Shown: one piece after another, positions 1-64,000 of the stretch | How positions within the stretch are numbered: position 1 is the stretch's first letter | How the letters are laid out: every line of letters starts with the position of its first letter | From: Streptomyces sp. MBT53 | GTDB taxonomy: Bacteria > Actinomycetota > Actinomycetes > Streptomycetales > Streptomycetaceae | Assembly (NCBI RefSeq): GCF_016654115.1 | Contig: NZ_JAEQAZ010000003.1 | Span: 62,001-126,000, forward strand | Reading direction: 5' to 3' | DNA length: 64,000 nt | Notes under the pieces: generated by a model | What the model saw: only the letters and a program-made list of their open reading frames with translations | The model's database searches: none | What the model was told of the DNA's origin: nothing | Translations under genes and position numbers: made by a program

Positions 1-207
1 GTACTCCCCGAAGACATCGGAGAAATGCCGGGCGAGGGGTTCGGCCTCATGGCGGTAGCCGGTGTTGTAGTGCGCCTGTCCGCAGCAGGTCTGCGCCATC
101 GGGAAGTCGACCTCGACGCCCAGTCTGGTCAGCAGTTTCACCACGGCGCGCCCGGTGTCCGGATACAGCGTGTCGTTGACGCAAGTCAGGAACAGGGCGA
201 CACGCAT
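1..207 (-). CDS. lutA: (Fe-S)-binding lactate utilisation protein LutA, partial (N-terminus only)
   Basis: The first 69 residues of a cysteine-rich Fe-S protein; the rest lies beyond the window edge. It begins MRVALFLTCVNDTLYP and contains QTCCGQ, both typical of the CCG domain of LutA/LldE (glycolate oxidase subunit family). In the known family LutA works with LutB and LutC to oxidise L-lactate to pyruvate. The start is set by a strong AAGGAG about 6 bases upstream of ATG. It lies downstream of and in the same direction as the rhamnose genes, whose predicted end product is L-lactate, so the placement makes metabolic sense. LutB and LutC are not visible here. Confidence 0.85.
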   Translation of the reverse strand, partial: MRVALFLTCVNDTLYPDTGRAVVKLLTRLGVEVDFPMAQTCCGQAHYNTGYRHEAEPLARHFSDVFGEY

Positions 208-337
208 CGCGGCTCCTTAGTGGTCGATCATCGGATGGATGCAGCGTAGTCGGAGGTCACCGTCTGGGGGAGCCCCCGTCTCGGCGCACGGCGAGCGGAG
301 CCGGCGAGCCGGAGACCATTGTGCTCGGGTCCTTGGT
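208..337. other. Intergenic region between rhaB and lutA
   Basis: These 130 bases hold a tight GC hairpin (GGGG-GAGC-CCCC, about 266-277). I see no convincing -35/-10 for lutA. The hairpin could attenuate transcription from the rhamnose operon into lutA, or be incidental in GC-rich DNA. Confidence 0.3.
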
Positions 338-1777
338 TCACCGGGCGGCGAGCCGGGCCTCCGCGGCGCGCCAGCGGGCGGTGCCGCCCTGCGGTTCGTA
401 CCGGGTCGACGGCTGGGTACGGGCGAGCAGCCCCCGCATCCCGGCCAGGTCACCGACGAGCCCGTGGGCCCGCGCCTGAACGAGCACATTGCCCAGCGCC
501 GCCGCCTCCGTGGGCCCCGCCACCACCGGCAACCCGCAGGCGTCGGCGGTCAGTTGGCACAGCAGCGCGTTGCGCGTACCGCCCCCGACGATGTGCACGA
601 CATCGACCGGATGATCGGCGAGCACCTGCGCCTCATCGACCGCCCGCCGATGCGCGAGCGCCAACGAGTCGAGGATGCAGCGCGTGATCTCGGCCCGGGA
701 CTCCGGCACCGGCTGCCCCGAACCACGGCACGCGTCCGCGATCCGCTCCGGCATCCGCCCCGGCGCCAGAAACACCGCGTCACCCGCGTCCACCACCGAC
801 CGCAACGCCGGCACCCTGGCCGCCCCGCGCAGCAACTCGCCCAACTCCGGCTCGCCCCAGGCCCGTACACACTCCTGAAGCAGCCACAACCCCATGATGT
901 TGCGCAGATAGCGGACCGTGCCGTCGAGCCCCAGCTCATTGGTGAAGTTGGCGGCCCGACTCGCCTCGGTCAGCACGGGCGCATCGAGTTCCAGCCCGGC
1001 CAGGGACCAGGTCCCGGTACAGATATAGGCGAACCGCTCCGCAACGGCCGGAACGGCGGCGACGGCGGAGGCCGTGTCGTGCGACCCGACCACCGTGACC
1101 GGCACGGGCCCGCTGAGCCCCGTCTCCTCCAACACCTCGGCCCGCAGCATCCCCGCCGAATCCCCCGGCTGCCGAAGGGGCGCGAACAGCCCGAGGTCGA
1201 TACCGAGCCGCGAGGCGATGTCGTACGACCAGTCGCGCGTCCGGGGATCGATGAGCTGGGTGGTGGATGCGTTGGTCAGCTCGGTGCCCTGCTCCCCGGT
1301 GAGCCAGTAGGACAGCAGATCGGGGATGAGCAACAGGCGCTCGGCGTGCGCCAGTTGAGCCGAGTCGCGGGCCGCCGTCAGCTGGTACAGGGTGTTGAAG
1401 GGCGCGTACTGCAACCCGGTCGACGCGTACAGCTCGCCCGCCGGTACGGTCGCCCACACCTTCTCGGCGACCCCCTCCGTGCGGGCGTCCCGATAGTGCA
1501 CGGGATTGCCCAGCAACGCCCCGTCCGCGTCCAACAGGCCGTAGTCCACGGCCCAGCTGTCGATGCCGACGGAATCGACAGCCGGACCCGCCGCCCGGAG
1601 TCCGTCGAGGACACCCGCGTACAGCGCGAGGATGTCCCAGCGCAGCCCCTCGGGAGTGCGGACGGGCCGGTTGGGAAAACGGTGGGCCTCCGCCAACTCC
1701 AGGGAGTCCGGCCCGACACGGCCGACCATGACCCGCCCACTGGACGCGCCGAGGTCGACCGCTGCGTACGCCTTCAT
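338..1777 (-). CDS. rhaB: L-rhamnulokinase
   Basis: This 479-residue FGGY-family sugar kinase phosphorylates L-rhamnulose to L-rhamnulose-1-phosphate with ATP. It opens with the phosphate-1 motif AAVDLGASSGRVMVG, has the substrate-region motif DSWAVDYGLLD, and near the C-terminus the ATP-binding motif VHIVGGGTRNALLCQ. Length matches E. coli RhaB (about 489). ATG at 1777 has GGTGAG seven bases upstream; a GTG at 1789 that overlaps the upstream stop (GTGA) is an alternative adding four residues. It overlaps or abuts the aldolase gene, so the two are probably translationally coupled. Confidence 0.93.
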   Translation of the reverse strand: MKAYAAVDLGASSGRVMVGRVGPDSLELAEAHRFPNRPVRTPEGLRWDILALYAGVLDGLRAAGPAVDSVGIDSWAVDYGLLDADGALLGNPVHYRDARTEGVAEKVWATVPAGELYASTGLQYAPFNTLYQLTAARDSAQLAHAERLLLIPDLLSYWLTGEQGTELTNASTTQLIDPRTRDWSYDIASRLGIDLGLFAPLRQPGDSAGMLRAEVLEETGLSGPVPVTVVGSHDTASAVAAVPAVAERFAYICTGTWSLAGLELDAPVLTEASRAANFTNELGLDGTVRYLRNIMGLWLLQECVRAWGEPELGELLRGAARVPALRSVVDAGDAVFLAPGRMPERIADACRGSGQPVPESRAEITRCILDSLALAHRRAVDEAQVLADHPVDVVHIVGGGTRNALLCQLTADACGLPVVAGPTEAAALGNVLVQARAHGLVGDLAGMRGLLARTQPSTRYEPQGGTARWRAAEARLAAR

Positions 1778-1785
1778 GTCGGCGC

Positions 1786-3825
1786 TCACCGAAGGAAGGC
1801 TGCCGCAACGCCGGCGTCGACCGGGACATGCAGCCCGGTGGTGTGCGTCAAGTCCCCACCGGTGAGGGCGAAGACGGCGTTGGCGACATGCTCCGGCAGC
1901 ACCTCCCGCTTGAGGATGGTGCGTTGGGCGTAGAACTCGCCGAGCTTCTCCTCCTCGATCCCGTAGGTGGCCGCCCGCTGCGCACCCCAACCGCCCGCGA
2001 AGATGCCCGAGCCGCGCACGACACCGTCCGGGTTGATGCCATTGACCCGGATCCCGTGCTCGCCCAACTCGGCTGCGAGCAGCCGCACTTGATGGGCCTG
2101 GTCGGCCTTGGTGGCGGAGTAGGCGATGTTGTTGGGCCCGGCGAACACGGCGTTCTTGGACGCGATGTAGAGGATGTCGCCCCCGAGCCCCTGCGCGATC
2201 ATCGCCCGCGCCGCCTCACGCGAGACGAGGAACGACCCGCGGGCCATGATGTCGTGCTGCAGATCCCAGTCCCGCGCCGAAGTCTCCAGCAGGGGCTTGG
2301 AGATGGAGATCCCCGCGTTGTTGACGACGAGATCGACTCCACCGAAGGCGAGCAGCGCGGCCTTGAAGGCGTCGGCGATCTGCCCCTCGTCCGTCACATC
2401 AACCGTGACAGCAACGGCCTTGTCGGGCCCACCCAACTCCTCCGAAACGGCCTGGGCGTTCTCGGAGTTGAGATCGGCGATCACGACACACGCGCCCTCG
2501 TCGACCAGCCGCCGCGCGATAGCCTTGCCGATCCCACTACCCGCACCGGTCACGAGCGCGACCCGTGTGGCGAGCGGCTTGGGCTTCGGCATCCGCTGCA
2601 ACTTGGCCTCTTCCAGGGCCCAGTACTCGATGCGGAACTTCTCCGACTCCTCGATCGGCGCGTACGACGACACGGCCTCGGCTCCGCGCATCACGTTGAT
2701 GGCGTTGACGTAGAACTCGCCGGCCACGCGCGCCGTCTGCTTGTCCTTGCCGAAGGAGAACATGCCCACGCCCGGGATCAGCACGATCGCCGGGTCGGCG
2801 CCGCGCATGGCGGGGGAGTCGGGCACGGCGTGCCGCTCGTAGTACGCGGCGTACTCCTCGCGATAGACGGCGTGCAGCTCCTTCAGCCGCGCGATCGCCT
2901 CGTCCAGCGGAGCGTTGGGCGGCAGATCGAGAACGAGCGGCCTGACCTTGGTCCGCAAGAAGTGGTCGGGGCACGAGGTCCCGAGCGCCGCGAGCCGGGG
3001 ATGCTCGGCCCGCGCCAGAAAATCAAGCACGACCTCGGAGTCGGTGAAGTGCCCTACCTGCGCCCGGTCTTGAGAGGCAACAGCACGAACATACGGCGCG
3101 AGGGCGGCGGCCCGCTCCCGTCGCTCACCGTCGCCGAGCGGACCGTACCCCTCGACGACGGGCCCGAAGGGCTCGGGCCTCCCGCGCTCGACGAGGAACG
3201 CCTCGGCGGTGCGGATGATGTGCAACGAGTTCCGCTCGCACTCCTCGGAACTCGCACCCCAAGCGGTGATCCCGTGCCCCCCGAGCACACACCCGATGGC
3301 CTGCGGGTTGGCCTCCTTGACGGCGGCGATGTCCAGCCCCAGCTGAAACCCGGGCCGCCGCCAGGGCACCCACACGACCGTGTCCCCGAAACACTCGGCG
3401 GTCAGCTTCTCCCCGTCGGCGGCACAGGCGAGCGCGATCCCGGAATCGGGATGCAGATGATCGACATGAGCCGCGTCGACGAGCCCGTGCATGGCGGTGT
3501 CGATGGAGGGCGCCGCGCCCCCCTTCCCGTGCAGGCAGTAGTCGAACGCGGCCACCATCTCGTCCTCACGGTCCACACCCGGGTAGACGTCGACGAGCGC
3601 GCGCATCCGGTCCAGACGCAACACGGCGAGCCCCGCCTCGGTGAGCGTCCCAAGGTCACCCCCGGACCCCTTCACCCACATCAACTCGACATCACCCCCG
3701 GTGACGGGGTCCGTGTCTACGCCCTTGGCTGATGCGTTCCCGCCGGCGTAGTTGGTGTTACGAGGATCAGCGCCAAGCCGATGAGAACGGCCAAGGAGAG
3801 AGGCGGCTTCGGGGTGCGGTGCCAT
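1786..3825 (-). CDS. rhaEW: Bifunctional rhamnulose-1-phosphate aldolase / short-chain dehydrogenase (L-lactaldehyde dehydrogenase)
   Basis: This 679-residue fusion protein has a class II aldolase domain (about residues 20-400) followed by an SDR domain (about 425-679). The SDR half shows the Rossmann motif TGAGSGIG, NNAG and the catalytic YSATK. Proteins of this architecture (RhaD of rhizobia, RhaEW of Bacillus) cleave L-rhamnulose-1-phosphate to DHAP and L-lactaldehyde and oxidise the aldehyde to L-lactate. Its place between rhaI and rhaB fits that role. AAGGAC lies about 9 bases upstream of ATG. Which cofactor the SDR uses cannot be told from sequence alone. Confidence 0.92.
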   Translation of the reverse strand: MAPHPEAASLLGRSHRLGADPRNTNYAGGNASAKGVDTDPVTGGDVELMWVKGSGGDLGTLTEAGLAVLRLDRMRALVDVYPGVDREDEMVAAFDYCLHGKGGAAPSIDTAMHGLVDAAHVDHLHPDSGIALACAADGEKLTAECFGDTVVWVPWRRPGFQLGLDIAAVKEANPQAIGCVLGGHGITAWGASSEECERNSLHIIRTAEAFLVERGRPEPFGPVVEGYGPLGDGERRERAAALAPYVRAVASQDRAQVGHFTDSEVVLDFLARAEHPRLAALGTSCPDHFLRTKVRPLVLDLPPNAPLDEAIARLKELHAVYREEYAAYYERHAVPDSPAMRGADPAIVLIPGVGMFSFGKDKQTARVAGEFYVNAINVMRGAEAVSSYAPIEESEKFRIEYWALEEAKLQRMPKPKPLATRVALVTGAGSGIGKAIARRLVDEGACVVIADLNSENAQAVSEELGGPDKAVAVTVDVTDEGQIADAFKAALLAFGGVDLVVNNAGISISKPLLETSARDWDLQHDIMARGSFLVSREAARAMIAQGLGGDILYIASKNAVFAGPNNIAYSATKADQAHQVRLLAAELGEHGIRVNGINPDGVVRGSGIFAGGWGAQRAATYGIEEEKLGEFYAQRTILKREVLPEHVANAVFALTGGDLTHTTGLHVPVDAGVAAAFLR

Positions 3826-3863
3826 GAACGTCCAGTCCTTCTATGAGAGAGGGTGACTGCATT

Positions 3864-3914
3864 CTTTTAGGGGCGCGGGGAACTGCGCGACCAGCCACAA
3901 CGGACCCGCACCCC
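3864..3914 (+). repeat. Streptomyces-type interspersed intergenic repeat
   Basis: The stretch containing GGGGCGCGGGGAACTGCGCG followed by ACCAGCCACAACGGACCCGC matches, from memory, a short sequence found in many copies between genes of Streptomyces chromosomes. It sits in the 114-bp gap between rhaI and the aldolase gene. Only one copy is visible in this window, so the repeat status rests on recall and needs a genome search. Confidence 0.55.
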
Positions 3915-3939
3915 GCAAACAACCGATCCAGGCAGACGC

Positions 3940-5100
3940 TTACGCACCCCACCCCGCCTGCTGCCCCCCAACCCGCTCAGCAACAATCCGCTCCTGCCAC
4001 CCACTCGCCCGATACGCCGCAATGGGGTCAGGGGCAAGCCCCTGCTCCTCCCGCAACTCCCGCAGCAACGGCCGTACATCCGTGTTGTACGCGTCCATGA
4101 TCACGGCGTTCGCGCCCAGCACATCCCCGGCCCGCTGCGCGGCACCCAACGCGTCCCGGTCCACGAGCAACGCCTTCGCCGTCGCTTCCTGCACGTTCAT
4201 CACCGACCGGATGATCGCCGGAATCTTCGCCTCGATGTTGTGGCACTGATCGAGCATGAACGCCACATCGGCCGTGAACCCCCCACCCCGAATCACCTCG
4301 TACATGATCCGGAACAGTTGGAAGGGATCCGCCGCCCCCACCATCAGATCGTCGTCGGCGTAGAACCGCGAGTTGAAGTCGAACGCCCCGAGCTTCCCCT
4401 CGCGCAGCAGCGTCGCCACGATGAACTCGATATTGGTGCCGGGCGCGTGATGCCCGGTGTCGACCACGACCTGCGCCTTCGGCCCGAGCTTCAGACAGTG
4501 CGCGTACGCCGTCCCCCAGTCGGGGACGTCCGTCGCATAGAACGCCGGCTCGAAGAACTTGTACTCCAGCAGCATCCGCTGCCCGTCCCCGAGCCGCGCG
4601 TACACCGCGGCAAGGGCCTCGGCCAGCCGATCCTGGCGTGCGCTCAGGTCGTCCTGCCCGGGATAGTTCGTCCCGTCCGCGAACCACAGCTTCAGGTCGG
4701 CGGACCCCGTCGCGTCCATGATGTCGACGCACTCCAGCAGATGGTCCAGCGCCTTGCGCCGCACCGCCGCGTCGGGATGGCAGACGCTGCCGAGCCGGTA
4801 GTCGTCGTCCTGGAAGGTGTTGGAGTTGATCGCGCCGAGCTTCAGCCCGTGGTCGTCCGCGAACTTGGCCAGCGCCCCGAAGTCGTCGACCCGGTCCCAG
4901 GGAATGTGCAGGGCCACCGTCGGCGCCACGCCGGTGAACTCGTGGACCTTGGCCGCGTCCTCCAGCTTCTCCTGCGGGGTCCGCGGCACACCCTCCTGGG
5001 CGAACACCTTGAACCGGGTCCCAGAGTTCCCGTACGCCCACGACGGCGTCTCGACTGCCTGGGTCCTGAGAGCGGCCTTCACCGCGGCGAGATCGGTCAC
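3940..5100 (-). CDS. rhaI: L-rhamnose isomerase
   Basis: This 386-residue xylose-isomerase-like TIM-barrel enzyme converts L-rhamnose to L-rhamnulose. It is of the RhaI type (Pseudomonas stutzeri / actinobacterial), not E. coli RhaA. Metal and substrate ligands are visible in LLEYKFFEPAF, VVDTGHHAPGTNIE and AFDFNSRFYADDDL. GTG at 5100 is preferred because AGGAG lies seven bases upstream. It is the first gene of the leftward rhamnose operon and has its own promoter and LacI-type operator immediately upstream. Confidence 0.95.
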   Translation of the reverse strand: MTDLAAVKAALRTQAVETPSWAYGNSGTRFKVFAQEGVPRTPQEKLEDAAKVHEFTGVAPTVALHIPWDRVDDFGALAKFADDHGLKLGAINSNTFQDDDYRLGSVCHPDAAVRRKALDHLLECVDIMDATGSADLKLWFADGTNYPGQDDLSARQDRLAEALAAVYARLGDGQRMLLEYKFFEPAFYATDVPDWGTAYAHCLKLGPKAQVVVDTGHHAPGTNIEFIVATLLREGKLGAFDFNSRFYADDDLMVGAADPFQLFRIMYEVIRGGGFTADVAFMLDQCHNIEAKIPAIIRSVMNVQEATAKALLVDRDALGAAQRAGDVLGANAVIMDAYNTDVRPLLRELREEQGLAPDPIAAYRASGWQERIVAERVGGQQAGWGA

Positions 5101-5139
5101 TTGTGGGCTCCTGTGACATGCGACGAAACGATGTATGTA

Positions 5140-5151
5140 TGAAACGATTCA
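5140..5151. promoter_or_regulatory. LacI-type operator of the rhaI operon
   Basis: TGAAACGATTCA is a 12-bp imperfect palindrome of the LacI/GalR class (TGAAnCGnTTCA form). A second GAAACGAT half lies at 5125-5132. The site sits right at the predicted transcription start of rhaI, where a bound repressor would block RNA polymerase. The LacI gene at 11946-12977 is the obvious candidate for the binding protein; this is inference. Confidence 0.7.
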
Positions 5152-5158
5152 GAGAGCG

Positions 5159-5187
5159 AAGTTATGAGCCTCCCGAAGGGGTGTCAA
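5159..5187 (-). promoter_or_regulatory. Predicted rhaI promoter
   Basis: Reading leftward, TTGACA (5182-5187) is separated by 17 bp from TAACTT (5159-5164). This is close to the consensus for the housekeeping sigma factor (HrdB). The predicted start is near 5152, inside or next to the LacI-type operator. Confidence 0.7.
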
Positions 5188-5235
5188 GCCCTACGGCGAA
5201 GCCTGTGCTCCGTGACTTCAATGTGACCTTTGGCT

Positions 5236-5252
5236 ATCGAAAGTTTTTCGAT
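5236..5252. promoter_or_regulatory. AT-rich inverted repeat in the rhamnose divergent promoter
   Basis: ATCGAAA-N3-TTTCGAT, a perfect 7-bp inverted repeat, lies between the two divergent promoters just upstream of the rightward -35. Its AT richness stands out locally. It may be a binding site for a second regulator or an auxiliary LacI site; nothing more can be said. Confidence 0.45.
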
Positions 5253-5261
5253 GCGGACCCA

Positions 5262-5291
5262 TTGACGTGACAAGGCTGGCGAGCCTAACGT
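5262..5291 (+). promoter_or_regulatory. Predicted promoter of the rhamnose ABC transporter operon
   Basis: TTGACG (5262-5267), an 18-bp spacer and TAACGT (5286-5291) form a good housekeeping promoter reading into the ATP-binding gene at 5362. The predicted start is near 5298, with a LacI-type operator about ten bases further downstream. Confidence 0.65.
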
Positions 5292-5305
5292 CCCGGCAAC
5301 CAAGT

Positions 5306-5317
5306 TGAAACCTTTCA
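5306..5317. promoter_or_regulatory. LacI-type operator of the rhamnose transporter operon
   Basis: TGAAACCTTTCA has perfect arms TGAAA/TTTCA. It shares the TGAAAC...TTCA layout of the rhaI operator and occupies the same place relative to its promoter (just downstream of the predicted start). The pair suggests one repressor controls both transcription units. Confidence 0.7.
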
Positions 5318-5361
5318 CGACGTTGTGACGGCTCCCCGCCGACGTCGTCGAGGAGCCCCTC

Positions 5362-6879
5362 ATGACCCACCCGTCAGACGCGGGTCCGGCCCCGGTGCTC
5401 GCGCTCAAGGGCATCTCCAAGTCCTTCGGCGCGGTACGCGCCCTGCGGGACGTGTCCCTCGAACTGTTCCCCGGTGAGGTGCACGCACTCGCCGGTGAGA
5501 ACGGCGCGGGCAAGTCCACCCTCATCAAGACCCTCGCCGGTGTGCACCGGCCCGATGCCGGCCAGGTGCTGCTCGACGGCGAACCCGTCCTCTTCCACGG
5601 CCCCGGTGACGCCCGCGACGCGGGAATCGCCGTGATCTACCAGGAACCGACCCTTTTCCCCGACCTGTCGATCGCCGAGAACATCTTCATGGGCCGCCAG
5701 CCGCGCCGCGCGCTGGGCCGTATCGACCACAAGGCCACGCACGCGGCGACCGCCGAGCTGATGAAGCGGCTGGGCGTGGAACTGGACCCCGAGCGTCCGG
5801 CGCGCGGCCTGTCGATCGCGGACCAGCAGATCGTGGAGATCGCCAAGGCGCTCTCCTTCGACGCCCGCGTCCTGATCATGGACGAGCCGACGGCCGCCCT
5901 CACCGGCAGCGAGGTGGCCCGCCTCTTCGGCGTCGTGCGCACCCTGCGCGAACAGGGCGCCGCCGTCCTGTTCATCTCGCACCGCCTGGAGGAGATCTTC
6001 CAGATCTGCCAACAGGTCACCACCCTCCGCGACGGCGCGCTGATCTCCAGCGAACCGCTCGACGGGATGACCGAGGACGATCTCGTCCGCCGCATGGTCG
6101 GCCGCGATCTCGACGAGCTGTATCCCAAGCAGGACGTCGAACCGGGTGAAGTCGCCCTGAGCGTCAAGCGGTTGACCCGCGAAGGCGTCTTCACCGACGT
6201 CTCTTTCGATGTGCGGCGCGGGGAGATCGTCGGTCTCGCCGGGCTCGTCGGCGCCGGCCGTACCGAGGTGGCGCGGGCCGTCTTCGGCATCGACCGGTGG
6301 GACGCCGGCGGGGTCGAGGTGGCCGGCAAGTCGCTGACGAACGGCGCCCCCTCCACCGCGATGGCCGCGGGCCTCGCCCTGGTCCCCGAGGACCGGCGGG
6401 CCCAGGGCCTGGTGATGGACATGTCGATCGAGCGCAACATCGGTCTCACCGGCCTGCGTACGACCGTCAAGGCCGGTCTCGTCGATCGTGGCGCCGAGCG
6501 CAGCCGTTCCCTCGACTGGGCGGTGAAGCTGCACGTCAAGTACGCGCGGATCGCCGACACCGTCAACACCCTCTCCGGCGGCAACCAGCAGAAGGTCGTC
6601 CTCGCCAAGTGGCTCGCCACCGGGCCCAAGGTGTTGATCGTCGACGAGCCGACCCGTGGCATCGATGTCGGCACCAAGGCCGAAGTGCACCGGCTGCTCA
6701 GCGAGTTGGCCGCCGACGGCGTCGCCGTCCTGATGATCTCCTCCGATCTGCCCGAGATCCTCGGCATGGCCGACCGCGTGCTGGTGATGCACGAGGGCCG
6801 GCTCACCGCAGAGATCCCCCGTTCCGAAGCCACCGAGGAATCCGTGATGGCCGCAGCCACCGGGAGGGCCGCCGCATGA
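5362..6879 (+). CDS. Rhamnose ABC transporter, ATP-binding protein (CUT2)
   Basis: This 505-residue protein has two fused ATPase domains, as in RbsA/RhaT of the CUT2 sugar importers. Domain 1 has Walker [10 protein letters not shown] and Walker [12 protein letters not shown]; domain 2 has the degenerate Walker [10 protein letters not shown], the signature LSGGNQQK and Walker [13 protein letters not shown]. It energises sugar import with the two permeases downstream. ATG has GAGGAG-type SD sequence upstream. The gene ends in ATGA, which starts a 16-codon mini-ORF. The substrate (rhamnose) is inferred from the neighbours. Confidence 0.93.
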
Positions 6880-6926
6880 GCCCGGCCTTCATGACGATCG
6901 AGTTCTTCGGGAGGGCCGCCGTATGA
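6876..6926 (+). CDS. 16-codon coupling mini-ORF between transporter genes
   Basis: The peptide [16 protein letters not shown] starts at an ATG overlapping the ATPase stop (GCATGA) and stops at a TGA overlapping the permease ATG (GTATGA). The same 14-base stretch GGGAGGGCCGCCGC/T followed by ATGA occurs before both starts, so the arrangement may come from a local duplication of the ribosome-binding region. I infer a role in passing ribosomes from one gene to the next. Whether the peptide is stable or does anything is unknown. Confidence 0.45.
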
Positions 6927-7963
6927 CGGTCACCGCGCCCAATCCCGCGCCCGCCGCCGAGGCCCCCGAGTCGAGCGGCACCCGGCTGGTCGACCGGGTC
7001 TTCAAGATGCGTGAACTCGCCATCCTGGTCGTCTTCTTGGTGATGATCGGCATCACCCAGGCGGGCAACAGCGAGTTCCTGTCCGAGCAGGGCATCAAGG
7101 ATCTGCTGCTCAACGCGACCATCCTGGTCCTGGTCGCCACCGGCCAGTCGCTGGTCGTCATCACCCGCAACGTGGACCTGTCGGTCGGTTCGACCCTCGG
7201 CATCACCGCCTTCGCCACCGGCGACTACCTCCACAGCGGCGGCAACGCTGTCGTCGCGATCCTGCTGGCAGTGCTCCTCGGTGTCGGACTGGGCCTGGTC
7301 AACGGGCTGTTGGTGAGTCTCGGGCAGGTACCCGCCCTCGTCGTCACCCTCGGCACGCTCTACATCATCCGAGGCGTCGACTCCATCTGGGTCGGATCCC
7401 GGCAGATCACGGCCGCCGATCTCCCGGGCGGATTCGTGGACTTCGGCTCCGGCGGCCTTTCGGCGGTGCCCTGGCTGGCGCTGATCGCGCTCGCCGTGCT
7501 CATCGCCACCGCCTACTACCTCAAACACTTCGGCAGCGGACGGGAGTTGTACGCCCTCGGCTCCAACCCCGAGGCCGCCCGGCTGGCCGGCATCCCCGTC
7601 CGCAGGCGGATCCTCGCCGCGTACACCTTCTGCGGCGGACTCGCCGGACTCGCCGGAGCGATGTACCTGGCCCGCTTCGGCAACGTCGACTCCGGCACCG
7701 GAACCGGCTACGAACTCACCGTCGTCAGCGCGGTGGTGGTCGGCGGAGTGGTCTTCACCGGCGGCTCCGGCAGCGTCTACGGCGCGGCCCTCGGCGCGCT
7801 CCTGCTGACGTCCATCAACAGCGTCCTGCCCGCCCTCGGCGTCAGCTCCGTCTGGGTGCTCGCCATCAACGGCGTCCTGCTCATCCTCGCCATCGCCGTC
7901 GACCGGATCGTCGCCCTGCGCGTGGCCACCGCACTGAAGAAGAGGAACGCCCGCCATGCCTGA
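6923..7963 (+). CDS. Rhamnose ABC transporter permease 1
   Basis: This 346-residue RbsC-like permease has eight to ten hydrophobic segments and the family motif VDLSVGSTLG near residue 85. GELYALGSNPEAARLAGI-like sequence (here GRELYALGSNPEAARLAGI) forms the cytoplasmic coupling loop that contacts the ATPase. It overlaps the next permease by 8 bp. AGGG SD before ATG is part of the duplicated ribosome-binding segment. Confidence 0.92.
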   Translation: MTVTAPNPAPAAEAPESSGTRLVDRVFKMRELAILVVFLVMIGITQAGNSEFLSEQGIKDLLLNATILVLVATGQSLVVITRNVDLSVGSTLGITAFATGDYLHSGGNAVVAILLAVLLGVGLGLVNGLLVSLGQVPALVVTLGTLYIIRGVDSIWVGSRQITAADLPGGFVDFGSGGLSAVPWLALIALAVLIATAYYLKHFGSGRELYALGSNPEAARLAGIPVRRRILAAYTFCGGLAGLAGAMYLARFGNVDSGTGTGYELTVVSAVVVGGVVFTGGSGSVYGAALGALLLTSINSVLPALGVSSVWVLAINGVLLILAIAVDRIVALRVATALKKRNARHA

Positions 7964-8945
7964 GTCGTTGACGCGCGCGATCCGCTGGGACACGGTCGTC
8001 GGCGCCCTCCTCGTCGTCCTGCTGCTGTTCTCCTTCACCTCCGTGGACGGCTTCGGCAACGCGCTGAACCTGTCGTTCCTGATCGGCAACACCCTTCCCA
8101 TCGCCCTGATCGCGCTCCCGATGACCCTGCTGGTCGTCGCCGGCGAGATCGATCTGTCGGTCGCCTCCACGGCCGGCCTGTCGGGCGCGGTGATGGGCAA
8201 GCTGTGGAACGACGGCATGGCGATCGAGACGATCATCCCGATCTGTCTGCTGCTGGGCCTGGTCTGCGGCCTGGTCAACGGGCTGCTCGTCACCCGGCTC
8301 GGACTGCCGTCCCTCGCCGTCACCATCGGCACGCTGGCCGCGTACCGGGGCATCGCGCAGATCGTGCTCGGCTCCAACGCGGTGACCGACTTCCCCACGC
8401 AGTACCTGGACTTCGCGGCCGGACGGTTCGGCGACACCTTCCTGCCACGGGCCTTCCTGCCCTTCCTGGTGCTGCTCGTCATCGCCGTCGTAGCCCTGCA
8501 TGCCACGCCGTTCGGGCGGTCGCTGTTCGCGATCGGCGCGAACGAGGAGGCGGCGCGGTTCGCGGGCATCCGGGTCAAGCGGCAGAAGCTGATCCTGTTC
8601 ACGGTGACGGGCCTGATGGCCTCCCTCACCGGCATCTTCTGGGCGCTGCACTACGCCAGCGCTCGCTATGACAACGCCACGGGGCTCGAACTTTCCGTCA
8701 TCGCCGCGGTGTTGCTCGGCGGTATCGACTTCGACGGCGGCAAGGGAACGCTGGGAGGTGCGATCGCCGGGGTGTTCCTGCTCGGGGCGTTGCAGAACGT
8801 GATGAGCCTCCTCAACGTCTCCGCGCAGTCGCAGATCGTCGTCACCGGTGTGCTGCTCGTCGTCTCCGTACTCGGCCCGCGGGCCGCACGGCAGATCTCC
8901 ATCGCAAGGGCGGGGCGTAGAGCCGCCGCGACTCCGACCTCATAA
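7956..8945 (+). CDS. Rhamnose ABC transporter permease 2
   Basis: This 329-residue second CUT2 permease carries EIDLSVASTAG near residue 65 and the coupling loop GRSLFAIGANEEAARFAGI. Two different permeases per system are usual in rhamnose CUT2 importers. Its start overlaps the end of permease 1. The next gene, the binding protein, follows after 27 bp. Confidence 0.92.
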   Translation: MPESLTRAIRWDTVVGALLVVLLLFSFTSVDGFGNALNLSFLIGNTLPIALIALPMTLLVVAGEIDLSVASTAGLSGAVMGKLWNDGMAIETIIPICLLLGLVCGLVNGLLVTRLGLPSLAVTIGTLAAYRGIAQIVLGSNAVTDFPTQYLDFAAGRFGDTFLPRAFLPFLVLLVIAVVALHATPFGRSLFAIGANEEAARFAGIRVKRQKLILFTVTGLMASLTGIFWALHYASARYDNATGLELSVIAAVLLGGIDFDGGKGTLGGAIAGVFLLGALQNVMSLLNVSAQSQIVVTGVLLVVSVLGPRAARQISIARAGRRAAATPTS

Positions 8946-8972
8946 CTCCGCTCACCCGTAAAGGACTTCACC

Positions 8973-10055
8973 ATGCGCAAGTCATCCCTCCGTCGTGCCT
9001 GTGCGGCCCTCGCCGCCGTCACCTCTCTCACTCTCGCCGCCACCGCCTGCGGTGGTACCACCAAGAAGGACGTGAAGGACGAGAGCACCGGATCGGCCGT
9101 CACCGGGGGCAAGGCGGACCCGAACGCCGCCCTCAAGAAGGGACTCACCGTCGGGTTCCTGCCCAAGCAGGTCAACAACCCGTACTTCACCACGTCCGAC
9201 AAGGGCGGCGAGAAGGCCCTCACCGAGCTGGGCTCCAAGTACAAGGAGGTCGGCCCCAGCAGCGCCACCGACACGGCGGGACAGGTGAGTTACGTCAACA
9301 CGCTCACCCAGCAGCAGGTGAACGCGATCGCCGTCTCCGCACAGGACCCGGGCGCCCTGTGCACCGCGCTCAAGCAGGCCATGGCCAACAAGATCAAGGT
9401 CGTCACCTACGACTCCGACACCAACCCCGACTGCCGCAACGCCTTCGTGTCGCAGGCCAGCGCCGAGGACCTCGGCCGCACCGAGGTGCAGCTGCTCGCC
9501 CAGCAGATCGGCTACAAGGGCGACATCGCGATCCTGTCGGCCGCGCAGACCGCGACCAACCAGAACACCTGGATCGGCTTCATGAAGGAGGAGCTGAAGG
9601 ACCCCAAGTACAAGAACGTCAAGCTGGTCAAGGTCGCCTACGGCAACGACGACGCCCAGCAGTCCTTCCAGCAGACCCAGGGCCTCCTGCAGCAGTACCC
9701 GAACCTGAAGGGGATCATCTCCCCGACCACCGTCGGCATCAAGGCGGCGGCCCAGTACCTGTCGGGCTCCAAGTACAAGGGCAAGGTCAAGCTGACCGGC
9801 CTCGGCACCCCCAACGACATGCGCAAGTACGTCAAGAACGGCACCGTCGACGGCTTCGAGCTGTGGGACCCGGCGAAGCTCGGCGCCCTCGCCGCGCAGA
9901 CGGCGGTGGCGCTGGTGTCGGGGCAGATCACCGGCAAGGAGGGCGAGACCTTCACGGCCGGCGGAACGTCGTACACCATCGGCAAGGACGGCGTGATCAG
10001 CCTCGGCAAGCCGACCGTGTTCGACGCGAAGAACATCGACCAGTTCAACTTCTAG
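8973..10055 (+). CDS. rhaS: Rhamnose ABC transporter substrate-binding lipoprotein
   Basis: This 360-residue protein has a lipoprotein signal with lipobox LAATAC at about residues 22-27, so it is anchored outside the membrane. The mature part is a Peripl_BP_4 (RbsB/RhaS) fold, with the opening KKGLTVGFLPKQVNNPYF and the hinge region VTYDSDTNPDCRNAFVSQ. It captures the sugar and hands it to the permeases. Sugar identity is inferred from the operon. Confidence 0.92.
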   Translation: MRKSSLRRACAALAAVTSLTLAATACGGTTKKDVKDESTGSAVTGGKADPNAALKKGLTVGFLPKQVNNPYFTTSDKGGEKALTELGSKYKEVGPSSATDTAGQVSYVNTLTQQQVNAIAVSAQDPGALCTALKQAMANKIKVVTYDSDTNPDCRNAFVSQASAEDLGRTEVQLLAQQIGYKGDIAILSAAQTATNQNTWIGFMKEELKDPKYKNVKLVKVAYGNDDAQQSFQQTQGLLQQYPNLKGIISPTTVGIKAAAQYLSGSKYKGKVKLTGLGTPNDMRKYVKNGTVDGFELWDPAKLGALAAQTAVALVSGQITGKEGETFTAGGTSYTIGKDGVISLGKPTVFDAKNIDQFNF

Positions 10056-10086
10056 TCCCGAAGTCCCTTTCCTCTAAGGGGTGTTG

Positions 10087-10407
10087 ATGCAACGCGTGTG
10101 TTTCCTGCTGAAGGTCCGGGCGGACCGCCTCGACGAGTACCGCGAGCGGCACGCCGCCGTGTGGCCCGAGATGCTCGACGCGCTCTCGGCCACCGGCTGG
10201 CACAACTACTCGCTCTTCCTGCGCGAAGACGGCCTACTGGTCGGCTACTTGGAGACCGAGGACTTCGCCGCCGCCCAGGCCGGCATGGAAGCCACCGAGG
10301 TCAACGCCCGCTGGCAGGCGGAGATGGCGCCGTTCTTCGAGTCGCTGGACGGCGCCCGGCCCGACGAGGCCATGAAACCGCTCACCGAAGTGTTCCACCT
10401 CGCCTGA
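10087..10407 (+). CDS. rhaM: L-rhamnose mutarotase
   Basis: This 106-residue protein interconverts the alpha and beta anomers of L-rhamnose. It matches the RhaM family (about 104 residues) with QRVCFLLKVR at the N-terminus, the conserved histidine in ERHAAVWPEM, and HNYSLFL. ATG at 10087 is chosen because AAGGGG lies 5 bases upstream; a GTG at 10081 is in the same frame. It sits 31 bp after the binding-protein gene in the same operon. Confidence 0.93.
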   Translation: MQRVCFLLKVRADRLDEYRERHAAVWPEMLDALSATGWHNYSLFLREDGLLVGYLETEDFAAAQAGMEATEVNARWQAEMAPFFESLDGARPDEAMKPLTEVFHLA

Positions 10408-10438
10408 TATCCCCTGTATCCCCTCAGGAGCCGCACTG

Positions 10439-11863
10439 ATGAAGAGACGCACCTTGCTCGCAGGCGCCATCGTGTCCGCCATGTCGACCTCCGCGCTCAC
10501 CGGCGGTACCGCCCGCGCGGCCGACCCCGGCCCCTCCGTCACCCGCACCGGCACCACCACCCTCGACAGCGCGGCCGTCTTCTTCGTCTCCTACGACGGC
10601 CTCGTCAACAACAACTCCTTCCAGAAGAACGGCCTGTTCACGTACAAGGGCTACCAGTACGCGGCCTGGTACACCTCGACCAAGTACGCGGTGGTCGCCC
10701 GCCGGGTCCTCGGCGGCTCCACCTGGTCCACGGTCACGCTCTCCCACCAGCTCAAGAGCAGCGACTCCCACAACGTCATCTCCATGGGCGTCTCCAAGAC
10801 CGACGGCCGTCTCCACCTCAACATGGACTCCCACAGCGACGGCTTCTTCTACGTGAAGTCGGTCGCCGGTCTCCTCGACAACCCCTCGACCACGGGCTGG
10901 AGTTCGGCCGTATTCGGCTCGGTCCAGACGACCCTGGACGGCCTGGCCCTGACGAGCCAGTTCACCTACCCCCAGTTCGTCTCCACCCCCGAGGGCAAGC
11001 TCCAGCTCAGCTACCGGGTCGCCATCTCCGGCAACGGCCGCAACGCCCTGGCGGAGTACGACGGTTCGGCGTGGACGGCGCTGGGGGAGTGGTCCAGCTC
11101 GACCGGCACCTACACCAGCTCGCACGGCTCCTCGACCGCCCGCAACATGTACCTGCACGGCATCGACTACGACAAGAACGGCCGTCTGCACTCCTTCTTC
11201 ACCTGGCGCGAGCAGAGCAGCGCCGTGATGTGCTCCTCCGGCGGCATCACCAACCACGACACCGGCTACGTCTACTCCGACGACCGGGGCCGCACCTGGT
11301 GCAACGACGCGGGCACCGTCGTCGGCACCACCGGCAGCTCCGACACGGTCGCCGTCACCGACTCCGGCCTGGTGATCGACTCGCTGAACCCGGACCACTC
11401 CCTGATGAACCAGGAGAGCCAGTTCACCGACTCCTCCGGCCTGCCGCACGCGATCATCAGCTACGTCCCGGGCCGCTTCGGCCAGTGCACGACGAACTAC
11501 GTCTCCGACCGCACCGCCAACGGCCGCGCCTTCCACGTCCGCAAGAACTCCTCCGGCACCTGGCAGAAGACCGAGATACCGGTCGTCCTGGGCTCCAGCC
11601 AGCGCACCAAGCTGATCCTGGACAAGTACGACAACGCCTACGCGATCTTCCCCTTCGGCCGGATCGCGGGCGCCTCCAAGTCCTCCGGCTACACCGACTG
11701 GGCCGTCCTGTTCGACGCCTCCGACCTCAATGCCTTCGGCGAGGTCGTCATCGACGAGATGCGGGTCGCCCAGGACAACGTCCTGTCGTTCATGTACCAG
11801 GAGACGTCCAGCGGTACGACGCCCTCGGCGCTCCATGTCGTGGACTTCGCGCTGCCCGCCTGA
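10439..11863 (+). CDS. Secreted BNR_4-family beta-propeller, probable rhamnose-releasing lyase or glycosidase
   Basis: This 474-residue protein has an N-terminal export signal (MKRRTLLAG, cleavage after ARA-AD near residue 28). The rest is a BNR_4 seven-bladed propeller, the fold shared by ulvan lyases PL24/PL25, PL42 L-rhamnose-alpha-1,4-D-glucuronate lyases and GH145. Candidate active-site residues are the histidines of SHNVISMG and NMDSHSDG (21 residues apart), the tyrosine in FTYPQF and the arginine in LSYRVAISGNG. Being last but one in a rhamnose uptake operon, it most likely releases L-rhamnose from plant or algal polymers outside the cell. Lyase versus hydrolase activity is not decided by the sequence. 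Confidence 0.8.
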   Translation: MKRRTLLAGAIVSAMSTSALTGGTARAADPGPSVTRTGTTTLDSAAVFFVSYDGLVNNNSFQKNGLFTYKGYQYAAWYTSTKYAVVARRVLGGSTWSTVTLSHQLKSSDSHNVISMGVSKTDGRLHLNMDSHSDGFFYVKSVAGLLDNPSTTGWSSAVFGSVQTTLDGLALTSQFTYPQFVSTPEGKLQLSYRVAISGNGRNALAEYDGSAWTALGEWSSSTGTYTSSHGSSTARNMYLHGIDYDKNGRLHSFFTWREQSSAVMCSSGGITNHDTGYVYSDDRGRTWCNDAGTVVGTTGSSDTVAVTDSGLVIDSLNPDHSLMNQESQFTDSSGLPHAIISYVPGRFGQCTTNYVSDRTANGRAFHVRKNSSGTWQKTEIPVVLGSSQRTKLILDKYDNAYAIFPFGRIAGASKSSGYTDWAVLFDASDLNAFGEVVIDEMRVAQDNVLSFMYQETSSGTTPSALHVVDFALPA

Positions 11864-11945
11864 CCGTGTCCCGGTGCGGGGGCGGCCTGACGGTAATGTG
11901 AAGACCTTCCCGCCGCCCCTCGTCTCCTCTGGAGGTCCCCGCCCC

Positions 11946-12977
11946 ATGGCCCAGCCGGTGGGTATCAAGGACGTCGCCCGTGCCGCCGGAGTCTCCGTCG
12001 GCACGGTCTCGAACGTCATCAACCGCCCGGACACCGTCGCCACGGAGACCCGGGCCCGGGTGCTGTCCGCGATCGACCGCCTCGGCTATGTCCGTAGCGA
12101 GTCCGCACGCCAGCTGCGCGCGGGCCGCAGCCGGATCATGGGGCTGCTCGTCCTCGACATGGGCAACCCGTTCTTCGTGGACGTGGCCCGCGGCGCCGAG
12201 CGGGCGGCCCGCGAGTCCGGGCTCGGCGTGATGGTCTGCAACAGCGCGCAGAGCCCCGGCGAGGAGGCCGAGTATCTGTCGCTCTTCGCCGAACAGCGGG
12301 TGCGGGGTGTGCTGTTGACCCCGGCCGACGCCACCGGACGCAACATCGACTCGTTCCGCCGGCACGGCATCCCCTTCGTGCTCGTCGACCGCGTCGCCGA
12401 GGGCACCACCGAGTGCTCGGTCTCCGTCGACGACGTCGCCGGCGGCGCCCTCGCGGTACGGCACCTGGTCGACGCCGGGCACCGCTCGATCGCGTACGTC
12501 AGCGGCCCGCCCGGCTTCAACCAGGTGCGGGACCGCCGTACGGGCGCCAAGAACGCGCTCGCGGAGGCCGGTCTCGACCCCGACGCGCTGCGCGAGCTGC
12601 CCACCGACCGGCTCGACGTGGCCGCCGGGCGGGACGCGGGCGCCCGGCTGCTCGGCCTCGCCGACCGCCCCACCGCCGTGTTCTGCGCCAACGACCTGCT
12701 CGCCCTCGGCGTGCTCCAGGCCATGTTCGCGGCCGGGGTCGGCGTCCCCGACGACCTCGCGATCGTCGGCTACGACGACATCGAGTTCGCGGCAGCCGCC
12801 GCCGTACCGCTGACCTCGGTCCGGCAACCCGCCGTCACCATGGGCGCCTTGGCTGCCGAACTGCTGCTGGAGGAGACCGAGGCGGAGGCGGACCAGCCGG
12901 CCCGCCCGCACGAGCACCGGCGGGTCGTCCTCCAGCCCGAACTGGTGGTGCGCCGCTCCAGCCTCGCCGCCCGCTGA
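11946..12977 (+). CDS. LacI-family transcriptional regulator of rhamnose utilisation
   Basis: This 343-residue repressor has the LacI helix-turn-helix (IKDVARAAGVSVGTVSNVIN) at residues 6-26, the hinge SARQLRAGRSR, and a periplasmic-binding-like sensor domain to the end with VFCANDLLALGVLQ and VGYDDIEFA. GGAGG precedes the ATG. It closes the rightward rhamnose gene run, so I infer that it binds the TGAAAC...TTCA operators at 5140 and 5306 and is released by a rhamnose pathway intermediate. Confidence 0.88.
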   Translation: MAQPVGIKDVARAAGVSVGTVSNVINRPDTVATETRARVLSAIDRLGYVRSESARQLRAGRSRIMGLLVLDMGNPFFVDVARGAERAARESGLGVMVCNSAQSPGEEAEYLSLFAEQRVRGVLLTPADATGRNIDSFRRHGIPFVLVDRVAEGTTECSVSVDDVAGGALAVRHLVDAGHRSIAYVSGPPGFNQVRDRRTGAKNALAEAGLDPDALRELPTDRLDVAAGRDAGARLLGLADRPTAVFCANDLLALGVLQAMFAAGVGVPDDLAIVGYDDIEFAAAAAVPLTSVRQPAVTMGALAAELLLEETEAEADQPARPHEHRRVVLQPELVVRRSSLAAR

Positions 12978-13088
12978 CCCCCCGGTCAGTAGTGGTCGGT
13001 ACGATTTCATGATCCAGGGGGTCGGATATCGGACGCACATGTGCTGGACTGTGACGCGGCCCGTCATTCGTCCGTACCAGGAGTCGCG

Positions 13089-14393
13089 TTGTCCGTCAGC
13101 TACCGCCAGCCCGGCGTCGTCCTCACCGACCGCCGCTTCACCGTGCCCCTCGCCCACGAGGACCCCACGGGCGAGACCATCGAGCTCTACGCCCGTGAGG
13201 TCGTCGCGAGCGACAAGGCGGACCGGGAGGACCTGCCGTGGTTGCTCTACCTGCAGGGCGGACCCGGATTCGGGGCGAATCGTTTCGTCGGTAGGCAGGC
13301 CTGGCTCGACCGCGCGCTCGACGAGTACCGCGTGCTTCTCCTCGACCAGCGCGGCACCGGCCACTCCACCCCGCTCAACCGCCAGACGCTCCCGTTGCGC
13401 GGCGGCCCCGCCGAACAGGCCGAGCACCTCACGCACTTCCGCGCCGACTCGATCGTCCGGGACTGCGAGACCATCCGCCCGGCCCTGACCGGCGGCGCCC
13501 CCTGGACCGTCCTCGGCCAGAGCTTCGGCGGCTTCTGCACGGTGAACTACCTGTCCACCGCCCCCGAAGGCCTGCGCACCGCCCTCCTCACCGGCGGCCT
13601 GCCCTCCCTCGACGCCCATGCCGACGACGTCTACCGCGCCGCCTACCCGCGCATCGAACGCAAGGTCGCCGCCCACTACGACCGCTACCCGCAGGACGTG
13701 GAGCGCGCCCGCCGCATCGCCGAGTACCTGCTGCGCCACGAGCCGGTCCTGCCGAACGGCTACCGGCTCACCGCCGAGGCCTTCCAGTCCCTCGGCATCA
13801 TGCTCGGCGGCAGCGGGGGCAGCCACCGCCTGCACTTCCTCCTCGAGAACGCCTTCGTCCGCACCCCGCAGGGCCACGAGCTCTCCGACGCTTTCCAGGA
13901 AGAGGTCCAGAACTCCCTGTCGTACGCCGGGCACCCCCTCTACGCCCTCGTCCACGAGGCGTGCTACGCCCAGGACGCCCGCCCCACCGCCTGGTCGGCG
14001 GAGCGCGTGCGCGGCGAGTTCCCGCAGTTCGACGCCGCCAAGACCCTCGCGGGCGACGGCCCCCTCCTCTTCACCGGCGAGTCCATCCACCCCTGGATGT
14101 TCGACTCCGACCCCGCGCTGCGCCCGCTCCGCGAGACCGCCGAACTCCTCGCCGCCCGCACCGACTGGCAGCCGCTCTACGACCCGGCGCGCCTCGCCGC
14201 CAACGAGGTCCCGGTCGCCGCGGCCGTCTACCACGACGACATGTACGTCGACGCGACCCACTCGCTGCAGACGGCCCGCTCCGTCCGGGGCCTGCGCACC
14301 TGGGTGACCGACGAGTTCGAGCACGACGGCGTACGGGCCGGCGGCACACGGGTGCTGGACCGGCTGCTGGCCCTCACGCGCGACGAGGTCTGA
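13089..14393 (+). CDS. Prolyl aminopeptidase-like alpha/beta hydrolase (peptidase S33)
   Basis: This 434-residue alpha/beta hydrolase resembles the long proline iminopeptidases of Serratia and Streptomyces. The oxyanion motif YLQGGPGFGANR and the nucleophile elbow GQSFGG are clear; the late histidine is probably in EFEHDGVRA. Such enzymes remove N-terminal proline from small peptides, but the family also includes other hydrolases. The TTG start at 13089 is chosen because AGGAG is 5 bases upstream. No signal peptide, so cytoplasmic. Confidence 0.82.
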   Translation: MSVSYRQPGVVLTDRRFTVPLAHEDPTGETIELYAREVVASDKADREDLPWLLYLQGGPGFGANRFVGRQAWLDRALDEYRVLLLDQRGTGHSTPLNRQTLPLRGGPAEQAEHLTHFRADSIVRDCETIRPALTGGAPWTVLGQSFGGFCTVNYLSTAPEGLRTALLTGGLPSLDAHADDVYRAAYPRIERKVAAHYDRYPQDVERARRIAEYLLRHEPVLPNGYRLTAEAFQSLGIMLGGSGGSHRLHFLLENAFVRTPQGHELSDAFQEEVQNSLSYAGHPLYALVHEACYAQDARPTAWSAERVRGEFPQFDAAKTLAGDGPLLFTGESIHPWMFDSDPALRPLRETAELLAARTDWQPLYDPARLAANEVPVAAAVYHDDMYVDATHSLQTARSVRGLRTWVTDEFEHDGVRAGGTRVLDRLLALTRDEV

Positions 14394-14462
14394 GTCCGCC
14401 GACGGGAGGCGGGCCCGGCGACGAGATGTGACTCGGGAATTTCCGGCATAAGGTTCATTTCG

Positions 14463-15074
14463 ATGAATACCAAGTCACTCCGCCGGGCCCGCCCGGCCGC
14501 CCTGGTCCTCGCCGTCGTCGCGGCGAGCACGGTCGCGCTGGTCTCCTGCGGCGACGACAACAACAGCTCCGGCAGCAGCTCGGGGACCCCGACACCGGAC
14601 AAGGCCTCCTTCTCTGGCATGACACCGTCGGCCCTGAAGTCGGCCGCGGCCTCGGCCGTCGCGTCGGCCCAGGCCCGGGCCTCCGCCGCGGCGTCCTCCG
14701 CCTCGGCCGCCGCGTCCTCCTTCGAGGCCTCCGTGTCGGCCGAGGTCGCCCGCGCGGCCAAGGACGCCCAGAACGAACTCAAGAACGTCACGGGCCAGGG
14801 CAACGCGATGTCGGAGGTCGCCCTGACCGGCAAACCGCGCGCCCAGACCGGCGGGCTCCTCGCCGCCCTCGTCACCATCACCAACAAGACCGACAAGAAG
14901 GCGAACTACGCCGTCCAGGTCGACTTCCTCGACTCCTCGGGGAAGGTGGTGGAGACGCGCTACGTCGGCGCCGAGAACCTCGCACCCGGCGCGAAGGCCC
15001 AGCCGGTCGCCATCAGCACCAAGCCGCCGGAGCCGGTGCTGACCCCCAAGTTGGCCAAGGCGCAGCGCTATTGA
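14463..15074 (+). CDS. Ala/Ser-rich lipoprotein with FxLYD-like domain
   Basis: This 203-residue protein has a lipobox VALVSC (Cys at about 29), then a Ser/Gly/Thr linker and an alanine- and serine-rich helical stretch (about 55-100) that may form a coiled coil. The C-terminal 90 residues (ALVTITNKTDKKANYAVQVD) resemble the FxLYD beta-sandwich. It is surface-anchored; the function is unknown. The SD sequence is weak (AAGG). Confidence 0.75.
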   Translation: MNTKSLRRARPAALVLAVVAASTVALVSCGDDNNSSGSSSGTPTPDKASFSGMTPSALKSAAASAVASAQARASAAASSASAAASSFEASVSAEVARAAKDAQNELKNVTGQGNAMSEVALTGKPRAQTGGLLAALVTITNKTDKKANYAVQVDFLDSSGKVVETRYVGAENLAPGAKAQPVAISTKPPEPVLTPKLAKAQRY

Positions 15075-15098
15075 GCACGTTCGTCGGCAACGGGCTCT

Positions 15099-17249
15099 TC
15101 AGCGCTCGGAGTTGAGCGCGTCCACCGCCCCGCCCGCGTCCCCGATCGTCGCGTAGTCCACGGCGACGAAGTTCACCGGCCGACCGCGTTCCCGCTCGCA
15201 GCGGTGGACGCGGTCGAGCACGAACCGGCGGGCGTTGACCTCACCCGCGTCCAGGCGGCTGCCGCCGTCGATGGTGATGAAGTGGTTGAGCAGGAACAGG
15301 CGTTTGTCGTTGCCGCCGCGATGCGGTACGCAACTCATCGCGTCCGGCGTGCGGAACGCGAACGGGGTCTCCATGCCGTAGTCGTAGAAGTTGCGGTACC
15401 AGGGCGCCGGACCGTCGGCCTGCTCGGCGAAGACGACGAGTCGGCGCCCGCTGTCGATCAGCTCGCCCAGGGTCGGCCACGGCTTCGCGGGATCGGGGTC
15501 GGGGGTGTGCACGAGGTCGCTCAACCCGGCCTGTGCGAAAGCCTTTTGGGTGTCCTCGCCGCTGATCGCGTCCTGCACGATCAGGGTGATCACCTCGGTC
15601 GGATGGGCGCGCATCCAGTCGCCGATCTCGCGCAGCGCGGGCACCAGGGCGATGGCACCGGCCCGGCACACCGAGTGGCACAGCCACAGCCCCTCGCGCG
15701 GCGGGTTGACCTTGTTGACGGCCGCGGCGACGAACTTCCGCTGTTCCGGGGTGAAGTCGGACTCGGCGAGTCGCGCGGTGATCTCGTCCGGGCGTTCCCA
15801 TCGGTAGGTGTCGATCTGCAGGGCGCGCACCCCGTCGTCCAACTGGGCGGTGATTCCCGGGTCTTGGAGCGGTCCGATGAACCGGTCCACGGTCGTCGAC
15901 ATCGCGTTGTGCGAGGTGAGGTAGGCGACCTCGTCGTAGGACCGGTCGCACAGTTCCGCGCTGCCCTCGCAGGTGCGGGACGCGGTGGGTGTGACGGCGT
16001 ACGGGATCAGCAGGATGCCGGCGACGGCGGCGCCGCCCGTGGCGAGGGCCAGCCAGCGGAGGCGGGGGAGGGCGGGCATGTGCGGCCGGACCTGGAGGGC
16101 CCAGCCCACGCCGGTCAGGAGAGCACCGGCCAGGACGGGGACCAGGGCGGTCGTCAGGGCGGTGGCCGTGAGCCGGTCGAGCGCGGTGCGTTGTACGTCG
16201 TCGACCAGCCGGGCCAGGCTCGGCGGCCAGGAACCCGGCGGATCGATCACCCGCCCGCTGTTGACCAGCCGGAAGAGGACGGCGACGAGTCCGGCCAGCA
16301 GTCCACCGCCCGCGAGCGACCAGCCCACGGGGAGGAGCCGGCGGCCCGGAGACGCCGAGCCGCCGCCGATCCACAGCACCGCGAGCGCGGCGACGAGGAG
16401 CGCCGAGGACAGGGCCTCCGTGAGGCCGAGGCCGACCGCCGTGTAGGTGCGGGCGCGGTGGAGCGGGGCCAGGTCGAGGGTGTCCGTGAAGTTCCAGGTG
16501 CCGCCTCCCACGCTCGCCCGCAGCCGGTCGGCGGCCGCACGGGTCTGGTCCGACACGGCGGCGGGGGCCACGGTGGCGAGCGCGGTCGCCACATCGCCGT
16601 CCCGCAGCGCGGCCTCGACCGCCGGACGCAGGGCGTCCCGGTCGGCGGCGGGCAGTCCGCTCACCAGCGTCCCGGCCGCCTGTTCCGCCTGTGCCTCGGT
16701 CAGCGGGAGGGCGGGCAGCCCCTTCGGGATGTGCCCCGCGGTCACGGTTCCCAGCGCGGTGGACAGGTCGGCCGAGAAACGCTCGAAGTCGGGCTCGGGC
16801 CGGTTCTGGACCGAGGCGACGAGATCGCCGAAGTAGATCTGCGCGAGGTCGTTCAGGTTGGCCAGCACCGGCCGCAGATCGACCTTGAGGACCAGCGAGT
16901 CGCGCTCGCCGCCCAGATAGCCCACCACGGCGTCGATCTGCTGCTGGGTGAGATCACGGACCGTCTCCGGCGGCAGCACCAGCTTGAGATTGGAGGTGAC
17001 CTGGGCCTCCGGCACGGGCAGCCGGGCCAGCAGCCCCCGGGTGACCGCGGCCGTCCGCGGGTCCACCAGCACCTGGCTGTAGAGCCGGTCGTAGGCCCGC
17101 TGCTCGTCCAGCGCGGACCGGTAGAAACCCGGTGAGACCACGGTGGAGCGGGCCGTGGCCGCGAGCGTGAGGACCGCCGTCGCCAGGACGGCCAGGACCA
17201 GAGCCGCGACACGCGGCACTCTGCGGGACGCGACGCCGACCGGGTCCAT
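15099..17249 (-). CDS. Membrane protein with C-terminal PI-PLC X-like phosphodiesterase domain
   Basis: This 716-residue protein has an N-terminal membrane segment (about 10-30), a long extracytoplasmic alanine-rich region, a central block of four hydrophobic segments (about 270-440), and a C-terminal PI-PLC X-type domain from about residue 450. The phosphodiesterase part shows YLTSHNAMST (catalytic His), DDGVRALQIDTY and LWLCHSVCRAG. PI-PLC X enzymes cleave phosphoinositides or related phosphodiesters; the actual substrate is unknown. The many cysteines of the C-terminal part suggest it faces outside. ATG at 17249 is the most reasonable start, as the upstream frame is open but not protein-like. 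Confidence 0.75.
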   Translation of the reverse strand: MDPVGVASRRVPRVAALVLAVLATAVLTLAATARSTVVSPGFYRSALDEQRAYDRLYSQVLVDPRTAAVTRGLLARLPVPEAQVTSNLKLVLPPETVRDLTQQQIDAVVGYLGGERDSLVLKVDLRPVLANLNDLAQIYFGDLVASVQNRPEPDFERFSADLSTALGTVTAGHIPKGLPALPLTEAQAEQAAGTLVSGLPAADRDALRPAVEAALRDGDVATALATVAPAAVSDQTRAAADRLRASVGGGTWNFTDTLDLAPLHRARTYTAVGLGLTEALSSALLVAALAVLWIGGGSASPGRRLLPVGWSLAGGGLLAGLVAVLFRLVNSGRVIDPPGSWPPSLARLVDDVQRTALDRLTATALTTALVPVLAGALLTGVGWALQVRPHMPALPRLRWLALATGGAAVAGILLIPYAVTPTASRTCEGSAELCDRSYDEVAYLTSHNAMSTTVDRFIGPLQDPGITAQLDDGVRALQIDTYRWERPDEITARLAESDFTPEQRKFVAAAVNKVNPPREGLWLCHSVCRAGAIALVPALREIGDWMRAHPTEVITLIVQDAISGEDTQKAFAQAGLSDLVHTPDPDPAKPWPTLGELIDSGRRLVVFAEQADGPAPWYRNFYDYGMETPFAFRTPDAMSCVPHRGGNDKRLFLLNHFITIDGGSRLDAGEVNARRFVLDRVHRCERERGRPVNFVAVDYATIGDAGGAVDALNSER

Positions 17250-17348
17250 GATTTCCCATCGTCGTCCTGCCCCACCCGCCCCGCAAACGGACACGGGACG
17301 CCGAAAATGGCATGCCCGTGGCGGGGGCGGACGTGTTGGGTGGGCGGT

Positions 17349-18242
17349 ATGAATGACACGGAACTCCTGGCGGACCGCTTCGAGGAACACCGGGGCCGGC
17401 TGCGCGCCGTGGCCTACCGCATGCTCGGCTCGCTGCCCGAGGCGGAGGACGCCGTCCAGGAGACCTGGCTGAAGCTGAGCCGCACCGACGCGGACGACAT
17501 CAGGAACCTCGGCGGCTGGCTCACCACGGTCGTGGGCCGGGTCTGCCTCGACCTGCTGCGCGCCCGCACCGCGCGCCGCGAGGACCCCATCGACGAGACC
17601 TTCGTCCCGGACCCGCTGCTCAGACCCCTGACGGACCTGGACCCCGAGGAGGAGGTGCTCCAGGCCGACTCGGTGGGCCTCGCCCTCCTCGTCGTCCTGG
17701 AGACCCTGGAGCCCGCCGAACGGCTCGCGTTCGTCCTGCACGACCTGTTCGCGGTGCCCTTCGACGACATCGCCCCGATCGTGGAACGCAGCTCCGCCGC
17801 GACCCGCCAGCTGGCCAGCAGGGCCCGCCGCCGGGTCCAGGGCGCGAGCCCGTCGACCGACCCGGACCTGGGGCGGCAGCGCGAGATCGTCGAGGCGTTC
17901 CTCGCCGCCGCACGCGAGGGCGACTTCGACGCCCTCGTCGCCCTCCTGCACCCCGACGTGGCGCTGCGTGCCGACTCCGGCGCCCTGGTGCGGGGCGCGG
18001 CGGTCTCCAAGGCGCTGCGCGGAGCGCGCGCGATCGCCGAACAGGCCCTGATGTTCGCCCCGTTCACCCGCCTCGCCCAACTCGCCCTCGTCAACGGCAC
18101 GGTGGGCGTCGTCAACGCACCCGAAGGACAGCTCCTCTCCGTCATGGGCGTCACGATCGCCGACGGCCGGATCACCGAGATGTACATCCTGTCCGACCCC
18201 GACCGGCTGGCCCGCCTCGATGTGAATGGGTCAGTACGCTGA
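17349..18242 (+). CDS. SigJ/ECF41-type sigma factor with SnoaL-like C-terminal domain
   Basis: This 297-residue ECF sigma factor has region 2 ([25 protein letters not shown], approximate residues 17-41), region 4 (about 115-165, [28 protein letters not shown] in two parts) and a SnoaL_2-like domain (about 177-290). That extension is the hallmark of the ECF41/SigJ group, in which it regulates the sigma factor instead of a separate anti-sigma. No anti-sigma gene or COE-type enzyme is next to it. Divergent from the PLC-like gene. It is followed after 5 bp by the Cys-cluster/pentapeptide gene. Confidence 0.85.
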
Positions 18243-18247
18243 ACGGC

Positions 18248-19078
18248 ATGGAAGATCACATAGCGGACCTGACCGAGCTGCGCGGTGACTGCGGGCGGTG
18301 TTTCGGGCTGTGCTGTGTCGCGCTGCCCTTCACCGCCGCGACGGACTTCGCGATCGACAAGGCCGCGGGGACACCGTGCCCGAACCTCCGGGGTGATCAC
18401 CGCTGCGGAATCCACGCGAAGCTCCGGCAGACCGGCTTCACCGGCTGCACGGTCTACGACTGCTTCGGCGCCGGGCAGAAGGTCTCGCAGGTCACCTTCG
18501 GCGGGCGGGACTGGCGCACGGTCCCGCAGGCGGAGTCCCGTCGGATGTTCGACGTCTTCCCCGTCGTACGGCAGCTGCACGAACTGCTCTGGTATCTCGC
18601 CGAGGCGCTCACCCTGCCGGCCGCGGCGCCCGTCCACCCCGCGTTGCGCGAGGCGCTCCGCGCGACCGACGCCCTCACGCGCGGCACGGCCGAAGAGCTC
18701 GGCGCGCTCGATGTGGGCGCCCACCGGCAGGAGGTCAACGTGCTGCTGCTGCGGACCAGTGAGCTGATGCGGGCCGGGGCGAAGGGCAGGAAGAAGGACC
18801 GGCGCGGTGCCGATCTCATGGGGGCCCGGCTCAAGGGCGCCGATCTGAGCCGCGCCAACCTGCGCGGCGCCTACCTCATCGCCGCCGATCTCACCGGGGC
18901 CGACCTGCGCGGCGCGGATCTGATCGGCGCCGACCTGCGGGACGCCGATCTCACGGACGCCGATCTGACCGGCGCGTTCTTCCTCACCCAGCCCCAGGTC
19001 AACGCGGCCCGGGGCGGCGCGGGCACCAGGCTGCCGGGGTCAGTCGTCCGCCCGGTGCACTGGGCAGCGGGCCTCTGA
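18248..19078 (+). CDS. YkgJ-like cysteine cluster fused to pentapeptide repeats
   Basis: This 276-residue protein has an N-terminal cysteine cluster (CGRCFGLCC at about 15-23, CPNL...CGIH, CTVYDC) like the CxxCxxxCC putative Zn/Fe-binding domain. After a helical middle it ends in about ten pentapeptide repeats of the A(D/N)Lxx type (about 180-245), which should form a right-handed quadrilateral beta-helix. No partner or substrate can be named. It directly follows the sigma-factor gene and its 3' end overlaps the convergent P450 gene by 39 bp. Confidence 0.8.
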
Positions 19079-20572
19079 GGGCGCCTCGTCCGGGACCGCG
19101 ACCGGCGCGTTCACCGGCCCGGACGGGCTGCGCCGGTCGAGGTGGAGCCGTAGACCCTCCGGCATGAGTGTCAGGCGTTCGGCCACGCGCAGTCGGTAGG
19201 CGGGGTCGGGGCGGAGTTCGTAGCGGCGCAGCAGGAGGCCCAGGACGAGCGTCGCCTCGTGCAGCGCGAACTGGCGGCCGATGCATGCCCGCGCGCCCGT
19301 CCCGAACGGCTTGAAGGTGTGCGGGGCGCGGGAGCGGACGGCCTTGGCGTCGAAGCGGTCCGGGTCGAACTCCTCGGCGTTCGCGCCCCACACCTCGGGG
19401 TCGCGGTGCAGCATCGGCGTGAGGATCAGCGCCCAGGCGCCCCGCCGCACGGGGTGGTCCCCGGCGAGTTCGGTGTCTCGGGTGGCCTCGCGGGCGTAGG
19501 CGGGCGCCGTCGGCCACAGCCGCAGCGACTCGTCGAGCACCCGGCGGACGTAGCGCAGCTTGGCGATCTGCTCGTAGCCCGGCACCTCGGCGTCGCCCCA
19601 GACCTGGTCGATCTCGGCGCGGGCGCGGGCCGCGACCTCGGGGTGGCGGGCGAGGTAGTGCAGGGCGAAGGACAGCGAACCCGAGGTCGTCTCGTGGCCG
19701 GCGACCAGGAAGGTGATGACCTGGCGGCGGACGTTCTCGGCGGAGAGCCGCTCACCGGTCTCCGGGTGGGTCGTCTCCAGCATCCGGTCGAGCAGGTCGC
19801 CGTCACCACCGCTCGTCGTACGGCGGGTGCGCACCATGTCGTCGACCGTGCGGTTCAGGTAGGCGATGTCGGCCTCGTTGCGCCGGGTCGCGGTGCGCAG
19901 GAGGAGCGGGGCCAGCGGTGCGGGCACGGAGTTGAGGCGCTGGGCGTAGCTGAGGGTGCCGACCATCGAGGTGACGAAGGGGTGCGGGCGGTCGCGCTCG
20001 AAGGAGCCGAAGTCATGGCCGAAGCCGGTGCGCGCGATCGTCTCCAGGGTCAGCTTGGTCATGTCGCCGGGCACGTCCACCGACCGTCCGGCGGCCAGTT
20101 CGCGGTCCCAGTGGTCCGTGAGGCGTTCGGCCACGGCGAGCATCATCGGGTGGTATCCGGCCATCGCCTCGCGGCTGAAGCCGGGGGCCAGGACGTCGTG
20201 CGCCAGTTGCCAGTTGGGCTCGTGGTTGTACGCCGTGAACAGCCCGTCACCGGCGACCGGCCGCAGATTGGCGATGCCGAGGCCGACGTGCTTGGCGAAC
20301 CGCGTCTCGTCCGCCATGTCGGCGACCAGGTCGGCGCCCCACACGAACACGAACTCCTTGCCGAAGGCCTTCCGGCGGAAGATCGGGCCCAACTGGCGGG
20401 CGTAGCGCAGCGAGTCCTGGAGCGGGGTGCGCCGGTCGGCGCCGATGACGTCACCGAGGAACGGGAGCCGACGCGGGGGACGCGGGATGCGGTCGAGCCG
20501 GGGCCAGCCCTGCTCGGCGCCCCGGAAGCCCTTCGGCAGTGCGGTCGGCGTCGTCGTCGTCGTCTCCGCCAT
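19040..20572 (-). CDS. Cytochrome P450, CYP102-like haem domain without reductase
   Basis: This 510-residue P450 has the I-helix motif AGHETTSG, the ExxR motif in ESLRLW, and the haem ligand loop [18 protein letters not shown]. The sequence after the Cys ([10 protein letters not shown]) closely matches P450 BM3, so it belongs with the CYP102 fatty-acid hydroxylases, but the C-terminal diflavin reductase of BM3 is absent, as in S. coelicolor CYP102B1. It must take electrons from separate ferredoxin or flavodoxin partners, none of which are nearby. Divergent from a TetR gene. Confidence 0.9.
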
Positions 20573-20599
20573 GACGCGATCTCCCTTGATCCACCCGCG

Positions 20600-20659
20600 G
20601 GTTCAGCCTGTTGTACGTGGGTTCAATAGCGTGTTCCAGTGTGATCCCGCTGTTGAACC
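20600..20659. promoter_or_regulatory. Repeated GGTTCA half-sites between P450 and TetR genes
   Basis: GGTTCAG (20600-20606) and GGTTCAA (20620-20626) lie 20 bp apart in direct orientation, and TTGAACC (20653-20659) is the reverse complement of the second. They occupy the divergent promoter region of the P450 and the TetR-type gene. They are candidates for binding sites of that TetR protein. Confidence 0.45.
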
Positions 20660-20680
20660 GACGTCAAGTAAAGTGCGGGA

Positions 20681-21301
20681 ATGGCCGCCAATCGGGGAGA
20701 GAGCAGGGGAGAGGGCACGCGCCGTCGGCTCAGCACCGGTGAGCGTCGGGAGCAACTCCTCACGGTGGGCGCGCGGTTGTTCTCCGAGAGCCCCTACGAC
20801 GAGGTGTGGATCGAGCAGGTCGCCGAGATCGCCGGGGTCTCCCGGGGGCTGCTCTACCACTACTTCCCGACCAAGCGGGACTTCTTCGCGGCCGTCGTCG
20901 AGCGCGAGAGCGAGCGGATGCTGCAGATGACGGCGGCCGTACCGGGCGTACCGGCCCGCGAACAGCTCGCCGCCGCCCTCGACACGTACCTGGAGTACGT
21001 GCACACCCACGCGCACGGCTACCGCGCCTTCCACCGCGCCGACGCGGCCGGGGACCAGACCGTACGGCGCGTCTATCAGCGGGCGTTGGCGGCGCAGGAG
21101 CGGCAGATCCTGGCCGCGCTCGCCGCCGATCCGGAGTTCGGTCCCGCCGTGGAGGCGCGGCCCGACACGAAACTCGCGGTGCGCGGGTGGCTGGCGTTCA
21201 CCACCGCCGTCTGTCTGGAGTGGCTGCGCGGACCGGAGTTGAGTCGCGAGCAGGTGCGCGATCTGTGTGCGCGGGCCCTGTTGGGCGTCATCGCGCCCTG
21301 A
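20681..21301 (+). CDS. TetR-family regulator
   Basis: This 206-residue protein has a TetR HTH at about residues 25-70, with VSRGLLYHYFPTKRDFF as the recognition helix, and a variable ligand domain after it. It is transcribed away from the CYP102-like gene, the arrangement in which TetR proteins commonly repress their neighbour. A fatty acid or similar lipid is a reasonable guess for the ligand. Confidence 0.87.
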   Translation: MAANRGESRGEGTRRRLSTGERREQLLTVGARLFSESPYDEVWIEQVAEIAGVSRGLLYHYFPTKRDFFAAVVERESERMLQMTAAVPGVPAREQLAAALDTYLEYVHTHAHGYRAFHRADAAGDQTVRRVYQRALAAQERQILAALAADPEFGPAVEARPDTKLAVRGWLAFTTAVCLEWLRGPELSREQVRDLCARALLGVIAP

Positions 21302-21357
21302 AGAGCTGTCCTGGAATTTACGTGGCGTGGTTGGCGCGCGCCCCGATCTTCGGTAGG

Positions 21358-21376
21358 TTAGGCAAGGCTTACCTAA
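21358..21376 (+). promoter_or_regulatory. Iron box (DmdR1/IdeR operator)
   Basis: TTAGGCAAGGCTTACCTAA matches 16 of 19 positions of the actinobacterial iron box TTAGGTTAGGCTCACCTAA. It lies directly before, and touches, the SD AAGGAGG of the DUF2470 gene. Iron-loaded DmdR1/IdeR bound here would block transcription, so the gene is predicted to be on when iron is low. Confidence 0.82.
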
Positions 21377-21388
21377 GGAGGTTCAGGG

Positions 21389-22114
21389 ATGGGTGACAGC
21401 CAGACGTGGACGGCCGTGCCTGCCGCGGCCGAGCGGGCCCGCTCGGTGCTCGCCGCCGCATGGTCCTGCGCGGTGACCGCGGAGGGCGGTCGCGAGGAGT
21501 TCGTCGGCGCGCACAGCGTCGACGACGACGGCCGGGTACTCCTTCAAGTGCCCGAGGACAGCGCCCTGTTGGCCGCCGCGATCTGCGCGCCGCGCGGCGA
21601 GCCGTCCGCGGTGCTGGAGTTCGCGGACGTCGCGCCCGTCCCCGTGCGCAACCGTATCCGGGCCCGGGTGTGGCTCGCCGGCTGGTTCGTCCCCGAGGAC
21701 GACCGACTGGCGTTCAGCCCCACGCGCGTGGTGCTGCGTCCGGCGACCGGCGCGGTGGTCATCGACCTCGACGAGTTCGCCGCCGCCGAACCCGACCCGC
21801 TGGCCCTCGCCGAGGCCCAGCTGCTGACCCACCTAGCGGACTGCCACTCCGACGCGGTCGAACGGCTCACCCGCCTCGTCGAGCCCGACAGCCTGCACGG
21901 CGCGGTCCGCGTCCAGCCCCTCGCCGTCGACCGGCACGGACTGACCCTGCGCATCGAGCGCGCCCGCGCCCACGGCGACGTACGACTGCCGTTTCACGCG
22001 CCCGCCGACACGGTCGCCCACCTCACCGAACGCATGCATGTGCTGCTCACTCAGGCCAGCGCCGCGTCCTGCCCGCGTCCCCTACAGCGGCAGCGCACAG
22101 ACGGCGACCGGTGA
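21389..22114 (+). CDS. DUF2470 protein, HugZ-like split barrel, iron-regulated
   Basis: This 241-residue protein has an FMN-binding split-barrel-like N-terminal half (about 15-140) and a C-terminal DUF2470 domain (about 155-230, opening AEAQLLTHLADCHSDAVERL). This layout is shared with HugZ-type haem oxygenases and related haem-binding proteins. The iron box that overlaps its ribosome-binding region points to a role in haem or iron handling. Haem degradation itself is not shown. The 3' end overlaps the convergent lactonase gene by 33 bp. Confidence 0.83.
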   Translation: MGDSQTWTAVPAAAERARSVLAAAWSCAVTAEGGREEFVGAHSVDDDGRVLLQVPEDSALLAAAICAPRGEPSAVLEFADVAPVPVRNRIRARVWLAGWFVPEDDRLAFSPTRVVLRPATGAVVIDLDEFAAAEPDPLALAEAQLLTHLADCHSDAVERLTRLVEPDSLHGAVRVQPLAVDRHGLTLRIERARAHGDVRLPFHAPADTVAHLTERMHVLLTQASAASCPRPLQRQRTDGDR

Positions 22115-23302
22115 CGCGAACGGCGCGCCCGCGAGCCGGAGTTGACCGGTCGCGCCGTCCACGAGGAACACACTCACCGTGCTCGACCTCTGGTTCGCCG
22201 TGAACAGCAGTGTCCCGTCCGGCGAGAAGGCGATCTGCCGGGGGAAGTCACCGCTCACCGACACGGTGTCGAGCAGCCGGAGCCGGGCGCCGTCCGCCTC
22301 GACGGCGTACCGGGCGAGGGTGTTGTCGCCCCGGTTGGCGAGATAGGCGTACGAGCCGTTCGCCGTCACCAGGATCTGCGCCGGGTAGTTGGTCGCGCTG
22401 CCCGTGCTCCCGCTGGACTGCGGGTCACCGATCGACAGCGCGCCCGTGGCCGGGTCGTAGGCGCAGACCGCGACGGTGTCGTCGACCTCGTTGGCCAGGT
22501 AGGCGTACCGGCCGCCGGGGTGGAACGTCAGGTGGCGCGGGCCCGCACCCGCGCGGGTGTGCGCCTGGGAGACCTCGGTGAGCGTGCCCTTCGTGGTGTC
22601 CAGGCGGTAGGTGTAGACCGTGTCGGTGCCCAGGTCGACGGCGAGGACATGGCCGCCGTCGGGACTCGTGACGAACTGGTGCGCGTGCGGGCCGTCCTGG
22701 CCCGGGCCCGGCTGCGGACTGGAGTGCTTGACCAGCGCGGTGCGCTCGCCGAGCGCGCCCGACGTCCCGATCGGGTGCACGGCCACGCTGCCGGACGTGT
22801 AGTTGGCGCTGAGCAGCCAGCGCCCGCTCGGATGCACCGACAGATGGCAGGGGCCCGCGCCGCCGGTGCTCCGCGAGCCGAGCACCTTGCGGTCCGCCAG
22901 GCGTACGGCGGTCACCGCGCCGGACGTCTGCTCGTCGACCGCGTACAGCGTGCGGCCGTCGGGGTGCACGGCGAGGTACGACGGGTCGGCGACTCCGGTG
23001 AGTGTTCCGGCGCCGGTGATCTGCCCGGTCGCCGGGTCGTAGGTGGCCAGGCCGATGCCCGTGCCGCCGCCGTCGACCGAGGTGTACGTGCCCACGTAGA
23101 GCGGGCGGGGGCCGGCGGCCTTGCCGGTGCGGTGGGCGCCGGGGGTGGTTGCCGGTGCCGGGGTCGCCACGGGAGTGGATACGGGGTCGGCCGGGGCCGG
23201 GGCCGGTGCGGGGACCGCGACCACGGCCGCGGTTCCGCCCAGGGCGCCGAGGAAACGGCGCCGACTCCAGCCGCCCTGTGACGCGTCCGCACCACTGCTC
23301 AT
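22082..23302 (-). CDS. Tat-exported lactonase-family seven-bladed beta-propeller
   Basis: This 406-residue protein begins with a twin-arginine signal (SRRRFLGALGG, about 13-23) and an Ala/Pro-rich linker. The rest (about 65-406) is a 6-phosphogluconolactonase/carboxymuconate-cyclase type propeller with the repeated blade pattern HPDGRTLYAV, HPSGRWLLSANY, HPGGRYAYLAN, SPDGTLLFTANQ. Export by Tat makes a sugar-phosphate substrate unlikely; the true substrate is unknown. ATG at 23302 has GAGGGTG upstream. Confidence 0.83.
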   Translation of the reverse strand: MSSGADASQGGWSRRRFLGALGGTAAVVAVPAPAPAPADPVSTPVATPAPATTPGAHRTGKAAGPRPLYVGTYTSVDGGGTGIGLATYDPATGQITGAGTLTGVADPSYLAVHPDGRTLYAVDEQTSGAVTAVRLADRKVLGSRSTGGAGPCHLSVHPSGRWLLSANYTSGSVAVHPIGTSGALGERTALVKHSSPQPGPGQDGPHAHQFVTSPDGGHVLAVDLGTDTVYTYRLDTTKGTLTEVSQAHTRAGAGPRHLTFHPGGRYAYLANEVDDTVAVCAYDPATGALSIGDPQSSGSTGSATNYPAQILVTANGSYAYLANRGDNTLARYAVEADGARLRLLDTVSVSGDFPRQIAFSPDGTLLFTANQRSSTVSVFLVDGATGQLRLAGAPFASPVAVCALPL

Positions 23303-23379
23303 GCCCACACCCTCAGGTCGTCGCTTTTCCCGGTCGTCACAGCAACCTTGGCGTGGACGGCCCGCCGAGCGCAAGACCG

Positions 23380-23404
23380 GCAACGCGCGTTGCGCAGAGT
23401 GCAA
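23380..23404. promoter_or_regulatory. Palindromic sites upstream of the lactonase gene
   Basis: GCAACGCGCGTTGC (23380-23393) is a perfect 14-bp palindrome. It runs into TTGC-N7-GCAA (23390-23404). Both lie 80-100 bp upstream of the Tat-lactonase start and suit an operator for a dimeric regulator that I cannot name. Confidence 0.35.
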
Positions 23405-23420
23405 TGGGTGAATGGATGGT

Positions 23421-24455
23421 CTACCAGTCGCCGTCCTCCACCGGCTTGCCCTGGGCGTCCTTGAGGGGCTGCACCTGGCCGGGCGTGGGCTGCTGCCACG
23501 GTTCGTGGTCGTCGCCGAGCCAGTCGCCCACCGGCTTCACCGCCTCCAGGGTGTCGGTGGGAGCGAGATCCTCCGCGTCCTGGTCGTAGTAGTCGAACCA
23601 GGGCAGCCCTGCCCGGGTGTACGCGGCCCGGTCCACCGGCGACGGCGGCGGCTCCTCGCCGGTGATGCGGCGCCACTCCGGAGGTGTCACGAGGTGCACG
23701 AACACCCGACCGGCGGGCTCCCCGGCCCAGGCCTTCAGCGGGCGGTCGTCCTCGTAGACCTCCTGGCGCATCGAACCGCCGACACCGAGACCCATCCGGG
23801 GCGAGGCCCCCGGTGCGCTGCGCATGGGGGCGGCCGGTGCGGCCATCGGCATGGGCGGCGCTCCGTAGCCCCCGACCGGCATGGTGATCGCGCGCGCCCG
23901 CTCGGACCGGCGCCGCTCGTCCTCGCGCCACTTCGTCAACTCCCGCTCGGTGAGCGGGAAGGACTGCAGCTGGACGCCGCCCCACACCTCCTCGCCCGTG
24001 ACCTGGCCCTCGACGGTCGCGCCCAGGCCGAGCGGGACCGCCACGAACTGGCGGACCGTGCCCTTGCCGGAGTTGATGCCGTCGAGCCAGGGCTGACGCG
24101 GAAGCACGACGTAGTTCTGCGGGTCGCGGGACAGCCGGTCGGTCCACGGCTTCCCGGAGACCGCGCACACCTTGCCCACACCGACCTGGAGGGCGGCGGG
24201 CTCGGCCGTGCCCGCGAAGCTCAGCCACATCGCCTCACGCAGATACACCGGCAGCATCACCCCGCCCCGCGCCCGCCACTCCGCGGGCGCCGTGTCCGGG
24301 AAGTCCGCGACCCGCCGGACCGGGAACTCGCCGAGCCCCGGCGGCAGCGGATGGGTGCCCGTCTCCGGCAGACGCAGGGTGCGGATGAACCGCACCGCCA
24401 CCCCGCCGGGCAGCCGCAAGGTGTTCCCGTCGATCCGTACCGTGCTGTCGGTCAT
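23421..24455 (-). CDS. Conserved hypothetical protein (Streptomyces)
   Basis: This 344-residue protein is not recognised. It has no signal peptide or membrane segment. The first 190 residues look like a folded domain (INSGKGTVRQFVAVPLGLG, EEVWGGVQLQSFPL), followed by a Met/Pro/Ala-rich low-complexity linker (about 205-240) and a second acidic domain ending in DGDW. Similar sequences occur in Streptomyces as far as I recall, without assigned function. A GGGGGCGG sequence precedes the ATG. Confidence 0.65.
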   Translation of the reverse strand: MTDSTVRIDGNTLRLPGGVAVRFIRTLRLPETGTHPLPPGLGEFPVRRVADFPDTAPAEWRARGGVMLPVYLREAMWLSFAGTAEPAALQVGVGKVCAVSGKPWTDRLSRDPQNYVVLPRQPWLDGINSGKGTVRQFVAVPLGLGATVEGQVTGEEVWGGVQLQSFPLTERELTKWREDERRRSERARAITMPVGGYGAPPMPMAAPAAPMRSAPGASPRMGLGVGGSMRQEVYEDDRPLKAWAGEPAGRVFVHLVTPPEWRRITGEEPPPSPVDRAAYTRAGLPWFDYYDQDAEDLAPTDTLEAVKPVGDWLGDDHEPWQQPTPGQVQPLKDAQGKPVEDGDW

Positions 24456-24543
24456 ACGTCCGCCCCCATCGCCGCGCTGCCGGAGGCGACCCGCCCCCAT
24501 GGCTGTGCTGTGTCCGGGGACGGCTCGCCCCCGGGTGACTCCG

Positions 24544-25797
24544 TCACCTAGAACGATCGGCGCCCGTGCCCCGGTTCCTGCGCAGCCGCTCCGGCACACC
24601 CACCCGCTCCCGGAGCCAGATCAGCCAGGGCAGGCGTTCGCGCTGCTCACTGGTGCACCGGTCGAGTTCCTCCAGCAGCCGGCGCGAGCGGTGCTCGGTG
24701 TCCAGCTCGTCCAGCATGCGGTTGACCTCGGTCAGCATGGCACCCAGCAACTGCCACTGGGCCGCGTCGCGCTGGACCTCCTCCAGGAGCAGCTGCGCCA
24801 GCTTGTCGCGGGTCGCGGCGGCCGTGTGCAGCTCGGCGCTGAGCCGCGACTCCGCCGACTCGGCGCTCACGCTGACATCGGTGGTCACCAGCACCGCGAA
24901 ACTCACCACGGCGTCCCCGATCTCGGACAGCAGCTGTTCTACGGCCGCGCCCGTCGGCGGTGCGAACAGCGCCTCGGGGTCGCGCTGTTTCGCCAGGTCG
25001 GTGAAGGTGCGCGCGAGGACCCGCAGCACGACCGTGCAGATCTCCAGGGTGTCCAGACCGGTCCGCAGCACGACCCGGTGCAGCAGCCCCTCCCGGACGC
25101 GCGGATTGAGCCGCAGGCTGTCCTCGGCCTGCCGCAGGGCCGCGTCCACCTCGACGATGTCGTGGTCGAGGCGGCGCGCCTCGTGCAGCCGCGCGGTGGC
25201 GTGGTCGACGGGGGTACGGCCCGCCGCCTCCTCGCCCATGCGCCGCATCAGCCGCCGCAGCCGACGGGCCAGGCCCTCGATGGACTCGCCTGCCTCGTCG
25301 ACCCATACCGGGGGAGCCAGCAGCAGATTGCAGCCGAAGCCGACGACCGCGCCGATCAGTGTCTCCACCACCCGTGCCCAGGCGGTGTTCCCGACCGTGG
25401 TGACGCCGAGGACCAGCATCGCGCTGATCGCCACCTCGGGCACGTACTCGTCGACCTTCACCAGCCGCCCGACGACCAGCGAGGCCACGATCAGCAGGGC
25501 CAGGCTCCACCAGGTCAGCCCGACCAGCAGACTGAACGCGATGGCGACGAGCACGCCCGCGACCACGGCGTTCACCCGGCGGATGCCGTTGGTGAGGGTG
25601 GCGTAGAGCGTGACCTGGACGACGAGGAGCGCGGTCAGGGGAGCGGTCAGCGGCGCGGGCTCCGGGCTCAGCCGCAGCGCGACGACATACGCGATCGTCG
25701 CCGCGGTCGCCGACCGCAGCGTCTGGACGAGCACCGGGTCCCGGTGCCGCCCCACGAACCGCACCAGTGGCGCGGTCCACTCCCGGACATCTCGCAT
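24544..25797 (-). CDS. FUSC-family (ArAE-like) membrane transporter
   Basis: This 417-residue protein has about six N-terminal membrane segments (about 25-165; motif VVQVTLYATLTNGIRRVNAVVAG) and a long cytoplasmic helical domain to the C-terminus, the usual plan of aromatic-acid exporter-like FUSC proteins. The C-terminal region (about 330-390) is strongly helical with likely coiled coil. Substrate unknown. The start is placed at ATG 25797; the SD is poor. Confidence 0.78.
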   Translation of the reverse strand: MRDVREWTAPLVRFVGRHRDPVLVQTLRSATAATIAYVVALRLSPEPAPLTAPLTALLVVQVTLYATLTNGIRRVNAVVAGVLVAIAFSLLVGLTWWSLALLIVASLVVGRLVKVDEYVPEVAISAMLVLGVTTVGNTAWARVVETLIGAVVGFGCNLLLAPPVWVDEAGESIEGLARRLRRLMRRMGEEAAGRTPVDHATARLHEARRLDHDIVEVDAALRQAEDSLRLNPRVREGLLHRVVLRTGLDTLEICTVVLRVLARTFTDLAKQRDPEALFAPPTGAAVEQLLSEIGDAVVSFAVLVTTDVSVSAESAESRLSAELHTAAATRDKLAQLLLEEVQRDAAQWQLLGAMLTEVNRMLDELDTEHRSRRLLEELDRCTSEQRERLPWLIWLRERVGVPERLRRNRGTGADRSR

Positions 25798-25840
25798 CCT
25801 TGGCCTATTCCCTCCTCGCGGATGCGCTGAACGTACCCAT

Positions 25841-25861
25841 TGCGGACCGTAACTGTCCGCA
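25841..25861. promoter_or_regulatory. Inverted repeat in FUSC / TIGR03086 divergent region
   Basis: TGCGGAC-N7-GTCCGCA is a perfect 7-bp inverted repeat spanning 21 bp, a typical size for a dimeric repressor site. It is 44 bp from the FUSC start and 52 bp from the TIGR03086 start. No regulator gene is adjacent. Confidence 0.45.
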
Positions 25862-25912
25862 TGGCCTCCTAGATTGTCCTCACCGGACGGGACGAAGAGG
25901 AGGGGAACGTTC

Positions 25913-26506
25913 ATGACGAACATCCAGGGCATCGAGGTACTGAACCGCTCGCACGACTACCTGCGCGAGGTGATCGCCGCCGTGCCGGAGGGCGCCTGGT
26001 CGGCACCCACGCCCTGCACCGAGTGGACGGTACGCCAGGTCCTCAACCACGCCCGCATCGACCAGCAGGCCTACGGTCTCGTCCTCACCGGCGACCGGCC
26101 CGACTCCGACCCCTTCCACCCCGCGGACGCGCTGGACGGTGACCCGGTCGCCGAACTCGACAAGGTGCTCCGCGCGGTGGCCGAGGGCTATGCCCGACTG
26201 CCCGCCGACGCGGATGAGGTGCCGACCCCGCTGGGCCCGATGCCCCTCCCGTTCGCCGCGGCGACGGCCGCCATGGACGCGGCCGTGCACGCCTGGGACA
26301 TCGCGGTCGCCACCGGCCAGAACCGGCCACTGACGCCGGACCTGGCAGAAGGAATCTGGCCGGCCGCGGACCGACTCGTCGACCAACTCCGCGACGCCTA
26401 CCGGGTGTTCGCACCCGCCCGAGAGGTGACGGCCGAGTACGACCGGGCCGAGGCGTTGCTCGCCTTCCTCGGCCGTGACCCGCACTGGACGCCCGCCGCG
26501 TCCTGA
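25913..26506 (+). CDS. TIGR03086-family metal-binding protein (DinB/MDMPI-like)
   Basis: This 197-residue four-helix-bundle protein of the mycothiol-dependent maleylpyruvate isomerase N-terminal superfamily has NRSHDYLREVI, CTEWTVRQVLNHA (metal-ligand His) and AAMDAAVHAWDIAVATGQ (second His region). Members are thought to bind a divalent metal and some act with mycothiol. The reaction is unknown. GAGGAGGGG precedes the ATG. Confidence 0.82.
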   Translation: MTNIQGIEVLNRSHDYLREVIAAVPEGAWSAPTPCTEWTVRQVLNHARIDQQAYGLVLTGDRPDSDPFHPADALDGDPVAELDKVLRAVAEGYARLPADADEVPTPLGPMPLPFAAATAAMDAAVHAWDIAVATGQNRPLTPDLAEGIWPAADRLVDQLRDAYRVFAPAREVTAEYDRAEALLAFLGRDPHWTPAAS

Positions 26507-26539
26507 GGAAAACCCCACCCCGGCACGGAGGATCACCGC

Positions 26540-27919
26540 ATGGCCTCCGTTCCCGGAGCGCGCGACCCTCGGACGATGACACGGCATCGGACCGGACTGA
26601 TCCTGACCCTGCTCATCGGCCTCGGTGCCGTGGCGGCCGGCACCCCGGACGCCACGGCAGCGCCTCCGACCCCATCGGCCTCGCCCGTGGTCACCGCCCT
26701 GGACCGCTCCGCCCACCCCCTGCGGACCGTCGAACCGGGCGGCGACACCGACGACCTGCGCCCGCTCGACCGCATGATCGGCGGCGCCACGGTCGTCGGC
26801 CTCGGCGAGGCCACCCACAGCTCGCACGACTTCTTCGCCCTCAAGGACCGCGTCTTCCGCCACCTCGTCGAGAAGAAGGGCTTCCGCACCTTCGCCCTGG
26901 AGGGCGCCTGGAGCACCGGCCTGCGGCTCGACGACTATGTCCTGTACGGCAAAGGGGATCCGCAGCGCATCATGCGCGAGGAGTTCCAGCGCGACTACCT
27001 GTGGTGGAACAACACCGACTATCTGCGGCTCGTCGAGTGGATGCGCGCGTACAACGTCCGGCACCCCGGCGACCCCGTCCGCTTCATGGGCGACGACATC
27101 GGCTGGGCCGGACCCGAGCTCTACGACTCGATCACCGCCCAAGTGGCCCGTATCCACCCGGAGTTGAGCACCCGCCTCGCCGAGCTGTACCGAGGGCTGC
27201 GGCCCACGGTCCCGGCCGGGACGTACATCCAGCAGTACCTGGACAAGCCGTACGCCGAACGGCAGGAGATGGCCGAACGCACGGGACGGGCACTGGAGTT
27301 GCTGAAGCGGCAGGCTCCGGGCAAGGACCGCGCGGCGTACGACTGGGCCGTTCAGAACGCGGCCGTCGTCGACCAGGTGGCCCGGCAGTACGACTTCGAC
27401 TTCGACCGACCCGCGCAGATCGCCGCCGCCATGCGCTACCGCGACGAGACGATGGCGGCCAACGTCGTCTGGTGGCAACGGCACACCGGTACCAAGGTGC
27501 TGCTGTCCGCGCACGACGCCCACATCGGGTACGTGCCGTCCGATCCGGTCAACTACCCCAAGATGCAAGGGGCGTTCCTCCGCGACACCCTCGGCAACGG
27601 GTATCTCAACGTGGGTCTGACCTTCGACCGGGGCTCGTTCAACGCCACCGGCCCGGACGACGCGATCCACCGCTGGACACTGGGACCGGCCGGCCCCGGC
27701 AGCAATGAACGGACCCTGGACCAGGTGCGGTTCACCGACTACCTGATCGATCTGCGCACGGTCGGATCACCGGCCCGCGCATGGCTCGACACGGCGCGGC
27801 CGACCCGCAGCATCGGTACCGCCTACCCGGAGGACCCCGGGAGCATCGCGCTGGCCCGCAGCTACGACGTCCTGGTCCACCTTCACCGCGTCACGGCCGC
27901 CCGGCTGCGCGACCGATAG
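26540..27919 (+). CDS. Secreted erythromycin esterase-family protein
   Basis: This 459-residue protein has an N-terminal signal peptide (hydrophobic stretch about 18-35, cleavage near ATA-AP). The mature part carries the EreA/EreB motifs GLGEATHSSHDFF (His and Glu), FALEGAW, RDETMAANVVW and LSAHDAHI (late His). The family hydrolyses the macrolide lactone ring in resistance enzymes, but many Streptomyces members have unknown substrates. A signal peptide implies an outside target. It overlaps the convergent CGNR gene by 37 bp. Confidence 0.85.
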   Translation: MASVPGARDPRTMTRHRTGLILTLLIGLGAVAAGTPDATAAPPTPSASPVVTALDRSAHPLRTVEPGGDTDDLRPLDRMIGGATVVGLGEATHSSHDFFALKDRVFRHLVEKKGFRTFALEGAWSTGLRLDDYVLYGKGDPQRIMREEFQRDYLWWNNTDYLRLVEWMRAYNVRHPGDPVRFMGDDIGWAGPELYDSITAQVARIHPELSTRLAELYRGLRPTVPAGTYIQQYLDKPYAERQEMAERTGRALELLKRQAPGKDRAAYDWAVQNAAVVDQVARQYDFDFDRPAQIAAAMRYRDETMAANVVWWQRHTGTKVLLSAHDAHIGYVPSDPVNYPKMQGAFLRDTLGNGYLNVGLTFDRGSFNATGPDDAIHRWTLGPAGPGSNERTLDQVRFTDYLIDLRTVGSPARAWLDTARPTRSIGTAYPEDPGSIALARSYDVLVHLHRVTAARLRDR

Positions 27920-28449
27920 CCCGCGATCTTCGCGAGGTTGCCGCAGCGGTCCATCGAGCACCAACGGCGGCGGCGGGCCTGGGAGTCGTCCAGGAACAGC
28001 AGTGAACACTCCGGGTTCTCGCACTCCTTGACCCGCTCCAGCAGCGGACCGCCCACCAGCAGGACGCCGTCCCGGGCCACCGTGGCCAGTGCCGCGCGCG
28101 CCGGATGCGCCGACTTCCAGCGCGGCTCGCCCAGTTGGGGCGCGAGATCCGGGCGCGCGGCGGCCTCGTTGACCCGCTCGACATCGGCCGCCGCCGGTTC
28201 CCGCCCGGCCATCGCGTCCCGTACGACCCGGTACAGCGCCTCGCGCAGGGTGCGCGCGTCGGTCAGCTCGCGGGCGGTTACCCGCACCGGTTCGGCGTCC
28301 GTCGACAGCTCCGCCTCCGCGATCCAGGTGGCCAGGGCGGCAGGGTCGGGGAGCCGCTCGACGGGGGTGGCGTGGCGTTTGCCGAGCGTCGCCACGAAGT
28401 TCAGGCACGGGCGTCCGCCGATGAACGGGAAGACGGGCGGAGTGGTCAT
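27883..28449 (-). CDS. CGNR zinc-finger / ABATE-domain regulator
   Basis: This 188-residue protein has an N-terminal ABATE domain (FIGGRPCLNFVATL at about 9-22, DARTLREALYRVV) and a C-terminal CGNR-type zinc finger (CENPECSLLFLD, WCSMDRCGNLAK) with four cysteines. Such proteins are probable stress-related transcription regulators. Upstream lie three copies of a palindrome shared with the divergent quinone oxidoreductase gene, consistent with this protein binding there. Confidence 0.87.
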   Translation of the reverse strand: MTTPPVFPFIGGRPCLNFVATLGKRHATPVERLPDPAALATWIAEAELSTDAEPVRVTARELTDARTLREALYRVVRDAMAGREPAAADVERVNEAAARPDLAPQLGEPRWKSAHPARAALATVARDGVLLVGGPLLERVKECENPECSLLFLDDSQARRRRWCSMDRCGNLAKIAGYRSRSRAAVTR

Positions 28450-28463
28450 GGCAGCGAGCCTAC

Positions 28464-28496
28464 CTCGCGCACACCGGTTCATGCGGTGTGCGCGAG
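28464..28496. promoter_or_regulatory. Operator 1 of the CGNR regulator region
   Basis: CTCGCGCACACC-N9-GGTGTGCGCGAG is a perfect 12-bp inverted repeat just upstream of the CGNR gene start. Its core ACACC-N9-GGTGT recurs at 28514 and 28542. Confidence 0.65.
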
Positions 28497-28513
28497 GAAT
28501 GCGGGCATGCCTT

Positions 28514-28534
28514 GACACCGCTTCGTACGGTGTC
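28514..28534. promoter_or_regulatory. Operator 2 of the CGNR regulator region
   Basis: GACACCG-N7-CGGTGTC overlaps a TTGACA (28512-28517) that can serve as the -35 of the divergent quinone oxidoreductase gene. Binding here should block that promoter. Confidence 0.65.
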
Positions 28535-28541
28535 GCATGGT

Positions 28542-28562
28542 GACACCAGTTCAAATGGTGTC
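28542..28562. promoter_or_regulatory. Operator 3 of the CGNR regulator region
   Basis: GACACCA-N7-TGGTGTC is the third copy, 28 bp from operator 2. All three have a TTC near the centre of the spacer. Confidence 0.65.
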
Positions 28563-28601
28563 GGCCGGGTTCGGGGGCCGCGACAGGGAGTGGGTGGCGG
28601 T

Positions 28602-29603
28602 ATGCGTGCGGTACGGATCGACGAGTTCGGCGGGCCCGAGGTGCTGGTGCCGGTCGAGATGCCCGACCCGGTCGCGGGTCCGGGGCAGGTGCTGGTGCGG
28701 GTCGCCGCGGCGGGCGTGAACCGCGCGGACGCCCTGATCAGGTCCGGGAACTACCACCGGGCCGGACGCCCGCCGCTGATCCCGGGAGTGGAAGGCGCGG
28801 GTACCGTCGCCGCGTTGGGCGAGGGCGTCACCGGATTCTCCGTCGGCCAGCGGGTCGTGGCCCTCGACGGCGTCAACTCACCAGGTTTCTACGCCGAGTT
28901 GGCGGCCGTGCCCGCGACGCAGGTGACCGCCCTGCCCGACGGCATCGACCTCACGCATGCCGCCGCGCTGCCCGTCGCCTGGCTGTCGGCCTGGTACTGC
29001 CTGCGGCACCTAGCCCGCGTCACCAAGGAGGACACGGTGGTCGTGAAGGCCGCCGCGAGCGGGGTCGGCAGCGCGGCCGTGCAGATCGCGGCCGAGACCG
29101 GCGCCCGCGTCGTCGCACTCGCCGGATCGCCCGAAAAGGCCGCCTGGGCAGGGGAGTTCGGCGCCCATGCGACCGTCGACACCTCGGCGCACCCGGACGA
29201 CGCCGAGGTCGACGAGGTGCTGCGGCTCACCGACGGGCGCGGCGCGGATGTCGTCCTCGACACCGTCGGCGGACGGGCCTTCGGGCGCAGCCTGCGCGAG
29301 ATCGGACACGGCGGCCGGGTCGTCGCCCTCGCCAATGTCGCCCTGGAGACAAGCACCGTCGACACCCGCGACTTCTACCCGAAGAACGCCTCGATCCTCG
29401 GCTTCCAGCTCACCAACCTCCAGGTCCACGGCGGCTACGACCCCCGCCCGGACCTGCGTGAACTGGCCGAACGGGTCGCCGCCGGCACCTACCGCGTGCC
29501 GATCGAGACGGTCGTACCCCTCGCCGAGGCACGTGCCGCCCACGAGCGGCTCGAGCGACGCGACAACCGGGGCAAGATCGTCATCGCGGTGCCGGGAGAG
29601 TGA
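28602..29603 (+). CDS. NADPH:quinone oxidoreductase-like MDR protein
   Basis: This 333-residue medium-chain dehydrogenase of the QOR group has GVEGAGTVAALGEG and the cofactor loop VVKAAASGVGSAAVQIA. The structural zinc cysteines are absent, as usual in the quinone reductase branch. It should reduce quinones or enones with NADPH. Transcribed away from the CGNR regulator and preceded by its three operators, so I infer control by that regulator, perhaps in response to electrophiles. Confidence 0.87.
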   Translation: MRAVRIDEFGGPEVLVPVEMPDPVAGPGQVLVRVAAAGVNRADALIRSGNYHRAGRPPLIPGVEGAGTVAALGEGVTGFSVGQRVVALDGVNSPGFYAELAAVPATQVTALPDGIDLTHAAALPVAWLSAWYCLRHLARVTKEDTVVVKAAASGVGSAAVQIAAETGARVVALAGSPEKAAWAGEFGAHATVDTSAHPDDAEVDEVLRLTDGRGADVVLDTVGGRAFGRSLREIGHGGRVVALANVALETSTVDTRDFYPKNASILGFQLTNLQVHGGYDPRPDLRELAERVAAGTYRVPIETVVPLAEARAAHERLERRDNRGKIVIAVPGE

Positions 29604-29648
29604 CGTCGGACGTACGGCTTGTGCGGCTCGTGCGGCTCGGGGGTGAGG

Positions 29649-30143
29649 TCAGACGTACAGCTTGTCGAGGAAGGCGGTCAGATTGCCCACCGTCCGCTCG
29701 ATCTGCTGCTCCACGGTGAGGCTCTCCTCGATGCGGATGCCCGACTCGGGGATCCTCCTGCCGCGCACATAGAGGGAACAGGCGAGGTCGGTGCACATGT
29801 ACAGGCCGACCGAGTTGCCCTCGCGGCCCGCCGGGCCCGCCTTGCGCGCGGTCATCAGGGAGACCCCGCCGCCCGGATGGGTCGTCACGCACAGCGAACA
29901 CATGCTCCGGTGCAGAAAGCCGCGCTGCGCGGACGGAAACCGCAGGGTGACCCCGACCGGCCCGTCCGCCCGCTCGGCGACGAGATAACTGCGGTCCGGC
30001 GCCCCCGGATCCCGCCAGCCCAGGAAGTCCAGGTCGCCCCACGGACGGCTGTCGAGATCACGGGGGACCGCCAGGCGCTTCGCCTCGCCCTTCGAGCAGT
30101 TGACGAAGGAGTCGCGGATGTCCTGCTCGGTGAGTGATCTCAT
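29649..30143 (-). CDS. FBP-domain protein (EF-G-binding, FusB-like zinc finger)
   Basis: This 164-residue protein has the FBP C-terminal treble-clef layout: a short helical N-terminus (TEQDIRDSFVNCSKGEAKRL), then CSLC...H and C...C zinc ligands around 83-120 (SMCSLCVTTH, MCTDLACSLYVRG). FusB-type proteins bind elongation factor G and can rescue it from fusidic acid. Actinobacterial FBP proteins are less studied, so the EF-G role is by family. AGGAG precedes the ATG. Confidence 0.82.
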   Translation of the reverse strand: MRSLTEQDIRDSFVNCSKGEAKRLAVPRDLDSRPWGDLDFLGWRDPGAPDRSYLVAERADGPVGVTLRFPSAQRGFLHRSMCSLCVTTHPGGGVSLMTARKAGPAGREGNSVGLYMCTDLACSLYVRGRRIPESGIRIEESLTVEQQIERTVGNLTAFLDKLYV

Positions 30144-30170
30144 GGGGGAGTCTCCTGGGGTGGTGTCCGT

Positions 30171-30197
30171 CCGAAACCTAGGGGGTCTAGGTTTCGG
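30171..30197. promoter_or_regulatory. Perfect palindrome between FBP and DUF3626 genes
   Basis: CCGAAACCTAG-N5-CTAGGTTTCGG is a perfect 11-bp inverted repeat in an 87-bp divergent intergenic region, 28 bp from the FBP start and 34 bp from the DUF3626 start. CTAG is rare in this DNA, so the site is unlikely by chance. No regulator is adjacent. Confidence 0.6.
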
Positions 30198-30230
30198 CCC
30201 AGGGTAGTGAGGCGAGCGGTGGGGGAGCCA

Positions 30231-31121
30231 ATGGATTTCGAGGACGCCGGGGCCCGCCAGGCGCGGGCCCTGCGCCATGTCGCGGCCAGGTCGTCGGGCC
30301 CGGCCGTCGACCCGCGACTGCGCATCACCCTCAACTTCCACCCCGACCGCACGGCGGCCGGACGCCCGATCCTCGACGCGCTGGCCCAGGACGGCACGTA
30401 CCACTCGCAGTTCGTGACCGGCACCAGCAACGGCGGCCTCACCGCGCACCCCGGCGGCGACCGCTGGCGCTGGGAGGCCCGGATCTTCGCCGGGGCCTAC
30501 GACGGGGCGCCCGCCGTCGAGCGACCGGTGTACGGCGCGCTGAACTTCCGGCACCAACTGGTCGGCGCCGCCCCGCGGTTCGGCTCCTCGCACCTCCGGC
30601 TGACCGGCGCGGCTCTCGCCCGTGCGACCTTCTGCTACCCCGACAGCGCGGCCGAACCGACCGAGTTCGGCGTCGCCGCGGGCATGTCCCTGATCGCGCT
30701 CGCCGAGGCCGACGAGCAGGACGCCCTCAACGACTACATCGAGACCCAGGTGCACGGCGGAGTCGACCTCGCCCGGGACGCCGAGGCCCTCGTCCTGGAC
30801 GTGAGTTATCGCGGCACCCAGGTCGAGACCTCCGCCCGCCGCCTGCCCTGCCCGGTCGAATGGCACCCCGGATACCGGCTCACCGTGGGCGAGTTGAGGC
30901 GGTACGCGGACTACCGAGGGCAGGAGTACGCCGATCTCGGCGCCCGTATCGCGGAGAGGGGCGTGCTCGACCCCCGGATCATCGGGGACGCGGCCCGCAC
31001 CGGCCGCCACGAACTCCAGGACCTGAAGATGGTCTGGCACACGCTGGCCCGCTTCGGGGCTCCGGCGGGAGCGGGTACCGCGGTGGACGGCCGTGGTCGG
31101 CCGGTGGCGTGGACGGGCTGA
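30231..31121 (+). CDS. DUF3626 protein
   Basis: This 296-residue protein belongs to DUF3626, seen in ITLNFHPDR, DGTYHSQFVTGTSNGGLT and RWRWEARIFAGAYDG. The late EWHPGYRLTVGELRRYADYRG is also typical. No function is known to me. ATG at 30231 is preceded by GGGGGAG; an in-frame GTG at 30219 is possible. Divergent from the FBP gene. Confidence 0.78.
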   Translation: MDFEDAGARQARALRHVAARSSGPAVDPRLRITLNFHPDRTAAGRPILDALAQDGTYHSQFVTGTSNGGLTAHPGGDRWRWEARIFAGAYDGAPAVERPVYGALNFRHQLVGAAPRFGSSHLRLTGAALARATFCYPDSAAEPTEFGVAAGMSLIALAEADEQDALNDYIETQVHGGVDLARDAEALVLDVSYRGTQVETSARRLPCPVEWHPGYRLTVGELRRYADYRGQEYADLGARIAERGVLDPRIIGDAARTGRHELQDLKMVWHTLARFGAPAGAGTAVDGRGRPVAWTG

Positions 31122-31144
31122 ACTGGTCGCGGGAGACGAGGACT

Positions 31145-32038
31145 TCAGGCTTCGAGCCGTGCGGTCAGGAACCGTCCGGCCCGGTCCAGGGCGGCGCCGG
31201 CCTCGTCGAGGATCGGGCCGTAGGCCTGGAAGACGTGCGGCACTCCGGGGGTGACGTCGAGGGTGACCTCCACATCCGCGACGGCGGCGCGCCCGGCCAG
31301 GCGTACGGCGTCGTCGAGGAGGATCTCGTGGCTGCCGACCTGGATGAGCAGGGGCGGCAGACCGGACAGGTCGGCGAAGACGGGGCTGATCAGGCCGAGG
31401 GCGGGGTCCTGTCCCGCCGTGTAGCCGGCGACGAGGGGTTCGAGGAGTTCCCGGGAGAACAGCGGATCGGCCGCTCGCCTGGTCTCCATGGACGCCCCGG
31501 CGAGGGTGAGGTCGACGTACGGCGACATGACGAAGGCCGCGGCCGGCAGGGGCAGCCCGTGGTCGCGGGCGTTGACCAGGGTGGCGACGACGAGTCCGCC
31601 GCCCGCTGACTCGCCCGAGAAGACGATGTCCGAGGGCCTGACGCCGTCGGCCAGCAGGGCTTCGTAGACCGCCAACGCGTCGTCCACCGCCGCCGGATAC
31701 GGATGTTCGGGGGCGAGCCGGTACTCGACGGAGTAGGCCTTGGCGGCGGTCCGTCCGCCGACCTGCGCGGCCAGGCCCGCGGAGCTGAGGGCGTCCCCCA
31801 GGAGGTAGACGCCGCCGTGGAAGTACAGGACGACGTGCTCGGGTTCGACTCCGTCGACCGTGACCTCGACGGTGGGGACACCGCCCAGCGTGACCGGCAC
31901 CGTCTTCACCTCGGGAGGCAGCGGCTGCGCCGACGACGCCGCGTGCAGCCGCCGCCGTAGCTCCTCGACGTCACCGTCGAGAGGGAAGGGGGACTGCCGC
32001 AGGAACGCGTCGACGGTCTGTTGCTGCTCGGCGCTCAC
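31145..32038 (-). CDS. HSL-family alpha/beta hydrolase (esterase)
   Basis: This 297-residue esterase of the hormone-sensitive lipase group has the oxyanion motif YFHGGVYLLGD, nucleophile GESAGGG, acid in the VGSHEILLDDA region and the catalytic His in GVPHVFQ. It probably hydrolyses short-chain esters; the substrate is unknown. GTG at 32038 overlaps the stop of the small upstream gene (GTGA), so the pair is coupled. Last gene of the run controlled, I infer, by the palindrome at 32340. Confidence 0.87.
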   Translation of the reverse strand: MSAEQQQTVDAFLRQSPFPLDGDVEELRRRLHAASSAQPLPPEVKTVPVTLGGVPTVEVTVDGVEPEHVVLYFHGGVYLLGDALSSAGLAAQVGGRTAAKAYSVEYRLAPEHPYPAAVDDALAVYEALLADGVRPSDIVFSGESAGGGLVVATLVNARDHGLPLPAAAFVMSPYVDLTLAGASMETRRAADPLFSRELLEPLVAGYTAGQDPALGLISPVFADLSGLPPLLIQVGSHEILLDDAVRLAGRAAVADVEVTLDVTPGVPHVFQAYGPILDEAGAALDRAGRFLTARLEA

Positions 32039-32304
32039 GGAACATCTCCGTTCGACGGGGGCGGTTCGATCGGCACGCTTCGCTCGGCCGGCGCGGGCCG
32101 TACCTTGCGGACTTCGAGGAGATCGAGTCCCAGCGCCTCGATGCCGGCGAGGACACCGAAGAGCGCGGCGGTGTCCGGCAGCAGCCCGGTGAGCAGCGTC
32201 TCGGTGCCCTGCTGCTCCGGCTCGAACGCGGGGAACGCCGTGAGCAGGGTGGGGCCGAGGTGGCCGTCGACCCGGATCTGGTACAGGACGGGTTCATCAC
32301 CCAT
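32035..32304 (-). CDS. Small conserved protein upstream of the esterase
   Basis: This 89-residue soluble protein (MGDEPVLYQIRVDGHLG...LDLLEVRKVR) resembles a family of small actinobacterial proteins of about 80 residues (a YxIRV...GHLG start and an LTG-L-DQAALHGVL-like centre); I know no function for them. ATG at 32304 is chosen over an in-frame GTG at 32343, because the latter lies inside the 17-bp palindrome. Overlaps the esterase start by GTGA. Confidence 0.6.
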   Translation of the reverse strand: MGDEPVLYQIRVDGHLGPTLLTAFPAFEPEQQGTETLLTGLLPDTAALFGVLAGIEALGLDLLEVRKVRPAPAERSVPIEPPPSNGDVP

Positions 32305-32339
32305 GACGTCATGGTCGCCGGTGGCCGGGTGAACCCGCG

Positions 32340-32356
32340 TCACCGGAATCCGGTGA
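32340..32356. promoter_or_regulatory. 17-bp palindrome, copy 1 (candidate LAL-regulator operator)
   Basis: TCACCGGAATCCGGTGA is a perfect 8-bp inverted repeat around one base. It is centred 44 bp upstream of the small-protein/esterase operon start. The same sequence (reverse complement) lies at 37649-37665. Confidence 0.7.
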
Positions 32357-32367
32357 CCGTACGGTGC

Positions 32368-35019
32368 TCACCCGCGGCCGTTGGACAGCAGCCGCAGTTC
32401 GCGGCCGCGGTGCACCGCCGAGGACCGGTCCCCGGCGCCGAGCTTGGCGTAGATCCGCCGTATGTGGGTGTTGACGGTGTTGAGCGAGACCGACAGTTCG
32501 GCGGCGATCTCGGGGCGGGTGAGGTTCGTCGGCAGATAGCGCAGGACGCGCAGTTCGCTGGGGCTGAGTTCCTCGGCCGGGCCCGGGGCCGACCGGCCCG
32601 GGGTGTCGCCGCGGACGGTGTCGAGGATGTCGGAGACCAGTGCGGCGTGCGAGGTGGTGCGCGGCAGGGCGTCGAGAAGTTCCCAGGCGCCGGTCATCAC
32701 GAACGGCAGGATCATCCGGTCCGGTTCGGCGAGGTGCAGGGCCTCCTCCACGGCCGCTCCCGCCGCGTGTTCGTCTCCGAGGTCGCGGCAGGCGAGCGCG
32801 TCCAGGAGGCGGGCCTCGATCGGGGTGAGGAAGGAGGTGACGGGGGCGGTGCCGTCCAGGACCGGCCGGAGGGCGCGGCGGGCACCGGCGGGGTCCCGCT
32901 CGGCGAGGTGGAGCACCGCCGCCGCGTTGCGGATCTCGGCCACGGCGGACTGCCGGTCGTCGAGGGCGGCGAGGTCGGCCCGTGCGCGGTCGACCGTTCC
33001 GAGGCGGGCCCGGGTGGCGATCGTCCAGGCGGTCACCCGGGACGACAGCCCGTGCCGGCTCACCATGTGGGCCTGGACCTGCTCGGCGGCGGTCAACTCG
33101 GCCAGCGTCTCGGCGTGTTGGCCGCGTGCGGCGGCCAGCATCGCGGAGGTCAGATGCACCAGTAGACGCACGCCGGGCTCGCCCTCGGACCGGGTGACGC
33201 GCCGGGCGCGGTCGAGCCACCGCTCGCCCCGGTCGAACTCGCCCGCGCAGATCAGCGTCCCGGCCAGGGAGACCTGGGCGGGCGCGATCACCGCCGCCGC
33301 GTCCCACCCGTAGCGGGCGGCCAGCGCGACGGCCTCCTCGCAGCGTTGCCGGACCAGCGCGAAGGAACGGTCGCCGGAGGCGAAGCCCAGATGGGCGCGG
33401 CAGGCCACCTCCAGATAGGGGCGGCCGATGTCGTGGGCGAGCGCGGCGCCCTCCAGGAGGTGCCGTTCGCTGTCGTCGAGCCGCAGCGACCAGGCCTCGG
33501 CGACCCCCAGGTTCAGCAGCGCGAGGGCCCGGAGGTCGCTGGCGAGCGCGATCTCGGTGTTGGAGCGGCCTTCGGCGGGCGAGGGCAGCGCGTCGGCCTG
33601 CTCGAACACGGCGTCGAAGTGCCCGCGCAACCGGGCCAGCAGCAGGTTCAGGGACGCGATCGCCGTCCGCAGCCGGGGCTGTCGGTCGGGCGGTGTCGTG
33701 GCGGCGTACGCCCCGGCGATCTCGAGATGCGCCCGGGCCTCCGCCAGCCGGTGCCGGTGCAGATCGGCGTTGGCGTACACCAGGGCCAGTTCCGGGGAGT
33801 CCTCGCCGACGCACGCCGGGAACGCGCGCAGCAGCGCCACCGCGCTCCCGGCCTGCCCGTCGAGCGTGAGGCTGACCGTGTGGTCGGTGAGCAGCCGGGC
33901 CGCCTCGGACCAGTCGCCGGCGGCCTGCAGATGTCGTACGGCATCCACGGCCTGGGCGTGTTCGGCGAACCAGCGCGCGGCCAGCCGGTGCAGTTCCGGG
34001 ATGGCCTCCGGGATGGTGCGGCGCAGTTCCAGCCGGAGCAGGTCGGCGAACATGTGGTGGTAGCGGAACCAGGTGCGCTCGGGGTCGAGCGACACGACGA
34101 ACGCGTTGGCGTCCTCCAGCTCCAGCAGGATGCGCTCCGAACCGGTCGCCCCGGTGAGCAGATCGGCCAGCTCGCCGTTGATCCGGTCGGGCAGGGAGGT
34201 GCGCAGCAACAACCGCTGTACATGGGGTGGTTGGCGCTCCAGCATCTCGGCCATCAGGTATTCGGCGACCGTACGGTGACTGCCGGAGAACTCGGCGACG
34301 AACCGCTCGGGATCCGGGTGCCCGGTCAGGGAGAGCACGGCGAGCCGCAGTCCGGCGGCCCAGCCCTCGGCCCGCCGGTGGAGCAGCCTGGCGACGTCGT
34401 CGGGCAGCGCGACTCCGGAAGCGGCGAGGAGATCACGGGTCTCGGCCTCGCTGAACCGCAGCTGCGCGGCGCGGATCTCGGCCAACTCCCCGGTCAGGCG
34501 CAGCCGGTGGAGATGCAGCGGCGGGTCGTGTCGGGTCGCGACGATCGCGTGGACGTCCCGGGGGAGTGCCGTGAGCAGGGCTGTCAGCTGCTCGGCGGCC
34601 TCCGCTGAGCCGAGTTCGTGCAGGTCGTCGATGACGAGGTAGAAGGTGCCGCCGGACGCGGTGATCTCGGACAGTACCTTGTCCGCCATCGCGCCGCCGT
34701 CGAAACCGGGCGCTGTGGGAAGCGGCTCGGTGGCGTCCGTCGCGGCGCGGACCGCCTCCAGCAGGGCGAGCCAGAACAGCTGCGCGTCCTGCTGACCGGG
34801 CCGTACCGACATGAACGCGATACGGCGGTCCCGTCCCGGCCGGTCGGCCCACGCGTGCAGCAGGGAGGTCTTTCCGCTGCCGGCGGGCGCGGAGATCATC
34901 GTCACCCGCTGCTCGGACGCGCGGTCCAGGGCGGCGATCAGGTCGCGGCGGTCGATGAGACCCGGGCGGCTCCGGCCCGGTACGCGGACAGGGCCCGCGG
35001 TGGCCGGCAGGTCGGGCAT
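32368..35019 (-). CDS. MalT-like LuxR-family ATP-dependent regulator (LAL)
   Basis: This 883-residue regulator has an N-terminal STAND ATPase (Walker A SAPAGSGKTSLLHAWA at about 44-58, Walker B FYLVIDDLHEL), a winged-helix/TPR-type helical middle and a C-terminal LuxR HTH (LSPSELRVLRYLPTNLTRPEIA, LNTVNTHIRRIYAKLG; about 815-870). MalT-type proteins are activators triggered by ATP and a small inducer. ATG at 35019 has AGAGGA upstream; GTG at 35040 is an alternative. Its candidate operators precede three neighbouring transcription units. Confidence 0.9.
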   Translation of the reverse strand: MPDLPATAGPVRVPGRSRPGLIDRRDLIAALDRASEQRVTMISAPAGSGKTSLLHAWADRPGRDRRIAFMSVRPGQQDAQLFWLALLEAVRAATDATEPLPTAPGFDGGAMADKVLSEITASGGTFYLVIDDLHELGSAEAAEQLTALLTALPRDVHAIVATRHDPPLHLHRLRLTGELAEIRAAQLRFSEAETRDLLAASGVALPDDVARLLHRRAEGWAAGLRLAVLSLTGHPDPERFVAEFSGSHRTVAEYLMAEMLERQPPHVQRLLLRTSLPDRINGELADLLTGATGSERILLELEDANAFVVSLDPERTWFRYHHMFADLLRLELRRTIPEAIPELHRLAARWFAEHAQAVDAVRHLQAAGDWSEAARLLTDHTVSLTLDGQAGSAVALLRAFPACVGEDSPELALVYANADLHRHRLAEARAHLEIAGAYAATTPPDRQPRLRTAIASLNLLLARLRGHFDAVFEQADALPSPAEGRSNTEIALASDLRALALLNLGVAEAWSLRLDDSERHLLEGAALAHDIGRPYLEVACRAHLGFASGDRSFALVRQRCEEAVALAARYGWDAAAVIAPAQVSLAGTLICAGEFDRGERWLDRARRVTRSEGEPGVRLLVHLTSAMLAAARGQHAETLAELTAAEQVQAHMVSRHGLSSRVTAWTIATRARLGTVDRARADLAALDDRQSAVAEIRNAAAVLHLAERDPAGARRALRPVLDGTAPVTSFLTPIEARLLDALACRDLGDEHAAGAAVEEALHLAEPDRMILPFVMTGAWELLDALPRTTSHAALVSDILDTVRGDTPGRSAPGPAEELSPSELRVLRYLPTNLTRPEIAAELSVSLNTVNTHIRRIYAKLGAGDRSSAVHRGRELRLLSNGRG

Positions 35020-35063
35020 GACGCCATGTCCTCTGGTCACGCGGTCAGCGTAGTCGATGCGAA

Positions 35064-35080
35064 TCACCGCATCCCGGCGA
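35064..35080. promoter_or_regulatory. 17-bp palindrome, degenerate copy 3
   Basis: TCACCGCATCCCGGCGA matches the 37649 copy at 14 of 17 positions. It lies in the divergent region of the LAL regulator and the aldo/keto reductase. A perfect 10-bp palindrome TGACCGGTCA follows at 35081-35090. Confidence 0.45.
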
Positions 35081-35159
35081 TGACCGGTCACCTCCACGGC
35101 CGTGATTCTGGCCAGGCGCTCGAAGGGCGAGTCACGTGTGTGAGCCGACAGGAGACGGT

Positions 35160-36047
35160 GTGAGAAAGCAGCTGGGCGGGATCTTCCCCCTGGGACCGAG
35201 ACGGGTGCACCGGGTCGGCTACGGCGCGATGCAGCTGTCCGGCGACGGGTTCTTCGGGCCGGCGCGCGACCGTGCCGAGGCGCTGCGGGTGCTGCGCGCG
35301 GTGGTCGACGCCGGAGTGGATCACATCGACACCGCGCAGTTCTACGGAGCGGGCACGGTGAACGAACTGATCCGGGAGGCGCTGCATCCCTGTCCGGACG
35401 GGCTGGCGATCGTGAGCAAGGTCGGCGCCCGCAGCAGCGACCGGCCGTCCCTGCTCCGGCAGGGCATCGAGGAGAACCTGACCGCGCTCGGCGTGAGCCG
35501 CCTGGCGGCGGTCAACCTGCGGGTGGTGGACCCGACGGAGGCGCCGGACGGCCGGTTCGACGCCCAGCTGGCGACGCTGGTCCAGGCCCGCGAGGAAGGG
35601 CTCGTCGAGGGCGTCGGCCTCAGCAACGTCTCCCTGGGACAGCTGCTGAGAGCCGTCGCGCAGACGGACATCGTCTGTGTGCAGAACCTCTTCAACCTGG
35701 TGGACCAGCGCTCCATGGACGTCCTGCGGGAGTGCGCGCGGCGGGGCATCGCCTTCGTTCCGTACTGTCCGCTGGGCCTGCCCGGGGAGGCACGGCACCG
35801 GATCCTCACGCACCCCGCCGTCGTCGCACAGGCCGCCAGGCTCGGCGTCACCCCGGCCCGGATCGCCCTCGGCCGGCTCCTCGACCTCGGGCCGAACGTC
35901 CTGCTGATCCCCGGCACCCGCACCCGCGCGCATCTGGCCGAGAACCTCGCAGCCGCCGACGTCGGTCTCGACGAGACGGCCCGCGCGGAACTGGCACGGC
36001 ATTTCCCCGACACCGAACAGCACAAGCCCGAGGAGGAACCGGCATGA
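35160..36047 (+). CDS. Aldo/keto reductase
   Basis: This 295-residue TIM-barrel oxidoreductase has the family motifs GVDHIDTAQFYGAG (catalytic Asp and Tyr) and the NADPH-binding end LLIPGTRTRAHLAENLAA. The catalytic Lys is in AIVSKVGARS. Normally a His follows in strand 4 (often HR/HW); here the equivalent is AVNLRVVDP, with Asn in place of that His, which is unusual for an active reductase. GTG at 35160 has AGGAG five bases upstream. It overlaps the SnoaL-like gene by ATGA. Confidence 0.85.
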   Translation: MRKQLGGIFPLGPRRVHRVGYGAMQLSGDGFFGPARDRAEALRVLRAVVDAGVDHIDTAQFYGAGTVNELIREALHPCPDGLAIVSKVGARSSDRPSLLRQGIEENLTALGVSRLAAVNLRVVDPTEAPDGRFDAQLATLVQAREEGLVEGVGLSNVSLGQLLRAVAQTDIVCVQNLFNLVDQRSMDVLRECARRGIAFVPYCPLGLPGEARHRILTHPAVVAQAARLGVTPARIALGRLLDLGPNVLLIPGTRTRAHLAENLAAADVGLDETARAELARHFPDTEQHKPEEEPA

Positions 36048-36481
36048 ACAACGAAGAGATCGTCCGGAAGGCCTATCAGACGGCCGAGGTCAAGGACATC
36101 GAGGGCTGGCTCGACGCCTTCACCGAGGACGGGACGTTCACCGACCAGTCGGTCGGCGTCACCTATCGCGGCCGGGACCGTGCCTTCCCCGTGGAGAACT
36201 ACGGGCGCGCCTTCCCCGACATGCACCGCGAGCTGTACCAGGTCTACGTCAGCGGTGACGTCGTGGTCGTACAGCTGGCGCTCCAGGGCACCCACGACGG
36301 CCCGCTGAGCCTGGGCGACGGAACGCTCCAGCCGACCGGGAACCGGATGGACGCCCCCTGCTGCGATGTGTTCGAGCTGGTGGACGGGAAGATCAAACGC
36401 TTCGACTGCTATCCGTCGGGCACCGTGATCCTGGCCCAACTCGGCGTCCTCGGCGCCCTGGACGCGGCGCTTCACGCCTGA
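36044..36481 (+). CDS. SnoaL-like / ester cyclase fold protein
   Basis: This 145-residue cone-fold (NTF2-like) protein has AFTEDGTFTDQSVGVTYRGRDRA in two pieces typical of SnoaL-like proteins and YGRAFPDMHRELYQVYVSGD. Members include cyclases, isomerases and small ligand binders, so the activity is open. AGGAGG precedes the ATG, which overlaps the stop of the aldo/keto reductase, showing one operon. Confidence 0.82.
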   Translation: MNNEEIVRKAYQTAEVKDIEGWLDAFTEDGTFTDQSVGVTYRGRDRAFPVENYGRAFPDMHRELYQVYVSGDVVVVQLALQGTHDGPLSLGDGTLQPTGNRMDAPCCDVFELVDGKIKRFDCYPSGTVILAQLGVLGALDAALHA

Positions 36482-36499
36482 CCCCGGGCTCGGCCCGCA

Positions 36500-36528
36500 C
36501 GGCCCGCCACGGTTTCCGGGGCGGGCCG
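36500..36528. terminator. Bidirectional hairpin terminator
   Basis: CGGCCCGCC-N11-GGCGGGCCG, a perfect 9-bp stem, lies between the convergent SnoaL-like and metallo-hydrolase genes. There is no U tract, as is common in Streptomyces terminators. Confidence 0.6.
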
Positions 36529-36540
36529 CTGCGGGGTCAC

Positions 36541-37584
36541 TCACGCATGGACCTCCGAGCCCACGCCGAGGTCGAGGCGCAGGGATTCGAGGATGATGAA
36601 CGTCGTGCTGGCCGTGTAGACGTCGGCGGCGGCGAGGACGCCGGTGTACTTCTTGACGACCGGCGCGGAGGCGTAGGCGACCTGCGCCGCCTGGTACTCC
36701 TTGACCGCCGCCCACGAGTTGTTCCCGTACTTCACGAAGAACGGCGTGGGGTCGACCGCCGTGAGCGCCTTCTTGACGTTGGTGATGATGTCGTCCACGT
36801 ACTGCTAGTAGACGACCATGTCCTGCCGTGTGCCGAGCCTGCCGATGTGGCCGCCGACGAAGTGCTTCCACGGGTAGCTCATGGCCTTGGCGGGGGCGGC
36901 GATGGAGCCGGGGACGTCCTCGTTGAGGTTGAAGCTGTCGAAGGGGACCCAGCCGGGCAGCAGGACGTCGACGAGCATCAGGGTCCTGTGGTCGGGCAGG
37001 TGGATGTAGACGTTGTCGGGGGTGTGGTTCGTGCCGTGCCAGGCCAGCTCGACGCGCTCGCCGCCGACCCGCAGCGTGTGGCTCTTCTCGAAGGTGATGT
37101 CCGGCACCGGCCGGGTCGGGTCGTTGTCCCGGGCCAGCAGCTTCCTGGTCTCGGCGTGGCCGATCCGCACCACGTTCTTGCCGAACAGCGACGAGGCGCC
37201 GAGGTGGTCGGCGTGGTGGTGGGAGTAGACCAGGTGGGTCACTCTGTTGGAGACGCCGTTGGCGGCGGCCATCTCGTCGATCGCCCGCTGGAGGTTGTGC
37301 CCGATGGTCGGCGGCGCGTCGAAGAGCACGACGCCCTCACGGGTCGTCAGGAACGCCGACTGGTAGGTGCCGTCGGTCACCCAGTACAGGTTCTTCTCGA
37401 TCCGGCCGACGTAGTAGCCCTGGGAGTTGACGGCGGGACCGAGTGCGGACGCCGGCACGGGCGCGTAGTCAGGCAGCGTCGCGGACGTGGCGGCCGATGC
37501 CGGGCCGGCGAGCGCGGCGACCGTGGGGACGGCTGCCAGCGCCGCACCCCCGGCGAGGAAAGAGCGGCGATTCGTCGAGGACAT
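36541..37584 (-). pseudogene. Tat-exported MBL-fold metallo-hydrolase with in-frame amber codon
   Basis: The frame runs 347 codons with a single TAG at 36805-36807 (codon 260). Before it: a Tat signal (NRRSFLAGGAAL), the metal motif SHHHADHLGAS, GTNHTPDN and a late GGHIGRLG. After it, the same frame goes on for 87 codons of helix-rich sequence (QYVDDIITNVKKALTAVD) that look like the family's C-terminal part. So the catalytic domain is complete and the C-terminal helical region is cut off. It could be a pseudogene, a shortened active enzyme, read-through, or a sequencing error (CAG or TAC to TAG is one change). ATG at 37584 has GGAG upstream. Confidence 0.78.
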
Positions 37585-37648
37585 GGTGATCTGCTCCAGT
37601 CGGTCGATGATGTGTGCCAAGGTTCTCCGCGGGACAGGTGAGCGGTCT

Positions 37649-37665
37649 TCACCGGATTCCGGTGA
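37649..37665. promoter_or_regulatory. 17-bp palindrome, copy 2 (candidate LAL-regulator operator)
   Basis: TCACCGGATTCCGGTGA is identical (as reverse complement) to the 32340 copy. It is centred 73 bp upstream of the metallo-hydrolase start and 92 bp from the phosphotransferase start on the other side. Confidence 0.7.
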
Positions 37666-37748
37666 TCTCCCGGACAGCGGTGCGGAGTTGGTGCGGGCGG
37701 CTGGTTCAGTAGGGTTCGCCGTCGGCGAGGAGGAGAGGTGGGCGCACG

Positions 37749-38714
37749 GTGACGGACTCCTGGGAGCGGGCCCGGAGGATCCTCGGCGCGGCGGGCATCC
37801 CGCCGGACCGCCTCGCCCACCTGCGCCCGATGGGCGGCGGCACCTACAACACCGTCGAGGAACTCACCCTCGCCGACGGCTCCCGCTACGTCCTCAAGAC
37901 CGCCCCCACCGCCCCCGGCCTCGCCCACGAGCGCCAACTCCTCGTCTCCGAGGCCGACTTCTACGGCGCCGCCGCCAAGGCCGGGGTGGCGGCACCGCGC
38001 GTCGTGGTCCTCGACGGCGACACCCTCCTGATGACCCTCTGCCCCGGCGAACCCTGGGACGACTCCCTCACGGACGCCGAAGTACCCGCCCTGCGCACGG
38101 AGTTGGGGCGACAACTGGCTCGCCTGCACGAGATCACCGGCCCCGGCTTCGGCTACCCCTCCGGCGCCCTCGGCCCGCTCGCCCCCGACTGGCGGACCGC
38201 GTTCACCACGCTCTACGACGCGGTCCTGGACGACGCCCGCCGCTACCGGGCCTGGCTGCCGCTGCCCGCCGACGACATCGCCCGCACGGCACGCTCCGCC
38301 CACGACGCCCTGGACGAGGTCACCGTCCCGCGCGCCGTCCACTTCGACCTCTGGCAGGGGAACATCCTGGTCGACCGCGACTCCGGCACGCCCCGCATCG
38401 GCGGACTCATCGACGGCGAGCGCATGTTCTGGGGCGACCCCCTCGCCGACTTCGTCTCGCTGGCGCTGCTCGGCGACATCAGGAAGGACGACGCGTTCCT
38501 CGCGGGCTACCGGGAAGCGGGCGGCCGGGCCGAGTTCGACCGGTCGGCCCGCCTCCGCTACGCGCTCTACCGCAGCTACCTCTACCTGATCATGCTCACC
38601 GAGGCGGTCCCCAGGGAGTTCGGCGCGGAAGAGAACCGCTGGCGGCGCGAGCGGGTCGGCCCCGAGCTGCTCGCCGCCCTCGGAGAGATCGACGGGACGG
38701 CCTCCACCACGTAG
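37749..38714 (+). CDS. Aminoglycoside-phosphotransferase-fold kinase
   Basis: This 321-residue APH-superfamily protein has the nucleotide lysine in YVLKTAP, the catalytic loop VHFDLWQGNILVD and a following IDGERMFWGDPLADFV metal-binding segment. It resembles fructosamine and homoserine-type kinases more than true drug kinases. Substrate unknown. GTG start with GAGGAG upstream. It is divergent from the metallo-hydrolase. Confidence 0.82.
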   Translation: MTDSWERARRILGAAGIPPDRLAHLRPMGGGTYNTVEELTLADGSRYVLKTAPTAPGLAHERQLLVSEADFYGAAAKAGVAAPRVVVLDGDTLLMTLCPGEPWDDSLTDAEVPALRTELGRQLARLHEITGPGFGYPSGALGPLAPDWRTAFTTLYDAVLDDARRYRAWLPLPADDIARTARSAHDALDEVTVPRAVHFDLWQGNILVDRDSGTPRIGGLIDGERMFWGDPLADFVSLALLGDIRKDDAFLAGYREAGGRAEFDRSARLRYALYRSYLYLIMLTEAVPREFGAEENRWRRERVGPELLAALGEIDGTASTT

Positions 38715-38732
38715 TGTGCATTCCACCGCCCC

Positions 38733-38753
38733 TTAGTTCAGGGCGTGAATTAA
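38733..38753. promoter_or_regulatory. Inverted repeat upstream of the ROK gene
   Basis: TTAGTTCA-N5-TGAATTAA has arms matching at 7 of 8 positions and is AT-rich against its surroundings. It lies 28-48 bp before the ROK regulator start, where an autoregulatory operator would be expected. Confidence 0.45.
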
Positions 38754-38780
38754 GAGGGTGCAGGGTTCGGAAGGAGCCAC

Positions 38781-40070
38781 ATGGCGGGGCGGAACGGGCG
38801 CACGGTACGCGACCTCAGGCGGGCCAACCGCACGGCCGTACTGCAACGGCTGTACTTCGACGGACCCCTAAGCCGCTTCGAACTGGGCCCGGTGACCGGA
38901 CTCAGCTCCGGCTCGGTGAGCAATGTCGTCGCGGACCTCGTCGCCGACGGCCTGGTCGAGGAGGCCGGCAGCGTCGACTCCGACGGCGGCCGACCCCGCA
39001 CCCTCCTCCAAGTCGCCCCGCACAGCGGCCACATGATCGGCGTCGACGTCGGCGAGACCCGGGTCCGCGTCGAGCTGTTCGACCTCACCCTCACCGAACT
39101 CGCCCGCGCCGAACGCCCGTTGGAGCAGCAGCGCTACGAGGTCGAGGTCATCGTCGGCCACATCCGCGACGGCATAGCCGAGGTTCTCGCAGCCGCCGAC
39201 ATCGCACCCGGACAACTCCTCGGCGTGGGCATCGGCGTCCCCGGCATAGTCGAGCACACCCCGGACCGCGGCGCCGTGGTGCACGGCCAGACCATCGGCT
39301 GGGACGCGGTCCCCCTCGAAGAACTCCTCCGCTCCACCTCCCAACTCCCCGACGCCGTCCCGTACTTCATCGACAACGGCGCCAAGACCCTCGGCCAGGC
39401 CGAGATGTGGTTCGGCGGCGGGCGCGGCGCGCGCAACGCGATCGTCGTCCTCTTCGGCTCCGGCGTCGGCGCCTGCCTGGTCACCCCCGAGGTGGAGAAC
39501 GGCCGTGCCGTCGAGTGGGGCCATCTGACGGTACGGGTCCGAGGCCGCCGCTGCCGTTGCGGAGCCCTCGGCTGCCTGGAGGCGTACGCGGGCGCCGAGT
39601 CGCTGCTCGACCGCTGGCGCGAGCAGGGCGGACGCCCGCCCGAGGGCACCGACGAGGAGACCGCGATGACCGCGCTCCTGGTCGCCGCCTACCCGGCCGA
39701 GGGCGCCGAGGCCGACCCGGTGGCCCTCGCCGTCCTGGAGGAGACCGCCGAATACCTCGGCGCAGGACTCTCCGACCTGATCAACCTCTTCCAGCCCGAG
39801 CGCATCCTCATCGGTGGCTGGGCCGGACTCCAGCTCGGCTCCCGGTTCCTGCCCGCCGTCCGCCACCACGCCACCGCGTACGCGCTGCGCCACCCCGCCG
39901 GACGCGTGACCATCGACCTGGGCCTGCTCGGCCCCGACGCGGTCACCGTCGGCGCCGCGATCCTCCCGCTCGCCGACTTCTTCGCCCGCGGCGGCCGCCG
40001 CGCCGAGCCCGAACCGGAGGGCCCAGCGCCCGCCTGGCGCACGGCACTTGAGGAGCGTGCCCCGCACTGA
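38781..40070 (+). CDS. ROK-family transcriptional regulator
   Basis: This 429-residue protein has an N-terminal winged helix (SRFELGPVTGLSSGSVSNVV, about 31-50) and a ROK sugar-kinase-like domain with IGVDVGETRVRVE, GVGIGVPGIVE and the zinc motif CRCGALGCLEAYAG. The ROK kinase catalytic DNGAKTLGQAE region is present (DN..A). Such proteins repress sugar-use genes. No transporter is adjacent, so the target is unknown; the AT-rich repeat upstream suggests autoregulation. GGAGG-type SD precedes the ATG. Confidence 0.9.
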   Translation: MAGRNGRTVRDLRRANRTAVLQRLYFDGPLSRFELGPVTGLSSGSVSNVVADLVADGLVEEAGSVDSDGGRPRTLLQVAPHSGHMIGVDVGETRVRVELFDLTLTELARAERPLEQQRYEVEVIVGHIRDGIAEVLAAADIAPGQLLGVGIGVPGIVEHTPDRGAVVHGQTIGWDAVPLEELLRSTSQLPDAVPYFIDNGAKTLGQAEMWFGGGRGARNAIVVLFGSGVGACLVTPEVENGRAVEWGHLTVRVRGRRCRCGALGCLEAYAGAESLLDRWREQGGRPPEGTDEETAMTALLVAAYPAEGAEADPVALAVLEETAEYLGAGLSDLINLFQPERILIGGWAGLQLGSRFLPAVRHHATAYALRHPAGRVTIDLGLLGPDAVTVGAAILPLADFFARGGRRAEPEPEGPAPAWRTALEERAPH

Positions 40071-40100
40071 GCCGACGGGCCGGTGGGAGATGATCACCCC

Positions 40101-40775
40101 ATGAGTGAGATCATCCTGATGTCCGACGCCCGCGTCGCCGCCGTCCCCGTCGAGGAGTGCGGGGAACCCCTCGTCGACGTGAGCGACGTACTGCTGGTCG
40201 ACGACCGCAAGAACAAGGACTCCGACAACGGCGCCGAACTCCTCCTGCGCCAGGGCGTGTTGGACCGCCTCCTGAAGGCGCAGGCATTGCTGCCCGACGG
40301 CCTGCGCCTGCTGTTCGTCGAGGGCTACCGGCCGCCGGTGCTCCAGCGCCGCTACTTCGAGGGCTACGCCGACGAGTTGCGCGCCGCCAACCCGGACTGG
40401 TCCGCCGACCGGATCCGGTCCGCCGCCAGCCGCTATGTGTCCCCGCCCGAGATCGCCCCGCACACCGCGGGCGCGGCCGTAGACCTGACCCTCGCCGACG
40501 CCGACGGCCGCGAACTCGACCTGGGCACCCCGATGAACGCCAATCCGGAGCAGAGCGCCGGGGCCTGCTACACCGACGCCGACAACATCACCGCCGAGGC
40601 CAGGGCCAACCGCGCCGTGCTGGGCAGGGCGCTCGGTGCGGCGGGCCTGGTCAACTATCCGACGGAGTGGTGGCACTGGTCGTACGGGGACCGCTACTGG
40701 GCGCTGACGACCGGCGCGCCCGCCGCCCTGTACGGGCCGAAGGAGACGACTCGGGAACTGTGTGCTCGAAACTAA
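40101..40775 (+). CDS. VanX-type D-alanyl-D-alanine dipeptidase
   Basis: This 224-residue peptidase M15D protein has the zinc ligands in APHTAGAAVDLTL (HxxxxxxD) and EWWHWSYG (catalytic Glu and third His), plus the substrate arginine in VEGYRPP. VanX cleaves D-Ala-D-Ala; free-standing copies in Streptomyces probably recycle wall dipeptides. There are no vanHA or vanRS genes here, so glycopeptide resistance is not implied. Its stop shares CTAA with the convergent SDR stop. Confidence 0.88.
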   Translation: MSEIILMSDARVAAVPVEECGEPLVDVSDVLLVDDRKNKDSDNGAELLLRQGVLDRLLKAQALLPDGLRLLFVEGYRPPVLQRRYFEGYADELRAANPDWSADRIRSAASRYVSPPEIAPHTAGAAVDLTLADADGRELDLGTPMNANPEQSAGACYTDADNITAEARANRAVLGRALGAAGLVNYPTEWWHWSYGDRYWALTTGAPAALYGPKETTRELCARN

Positions 40776-41734
40776 CCTGCGAAGGCGTCCACACCAGTTA
40801 GGTCGGCGGACAGCTTCCAGAGACGTGCCGCCTGCTCCGGGTCGGTCGCCCAGGACTTGACGCCGGTGCGCTCCTCGCCGTCGGGGGCGGGCTCCGCGAT
40901 GTCGCAGTCCTCCAGGTAGACGCCGCCCATGTCGGCCAGCTGGGGCGATGTCGCCGCCCACACCTCGGTGGCCGCGCCCTGCTGCGGGGTCTTGAAACCC
41001 TCGGGGTTCAGCACGTTGCCCTGCTCGTCGATCCAGCCGCGCTCGACCATCTCCGCCTTGGGGAGGTGGCGCTGCAACGGGGTGATGATGCCGCCGGGGT
41101 GGAGCGAGAAGGCCCGGACGCCACGGTCGGCGGCGAGCCGGTCGAGGTGGACGGCGAACAGCACGTTCGCGGTCTTCGCCTGGCCGTACGCCTCCCACTT
41201 GTCGTAGCCGTGGGTCCACTGGACGTCGTCCCAGCGCATCCCGGAGAAGTGGTGGGCGCGCGAGGACACCGAGACCACACGGGCGCCGCCCGGCTCGATG
41301 GCCGGCCACAGCCGGTTGACGAGCGCGAAGTGACCGAGGTGGTTGGTGGCGAACTGCGCCTCCCAGCCGGGCCCGACCCGGGTCTCCGGGCAGGCCATGA
41401 TCCCGGCGTTGTCGATCATGTAGTCGACGGTGCGGCCGGAGGCGAGGAACCGCTCGGCGAAGCCGCGCACGCTCTCCAGGTCGGCGAGGTCCAGCTCGTC
41501 CACCTCGACGCCGGGCAGCCCGGCGACGGCCTCACGGGCCGCGTCGGGGCGCCGGGCGGGGACGACCACCCGGGCGCCCGCCTTGGTGAGCGCGCGGGCG
41601 GCCTCCAGGCCGAGGCCCGAGTAGCCACCGGTGAGGATCGCCAGCTTCCCGTCGAGGTCGAGGCCCTCCAGGACGTCGTCGGCGGTGCTGTTCGCGTCGA
41701 ATCCGGAACCGATCTTGTGCTGTGCAGTGGTCAT
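40772..41734 (-). CDS. SDR-family oxidoreductase (retinol dehydrogenase-like)
   Basis: This 320-residue short-chain dehydrogenase has the cofactor motif LTGGYSGLGLEAARAL, DNAGIM in place of NNAG, SVSSRAHH (catalytic Ser) and YGQAK (catalytic Tyr/Lys). It resembles the RDH/WWOX-like branch; substrate unknown. The arginines PARRPD after strand 2 suggest NADP(H). ATG at 41734. Confidence 0.87.
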   Translation of the reverse strand: MTTAQHKIGSGFDANSTADDVLEGLDLDGKLAILTGGYSGLGLEAARALTKAGARVVVPARRPDAAREAVAGLPGVEVDELDLADLESVRGFAERFLASGRTVDYMIDNAGIMACPETRVGPGWEAQFATNHLGHFALVNRLWPAIEPGGARVVSVSSRAHHFSGMRWDDVQWTHGYDKWEAYGQAKTANVLFAVHLDRLAADRGVRAFSLHPGGIITPLQRHLPKAEMVERGWIDEQGNVLNPEGFKTPQQGAATEVWAATSPQLADMGGVYLEDCDIAEPAPDGEERTGVKSWATDPEQAARLWKLSADLTGVDAFAG

Positions 41735-42027
41735 ACCTGGAACGCTACGAATTGAAGTGCGCTCGAAGTCAAGCGGAGAGGCCGCGCGAGGCCGGACACG
41801 GAGAAGCCCCGACCGCGACGGGGGAATCACGGCCGGGGCGGCCAGAAGGGTGGGCACGGAAGGCGGTCGCCTCGCGGCGAAAGGCTCCACAGGGCTTCAG
41901 CCGAACGATCTTCCCTGTGGGCGGAGGTTGAGGCCCGGGGACACTGTTCCCTCCGCACCCACGGTCTGTTCAACGGCGAACTACCGGCGAGTGTTCCTGG
42001 GCGGTCCGCCACACGCGGTGATGTGCA
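41735..42027. other. Structured 293-bp intergenic region
   Basis: The longest gap in the window. CCACAGGG (41887-41894) can pair with CCCTGTGG (41913-41920). Outside it GTGGG...CGG (about 41852-41861) faces CCG..CCCAC (about 41953-41962), giving a long imperfect stem. GGGGACA-C-TGTTCCC (41937-41951) is a further near-palindrome. It may contain a small RNA or the SDR leader and promoter. No open frame here looks like a gene. Confidence 0.35.
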
Positions 42028-43050
42028 TCACTTGCCAGTGGTCCAGTCCAGTAGCTCGTCCGCGGACCAGGTCGTCAGCACCCGCTCGGCGGGCACCCCG
42101 CACTCCTCCGCCCGCGCACAGCCGTTGATCTGCCAGTCCAGCTGACCGGGCGCGTGCGCGTCGGTGTCGACCGAGAACAGCACCCCCGCGTCCACGGCCT
42201 TCCGCAGCAGCCGCCTCGGCGGGTCGAGCCGCTCCGGACGGCTGTTGATCTCCACGGCCGTACCCGACTCGGCACACGCGGCGAACACCTCGTCCGCGTC
42301 GAACGCCGACTCCGGCCGCGCGGCACCCCCGTCCCGCCCGATCAGCAGCCGCCCGGTGCAGTGCCCGAGGATGTCCGCGTGCGGATTCCGTACGGCGGCC
42401 ACCATGCGGCGGGTCATGGCGCGGGCTTCCATGCGCAGCTTGGAGTGCACGGAGACCACCACCACGTCGAGCCGCGCCAGCAGCTCCGGTTCCTGGTCCA
42501 GCGAGCCGTCGTCGAGGATGTCGCACTCGATGCCGGTGAGCAGCCGGAAGGGCGCCCAGGTCTCGTTCAGCGCGGCCACCACGTCCAGCTGCTCGCGCAG
42601 CCGCTCGGGGGAGAGTCCGCGGGCCACGGTCAGCCGGGGCGAGTGGTCGGTCAGCACGGCCCACTCGTGGCCGAGCCGGGCCGCCGTACGGCCCATCTCC
42701 TCGATCGGGCTGCCGCCGTCGGACCAGTCGGAGTGGAGGTGGCAGTCGCCACGCAGCTGGGCCCGCAGCGCTTCGCCGCCGGGGCCGGCCGGGGCGGGGG
42801 CCTCGGCCTCCAGCTGCTCCAGATAGGCGGGGACCCGTCCGTCCAGGGCCTCGCGGGCCACCTGCGCGGTCTTCGGGCCGATGCCCTTGAGGGTCTCCAG
42901 CGTCCCGGCCGCCGCGCGTTCGGCGACCTCGCCCTCGGGGAGCGCCGCCAGGACCCTGGCCGCCGTACGGAAGGCGCGTACGCGGTAGGTCGGGGCCAGG
43001 GACCGTTCCAGCAGGAAGGCGATCCGGTCCAGTGCCTGCACGGGATCCAT
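42028..43050 (-). CDS. PHP-domain phosphoesterase with N-terminal helix-hairpin-helix
   Basis: This 340-residue protein has an HhH region (LKGIGPKTAQVAREAL, about 48-63) and a PHP domain with metal ligands GDCHLHSDWSDGG, AVLTDHSP, GIECDI, VHSKL, GHCTGRL and DTDAHAPGQLD. The layout resembles the C-terminal half of PolX without its polymerase core, so a DNA-related phosphatase or nuclease is possible; histidinol-phosphatase-like chemistry is the alternative. GGAGGAGG precedes the ATG. Confidence 0.85.
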   Translation of the reverse strand: MDPVQALDRIAFLLERSLAPTYRVRAFRTAARVLAALPEGEVAERAAAGTLETLKGIGPKTAQVAREALDGRVPAYLEQLEAEAPAPAGPGGEALRAQLRGDCHLHSDWSDGGSPIEEMGRTAARLGHEWAVLTDHSPRLTVARGLSPERLREQLDVVAALNETWAPFRLLTGIECDILDDGSLDQEPELLARLDVVVVSVHSKLRMEARAMTRRMVAAVRNPHADILGHCTGRLLIGRDGGAARPESAFDADEVFAACAESGTAVEINSRPERLDPPRRLLRKAVDAGVLFSVDTDAHAPGQLDWQINGCARAEECGVPAERVLTTWSADELLDWTTGK

Positions 43051-43130
43051 CGAGCCTCCTCCCGCGAGAGGTCCCTGGCCCGGCACCTTGGACCGCTCGC
43101 GACCGCGTGATGCGTTCTAGGCTCTATTGC

Positions 43131-43367
43131 ATGACCGAAATCGCCAGCCCGCACATCTCGACCCCGCGGATCATGGTGCTCAAGGTGCAGCCGGGCACCC
43201 CGCCGTTCCGCATCGTGCAGATCGACGGGGAGATGGTCTGCGAGGCCACCGGGATCACCGATGTCCTGGAGGTCGCGGCCGTGTGCGGCATCACGGTCCG
43301 CGACCTGGACGACCCGGACGTGGTCCGCTGGGTCGGCGGAGACAAATTCACCTGGCTGCCGCATTAG
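43131..43367 (+). CDS. Small conserved hypothetical protein
   Basis: This 78-residue acidic soluble protein (MTEIASPHISTPRIMVLKVQ...) is not recognised by function. No signal peptide or membrane segment. It ends 11 bp before the convergent GH16 stop and is divergent from the PHP gene. Codon use is normal for the window, so I accept it as a gene. Confidence 0.65.
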   Translation: MTEIASPHISTPRIMVLKVQPGTPPFRIVQIDGEMVCEATGITDVLEVAAVCGITVRDLDDPDVVRWVGGDKFTWLPH

Positions 43368-43378
43368 GCCTTACGGAT

Positions 43379-44620
43379 TCAGCCGACCGTCCACTTCTGG
43401 TTGGCGCCGCCCGAGCAGGTCCAGATCTGCAGCGGGGTGCCGTTGGCCGAGTTGTTGCCGGTCACGTCCAGGCACTTGTTGGCCTGTGGGTTGACGATGT
43501 CGTTCGCCGAGCTGACGGCCCACTGCTGAGCCGTGGAACCGTTGCAGTCGTAGAGCTGGACCTTCGTGCCGTCCGCGGTGCCGCCGGCGTTCACGTCCAG
43601 GCACTTGCCGAGCGCGCGGATCGTGCCGTCGGAGCCGACGGTCCACTGCTGGGCGGCCGAACCGTTGCAGTCGTAGAGCTGTACGGCGGTCCCGTTGGCG
43701 GAGTTCGCGCCGTTGACGTCGACGCACTTGCCGGCGAGGCCCTTGATCGCCACCCCGGTGGCCGTGTCGCTCGTGGTGACCGACACCGAGTCCACCACCA
43801 GCTTGGCCGGGAAGGCCGTGGCGCTGTTCGGGTCGCCCGGCCAGTCGCCGCCGACCGCCAGGTTGAGGATCAGGAAGAACGGCTTGTTGAACGCCCAGGT
43901 GTTGCTGCCCACGTCGGCGGGCGTACGGGTCTGGTAGACGACACCGTCGACCGACCACTTGATCGAGTTGGGCGCCCAGTCGACGGCGAAGGTGTGGAAG
44001 GCGTCCGCGAAGGCCGCGCCGTTCGCCAGCGTGTAGGCGGCGCCTATCCCGTTGGCGCCGGAGTAGCCGGGGCCGTGGATGGTGCCGTGGATCGTGGAGG
44101 GCTCGTAGCCGACGTTCTCCATGACGTCGATCTCACCCGAGTTGGGCCAGCCGACCGAGCCGATGTCGGTGCCGAGCATCCAGAACGCGGGCCACATGCC
44201 CTGCCCGCGCGGGATCTGCATCCGCGCCTCGACATGACCGTACTGCGCGCTGAACTTCCCGGAGGTGTTCAGCCGGGCCGAGGTGTACTGGCAAGTGCCG
44301 TACCAGCACTGGTAGTTGGCGGGGTTCTCCTTCTTGGCCGTGATCACCAGGTGGCCCTGGCCGTCCAGGGCCGCGTTGTTGGTGCCGGACGTGTAGTACT
44401 CGCGCTCGTGGTTGTTGACGTTGTCGCCGGTCTCCTGCGTCCACTTCGAGGAGTTGACGGCGCTGCCGGCCGCCCCGTCGAAGGTGTCGGAGAACGTGAC
44501 GGCGTCGGCCTGGGCGTCCGACGTGGAGGCCGCCTGCGCCGGACCGATCGCGGCGGACGCGACCAGTGCGGCGGACAGGGCGGCGAAGAGGCATCTGCGG
44601 AGTACGCGTGGGGAAGCCAC
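43379..44620 (-). CDS. Secreted GH16 endo-beta-glucanase with ricin-type lectin domain
   Basis: This 413-residue protein has a signal peptide (cleavage AQA-AS near residue 31), a GH16 domain (about 40-285) with the catalytic GEIDVMENVG (two Glu around one Asp), and a C-terminal CBM13/ricin-B trefoil (about 290-413) with three QxW signs (QQWTVG, QQWAVS, QKWTVG). GH16 enzymes with this site cut beta-1,3(4)-glucans such as laminarin. The GTG start has AAGGGA upstream. Direct repeats and a GntR-like palindrome lie in its promoter region. Confidence 0.92.
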   Translation of the reverse strand: MASPRVLRRCLFAALSAALVASAAIGPAQAASTSDAQADAVTFSDTFDGAAGSAVNSSKWTQETGDNVNNHEREYYTSGTNNAALDGQGHLVITAKKENPANYQCWYGTCQYTSARLNTSGKFSAQYGHVEARMQIPRGQGMWPAFWMLGTDIGSVGWPNSGEIDVMENVGYEPSTIHGTIHGPGYSGANGIGAAYTLANGAAFADAFHTFAVDWAPNSIKWSVDGVVYQTRTPADVGSNTWAFNKPFFLILNLAVGGDWPGDPNSATAFPAKLVVDSVSVTTSDTATGVAIKGLAGKCVDVNGANSANGTAVQLYDCNGSAAQQWTVGSDGTIRALGKCLDVNAGGTADGTKVQLYDCNGSTAQQWAVSSANDIVNPQANKCLDVTGNNSANGTPLQIWTCSGGANQKWTVG

Positions 44621-44729
44621 GGCATTCCCTTCTGTGCGGCGGACGTGGGGACCGACACGCCGACTGAGGTGGGGGGTGAAAGCGTCGCCTCTTGATTTAA
44701 GAAGTGAGATAAGGAGAGCGTCAATACCT

Positions 44730-44741
44730 TGGTACGGACCA
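44730..44741. promoter_or_regulatory. dre-like palindrome upstream of the GH16 gene
   Basis: TGGTACGGACCA, extended CTTGGTACGGACCAGT (44728-44743), matches 11 of 16 positions of the DasR consensus ACTGGTCTAGACCAGT, with both TGGT and ACCA arms kept. It could be a site for DasR or another GntR/HutC regulator of polysaccharide use. Confidence 0.4.
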
Positions 44742-44778
44742 GTAGTTGAATGTTACGGGCCAGTAGTTGATCGTTACG
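44739..44778. repeat. Two 19-bp direct repeats, 21-bp period
   Basis: CCAGTAGTTGAATGTTACG (44739-44757) and CCAGTAGTTGATCGTTACG (44760-44778) differ at two positions. The 21-bp period puts them on the same DNA face. The second one includes the stop codon of the VanZ gene. They lie about 120-160 bp upstream of the GH16 start. Confidence 0.6.
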
Positions 44779-45400
44779 AAGCGGCCTTCGGCGCTTTGGA
44801 CGCCTTCGCTGCCTTTGATGTCCTTGCCGCCTTCGCGACGGGCTTCCGCGCGTGTACCGCCCGGCCGAGCCGGCGCCCCAGCAGGACCCAACCCACCAGC
44901 GCGCCAGTGGTGTTGAGGATGACGTCGTCGATGTCGAAGGCCCGCCCGGTGATCAGCGCGCCCTGCGCGAACTCCACCAGAAGCATCACGGTCGCCGTCA
45001 GCAGCAGCACCTTCAGGATGCCGCGCGCCCGGGGCGCGAACACCGGGACCAGCACCCCGAACGGGATGCCGAGCACGATGTTCCCGCCGATCTGCTTCAC
45101 GGCGTCGCGCATCGCCGGCTGGTCGAGATAGGCCTTCAGGGAGCGGCCCGGGTGCAGATTGGTGTGCACGAGCGCCTTCGAGGCGGGGGACGGCTCCAGG
45201 GTCAGCTTGGCCAGTACGACGGCGAACGCCACCATGAACACGAAGCCGAGCAGCATCGACAACAGGCGTAGGGGGAGGGGGAGTTGGTAGCGCTGGGGAG
45301 GTGCGGGCTTCGACGGGCGCGGGGCGCGGGCCGCTTTCGGCCCGGCCTCGGTCCTGGGCGCGGTCCTGGTGCGGCGCAGACGTGCGGCGGTACGGCCCAT
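44774..45400 (-). CDS. VanZ-family membrane protein
   Basis: This 208-residue protein has a basic Arg/Pro/Ala N-terminus (1-40), four hydrophobic segments (about 44-65, 100-120, 125-145, 155-175) with the VanZ signs NIVLGIPFGVLVP and EFAQGALITGRAFDIDDVILNTTGALVG, and a Lys/Ala-rich tail. VanZ homologues can affect sensitivity to teicoplanin and lipopeptides, but most are of unknown role. GGAGG precedes ATG. Confidence 0.85.
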   Translation of the reverse strand: MGRTAARLRRTRTAPRTEAGPKAARAPRPSKPAPPQRYQLPLPLRLLSMLLGFVFMVAFAVVLAKLTLEPSPASKALVHTNLHPGRSLKAYLDQPAMRDAVKQIGGNIVLGIPFGVLVPVFAPRARGILKVLLLTATVMLLVEFAQGALITGRAFDIDDVILNTTGALVGWVLLGRRLGRAVHARKPVAKAARTSKAAKASKAPKAAS

Positions 45401-45531
45401 GCGTGAGATCCTCCGGTCTTCAACTGCCCTGTGTGGTAGGCCGGTTACCCCCGATTCGGCGGAGGATGCCATGGCGGCGGACGGAACCCGTGTGCGGCGC
45501 GGGTGCCCGCACACGGGTTGCCGACGGCTGC

Positions 45532-46194
45532 TCAGGCCGCGTACGAGATGGTCACCGTCGTGAAGCCCAGCGAGCCGAGCAGGCCCTTGAGCATGTTGGT
45601 GGTGTTGGTCTCGGCGCGGGTGGTCAGACCGCTGGTCTTCGCCGCCTCGGCGATGTGCTTGGAGGCGAGTTTCTGCACGGCCTGCTCGCTGTTGGGGTTG
45701 TCGGAGAAGATGTCGCCCAGGCGGTCCAGCAGACCGCGCTGCTTGGAGACCGTGTACGAGTGGTCAGGGTCCAGCGCAGGCTTGCCGAGCGTCGCGTGCG
45801 GCAGCTTGATGGTGGCCGACGTGCGGTCGCCGTTGACCGTCACGTCCTGCTTGCCGAGCTTGCCCAGGTCGACATAACCCTCCACGGTGCCCGCGCCGAC
45901 GTACAGCGTGCGGGTGCCGCGGATCGCGGCGGGCAGGAACTTGGCGTCCTTCTCCAGATCCACGACGACCTGGAAGTTGCCGGAGGCCGCGTCGTAACGG
46001 CTCATGTCCTGAATGGACTTGAGCAGCGCCGGACCCGAACGGTCATGGGTCTCGGTGCCGAAGATGTCGCGCAGTCCCGGGAGCACGGCAAGCCGCAGCC
46101 CGGCGAACAGCACGGCGATCACAACGACGACGGCGGTGAGCACCTTCGCCCAGCCCGGCATGCGCCGGGGTATACGGCTGATGGAAGTCGTCAT
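45532..46194 (-). CDS. DUF4230 membrane-anchored protein
   Basis: This 220-residue protein has one N-terminal membrane segment (about 17-40) and an extracytoplasmic DUF4230 domain (LLKSIQDMSRYDAASGNFQVVVDLEKD, in two parts, and GKQDVTVNGDRTSATIKLPHA). Function unknown. GGGAGGG precedes ATG. 131 bp downstream lies the VanZ gene on the same strand. Confidence 0.8.
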   Translation of the reverse strand: MTTSISRIPRRMPGWAKVLTAVVVVIAVLFAGLRLAVLPGLRDIFGTETHDRSGPALLKSIQDMSRYDAASGNFQVVVDLEKDAKFLPAAIRGTRTLYVGAGTVEGYVDLGKLGKQDVTVNGDRTSATIKLPHATLGKPALDPDHSYTVSKQRGLLDRLGDIFSDNPNSEQAVQKLASKHIAEAAKTSGLTTRAETNTTNMLKGLLGSLGFTTVTISYAA

Positions 46195-46449
46195 GGGGAC
46201 GGCCCTCCCTTCCTCGGTATCCGCATGCCCCCCAAACGCCCTGTCAGACCGACGCGTTGGTGGAACGGTCGCGCTGACGGGGGCGCGGAGGGCGCACGGG
46301 CGTGAAAAGTCACTGTTCGGCCCGCCAGAAGCCCTGGTCGACCGCGCTGACAGCATTTCCCGGCCGCCTCGCCCCATGCGTCCCGTGACCTTTCCGGATC
46401 ACGGTCCGGTTCATGTTGTGACACAGGCCCCGGACACCCCGAACACCCC
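46195..46449. other. 255-bp intergenic region
   Basis: Lies between the ribosomal protection gene's 3' end and the DUF4230 start. It should hold the DUF4230 promoter. I see no clear operator, terminator or small gene. Confidence 0.3.
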
Positions 46450-48309
46450 TCAGTGCGAAGGCAGTTCACGGTCACCGGACGGACGCGACCACCACACCCC
46501 CTCGCCGCGTGTGAGCCCGGGCAGGGCCGACTCCACGTCCCGCACCCGCCGGGCCGGCAGCTCACCGGTGATCAGCCAGGAGTCGACGCCACCCGTGGTA
46601 CCCGTGAACTCGGCGCGACAGGAGGCGAGTTGCGCGGTCACCGGTGCTAGCGCGTCCTGCGGGACCTCCGCCTCGAACGCGACGTACGGCTCGTACAGCC
46701 GTGTCCCCGCCTGCCGCAGCGCCCGGCGCAGCACGATCGGCGTGAGGCCGCGGAAGTCGCCGGCCGTACTGAGCGGGCCGACGAATCCCGACCGGGTGAG
46801 GGTGACCCGGTAGTCCGTCACCGGCGCGCCGTGCAGTCCGCCGAGCAGGGTTGAGTGGACCGTGTCCTCGACGGCCTGGTGGAACGCGCGGGGGAGCGCG
46901 CCGAGTTGGGTCTCGTACGCGAAGATCCCGCCGGAGCCGCGCGGTCCCGGTTCGACGCGCAGCCCGATCGTCGCCCAGTAGCGGGTGCCGTCGTGCCACG
47001 GCCATTCGTCGCAGGCCTCGCCGGTCCCGGCCGGGCGTTCCAGGAACCGCACCCGGCTCGGCTCGAAGTCGGCCTCGACGCCGAAGTCCTGGACGAGGGT
47101 CGCCGCGAGCACTTCCTTCTGGACCTCGCCGTACAGGAGCAGCACGGTCGCCCCGGAGGCGGCGGGCCGCGCGTGCAGCAGCGGGTCCTGGTCGGCCAGC
47201 GCCAGCAGCGCCGAACGCAGCGCCGCCGCCTGCTCGGGACGCCGGGCCCGTACGACGGTCTCCAGCGTCGGCGGCGCGAACTGCGGTGCCCGCTCGGTGA
47301 GTTCACCGAGCCGGTCGCCGACCCGGATGTCCTTCGGGCCGGTCAGCGCGCCGATGTTCCCGGCCGTGAGCGGTCCGGGCCGGCCGATCACATCGAGCCG
47401 CGTGACCCGCCCGGAGACCTCGACGGCCCGCCCGTCCGCCCCGTGCCGGCGGAACGTGAGCCGCTGCTGCGGGGCCACCTCACCGTCGTAGAGCCGCAGA
47501 TACGCCGTCCGTTCGCGGCCGGGACCGGGGCGTACCGCGAACACCGTGCCGCGAGGGGTGCCCGAACCGGACGTCGCGGGCGGGATCAACTGGACCAGTC
47601 GGGCGACGAGTTCGGGGATTCCCTGGCCGCCGAGGGCCGAGCCGAACAGGAGCGGGTGGATCGAGCCGTCGGCGGTGCGGGTGGCGAGGGCCTTGCTCAG
47701 GTCGTCCGGTGTGGGATGCGGGCCGTCGACCACCGCCGCGAGGACGGACGGGTCGACGTCGGCCAGGGCCTCGGCCAGGTCCGGGTCGCCGGGCGGGCGG
47801 GGCAGGACACGGGCGGCGGGCGTGCCGAGGCCCGTCACGTCCATGAGCGGTGCCACGTGCGGGGTCAGCCGACGTCGGATGTCCGCGACGAGGTCGTCGG
47901 AGCGGGCGCCCGCGCGGTCGATCTTGTTGACGAAGACAAGCGTGGGCAGCCGTAGCCGCCGCAGGGTCCGCAGCAGGACGCGGGTCTGTGCCTGGACGCC
48001 CTCCACTGCGGACAGCAGCAGCACCGCGCCGTCGAGGACTTCCAGGGCGCGCTCGACCTCCGCGATGAAGTCCGCGTGGCCGGGGGTGTCGATCAGGTTG
48101 ATCTGGGTGTCGCCGGACGTGAAGGCGGCGACGGCCGAACGGATGGTGATCCCGCGCTGCCGCTCGATCGCGCCGTCGTCCGTACGGGTGTCACCGGCGT
48201 CGACACTGCCGAGCCGGTCGGTCGCGCCGTGGTCGAACAGCAGCCGCTCGGTGAGGCTGGTCTTACCGGCGTCGACGTGGGCCAGAATTCCGATGTTCAG
48301 GGTGTGCAT
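46450..48309 (-). CDS. TetM/OtrA-like ribosomal protection GTPase
   Basis: This 619-residue EF-G-like translational GTPase has G1 AHVDAGKTSL, G3 DTPGHADF and G4 VNKIDRAG, then domains II-V. The family (Tet(M) 639, Otr(A) 663 residues) removes tetracyclines from the ribosome. Streptomyces carries several homologues, only some of which give resistance. The domain IV and C-terminal tip that contacts the decoding centre (about 520-600) is present. ATG at 48309 has GAGGAC upstream; a 47-codon leader frame ends just before it. Divergent from the PRPP synthetase gene. Confidence 0.9.
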   Translation of the reverse strand: MHTLNIGILAHVDAGKTSLTERLLFDHGATDRLGSVDAGDTRTDDGAIERQRGITIRSAVAAFTSGDTQINLIDTPGHADFIAEVERALEVLDGAVLLLSAVEGVQAQTRVLLRTLRRLRLPTLVFVNKIDRAGARSDDLVADIRRRLTPHVAPLMDVTGLGTPAARVLPRPPGDPDLAEALADVDPSVLAAVVDGPHPTPDDLSKALATRTADGSIHPLLFGSALGGQGIPELVARLVQLIPPATSGSGTPRGTVFAVRPGPGRERTAYLRLYDGEVAPQQRLTFRRHGADGRAVEVSGRVTRLDVIGRPGPLTAGNIGALTGPKDIRVGDRLGELTERAPQFAPPTLETVVRARRPEQAAALRSALLALADQDPLLHARPAASGATVLLLYGEVQKEVLAATLVQDFGVEADFEPSRVRFLERPAGTGEACDEWPWHDGTRYWATIGLRVEPGPRGSGGIFAYETQLGALPRAFHQAVEDTVHSTLLGGLHGAPVTDYRVTLTRSGFVGPLSTAGDFRGLTPIVLRRALRQAGTRLYEPYVAFEAEVPQDALAPVTAQLASCRAEFTGTTGGVDSWLITGELPARRVRDVESALPGLTRGEGVWWSRPSGDRELPSH

Positions 48310-48323
48310 GCGTGGTCGAGTCC

Positions 48324-48467
48324 TCAAGAACCGTCGTCCAGTGGGAAGGGCGGTGGATTCCGAGGAGTCGGCGCATGTGAGGGTTCCTGACGGGAGAGGG
48401 CACGGACGCGGCCATCATGACGCCCCCGGCCGGTGGGTCCGCAACCTGTTTTCGCGGTCAGTAGCAT
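48324..48467 (-). CDS. Possible leader peptide of the ribosomal protection gene
   Basis: A 47-codon frame (MLLTAKTGCGPTGRGRHDGR...) stops at a TGA that overlaps the SD GAGGAC of the ribosomal protection gene, 15 bp before its ATG. Leader peptides that sense stalled ribosomes are known for tet(M) and other ribosome-targeted resistance genes. There is no good SD before this frame and no obvious attenuator hairpin, so this is tentative. Confidence 0.3.
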   Translation of the reverse strand: MLLTAKTGCGPTGRGRHDGRVRALSRQEPSHAPTPRNPPPFPLDDGS

Positions 48468-48504
48468 GAGGCACGGCCGGGAATGATCATGCGAGGAGCA
48501 GATC

Positions 48505-49458
48505 GTGCGAGACATCGCCGTGTTCAGCGGGAGTGCCCACCCCGAGTTGGCGAAGGAGGTCTGCGCGCATCTCGGTGTACCGCTCAGCCCGACCCGGGTC
48601 AGCCGGTTCGCCAACGACTGTCTGGAGGTACAGCTCCAGGCCAACTGCCGTGAACGGGACGTCTTCCTGATCCAGCCGCTCGTCAAGCCGGTCCAGGAGA
48701 ACCTGGTCGAGCTGCTGTTGATGTGCGACGCGGCACGCGGCGCCTCCGCCGGGCGGATCACCGTCGTCATGCCGCACTACTCCTACGCCCGCTCCGACAA
48801 GAAGGACGCCCCGCGCATCTCGCTCGGCGGACGCCTGGTCGCCGACCTGATGGTCGCGGCGGGCGCGAGCCGGGTCCTGGCGATGACCTTGCACTCACCG
48901 CAGGTGCACGGCTTCTTCTCGGTGCCGGTCGACCATCTGCACGCACTGCGCGAACTCGCCGCGCACTTCCGGCAGTACGACCTCTCGCGCACCACCGTCG
49001 TCTCCCCGGACCTCGGCAACGCCAAGGAGGCCGCCGCGTTCGCCCGGCTGATCGGCGCCCAGGTCGCGGCCGGCGCCAAGCAGCGCTACGCGGACGACCG
49101 GGTCGTCATCAGCTCCGTCATCGGTGACATCGCGGGCCGCGACGTCATCGTGCTGGACGACGAGATCGCCAAGGGCAGCACCGTCCTCGAACTCCTGGAC
49201 CGGCTGCGGGAGTTGGGGCCGCGCTCGATCCGAGTGGCCTGTACCCACGGCCTGTTCGCGGCGGGCGCCCTCAAGCGGATCGGGGAGCAGCCCGACGTAC
49301 TGGAGATCGTCTGCACCAACACGGTCCCGGTGCCCGAGGAGGAGCGCACCGAGAAACTGCGCATCCTCTCCATCGCCCCGGCGCTCGCCGAGGCCGTACG
49401 CCGCATTCACAACGGCGAGTCCGTCAGCGCCCTGTTCGACGCGCCGCCGAACGAATAG
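48505..49458 (+). CDS. prs: Ribose-phosphate diphosphokinase (PRPP synthetase), divergent paralogue
   Basis: This 317-residue protein makes PRPP from ribose-5-phosphate and ATP. Expected regions are seen: NCRERDVFLIQ, MPHYSYARSDKK (flexible loop), TLHSPQVHGFF and the PRPP loop VIVLDDEIAKGST. Several positions depart from the usual ones: FANDCLE for FSDGEI and LDDEIAKGST for VDDIIDTGGT, so this looks like a second, specialised copy rather than the housekeeping enzyme. GTG start with GAGGAG upstream. It is followed 55 bp on by the EF-Tu gene. Confidence 0.85.
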   Translation: MRDIAVFSGSAHPELAKEVCAHLGVPLSPTRVSRFANDCLEVQLQANCRERDVFLIQPLVKPVQENLVELLLMCDAARGASAGRITVVMPHYSYARSDKKDAPRISLGGRLVADLMVAAGASRVLAMTLHSPQVHGFFSVPVDHLHALRELAAHFRQYDLSRTTVVSPDLGNAKEAAAFARLIGAQVAAGAKQRYADDRVVISSVIGDIAGRDVIVLDDEIAKGSTVLELLDRLRELGPRSIRVACTHGLFAAGALKRIGEQPDVLEIVCTNTVPVPEEERTEKLRILSIAPALAEAVRRIHNGESVSALFDAPPNE

Positions 49459-49513
49459 ACATAAAGGGACGGAGCAACGCTCGGCAGCACCGAGGTGATC
49501 AGGAGGACTCGCC

Positions 49514-50699
<1,186 letters not shown>

Positions 50700-50707
<8 letters not shown>

Positions 50708-51080
50708 GCGTGGTCTCCGCCTGCTCCAGGGCCGCGTCCAGCGTGGGACGGGGCGGCAGCAGCTGCGCGAGTCCGGTGATCCGGAGGATGCGCAGGGTCA
50801 GCGGATGGGTGCAGACCAGGTGCAGCCTGCCGCCCTGGTCGAGCACCCGGAGCCGGGCCCGGAAGAGCAGGCGGAGCCCCGAGCAGTCGAAGAACTCGAC
50901 GCGCCGCAGGTCCAGCACGACACGTGCGCCCGGCCTGCCGGTTACCCGGTCCAGATACGGGATGATCTCCACCGCCGCGGCGATGTCGATCTCGCCGCGT
51001 AACTCCAGCACCGTGAACCCCCGGTCCTGGTGGATGCGCAGATGCCGGGTGAGCGGCGCGGGTTCCTGCTGCACGACCAC
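50700..51080 (-). CDS. STAS-domain anti-sigma factor antagonist
   Basis: This 126-residue SpoIIAA/BldG-type protein has [14 protein letters not shown] and the phosphorylation-site loop [14 protein letters not shown], with Ser next to Gly. It would bind an anti-sigma kinase when unphosphorylated. No cognate kinase is adjacent. GTG at 51080 has GGAGGGG upstream. Confidence 0.82.
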
Positions 51081-51196
51081 ATCCCCTCCAACAGTCCCCG
51101 CCCTGCAAGTTACCCTCGATGGAGTGAATTTGAGCATGTTCGATTGACATATGTCTTCGAATCGAGCCAGAGCTTTCTGAGATATTCCAGGCAGCA

Positions 51197-51646
51197 CTAC
51201 GACAGCGCGTGCCAGGCCTTGGAAAGTGCCTGGCGGAACTGCTCGCTCTGGTGCGCTGTGAGCTCGCGCACCATCCGCTCCTCCAGCGCCCGCACCGGCC
51301 CCGCGCAGCCCGCCAGCAGCTCGCGCCCCTCGCCGGTCAGCAGGATCAGCAGCTCGCGCCGGTTGCGCGGATTGCGCTCGCGGCGGATCAGCCCGCGCCC
51401 CTCCAGCGAGCGGACCAGATCGGCGATGGACTGCGCGGTGACGAAGGAGTCCCGGGCCAGCTGCGCCGCCGACAGGCCGTCGTGTCGCTCCAGAACCGTG
51501 AGCGCGGTGTACTGGAGTGCGGTGACGCCATAGGGCCTGACCAGCTCGTCCAGGCGCGAGCGGACGACCAGCTCCACCTGCTTGACCATGTACAGCAGGG
51601 ACGGGAGCGTCTTCGTCGCTTCGGCGCCAACCAGGGATTCAGCCAT
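51197..51646 (-). CDS. MarR-family regulator
   Basis: This 149-residue winged-helix protein has the MarR core GLSAAQLARDSFVTAQSIADLVRSLEGRGLI in segments about 57-88 and the wing RERNPRNRRELLILLT. Two sites with the core ACAGGAAnCCTGT lie in the 115 bp between it and the divergent aldehyde dehydrogenase. I infer repression of both transcription units, relieved by an aldehyde, aromatic or related ligand. Confidence 0.88.
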   Translation of the reverse strand: MAESLVGAEATKTLPSLLYMVKQVELVVRSRLDELVRPYGVTALQYTALTVLERHDGLSAAQLARDSFVTAQSIADLVRSLEGRGLIRRERNPRNRRELLILLTGEGRELLAGCAGPVRALEERMVRELTAHQSEQFRQALSKAWHALS

Positions 51647-51665
51647 GGATTCACCCTAGAGCATT

Positions 51666-51680
51666 GACAGGAAACCTGTC
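51666..51680. promoter_or_regulatory. MarR operator site 1
   Basis: GACAGG-AAA-CCTGTC, core ACAGGAAACCTGT, overlaps TTGACA (51665-51670), a likely -35. It is 20 bp from the marR start. Confidence 0.7.
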
Positions 51681-51706
51681 TGTAATGAGACTGCGGACCA
51701 GACGAG

Positions 51707-51731
51707 CAACCAACAGGAATCCTGTTGGTTG
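51707..51731. promoter_or_regulatory. MarR operator site 2
   Basis: Perfect 12-bp arms CAACCAACAGGA and TCCTGTTGGTTG around a single base; core ACAGGAATCCTGT as in site 1. Centre is 46 bp from that of site 1 and 43 bp before the dehydrogenase start. Confidence 0.75.
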
Positions 51732-51761
51732 AAATCTTGGCAACGATGCTGAGGAGTGGCG

Positions 51762-53216
51762 ATGACCGCCTTCGAGATCGAACCCGGCCGCCTGTTCGTC
51801 GGGGGGCAGTGGCGCGAGGCCGCCGACGGAGCGCGCACCGAGGTGGTCGACCCGTCCCGGGGCCGGGTCGTCACCACCGTCGCCGAGGCGGGCCCCGCCG
51901 ACGTCGACGCGGCCGTCCGCGCCGCCCGCGAGGCCTTCGACAGTGGCCGCTGGTCCGGCCTCAGCGGTCGCGAACGCGGCCGGATCCTGCACCGCGTCGC
52001 CGAACTCGTCCGCGAGAACGCCGACGAACTCGCCCACCTGGAGAGCCTCGACGTAGGCAAGCCCATCACCTTGTGCCACGCCGTCGACGTCACCAACGCG
52101 GCCAACGACTACGAGCACTACGCCGCCCTGGCCTTCTCCCTGGACGGCTCGACCCGCGACACCCCGCTCAACGCCCTCGCCTACACCAAGCGCGAGCCGC
52201 TGGGCGTGGTCGCCGCGATCACCCCCTTCAACTTCCCCCTGATCCTCGCCGGTTCGAAGCTCGCCCCGGCCCTCGCGGCCGGCAACACCGTGGTCCACAA
52301 GCCCGCCGACGAGACCCCGCTCAGCGCCCTCTACATGGCCGGACTGCTCCAGCGCGCGGGCGTCCCGGACGGCGTCGTCAACGTCGTCACCGGCACCGGA
52401 CCGGTCGCCGGAGAGTCCCTGCTGCGGCACGCGGGCGTCGACAAGATCGCGTTCACCGGCTCCACCGCCGTCGGCCGGCACGCCGCGAGCGTCGCCGGCG
52501 AGAACCTCAAGCCCGTCACCATGGAGCTCGGCGGCAACGCGGCCCACATCGTCTTCGAGGACGCCGACCTGGAGAAGGCCGTCGGCGCGGTCATCAAGGG
52601 CTTCGTCTTCAACACCGGCCAGTTCTGCATGGGCGGCCCCCGCCTCCTGGTCGCCCGCCCCGTCTACAGCACCCTCCTCAACATCCTCGCCGACGCCGTC
52701 CCCGGCGTACCGCTCGGCGACCCCCGGCTGCCCGAGACCGTCGTCGGCCCGATGGCGGGGGAGAAGCACCTGCGCAAGGTCGAGGAGTACGTCGACCTCG
52801 CCCGCAAGGAGGGCGCCCGCATCGTCTGCGGCGGCGAACGCCTCGACCTCGACGGCGGCTACTACTACAAGCCCACCGTCATCGCCGACCTCGCCAACGA
52901 CTCCCGGGTGATCCAGGAGGAGATCTTCGGCCCGGTCCTCACCGTGCAGCCCTTCGACACCGAGGACGAGGCCGTCGAACTCGCCAACTCCACGCCCTAC
53001 GGCCTGGCTTCGGGCGTCCAGACCGGCAACCTCGCCCGCGCCCACCGCATCGCGGACCGGCTCCAGGCGGGCATCGTCTGGGTCAACGACTGGGCGATGC
53101 TCGACCCCAACGTCCCCTTCGGCGGCGTCAAGGACTCCGGCTTCGGCCGCGAGTACGGCCCCGAGGGCCTGGCCGCCTACACCCGGACCAAGTCCGTCGT
53201 CGTCTCGCTCGACTGA
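51762..53216 (+). CDS. Aldehyde dehydrogenase
   Basis: This 484-residue NAD(P)-dependent dehydrogenase has the active-site Asn in ITPFNFPL, Glu in MELGGNAAH and the nucleophile Cys in NTGQFCMGG. The end is PFGGVKDSGFGREYG. It oxidises an aldehyde, likely the product of the alcohol dehydrogenase 25 bp downstream. ATG at 51762 has GAGGAG close by; an in-frame GTG lies at 51756. Confidence 0.92.
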   Translation: MTAFEIEPGRLFVGGQWREAADGARTEVVDPSRGRVVTTVAEAGPADVDAAVRAAREAFDSGRWSGLSGRERGRILHRVAELVRENADELAHLESLDVGKPITLCHAVDVTNAANDYEHYAALAFSLDGSTRDTPLNALAYTKREPLGVVAAITPFNFPLILAGSKLAPALAAGNTVVHKPADETPLSALYMAGLLQRAGVPDGVVNVVTGTGPVAGESLLRHAGVDKIAFTGSTAVGRHAASVAGENLKPVTMELGGNAAHIVFEDADLEKAVGAVIKGFVFNTGQFCMGGPRLLVARPVYSTLLNILADAVPGVPLGDPRLPETVVGPMAGEKHLRKVEEYVDLARKEGARIVCGGERLDLDGGYYYKPTVIADLANDSRVIQEEIFGPVLTVQPFDTEDEAVELANSTPYGLASGVQTGNLARAHRIADRLQAGIVWVNDWAMLDPNVPFGGVKDSGFGREYGPEGLAAYTRTKSVVVSLD

Positions 53217-53241
53217 CCACGCCCACCAAGGAGTTCGTACG

Positions 53242-54348
53242 ATGTCCACCACCACGCGCGCGGCCGTCGTCGAGTCGGGCGGCGCACCCTTCACGCTCAC
53301 CGACGTCGAACTGGCCGAGCCCGGCCCGCACGAGGCGCTCGTCCGCGTCGTCGCAACAGGCCTGTGCCACACCGATCTTGGGGTCGCGAGCGGCGGACTG
53401 CCCTTCCCGCTTCCCGGAGTTCTCGGTCACGAGGGCGCCGGTGTCGTCGAGGAGGTCGGCTCCGCCGTCACCGGTGTCGCACCCGGCGACCACGTCGTGC
53501 TGTCCTTCACGTCCTGCGGCGACTGCCGCAACTGCCAGGGCGGACACCCCGCCTACTGCGCGACCTGGCTGCCGCTGAACCTCATCGGCGGTCGCCGCGC
53601 CGACGGCAGCAGCACCATCAGCCGGGACGGGGAGCCCCTCGGCGGACACTTCTTCGGTCAATCCTCGTTCGCCGAGCGGGCGTTGGTCGACCAGCGGAGC
53701 CTCGTCAAGGTCGATCCCGATGTACCGCTGGAGTCGATCGCCCCACTGGGCTGCGGAGTTCAGACGGGGGTCGGTGCCGTCTGGAACGTCCTCAAGCCCC
53801 GGCTCGGCGACACGGTCGTGGTGCTCGGCGCCGGAGCGGTCGGCCTGTCCGCCGTGATGGCCGCCGCACTCACGCCCGCGACCCGCATCATCGCCGTCGA
53901 CAGGATCGCCGAACGCCTTCTGCTGGCAAAGGAGTTGGGCGCCACCCACACCGTCAACGCAGGAGAGGCCGACCTCGGGGAGACCCTCGCGGTACTGACG
54001 GACGGACACGGCGCCGACGGTATCGTCGAGACCACCGGCAGTGTCGCCGTCCTCCGCCAGGGCGCCGACGCCCTCGCCGCCCGGGGCACCCTGGTCGTCG
54101 TAGGGGCGCCGCCGTTCGGCAGCGAAGTCGCCCTGGACGTCAACGGGTTGATCCCCGGGAAGCGCATCGAGGGCCTCACCCTCGGTGACAGCGAGACGCA
54201 GAGTTTCATCCCCGCGCTCGTGCGGCTGGTGAAGGAGGGGCGGCTCCCGCTGCACCGCCTGATCACGACCTATCCGTTCGCGGACATCGACCAGGCGGTA
54301 CGGGACATGAGCGCGGGCAAGGCGATCAAGCCCGTGCTCACGTTCTGA
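53242..54348 (+). CDS. Zinc-dependent aryl-alcohol dehydrogenase-like protein
   Basis: This 368-residue MDR enzyme has catalytic zinc ligands ATGLCHTD (Cys), GHEGAG (His) and GCGVQTG (Cys), the structural zinc loop CGDCRNCQGGHPAYC and the Rossmann motif VLGAGAVGLSA. It resembles benzyl-alcohol dehydrogenases (XylB/AreB). With the aldehyde dehydrogenase before it, it forms an alcohol-to-acid pair under the MarR regulator. Confidence 0.9.
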   Translation: MSTTTRAAVVESGGAPFTLTDVELAEPGPHEALVRVVATGLCHTDLGVASGGLPFPLPGVLGHEGAGVVEEVGSAVTGVAPGDHVVLSFTSCGDCRNCQGGHPAYCATWLPLNLIGGRRADGSSTISRDGEPLGGHFFGQSSFAERALVDQRSLVKVDPDVPLESIAPLGCGVQTGVGAVWNVLKPRLGDTVVVLGAGAVGLSAVMAAALTPATRIIAVDRIAERLLLAKELGATHTVNAGEADLGETLAVLTDGHGADGIVETTGSVAVLRQGADALAARGTLVVVGAPPFGSEVALDVNGLIPGKRIEGLTLGDSETQSFIPALVRLVKEGRLPLHRLITTYPFADIDQAVRDMSAGKAIKPVLTF

Positions 54349-54358
54349 GCCGACCCAC

Positions 54359-55315
54359 TCAGTCGACCGTCAGCACCAGCTTGCCCGCAGTACGGCCGGT
54401 GGCGCCGAGCGTGTGTGCCTCGGCGGCATCGGCCAGCGGGAACGCCCCGGCGATCGTCGCGCGCAGCTTCCCCGCCTCGACGAGTTCGGCGATGGCCTCC
54501 ATGTCCGCGCGATCGGCGTCGACGAGCATGCGGACCGCCCGCACGCCGAGCCGCTCGGCCTCCTCGTGGAAGTCGTCCTTGCCGATCGGGATGATCGACA
54601 CCACGACCCCGCCCGGCCGCAGCACCCGCAGCGACTTGAGTCCGGTCTCGCCGCCGAGTGTGTCCAGGACCACGTCGACGTCCTTCACGGCCTCGGCGAA
54701 GTCGGTCTCCCGGTAGTCGATCGCCTCGTCCACACCCAGGTCGCGCAGGAACTCGTGCTTGCCCGCGCTCGCCGTACCGATCACATAGGCGCCGCGCGCC
54801 TTGGCGATCTGCACGGCCACATGCCCGACCCCGCCGGCCGCCGCGTGGACCAGCACCCGCTGTCCGGGCCGGACGTCCGCGTTCTCCACCAGCGCCTGCC
54901 ACGCGGTCAGCGCGACCAGGGGTAGTGCGCCCGCCTGGACGTGGTCGACGGCGGCCGGCTTGTGGACGAAGGCGCGGGCCGGGGCGGCGACGTACTCGGC
55001 GTGCGAGCCGTGGCCCCACGGGTAGGACAGCATCCCGAAGACCTCGTCGCCGGCCTCGAAGCGGGCGACGCCCACACCGACGGCCTCGACGACGCCGGAG
55101 ACGTCCCAGCCGAGGACGAAGGGCGGCTCGCCGAGGAATCCACCGGTCTTCCGGTGCTTCCAGTCGGTGGGGTTGAGCCCGGCGGCCCGCACCCGGATCA
55201 GGATCTCGTTGGCGCGCGGCGTGGGCCGCTCGACCTCGATCACTTCGAGGACCTCGGGCTCGCCGAGGACGTGCTGACTGACGGCTCGCATGGTGTTCAC
55301 AGTGCTCATGTTCAT
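54359..55315 (-). CDS. NADP-dependent quinone oxidoreductase-like MDR
   Basis: This 318-residue MDR protein has GWDVSGVVEAVG, HAAAGGVGHVAVQIA (cofactor loop), and lacks structural zinc cysteines. It belongs to the enoate/quinone reductase group. ATG 55315 is chosen with CAGG upstream; ATG 55309 and 55291 are in frame. It is divergent from the GlxA-like regulator, which may control it. Confidence 0.85.
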   Translation of the reverse strand: MNMSTVNTMRAVSQHVLGEPEVLEVIEVERPTPRANEILIRVRAAGLNPTDWKHRKTGGFLGEPPFVLGWDVSGVVEAVGVGVARFEAGDEVFGMLSYPWGHGSHAEYVAAPARAFVHKPAAVDHVQAGALPLVALTAWQALVENADVRPGQRVLVHAAAGGVGHVAVQIAKARGAYVIGTASAGKHEFLRDLGVDEAIDYRETDFAEAVKDVDVVLDTLGGETGLKSLRVLRPGGVVVSIIPIGKDDFHEEAERLGVRAVRMLVDADRADMEAIAELVEAGKLRATIAGAFPLADAAEAHTLGATGRTAGKLVLTVD

Positions 55316-55345
55316 TGAGCCTGCCGGGTCCCGCCCGACAAGAAA

Positions 55346-55382
55346 ATGGCACGATGGCCAACCTTCGATAGAATCGTGCCAT
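55346..55382. promoter_or_regulatory. Inverted repeat at the GlxA-like gene start
   Basis: ATGGCACGAT (55346-55355) and ATCGTGCCAT (55373-55382) are perfect 10-bp inverted halves separated by 17 bp. The second reaches the start codon of the regulator. TGGCACGAT resembles the AdpA half-site TGGCSNGWW, and AdpA has the same domain layout as the adjacent protein. Confidence 0.6.
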
Positions 55383-56328
55383 GCAGCATGTGGAACGGGT
55401 CGTGGTCCTGGCGCTCGACGGCGTCTACCCCTTCGAGCTGGGCATCCCCAGCCGCATCTTCGGCGCCGCGGACGGCCGCTACGAGGTGCTGACCTGCACG
55501 GTCGACGGCCGCCCGGTGCGCACCAACGCCGACTTCTCGATCGCGGTGGAGCACGGTCCGGAGATCCTCGAAACCGCGGACACGGTCGTGGTCGCCTCCA
55601 TGGCCACCCCGCGCATCCCCGAGGGGCTGCCCGCCGAGATCGCCGCCGCCCTCGCCCGGATCCGCCCCGACGCACGCATCGTCTCGATCTGCACGGCCGC
55701 CTTCGTGCTCGCCGCCGCCGGTCTCCTCGACGGCCGCCGCGCCACCACCCACTGGCAGGTCGTGGACCACTTCCGGGCCCGGTATCCGCAGGTCGACCTG
55801 GACCCGGACGTGCTCTTCGTGCACGACGGCCGGATCCTCACCTCGGCCGGCGCGGCCTCCGGAGTCGACGTCTGCCTGCACATCGTCCGCACGGACCACG
55901 GCAGCGAACTCGCCAACACCGTCGCCCGCCGCTGTGTCGTCCCGCCGTTCCGCGACGGCGGCCAGGCCCAGTACATCCAGCAGCCGGTCCCGGACTCCGG
56001 CGCCACCAGCACGGCCGCCACCCGTGACTGGGCCCTCGGCCACCTCGACGAACCCCTCGCCCTGAACGACCTGGCCCGCCACGCCGGGATGAGCCTGCGC
56101 ACCTTCGCCCGCCGCTTCAACGACGAGGTCGGCCTCAGCCCCGGCCGCTGGCTGATCCAGCAGCGCGTCGCCCGTGCCCGCGACCTGCTGGAGGCCAGCG
56201 ACCTGTCGGTCGACCAGATCGCGGGCCGCGTCGGCTTCGCGACCGGCGCCTCCCTGCGCCAGCATCTGCACGCGGCGATTGGCGTCTCCCCGCAGGCCTA
56301 CCGGCGGACGTTCCAGGAAGCCCGCTGA
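55381..56328 (+). CDS. GlxA/AdpA-type AraC-family regulator
   Basis: This 315-residue protein has an N-terminal DJ-1/PfpI-like domain (about 5-190, with SICTAAFVLAAAGLLDGRRA) and a C-terminal AraC double HTH (about 215-312: LNDLARHAGMSLRTFARRF, VDQIAGRVGFATGASLRQHL). Such proteins act as activators or repressors. The perfect inverted repeat at its own start codon suggests autorepression and control of the divergent oxidoreductase. Confidence 0.88.
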   Translation: MQHVERVVVLALDGVYPFELGIPSRIFGAADGRYEVLTCTVDGRPVRTNADFSIAVEHGPEILETADTVVVASMATPRIPEGLPAEIAAALARIRPDARIVSICTAAFVLAAAGLLDGRRATTHWQVVDHFRARYPQVDLDPDVLFVHDGRILTSAGAASGVDVCLHIVRTDHGSELANTVARRCVVPPFRDGGQAQYIQQPVPDSGATSTAATRDWALGHLDEPLALNDLARHAGMSLRTFARRFNDEVGLSPGRWLIQQRVARARDLLEASDLSVDQIAGRVGFATGASLRQHLHAAIGVSPQAYRRTFQEAR

Positions 56329-56384
56329 ACCCGAACGTTTCGGCCCGCCCTCGCGTCGTAGGGACGACAGGCGAGGGGGAGAGC

Positions 56385-57215
56385 ATGCGCAGAGGGCTCA
56401 CGGCGGTCGCCGTGCTGGCGGCCGTGACGGCTGTGGGGTGCGGTGACGACGGGAACGGGAAGGACGTCGTGGTCGCGGGCACCCCGCCGGCCACGCCCTA
56501 CAGCGGACCGCTCTACGTACCGGCCACCGCCACCGACAAGTCGGGTGCCGCCGGCCGGGCGCTGGAGTGCGACGGGAAGATGTACGACAGCGGAGGCGCC
56601 GACGCCTGGAGCGAGGGCGACGGCGGCAGGACTCCCGAGGACGGTCTGCGGGCGTACTTCAACATGGAGCAGCCGGAAGTGCCGCGCACGGGCTATCGAG
56701 TGGAACGCAAGGCGGACGGGCGCGTGCTGTTCTCCTACGACGTCGACGGCCGCACGAAGGTCGCCGTCGTCGTCGCCAAGGACCGCAAGAACAGGCCGGG
56801 TTGGGGCCCGGAGTCCAGCGCCTCCTGCGATCCGGCCGAACTCCCGGCGGGCTTCGCCGAGGCGCACGGATACGAGATCTGGACCGACCGGGACGGCCGT
56901 CGCGTGGCGACCACGGTGGTGAGCAGCTCGGTCGGGGCCGCGCACTGCGACTGGCAGAAGGCGCACTTCCTCCAGACCGGCGAGGGCGCGAAGGGCAGGC
57001 TGTACGCCCGCGATCCCGACAAGGTGCTCCCGTCCGAGATGCTCACCGCCGCCTACGACGGTGACGTCCACATGCCGGCGAACGCCCGTGACACCGGATA
57101 CCGGTACCAGGACTGGCAGTTGTGGCTCACGCCCGACGCGTCGAAGGCGTACGTCCGCACCCCGGCCGGCGTCGAGGCCTGGCCGTCGGTGAAGGACGGC
57201 CAGGGCTGTCTGTGA
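56385..57215 (+). CDS. Hypothetical lipoprotein
   Basis: This 276-residue protein has a lipobox VTAVGC (Cys at about 19) and a mature part with no domain that I recognise. Four further cysteines (in ALECDGK, SASCDPA, AAHCDWQ, GQGCL) would suit two disulfides outside the cell. GAGGGGGAGAGC precedes ATG. Confidence 0.7.
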   Translation: MRRGLTAVAVLAAVTAVGCGDDGNGKDVVVAGTPPATPYSGPLYVPATATDKSGAAGRALECDGKMYDSGGADAWSEGDGGRTPEDGLRAYFNMEQPEVPRTGYRVERKADGRVLFSYDVDGRTKVAVVVAKDRKNRPGWGPESSASCDPAELPAGFAEAHGYEIWTDRDGRRVATTVVSSSVGAAHCDWQKAHFLQTGEGAKGRLYARDPDKVLPSEMLTAAYDGDVHMPANARDTGYRYQDWQLWLTPDASKAYVRTPAGVEAWPSVKDGQGCL

Positions 57216-57222
57216 GCCGCCG

Positions 57223-57786
57223 TCACCGGCTCATGTGCAGGGCGACCAGCAACTGCCATACCTGGTCGGCGATTTCCTCCGGCGTGCCCGCCAACAGCCC
57301 GTGCAGCCAGTCGGCCAGCACCCCGCCGAAGGTCCCGGCGACCGCCGAGGCGACCAGCGGGGCGTCCGCCGCGCCCGCGAGTTCGCGCTCACGGAGGCTG
57401 TAGGCGCGCAGGTCCCGGTGCAGGACGCGGCCCAGCGGACCACCCCCGCCCGGGCTCAACAGGCCGCGGTACAGGGCCGCGTGGGGGAGCAGACCGGCGA
57501 AGAACTCCGGCAGCGCGGGCGGCGCGTGCACCGGATCAGGCCGCCCGCGCCAGGCGTGCAGTGCCTCCACCGCGTCCCGTACGACGTCCGCGCAGGCGTC
57601 GACCGCGAGCGCCGCCAGGCCGTCGTAGTGGACGTAGAAGGTGGCCCGGCCGACCCCGGCCCTGCGCACCAGGGCGGCGACGCCGACCTCCTCCAGGGGG
57701 TGTTCGGCGCACTCGTCGAGGAGGGCCTGACGCAGCCGTGCCCGGGTGCGGGCGGCCCGCGGGTCCTCGGGCTCGGCGCGGTTCAC
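57223..57786 (-). CDS. TetR-family regulator (DUF1304 operon)
   Basis: This 187-residue protein has a TetR HTH at about residues 12-55 (LEEVGVAALVRRAGVGRATF in the turn region, YVHYDGL). The GTG at 57786 overlaps the DUF1304 stop (GTGA), so the two are coupled. Two palindromic sites around the operon's -10 are its likely operators. Confidence 0.85.
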   Translation of the reverse strand: MNRAEPEDPRAARTRARLRQALLDECAEHPLEEVGVAALVRRAGVGRATFYVHYDGLAALAVDACADVVRDAVEALHAWRGRPDPVHAPPALPEFFAGLLPHAALYRGLLSPGGGGPLGRVLHRDLRAYSLRERELAGAADAPLVASAVAGTFGGVLADWLHGLLAGTPEEIADQVWQLLVALHMSR

Positions 57787-58145
57787 TGGGAGATGAGCAC
57801 GGCGGCCAGGGCCAGCGCGCCGGGCAGCGCCTGCGCGAACAGGATGCGCCGGTTCGCCGTCACCGCGCCGTAGACGCCCGCGACCACGACACAGCTCAGG
57901 AAGAACACCTGGGCGCGGAAGCCGGTCGGGTCGGCGGCGATCAGGCCCCAGATCAGACCCGCGGCGAGGAAGCCGTTGTACAGCCCCTGGTTGGCGGCCA
58001 TCGGTGCGGTGGCTCTGGCCATCTCGGGGTCGAAGCCGTGCAGGCCGCGCCCGGGCTTCTTCTGCCACAGGAACATCTCCAGCACCAGGATGTACAGATG
58101 CAGCGCGGCCACCAGGCCCACCAGCACGTTCGCGAGCGTTTCCAC
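57783..58145 (-). CDS. DUF1304 membrane protein
   Basis: This 120-residue protein has four hydrophobic segments and the DUF1304 signs LHLYILVLEMFLW, ANQGLYNGFLAAGL and FFLSCVVVAGVYGA. Function unknown. GTG at 58145 with GAGGGG upstream. First gene of a two-gene operon with its TetR regulator. Confidence 0.83.
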   Translation of the reverse strand: METLANVLVGLVAALHLYILVLEMFLWQKKPGRGLHGFDPEMARATAPMAANQGLYNGFLAAGLIWGLIAADPTGFRAQVFFLSCVVVAGVYGAVTANRRILFAQALPGALALAAVLISQ

Positions 58146-58168
58146 GATCAGCCGACCCCTCGTCGTCT

Positions 58169-58203
58169 TGGACAGATGTCCACTATAGCTGGACACCTGT
58201 CCA
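58169..58203 (-). promoter_or_regulatory. TetR operator pair flanking the -10 of the DUF1304 operon
   Basis: TGGACAGATGTCC (58169-58181) and GGACACCTGTCCA (58191-58203) are inverted copies matching at 12 of 13 positions; each is itself a GGACA-N2-TGTCC palindrome. Between them, on the minus strand, is TATAGT, a near-consensus -10. A bound repressor would cover the promoter from both sides. Confidence 0.7.
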
Positions 58204-58219
58204 TGTACGACCACTCGGG

Positions 58220-59851
58220 TCAGGCTCCGTCGGCCGCGTACACCTCCGCCCCGCCCACGTAGGTGAGCGCCACCCGCGTCTGTGCGATCTCCTCCGGCGG
58301 AGCGGCGAACGGATCGCGGTCGAGGACCACCAGATCCGCCAGCGCGCCCGCCGCGACCCGGCCGGTGTCGTCGAGATGGTTCGCGTAGGCCGACCCGGCC
58401 GTGTACGCCGTGAGCGCTTCCGCGAGTCCGATGCGCTCGCCGGGCAGGAACACCGGCCCGGTGCTGCCGGGTTCGACCCGGTTGACCGCGACATGGATGC
58501 CGTGCAGCGGATCGGGACTGCTCACCGGCCAGTCGCTGCCCGCCGCGAGCGTGGCGCCGGAGCGCAGCAGCGCCCCGAACGGGTACTGCCACAAGGCCCG
58601 TTCGGGCCCGAGGAACGGAATCGTCAGCTCGTCCATCTGCGGTTCGTGCGCGGCCCACAGCGGCTGGATGTTCGCGACCGCGCCGAGCCGCGCGAACCGC
58701 GCCACGTCGTCCGGGTGCACCACCTGAAGGTGCGCCAGATGCGGCCGGGTGTCGCTCGGCCCGTTCGCCTCCCGCGCCGCCTCGACCGCGTCCAGCGCGT
58801 TGCGTACGGCCCGGTCGCCCAGCGCGTGGAAGTGGCACTGGAACCCGAGCGCGTCCAACTCGACGACGTACTTGGGCAGTTGGTCAGGGTCGATGAAGCT
58901 GGTGCCCCGATTGCCCGTGACGCAGCCGCACTTGTCCAGATACGGGTCGAGCAGAGCGGCGGTACCGGTCTCGGCGACCCCGTCCAGCATCAGCTTCACA
59001 CTGCATGCCCGGAACCGGCCGTGGCTCAACGCCGCCCGCCGCTCGACGAGTTCGGGGATCTGCTCGGCCCCGCGCTCCCGGTCCCACCACAGCGCGCCGA
59101 CCACCCGCGCGGTGAGCGAGCCGTCGCGGGCGGCCGTCAGATACGCGTCCGACGGATCGGCCATCCCCGCGAACTTCCCGACGATCGCGTCCTGCCAGGC
59201 CGTGATCCCGAGCGCGTGCAGATGCCGCTGGGCGTGCAGCAGCGCGGCCAGTCGGTCGCCCGGAGTGGTCGGTGGCGTGAGCCTGCCGACGAGCTGCATC
59301 GCCCCCTCTTGCAGTGTTCCAGCAGGCTCGCCCGACGCGTCGCGCTCGATCCGCCCGTCCGCCGGATCGGGCGTGTCCCGCGTGATGCCCGCCAACTCAA
59401 GGGCCCGGCTGTTGACCCACGCACCGTGATGGTCCCGGTTGGGCAGATACACCGGCCGGTCCGCTACGACCGAGTCCAGCAGCTCCTTCGTCGGCGTACC
59501 GCCCTCGAACGCCTCCATCGACCACCCGCCCCCGGTGATCCACTCCCGCTCGGGATGCGCGTCCGCGTAGGCACGCACGGCGGCCAGCGTGTCCGCCGCC
59601 GTCTTCGTCCCCGTCAGATCGCACTGGGTCAGCTCAAGCCCCGCCGGCACCGGATGCACATGCGCGTCCTGGAACCCGGGCAGCAGCAACCGCCCCGCCA
59701 GATCGACGACTTGAGTGCCAGGCCCGGCGAGGTCGTGCACCTCGGCATGTCCTACGGCCGTGATGCGGTCGCCGGTGACGGCCACGGCGGTCGCCGTGCG
59801 GCCCTCGGGGGTGAGGACGTGGCCGTTGGTGAAGAGGAGGTCTGCGTGCAT
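58220..59851 (-). CDS. YtcJ-type amidohydrolase
   Basis: This 543-residue metal-dependent amidohydrolase has the metal motif PGFQDAHVHP, the later histidines in FQCHFHALGDRAV and PHLAHLQVVH and the metal Asp in AAGSDWPVSS. Relatives include N-substituted formamide deformylase and imidazolonepropionase-like enzymes; the substrate is unknown. AAGGAAAC precedes ATG. The APC permease gene lies 20 bp upstream in the same operon and probably imports its substrate. Confidence 0.88.
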   Translation of the reverse strand: MHADLLFTNGHVLTPEGRTATAVAVTGDRITAVGHAEVHDLAGPGTQVVDLAGRLLLPGFQDAHVHPVPAGLELTQCDLTGTKTAADTLAAVRAYADAHPEREWITGGGWSMEAFEGGTPTKELLDSVVADRPVYLPNRDHHGAWVNSRALELAGITRDTPDPADGRIERDASGEPAGTLQEGAMQLVGRLTPPTTPGDRLAALLHAQRHLHALGITAWQDAIVGKFAGMADPSDAYLTAARDGSLTARVVGALWWDRERGAEQIPELVERRAALSHGRFRACSVKLMLDGVAETGTAALLDPYLDKCGCVTGNRGTSFIDPDQLPKYVVELDALGFQCHFHALGDRAVRNALDAVEAAREANGPSDTRPHLAHLQVVHPDDVARFARLGAVANIQPLWAAHEPQMDELTIPFLGPERALWQYPFGALLRSGATLAAGSDWPVSSPDPLHGIHVAVNRVEPGSTGPVFLPGERIGLAEALTAYTAGSAYANHLDDTGRVAAGALADLVVLDRDPFAAPPEEIAQTRVALTYVGGAEVYAADGA

Positions 59852-59871
59852 GGTCCGTTTCCTTGCGGGGG

Positions 59872-61362
59872 TCATGAAGAGGTGGCGAGCAGTTGCGGTG
59901 CGTCGGCGTCCGTACCCTCCCCGGACTTGAAGTAGGGCGACTTGCGTACCCACTTCGCCCAGGCGGCGGCCACGAAACCCGACGCGATCATCGCCGCGGG
60001 AGTCAGCAGCAGGAACCAGCCGTTGTCCGCGCTGACTTCGAGGTGGTCGGTGGAGGTGTAGAAGGACCAGGCGAGATAGCCGCCGAGCCCCAGCAGGGCG
60101 AGGGCGCTCAGCGTGGGGAGCACCACCGCGCGGATTCCCTGCCGCCAGTCCTCCTGGAGGAGGGAGCGGAAGCGCACGGCGGCGGCGAGGGCGGTGAGCG
60201 CGTAGGAGAGGGCGACGACGATGCCCACGGCGTTCACCGTCGCCATGATCATGTCGGCGAGGCGGGGGATCACCAGCGCGAGGGCCGCAACTGCCGTTGC
60301 CAGCGCGCCGATCAGCAGAGTGCCGAGGGCCGGGGTGCCGTAGCGCGTGCTGACCTTGGACCAGACGGGGCCGAGCGTGCGGTCGCGGCTCATCGCGAAC
60401 ATGCCGCGTGCGGTGGGGATCACGCCGGCCTGGAGGGAGGCGACCGCCGAGAACATCAGGGCCACCAGGGGCAGCGCGGCGAGCGGCTGGGAGGCGAGGC
60501 GGTCGCCGAAGTAGGCCAGGCCCTGAGCGCCGTGGCCCGCCAACTCGCCCTCGGACAGCACCCGTTGGAAGGCGATCGAGCCGAGCAGGAACAGTCCCAG
60601 CATCGTCACGAGCGTGATCAGGCCGGCCCGGGACGCGTCGCGCGGGTCGCGCACCTCCTCGTTCACGGTGAACGCGGCCTCGAATCCCCAGTAGCAGAAC
60701 ACCGAGAGCAGCAGGCCCTGCGCGAGCGCCGACGCCGAGGGGATCGCGAAGGGGTCGAACCAGCTCAGGCTGAAGGAGTGCGGGCCGGTGACGATGCCGT
60801 AGCCGCAGAAGCCGAGCAGGACGACGTACTCGAAGACCAGCAGTCCGGTCTGGAGGCGGGCGGCGGTGCGGACACCGGTGACGGCGGTGAGGGTGACGGC
60901 GACCAGGACGACGATCCCGACGGCGGTGGTCTGGGCCGTTGAGCCGGGGTCGAGATTGAGCCCGGCCAGCCGGTGCAGTCCGGCCTCCCCGGCGAGCTGG
61001 ATCATCGCCGAGCCGGTGACCGCCGTGGTGTACGCGAGGAACGCGATCGTCGCGACGATGTTCACCCACCCGACCAGGAAGCCGAGCCACGGAGTGAGTG
61101 AACGGCCCACCCACACATAGCCGTTGCCCGCGTTCGGCTCGACCTTGTTGAGGCGGGAGTAGGCGCCCGCGATGCCCAGGATCGGCAGGAACGCGAGCAG
61201 CATGATGGCCGGCAGATGCAGCCCGACCACCCCGGCGGTCACGCCGAGACCGATGCCGATGCTTGTGGTCGCGGCGGTGCTGGACGCGGCGATGGCGACG
61301 CCGTCCAGCAGACCGAGGGACTTGCGCAGTGCGGGCCCCGACGGGGGTGGCGTGTCGATCAT
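59872..61362 (-). CDS. APC-family amino acid/amine permease
   Basis: This 496-residue transporter has about twelve to fourteen membrane segments. The first shows the APC substrate-loop GVAIAASSTAATTSIGIGLG and the later NKVEPNAGNGYVWVGR is typical. It should import an amine, amino acid or amide. GGAGAG lies upstream of ATG. A strong hairpin at 61380-61406 is in its leader. It is divergent from a TetR gene. Confidence 0.87.
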   Translation of the reverse strand: MIDTPPPSGPALRKSLGLLDGVAIAASSTAATTSIGIGLGVTAGVVGLHLPAIMLLAFLPILGIAGAYSRLNKVEPNAGNGYVWVGRSLTPWLGFLVGWVNIVATIAFLAYTTAVTGSAMIQLAGEAGLHRLAGLNLDPGSTAQTTAVGIVVLVAVTLTAVTGVRTAARLQTGLLVFEYVVLLGFCGYGIVTGPHSFSLSWFDPFAIPSASALAQGLLLSVFCYWGFEAAFTVNEEVRDPRDASRAGLITLVTMLGLFLLGSIAFQRVLSEGELAGHGAQGLAYFGDRLASQPLAALPLVALMFSAVASLQAGVIPTARGMFAMSRDRTLGPVWSKVSTRYGTPALGTLLIGALATAVAALALVIPRLADMIMATVNAVGIVVALSYALTALAAAVRFRSLLQEDWRQGIRAVVLPTLSALALLGLGGYLAWSFYTSTDHLEVSADNGWFLLLTPAAMIASGFVAAAWAKWVRKSPYFKSGEGTDADAPQLLATSS

Positions 61363-61379
61363 GGCGTGCTCTCCGCTCG

Positions 61380-61406
61380 CACCGGGGGGCCCGAACGGCC
61401 CCGGTG
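61380..61406 (-). promoter_or_regulatory. Leader hairpin of the permease operon
   Basis: CACCGGGG and CCCCGGTG form a perfect 8-bp stem around 11 bases, 18-44 bp before the permease ATG. It may affect translation or be an operator. Confidence 0.4.
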
Positions 61407-61431
61407 AACGCACATGAAACTGCGCGGGCCC

Positions 61432-61460
61432 TTAACAGGTCAACGGTGTTGTCATAAGGT
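61432..61460 (+). promoter_or_regulatory. Predicted promoter of the TetR gene
   Basis: TTAACA (61432-61437), 17 bp, TAAGGT (61455-61460), 36 bp before the ATG. AACA-N9-TGTT inside it could be part of a regulator site. Confidence 0.45.
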
Positions 61461-61496
61461 GCGGACACCCGGAACCGAGCAGCGAGGAGGTGCCGG

Positions 61497-62252
61497 ATGA
61501 GCGAGCGTGTCGTCCCGGCCGCCGACCGGCGGCGCAGACGCCCCACCAAACAGGGCGTCGTCCTGTCCGAGGAACTGATCGTCGAGACCGCGCTGAGGCT
61601 GATCGAGGAGCACGGTGCCGAGGCCCTCTCCGTGCGCCGTCTCGGGCGCGCCCTCGGTGCCGACCCCAGCTCCCTGTACCGCTACTTCCGGCACACCGAC
61701 GACCTGATGCTGGCCGTCGCCGACGAGCTGATCGGCCGCACCCTGCGCACCTGGCGGCCCAGCGGCGACTGGCTGGCCGACCTGCGCGACCTGGGCCTGC
61801 GCATGCACGCGGGCGCGCTCGCGCACCCGCGAGCCGCGATGCTCAGCTCGTACCGGGTGACCGGGCGGGTGTACGAGATCCAGGCCGTGGAGACCATCCT
61901 CGGGGTGCTGCGCGGGGCCGGTTTCCCCGACGCCGACGCGGTGCGGATCTACCACGCCTACGTCGACCAGGCCCTCGCCTTCGGTGCCCTCGACTCCGCG
62001 AACACGGCGCTGCCGAAGTCCGCCCGCGACGCGGAGGCCGCCGTATGGCAGGCGATGTACGCCCGGCTGCCCGCCGACACCCACCCGCACATCGCGGCCA
62101 CGGCCCGCCATCTCGTGGCCTCCATGCGGCACAGTTCCTACCCGGCCGCGCAGGATCTGCTGCTGAGCGCGGCTGCGGCCCGGCTCGCCGAGATCCGGGC
62201 CGGGGAGCGGGCGCTGCCTACGAGGAGCGCGGGGCGAAGTCCGTCGTCGTGA
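61497..62252 (+). CDS. TetR-family regulator (TetR_C-type)
   Basis: This 251-residue protein has a basic N-terminus (DRRRRRPTKQG), an HTH at about 22-67 (LSVRRLGRALGADPSSLYRYF) and a long ligand domain. GAGGAGG precedes the ATG. It is divergent from the permease-amidohydrolase operon, its likely target. The 3' end overlaps the convergent FG-GAP gene by 35 bp. Confidence 0.87.
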   Translation: MSERVVPAADRRRRRPTKQGVVLSEELIVETALRLIEEHGAEALSVRRLGRALGADPSSLYRYFRHTDDLMLAVADELIGRTLRTWRPSGDWLADLRDLGLRMHAGALAHPRAAMLSSYRVTGRVYEIQAVETILGVLRGAGFPDADAVRIYHAYVDQALAFGALDSANTALPKSARDAEAAVWQAMYARLPADTHPHIAATARHLVASMRHSSYPAAQDLLLSAAAARLAEIRAGERALPTRSAGRSPSS

Positions 62253-63666
62253 ACGCGGCCCGGTCCCCGGACGTCGTGCCGTCCGTGATCCACCAGCGCG
62301 TGGCGCGCTCGCCGTAGAAGCCGAACCTGGGGTCGGCGCCCCAGTTCAGGATCAGTTCGTCCTTGCCGTCCCCGTCGAAGTCGGCGGCCCCCACGGGCCG
62401 GGCGTGCCGCCACTTCGCCGGGATCTGCCTGCCGTCCGCCGTCGCGGGCCCGTTGCGCAGGACCGTGGTCCGCCGGGTGCCGTCGATGAGCGTGGCGCCC
62501 GTGTAGGTGGCGACCAGGATGCCGTCCCGGCCGTCGCCGTCCGGGTCGGCGGCCATGTAGCCACCCGGCCCGTAGTCGGTGCGCGCGGACCGGGGGGCCT
62601 CGGGCAGCCGGTACGTCACCGGTGCGCCGCCGTCGCCGGGATAGACGGCGAGCGAGCCGTCGACCTCGGCCGGCTCGGTCTCGTAGCCGGGCTCGTCGTT
62701 TCGGCCGCCGTCGTCGCCCACGGCCACATCGCGCCGGCCGTCGCCGTCGAAGTCACCGAACGCGTGGGCGTTCCCGCTCCTCAACTGCCGTGTCGAAGCG
62801 GACAGTTGAGAGCCGCGCCGGGCCGTGTAGAGCGTGTTGCCGGACTGCTCGCCGTCGTTCACCGCGTGCAGCAGCAGCGAGGTCGCGCGGGGAGTGCCGG
62901 ACGGGTCGATGGCGTCGGCGATCAGTTCGCCGTCCGCCCAGGGGAGGCTCGTGTCGGTGCGGGCGGGCACGCCGGAGCGCGAGAACGGGCCGTAGAGCAC
63001 CACCATCGACGAGTGGTTGTACGCGAGGCCGGCGAGGTCGTGGTGCCCGTCCCCGTCGAAGTCACCGCGCACCAGGGATCGTATCCCCAACTTGCTTGCG
63101 CTCTGCGGTAGTTGAACGGGTGTGGCGGAGGCCTTCGAGGTGGCTCCGCCCCAGGTGACGTACGGGACGGTGTGCGGGGCGCTGATGTTGCCGTCCGAGA
63201 CCATCGAGCCCTGGACGGTGGTGACGAAGTCCGGGAAGCCGTCGCCGTCCAGATCGGCGGTCGTGACATCCGCGGCGGACACCGCGTTGTTCGGCGTCAA
63301 CAGCTGCTTGCCCGGGGCGGGCAGGCCCAGGTCGCCACGCCCGAGGACCGAACGTGTCGACGGGGCGAGCCCCTTGGCCGACCCGTAGACCACACCGACC
63401 CGTTCGTCGGGGGCGTCCGCCCCGCCGCCACCTACCGTGACCGGCACCACGAGGTCGCGATGTCCGTCGCCGTTGATGTCGTCGGGATCCTTGGAACCCT
63501 TGCCCAGAGCGGGAGTTCGGCTCGCGGCGGCCGTGCTCGGACCGTCGGAGGAGGCCGACGGTCCACGGGCGGCGGTACCGTCACCGCTTCCGCAGCCGCT
63601 CAGCGGAGCGAGTGCGGTGCAGACGGCGAGGGTCACTACGGCGATACGCGGCTTCATCCGCCCCAC
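62218..63666 (-). CDS. FG-GAP/VCBS-repeat lipoprotein
   Basis: This 482-residue protein has a lipobox LAPLSGC (Cys at about 25), a Ser/Ala linker and an integrin-alpha-like propeller with Ca-binding loops DINGDGHRD, DLDGDGFPD, DFDGDGHHD, DFDGDGRRD, DPDGDGRDG and DFDGDGKDE. It is anchored outside; function unknown. GTG at 63666 is chosen because AGGAG lies 8 bases upstream; ATG at 63657 also possible. Confidence 0.85.
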   Translation of the reverse strand: MGRMKPRIAVVTLAVCTALAPLSGCGSGDGTAARGPSASSDGPSTAAASRTPALGKGSKDPDDINGDGHRDLVVPVTVGGGGADAPDERVGVVYGSAKGLAPSTRSVLGRGDLGLPAPGKQLLTPNNAVSAADVTTADLDGDGFPDFVTTVQGSMVSDGNISAPHTVPYVTWGGATSKASATPVQLPQSASKLGIRSLVRGDFDGDGHHDLAGLAYNHSSMVVLYGPFSRSGVPARTDTSLPWADGELIADAIDPSGTPRATSLLLHAVNDGEQSGNTLYTARRGSQLSASTRQLRSGNAHAFGDFDGDGRRDVAVGDDGGRNDEPGYETEPAEVDGSLAVYPGDGGAPVTYRLPEAPRSARTDYGPGGYMAADPDGDGRDGILVATYTGATLIDGTRRTTVLRNGPATADGRQIPAKWRHARPVGAADFDGDGKDELILNWGADPRFGFYGERATRWWITDGTTSGDRAAFTTTDFAPRSS

Positions 63667-63834
63667 TCTCGCATCTCCTGTCACACCCGAACCAGGGGAG
63701 CCGTGTGGTCGTCGCGCTTTCGTTGATCGCGGCAGACCGTCCGCATCGTCGGCATCAACTGGCCGATCGGGGATACCTGTTGAGTGCGTGGCAACCGGAC
63801 TCGACGCTTGCGCGCCTGAATTCTCGGAGGAACC

Positions 63835-64000
63835 ATGGCACTCGTGACCGCAAGCTTCGTGGTGCTCGACGCGGGCGAGCCGGAGAAACTCGCCGTGTTC
63901 TACACGGAGTTGCTCGACGGAGAGCAGACGGACATCTCGCTCGACCAGGTGGAGATCAGGGGCGCCGACGGCACCCGGCTGGCGTTCCGCCGCGACGCCG
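63835..64000 (+). CDS. VOC-family (glyoxalase-like) protein, partial
   Basis: The first 55 residues (MALVTASFVVLDAGEPEKLAVFYTELL...) are typical of a VOC beta-alpha-beta module; the rest is beyond the window. GGAGG lies 4 bases upstream of ATG. Reaction unknown. Confidence 0.8.
   Translation, partial: MALVTASFVVLDAGEPEKLAVFYTELLDGEQTDISLDQVEIRGADGTRLAFRRDA

Follow-up and report, generated by a model that had tools for sequence, protein, structure and literature searches.

The window, the whole 64,000-nt stretch of Streptomyces sp. MBT53 DNA that was analysed, carries two genes placed back-to-back. A gene for a 188-residue ABATE/zf-CGNR regulator (27883-28449, minus strand) was recognised from its translation and Pfam matches, and a gene for a 333-residue PIG3-like oxidoreductase of the MDR superfamily (28602-29603, plus strand) from its translation and profile matches. 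The regulator matched PF07336 (ABATE; E 9.8e-26, 91.3 bits against a curated cut-off of 24.4) as well as PF11706 (zf-CGNR; E 2.2e-18, 66.2 bits against a curated cut-off of 24). Its predicted zinc ligands are C143, C148, C164 and C169. In 77 homologues C143, C148 and C169 were invariant and C164, G170 and N171 were present in at least 90%; the CGNR motif of the window protein reads CGNL. When an AlphaFold2 model of the protein (mean pLDDT 94.1) was compared with the PDB by Foldseek, 3h0n was the only match at E ≤ 0.001 (E 4.3e-6, TM 0.63-0.64), and a sequence search of solved structures returned three designed proteins and nothing else. The window protein fits the ABATE/zf-CGNR family in domains, cysteines and fold. 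The CGNR zinc finger was detected in 268 of 393 sampled genomes of the class, with up to 11 matches per genome.

The divergent partner had been read from the sequence as a quinone reductase. PF08240, PF00107 and PF13602 support this at the level of the MDR superfamily only; the narrower PIG3 family assignment did not hold, as TIGR02824 (PIG3-type quinone oxidoreductase) scored 242.4 bits, below its cut-off of 296.8. Since this profile stayed below its cut-off, induction of the system by quinones is a guess.

Between the two genes three palindromes of 19 bp each match ACACC-N9-GGTGT (no strand assigned): site C (core 28471-28489, ACACCGGTTCATGCGGTGT, within arms spanning 28463-28497), site B (28515-28533, ACACCGCTTCGTACGGTGT) and site A (28543-28561, ACACCAGTTCAAATGGTGT). 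They are spaced start-to-start by 44 bp (C to B) and 28 bp (B to A). Their position is that claimed in the sequence-only reading, and the central TTC it described was seen in all three at an identical offset on the plus strand. The perfect arms that it ascribed to the first palindrome were likewise present, but with a length of 14 bp instead of 12 bp (28463-28476 and 28484-28497, read from the sequence). Exact matches to ACACCNNTTCNNNNGGTGT in the whole 11.3-Mb genome were restricted to sites A, B and C. With up to two mismatches, six matches were counted in the window against a mean of 1.17 and a maximum of 4 in 100 shuffles, two of the six being the same sites on the opposite strand and one an unrelated site at 46494. 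At the same threshold the genome contained 101 forward and 108 reverse matches, compared with 42 and 53 when the pattern was read backwards.

Promoter elements were assigned by eye. The inferred -35 of the oxidoreductase gene, TTGACA (28512-28517, plus strand), overlaps site B, in line with the claim that the second palindrome covers a -35. It is followed after an 18-nt spacer by an inferred -10, CATGGT (28536-28541, plus strand), which lies between B and A and of which the A at position 2 and the T at position 6 are retained in orthologues, as also read by eye; the inferred transcription start falls within site A. For the CGNR gene, TAGGCT (28457-28462, minus strand), 7 nt ahead of the ATG, was taken as the -10, and the place expected for its -35 is covered by site C. 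The palindromes overlap both of these by-eye promoters, while a generic sigma-70 promoter and terminator scan of 28350-28700 returned neither. Since the sites lie over both inferred promoters, binding would hinder transcription of both genes, and the best reading of the arrangement is an autoregulated repressor divergon.

To follow the divergon through the genus, 199 genomes were searched. An orthologue of the CGNR protein (at least 70% identity) was detected in 10 of them, the window's own included, with next matches at no more than 48%. In all 10 the divergent partner was present together with between one and three sites when a single mismatch was allowed, and a search with the partner (E ≤ 1e-75) returned the identical 10 genomes and none besides among the 199. 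A class-wide search added L067 and L068 as further orthologous loci; they appear identical to L066 and L040, so that they possibly do not represent separate species. In a motif-first scan, 84,980 species genomes were searched for the tandem ACACCN9GGTGT-N9-ACACCN9GGTGT. This yielded 28 stretches (27 records of Streptomyces and one of Amycolatopsis), all 28 being flanked by a CGNR homologue (51-96% identity) on one side and the partner (62-97%) on the other. The resulting 40 orthologous loci (10 protein-first, 28 motif-first, plus L067 and L068) contain 107 sites at up to one mismatch, with three sites in 28 loci, two in 11 and one in a single locus. The half-site consensus of the orthologues is GACACC followed by a variable base, S, T and T, with a central C or G. 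A distance of 28 bp between A and B was found in 11 of the 12 loci chosen without that criterion (the exception being L018); the remaining 28 of the 40 were selected for it. Across the entire ten genomes, GACACCNNTTNAANNGGTGTC with two mismatches allowed had 32 matches, of which 24 were located at the divergon. The 8 matches elsewhere are about as many as the 7 obtained with the backward control, so the regulon of the CGNR protein looks local on these counts.

Two further features of the orthologous loci were observed. The outer arms of site C are as in the window in L047, and L061 and L063 lack them. In L010, L042, L049 and L064 their sequence has changed with complementarity kept, and in L058 a single mismatch interrupts the pairing; the extended arms are perhaps a second recognition element or a cruciform. 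The C-B distances in the 28 three-site divergons are 23, 25, 41-44, 54-55, 74-77 and 119 bp. These lie roughly whole helical turns apart, and an importance of phasing is suggestive only (p = 0.014, with five hand-made clusters).

According to the sequence-only reading, the palindromes provide a concrete motif for the CGNR family, and absence of the motif next to other CGNR genes would count against it. Taken literally, it is absent: at up to one mismatch the exact motif was found in 0 of 20 distant loci (L019-L038), whose CGNR homologues are about 40% identical. This absence led to a de novo palindrome search upstream of homologues with 35-55% identity, in which 23-bp palindromes such as TGTAACCAGTTATATTGGTTACA, CGTCACCGGTTCAACTGGTGACG and GGTTACCGGTTAATCCGGTAACT were detected. 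A collection of 206 CGNR genes was then used, 190 of which had usable upstream DNA; 119 were non-redundant at 75%, comprising 28 nearer and 91 distant genes, the latter drawn from Actinomycetota, with Streptomyces paralogues among them, and from plasmids belonging to other phyla. The top enriched gapped 8-mers upstream of the 91 distant genes were TAACCNNT, TAACNNGT and ACCNGTNA, the last being present upstream of 42 genes against 8.7 expected.

A half-site, ACCNGTYA, was fixed in advance of its tests. Among the distant genes used for training it was found upstream of 35 of 91 (in-gene 0, shuffle mean 3.8), in the nearer set upstream of 10 of 28 (in-gene 1, shuffle mean 1.4), in a held-out set upstream of 10 of 25 (in-gene 0, shuffle mean 0.9) and in a fresh set upstream of 25 of 64 (in-gene 1). 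Read backwards, it matched 0 of 25 held-out and 1 of 64 fresh upstream regions. Upstream of TetR genes from the same genomes it was found in 0 of 25 cases, and other 215-nt windows of the loci contained it in 41 of 1804. The held-out set started from 40 places, of which a repeat (L185), three already-seen loci (L259, L262, L263) and two at contig edges (L260, L261) were removed before analysis; from the remaining 34, seven genes at least 75% identical to training genes and two at edges were subtracted. The fresh set of 106 CGNR loci was reduced by 24 redundant with earlier genes, 14 mutually redundant and 4 at edges, and for the TetR control 30 loci were fetched, 28 used and 25 long enough.

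Many other CGNR genes, though fewer than half, thus have a half-site related to that of the window in their upstream DNA, and these genes span three phyla. Outside Actinomycetota, four plasmid loci out of 10 (those from Ensifer, Pantoea, Alicyclobacillus and Mesorhizobium) contained an exact copy. The plasmid records covered were 11, picked for spread among the 60 listed of 206 with a CGNR match. Five further CGNR paralogues of the window's genome have usable upstream DNA, and two of them (L134, L138) carry ACCNGTYA. The exact half-site was missing upstream of 56 of 91 training genes, 15 of 25 held-out genes, 39 of 64 fresh genes and 18 of 28 nearer homologues; as more than half of the genes are without an exact copy, the family element is either looser than ACCNGTYA or not universal. 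Of the claim to a family motif, the enrichment beside other CGNR genes thus stood for the generalised half-site, with an exact copy at fewer than half of them, and the exact form belongs to one subfamily only. Judging from these comparisons, the half-site of the family is looser, and ACACC-N9-GGTGT is the form that it takes in one subfamily. ACC-N9-GGT was also tried as a family-wide form and rejected: it was found in 34 of 119 against about 9 in shuffles and was common in the nearer set only (21 of 28).

The divergent neighbours of other CGNR genes differ from the oxidoreductase of the window. They include an L-PSP/RidA-like protein (L082), a mycothiol-dependent maleylpyruvate isomerase-like protein (L073), a HAD hydrolase (L084) and a hydroxyisobutyrate dehydrogenase-like protein (L021); only these four are named, because calling partners by the longest divergent frame gave many spurious G+C-rich frames. 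Neighbours in the plasmid records comprise alpha/beta hydrolases, MFS and EamA transporters and others. As the divergent neighbours vary, the half-site seems to go with the regulator rather than with the partner gene. In several distant upstream regions (e.g. L133 and L184) ACCNGTYA-like half-sites are repeated, and same-strand spacings of 18, 23 or 30 bp are more frequent than expected, which would fit dimers or multimers arranged in other ways.

We compared the base directly 5' of ACC with each alignable column of the CGNR proteins. From 224 aligned genes, 119 had an assignable base and 66 remained after reduction at 75% redundancy; the genes left without a base had no exact site (89), belonged to nearer loci whose arms were weak or unequal (11), gave a tie (4) or were short (1). 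Over 168 columns the top three were I175 (z 10.3), N171 (the N of CGNR; z 9.4) and Y178 (z 7.3), the best ABATE column reaching 5.4. After addition of the fresh set (n = 88, 167 columns), N171, I175 and Y178 led with z values of 10.4, 10.4 and 8.7, followed by K141 (7.4) and A120 (7.0). In these 88, proteins with N171 and Y178 were associated with C in 18 cases, A in 3, G in 2 and T in 1, and those with N171 and a residue other than Tyr with A in 40, G in 5, C in 4 and T in 3. Proteins lacking N171 and having M175 were associated with T in 9 cases and G in 1, and the others with G and C once each. Among N171 proteins the link of Tyr178 to a pyrimidine gave Fisher p values, which ignore relatedness, of 1.2e-6 (n = 66) and 3.8e-8 (n = 88). 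The three residues stand at i, i+4 and i+7 of a single predicted helix, residues 166-187 (codons at 27889-27954, minus strand), which the AlphaFold2 model and the covariation together mark as the predicted recognition helix. Such a spacing on one helix is what a recognition helix would look like.

The ranking depended on the subset. In the distant subset alone I175 and N171 were first and second and Y178 fourth, and at 50% redundancy Y178 ranked fifth. In the nearer subset alone K141 led, Y178 was second and I175 and N171 were outside the top eight; as the Tyr link was first spotted by eye in the nearer set, this set is not independent of the Tyr hypothesis. In a nearest-neighbour contrast I175 came first and Y178 seventh, and N171 was not special. 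A tree-based independent-pairs test gave 1-5 supported pairs, too few to reach significance. When the base rule was applied to 22 genes of the fresh set (37 without a site, 4 ties and 1 disagreement being excluded), 16 of 22 bases were called correctly, compared with 14 of 22 for a constant call of A (Fisher p 0.08). These tests do not clear the covariation of shared ancestry, and the evidence for a contact between the CGNR helix and the base directly before ACC is good but not conclusive. For a broader proposal we see about even chances: CGNR fingers across bacteria would share a code, in which the helix that follows the third zinc cysteine would recognise ACCNGTYA and the identity of the base on the 5' side of ACC would depend on residues 171, 175 and 178 (Asn with Tyr, C; Asn with non-Tyr, A; Ala or Ser with Met, T), while subfamilies would differ in the arrangement of half-sites. 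In L071, L076 and L079, ACG replaces ACC in the palindrome core and the Met after the third zinc cysteine is lost (WCSM to WCSD or WCSS), a possible second residue-base link in few sequences.

Taken together, the three palindromes are very probably binding sites of the adjoining CGNR regulator. Their assignment as its operators, put forward in the sequence-only reading, is supported by the co-occurrence at 10 of 10 loci and in 28 of 28 stretches as well as by the helix-base covariation. We hold it to be likely, with considerable confidence, that the palindromes are operators through which the protein acts as an autoregulated dimeric repressor, with helix 166-187 in the half-sites and both genes blocked. 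The CGNR protein would then be a one-component repressor, presumably dimeric, and the helix after the third zinc cysteine of its C-terminal treble-clef finger would enter each half-site, which here is GACACC, a variable base, S, T and T. Binding to B and A, on the -35 and the start of the oxidoreductase promoter, and to C, upstream of the regulator's -10, would block both genes, and a putative ligand of the ABATE domain would free the repressor from DNA.

Alternatively, the CGNR protein might bind these sites and activate the oxidoreductase gene instead of repressing it. Multiple upstream sites can serve activation, and site C does lie upstream of both genes. However, the oxidoreductase gene has its inferred -35 under B and its inferred start under A, positions from which polymerase is usually blocked, and the 28-bp arrangement was kept in 11 of the 12 orthologous loci not selected for it. 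Activation is therefore considered unlikely.

It is still less probable that both genes are controlled through the palindromes by a regulator encoded in trans, for instance of the TetR or MarR type, with the CGNR protein as nothing but a target. Within the genus, only 10 of 199 genomes have the gene pair with its sites, the two-gene unit encodes no regulator other than the CGNR protein, and away from the divergon these genomes contain about as many matches as the backward control (8 versus 7). Moreover, related sites are found upstream of CGNR genes with other divergent enzymes (L021, L073, L082, L084) and the operator base covaries with the CGNR helix, all of which argues against such a factor even though many dimeric regulators typically use palindromes this long.

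RNA hairpins or terminators would account for the 14-bp perfect arms at site C and for their changing together in several close orthologues, but they are a very improbable explanation: with the inferred starts downstream of B and C, neither site would be transcribed, the terminator scan of 28350-28700 was negative, and the bases ACACC/GGTGT are themselves conserved, beyond complementarity. Chance repeats are practically discounted, as all three exact matches in 11.3 Mb fall at the divergon and the conservation of 107 sites across 40 orthologous loci already refutes them.

The repressor reading places the locus beside divergent autoregulated one-component repressors, of the TetR type among others, in which the regulator lies back-to-back with an enzyme gene and palindromic operators cover both promoters. 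The gene order and the palindromes over both promoters, here inferred ones, are shared with such TetR-type systems, whereas these use a helix-turn-helix and the CGNR system a treble-clef zinc finger, with an ACCNGTYA-like half-site whose arrangement differs between subfamilies.

Within the family itself, Jann_2411 (PDB 3h0n) is the founding structure of the ABATE and zf-CGNR domains, for which the passages of PMC2954205 consulted here predict a DNA-binding C-terminal domain and a ligand-related function of ABATE. Jann_2411 and the window protein have two domains, a four-cysteine treble-clef zinc finger and the same fold in common. These passages of PMC2954205 name no DNA target, whereas a target, a promoter geometry and candidate base-reading residues are proposed here. 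A transcriptome paper (PMC9976334) also matched the topic. In the open-access library searched, a DNA target of any CGNR protein was not found.

The most interesting outcome is the residue-base covariation in the zinc-finger helix. If the proposed code is true of CGNR fingers across bacteria, the operators of thousands of uncharacterised regulators would become predictable from sequence. A defined operator with a residue-to-base rule would tie these regulators to genes and ligands by sequence, give the ABATE fold a first reporter system and add a treble-clef zinc finger of bacteria for which a base-reading code is proposed.

Two genes in the surroundings of the divergon also recur. An erythromycin esterase family gene (PF05139; 26540-27919, plus strand) is convergent to the CGNR gene and is matched in at least 9 of the 40 loci with the divergon, a minimum figure given how short many of them are. 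A FUSC/aromatic acid exporter-like gene (24544-25932, minus strand) has a match in at least 25 of the 40, and the divergon module therefore often retains a FUSC-like neighbour.
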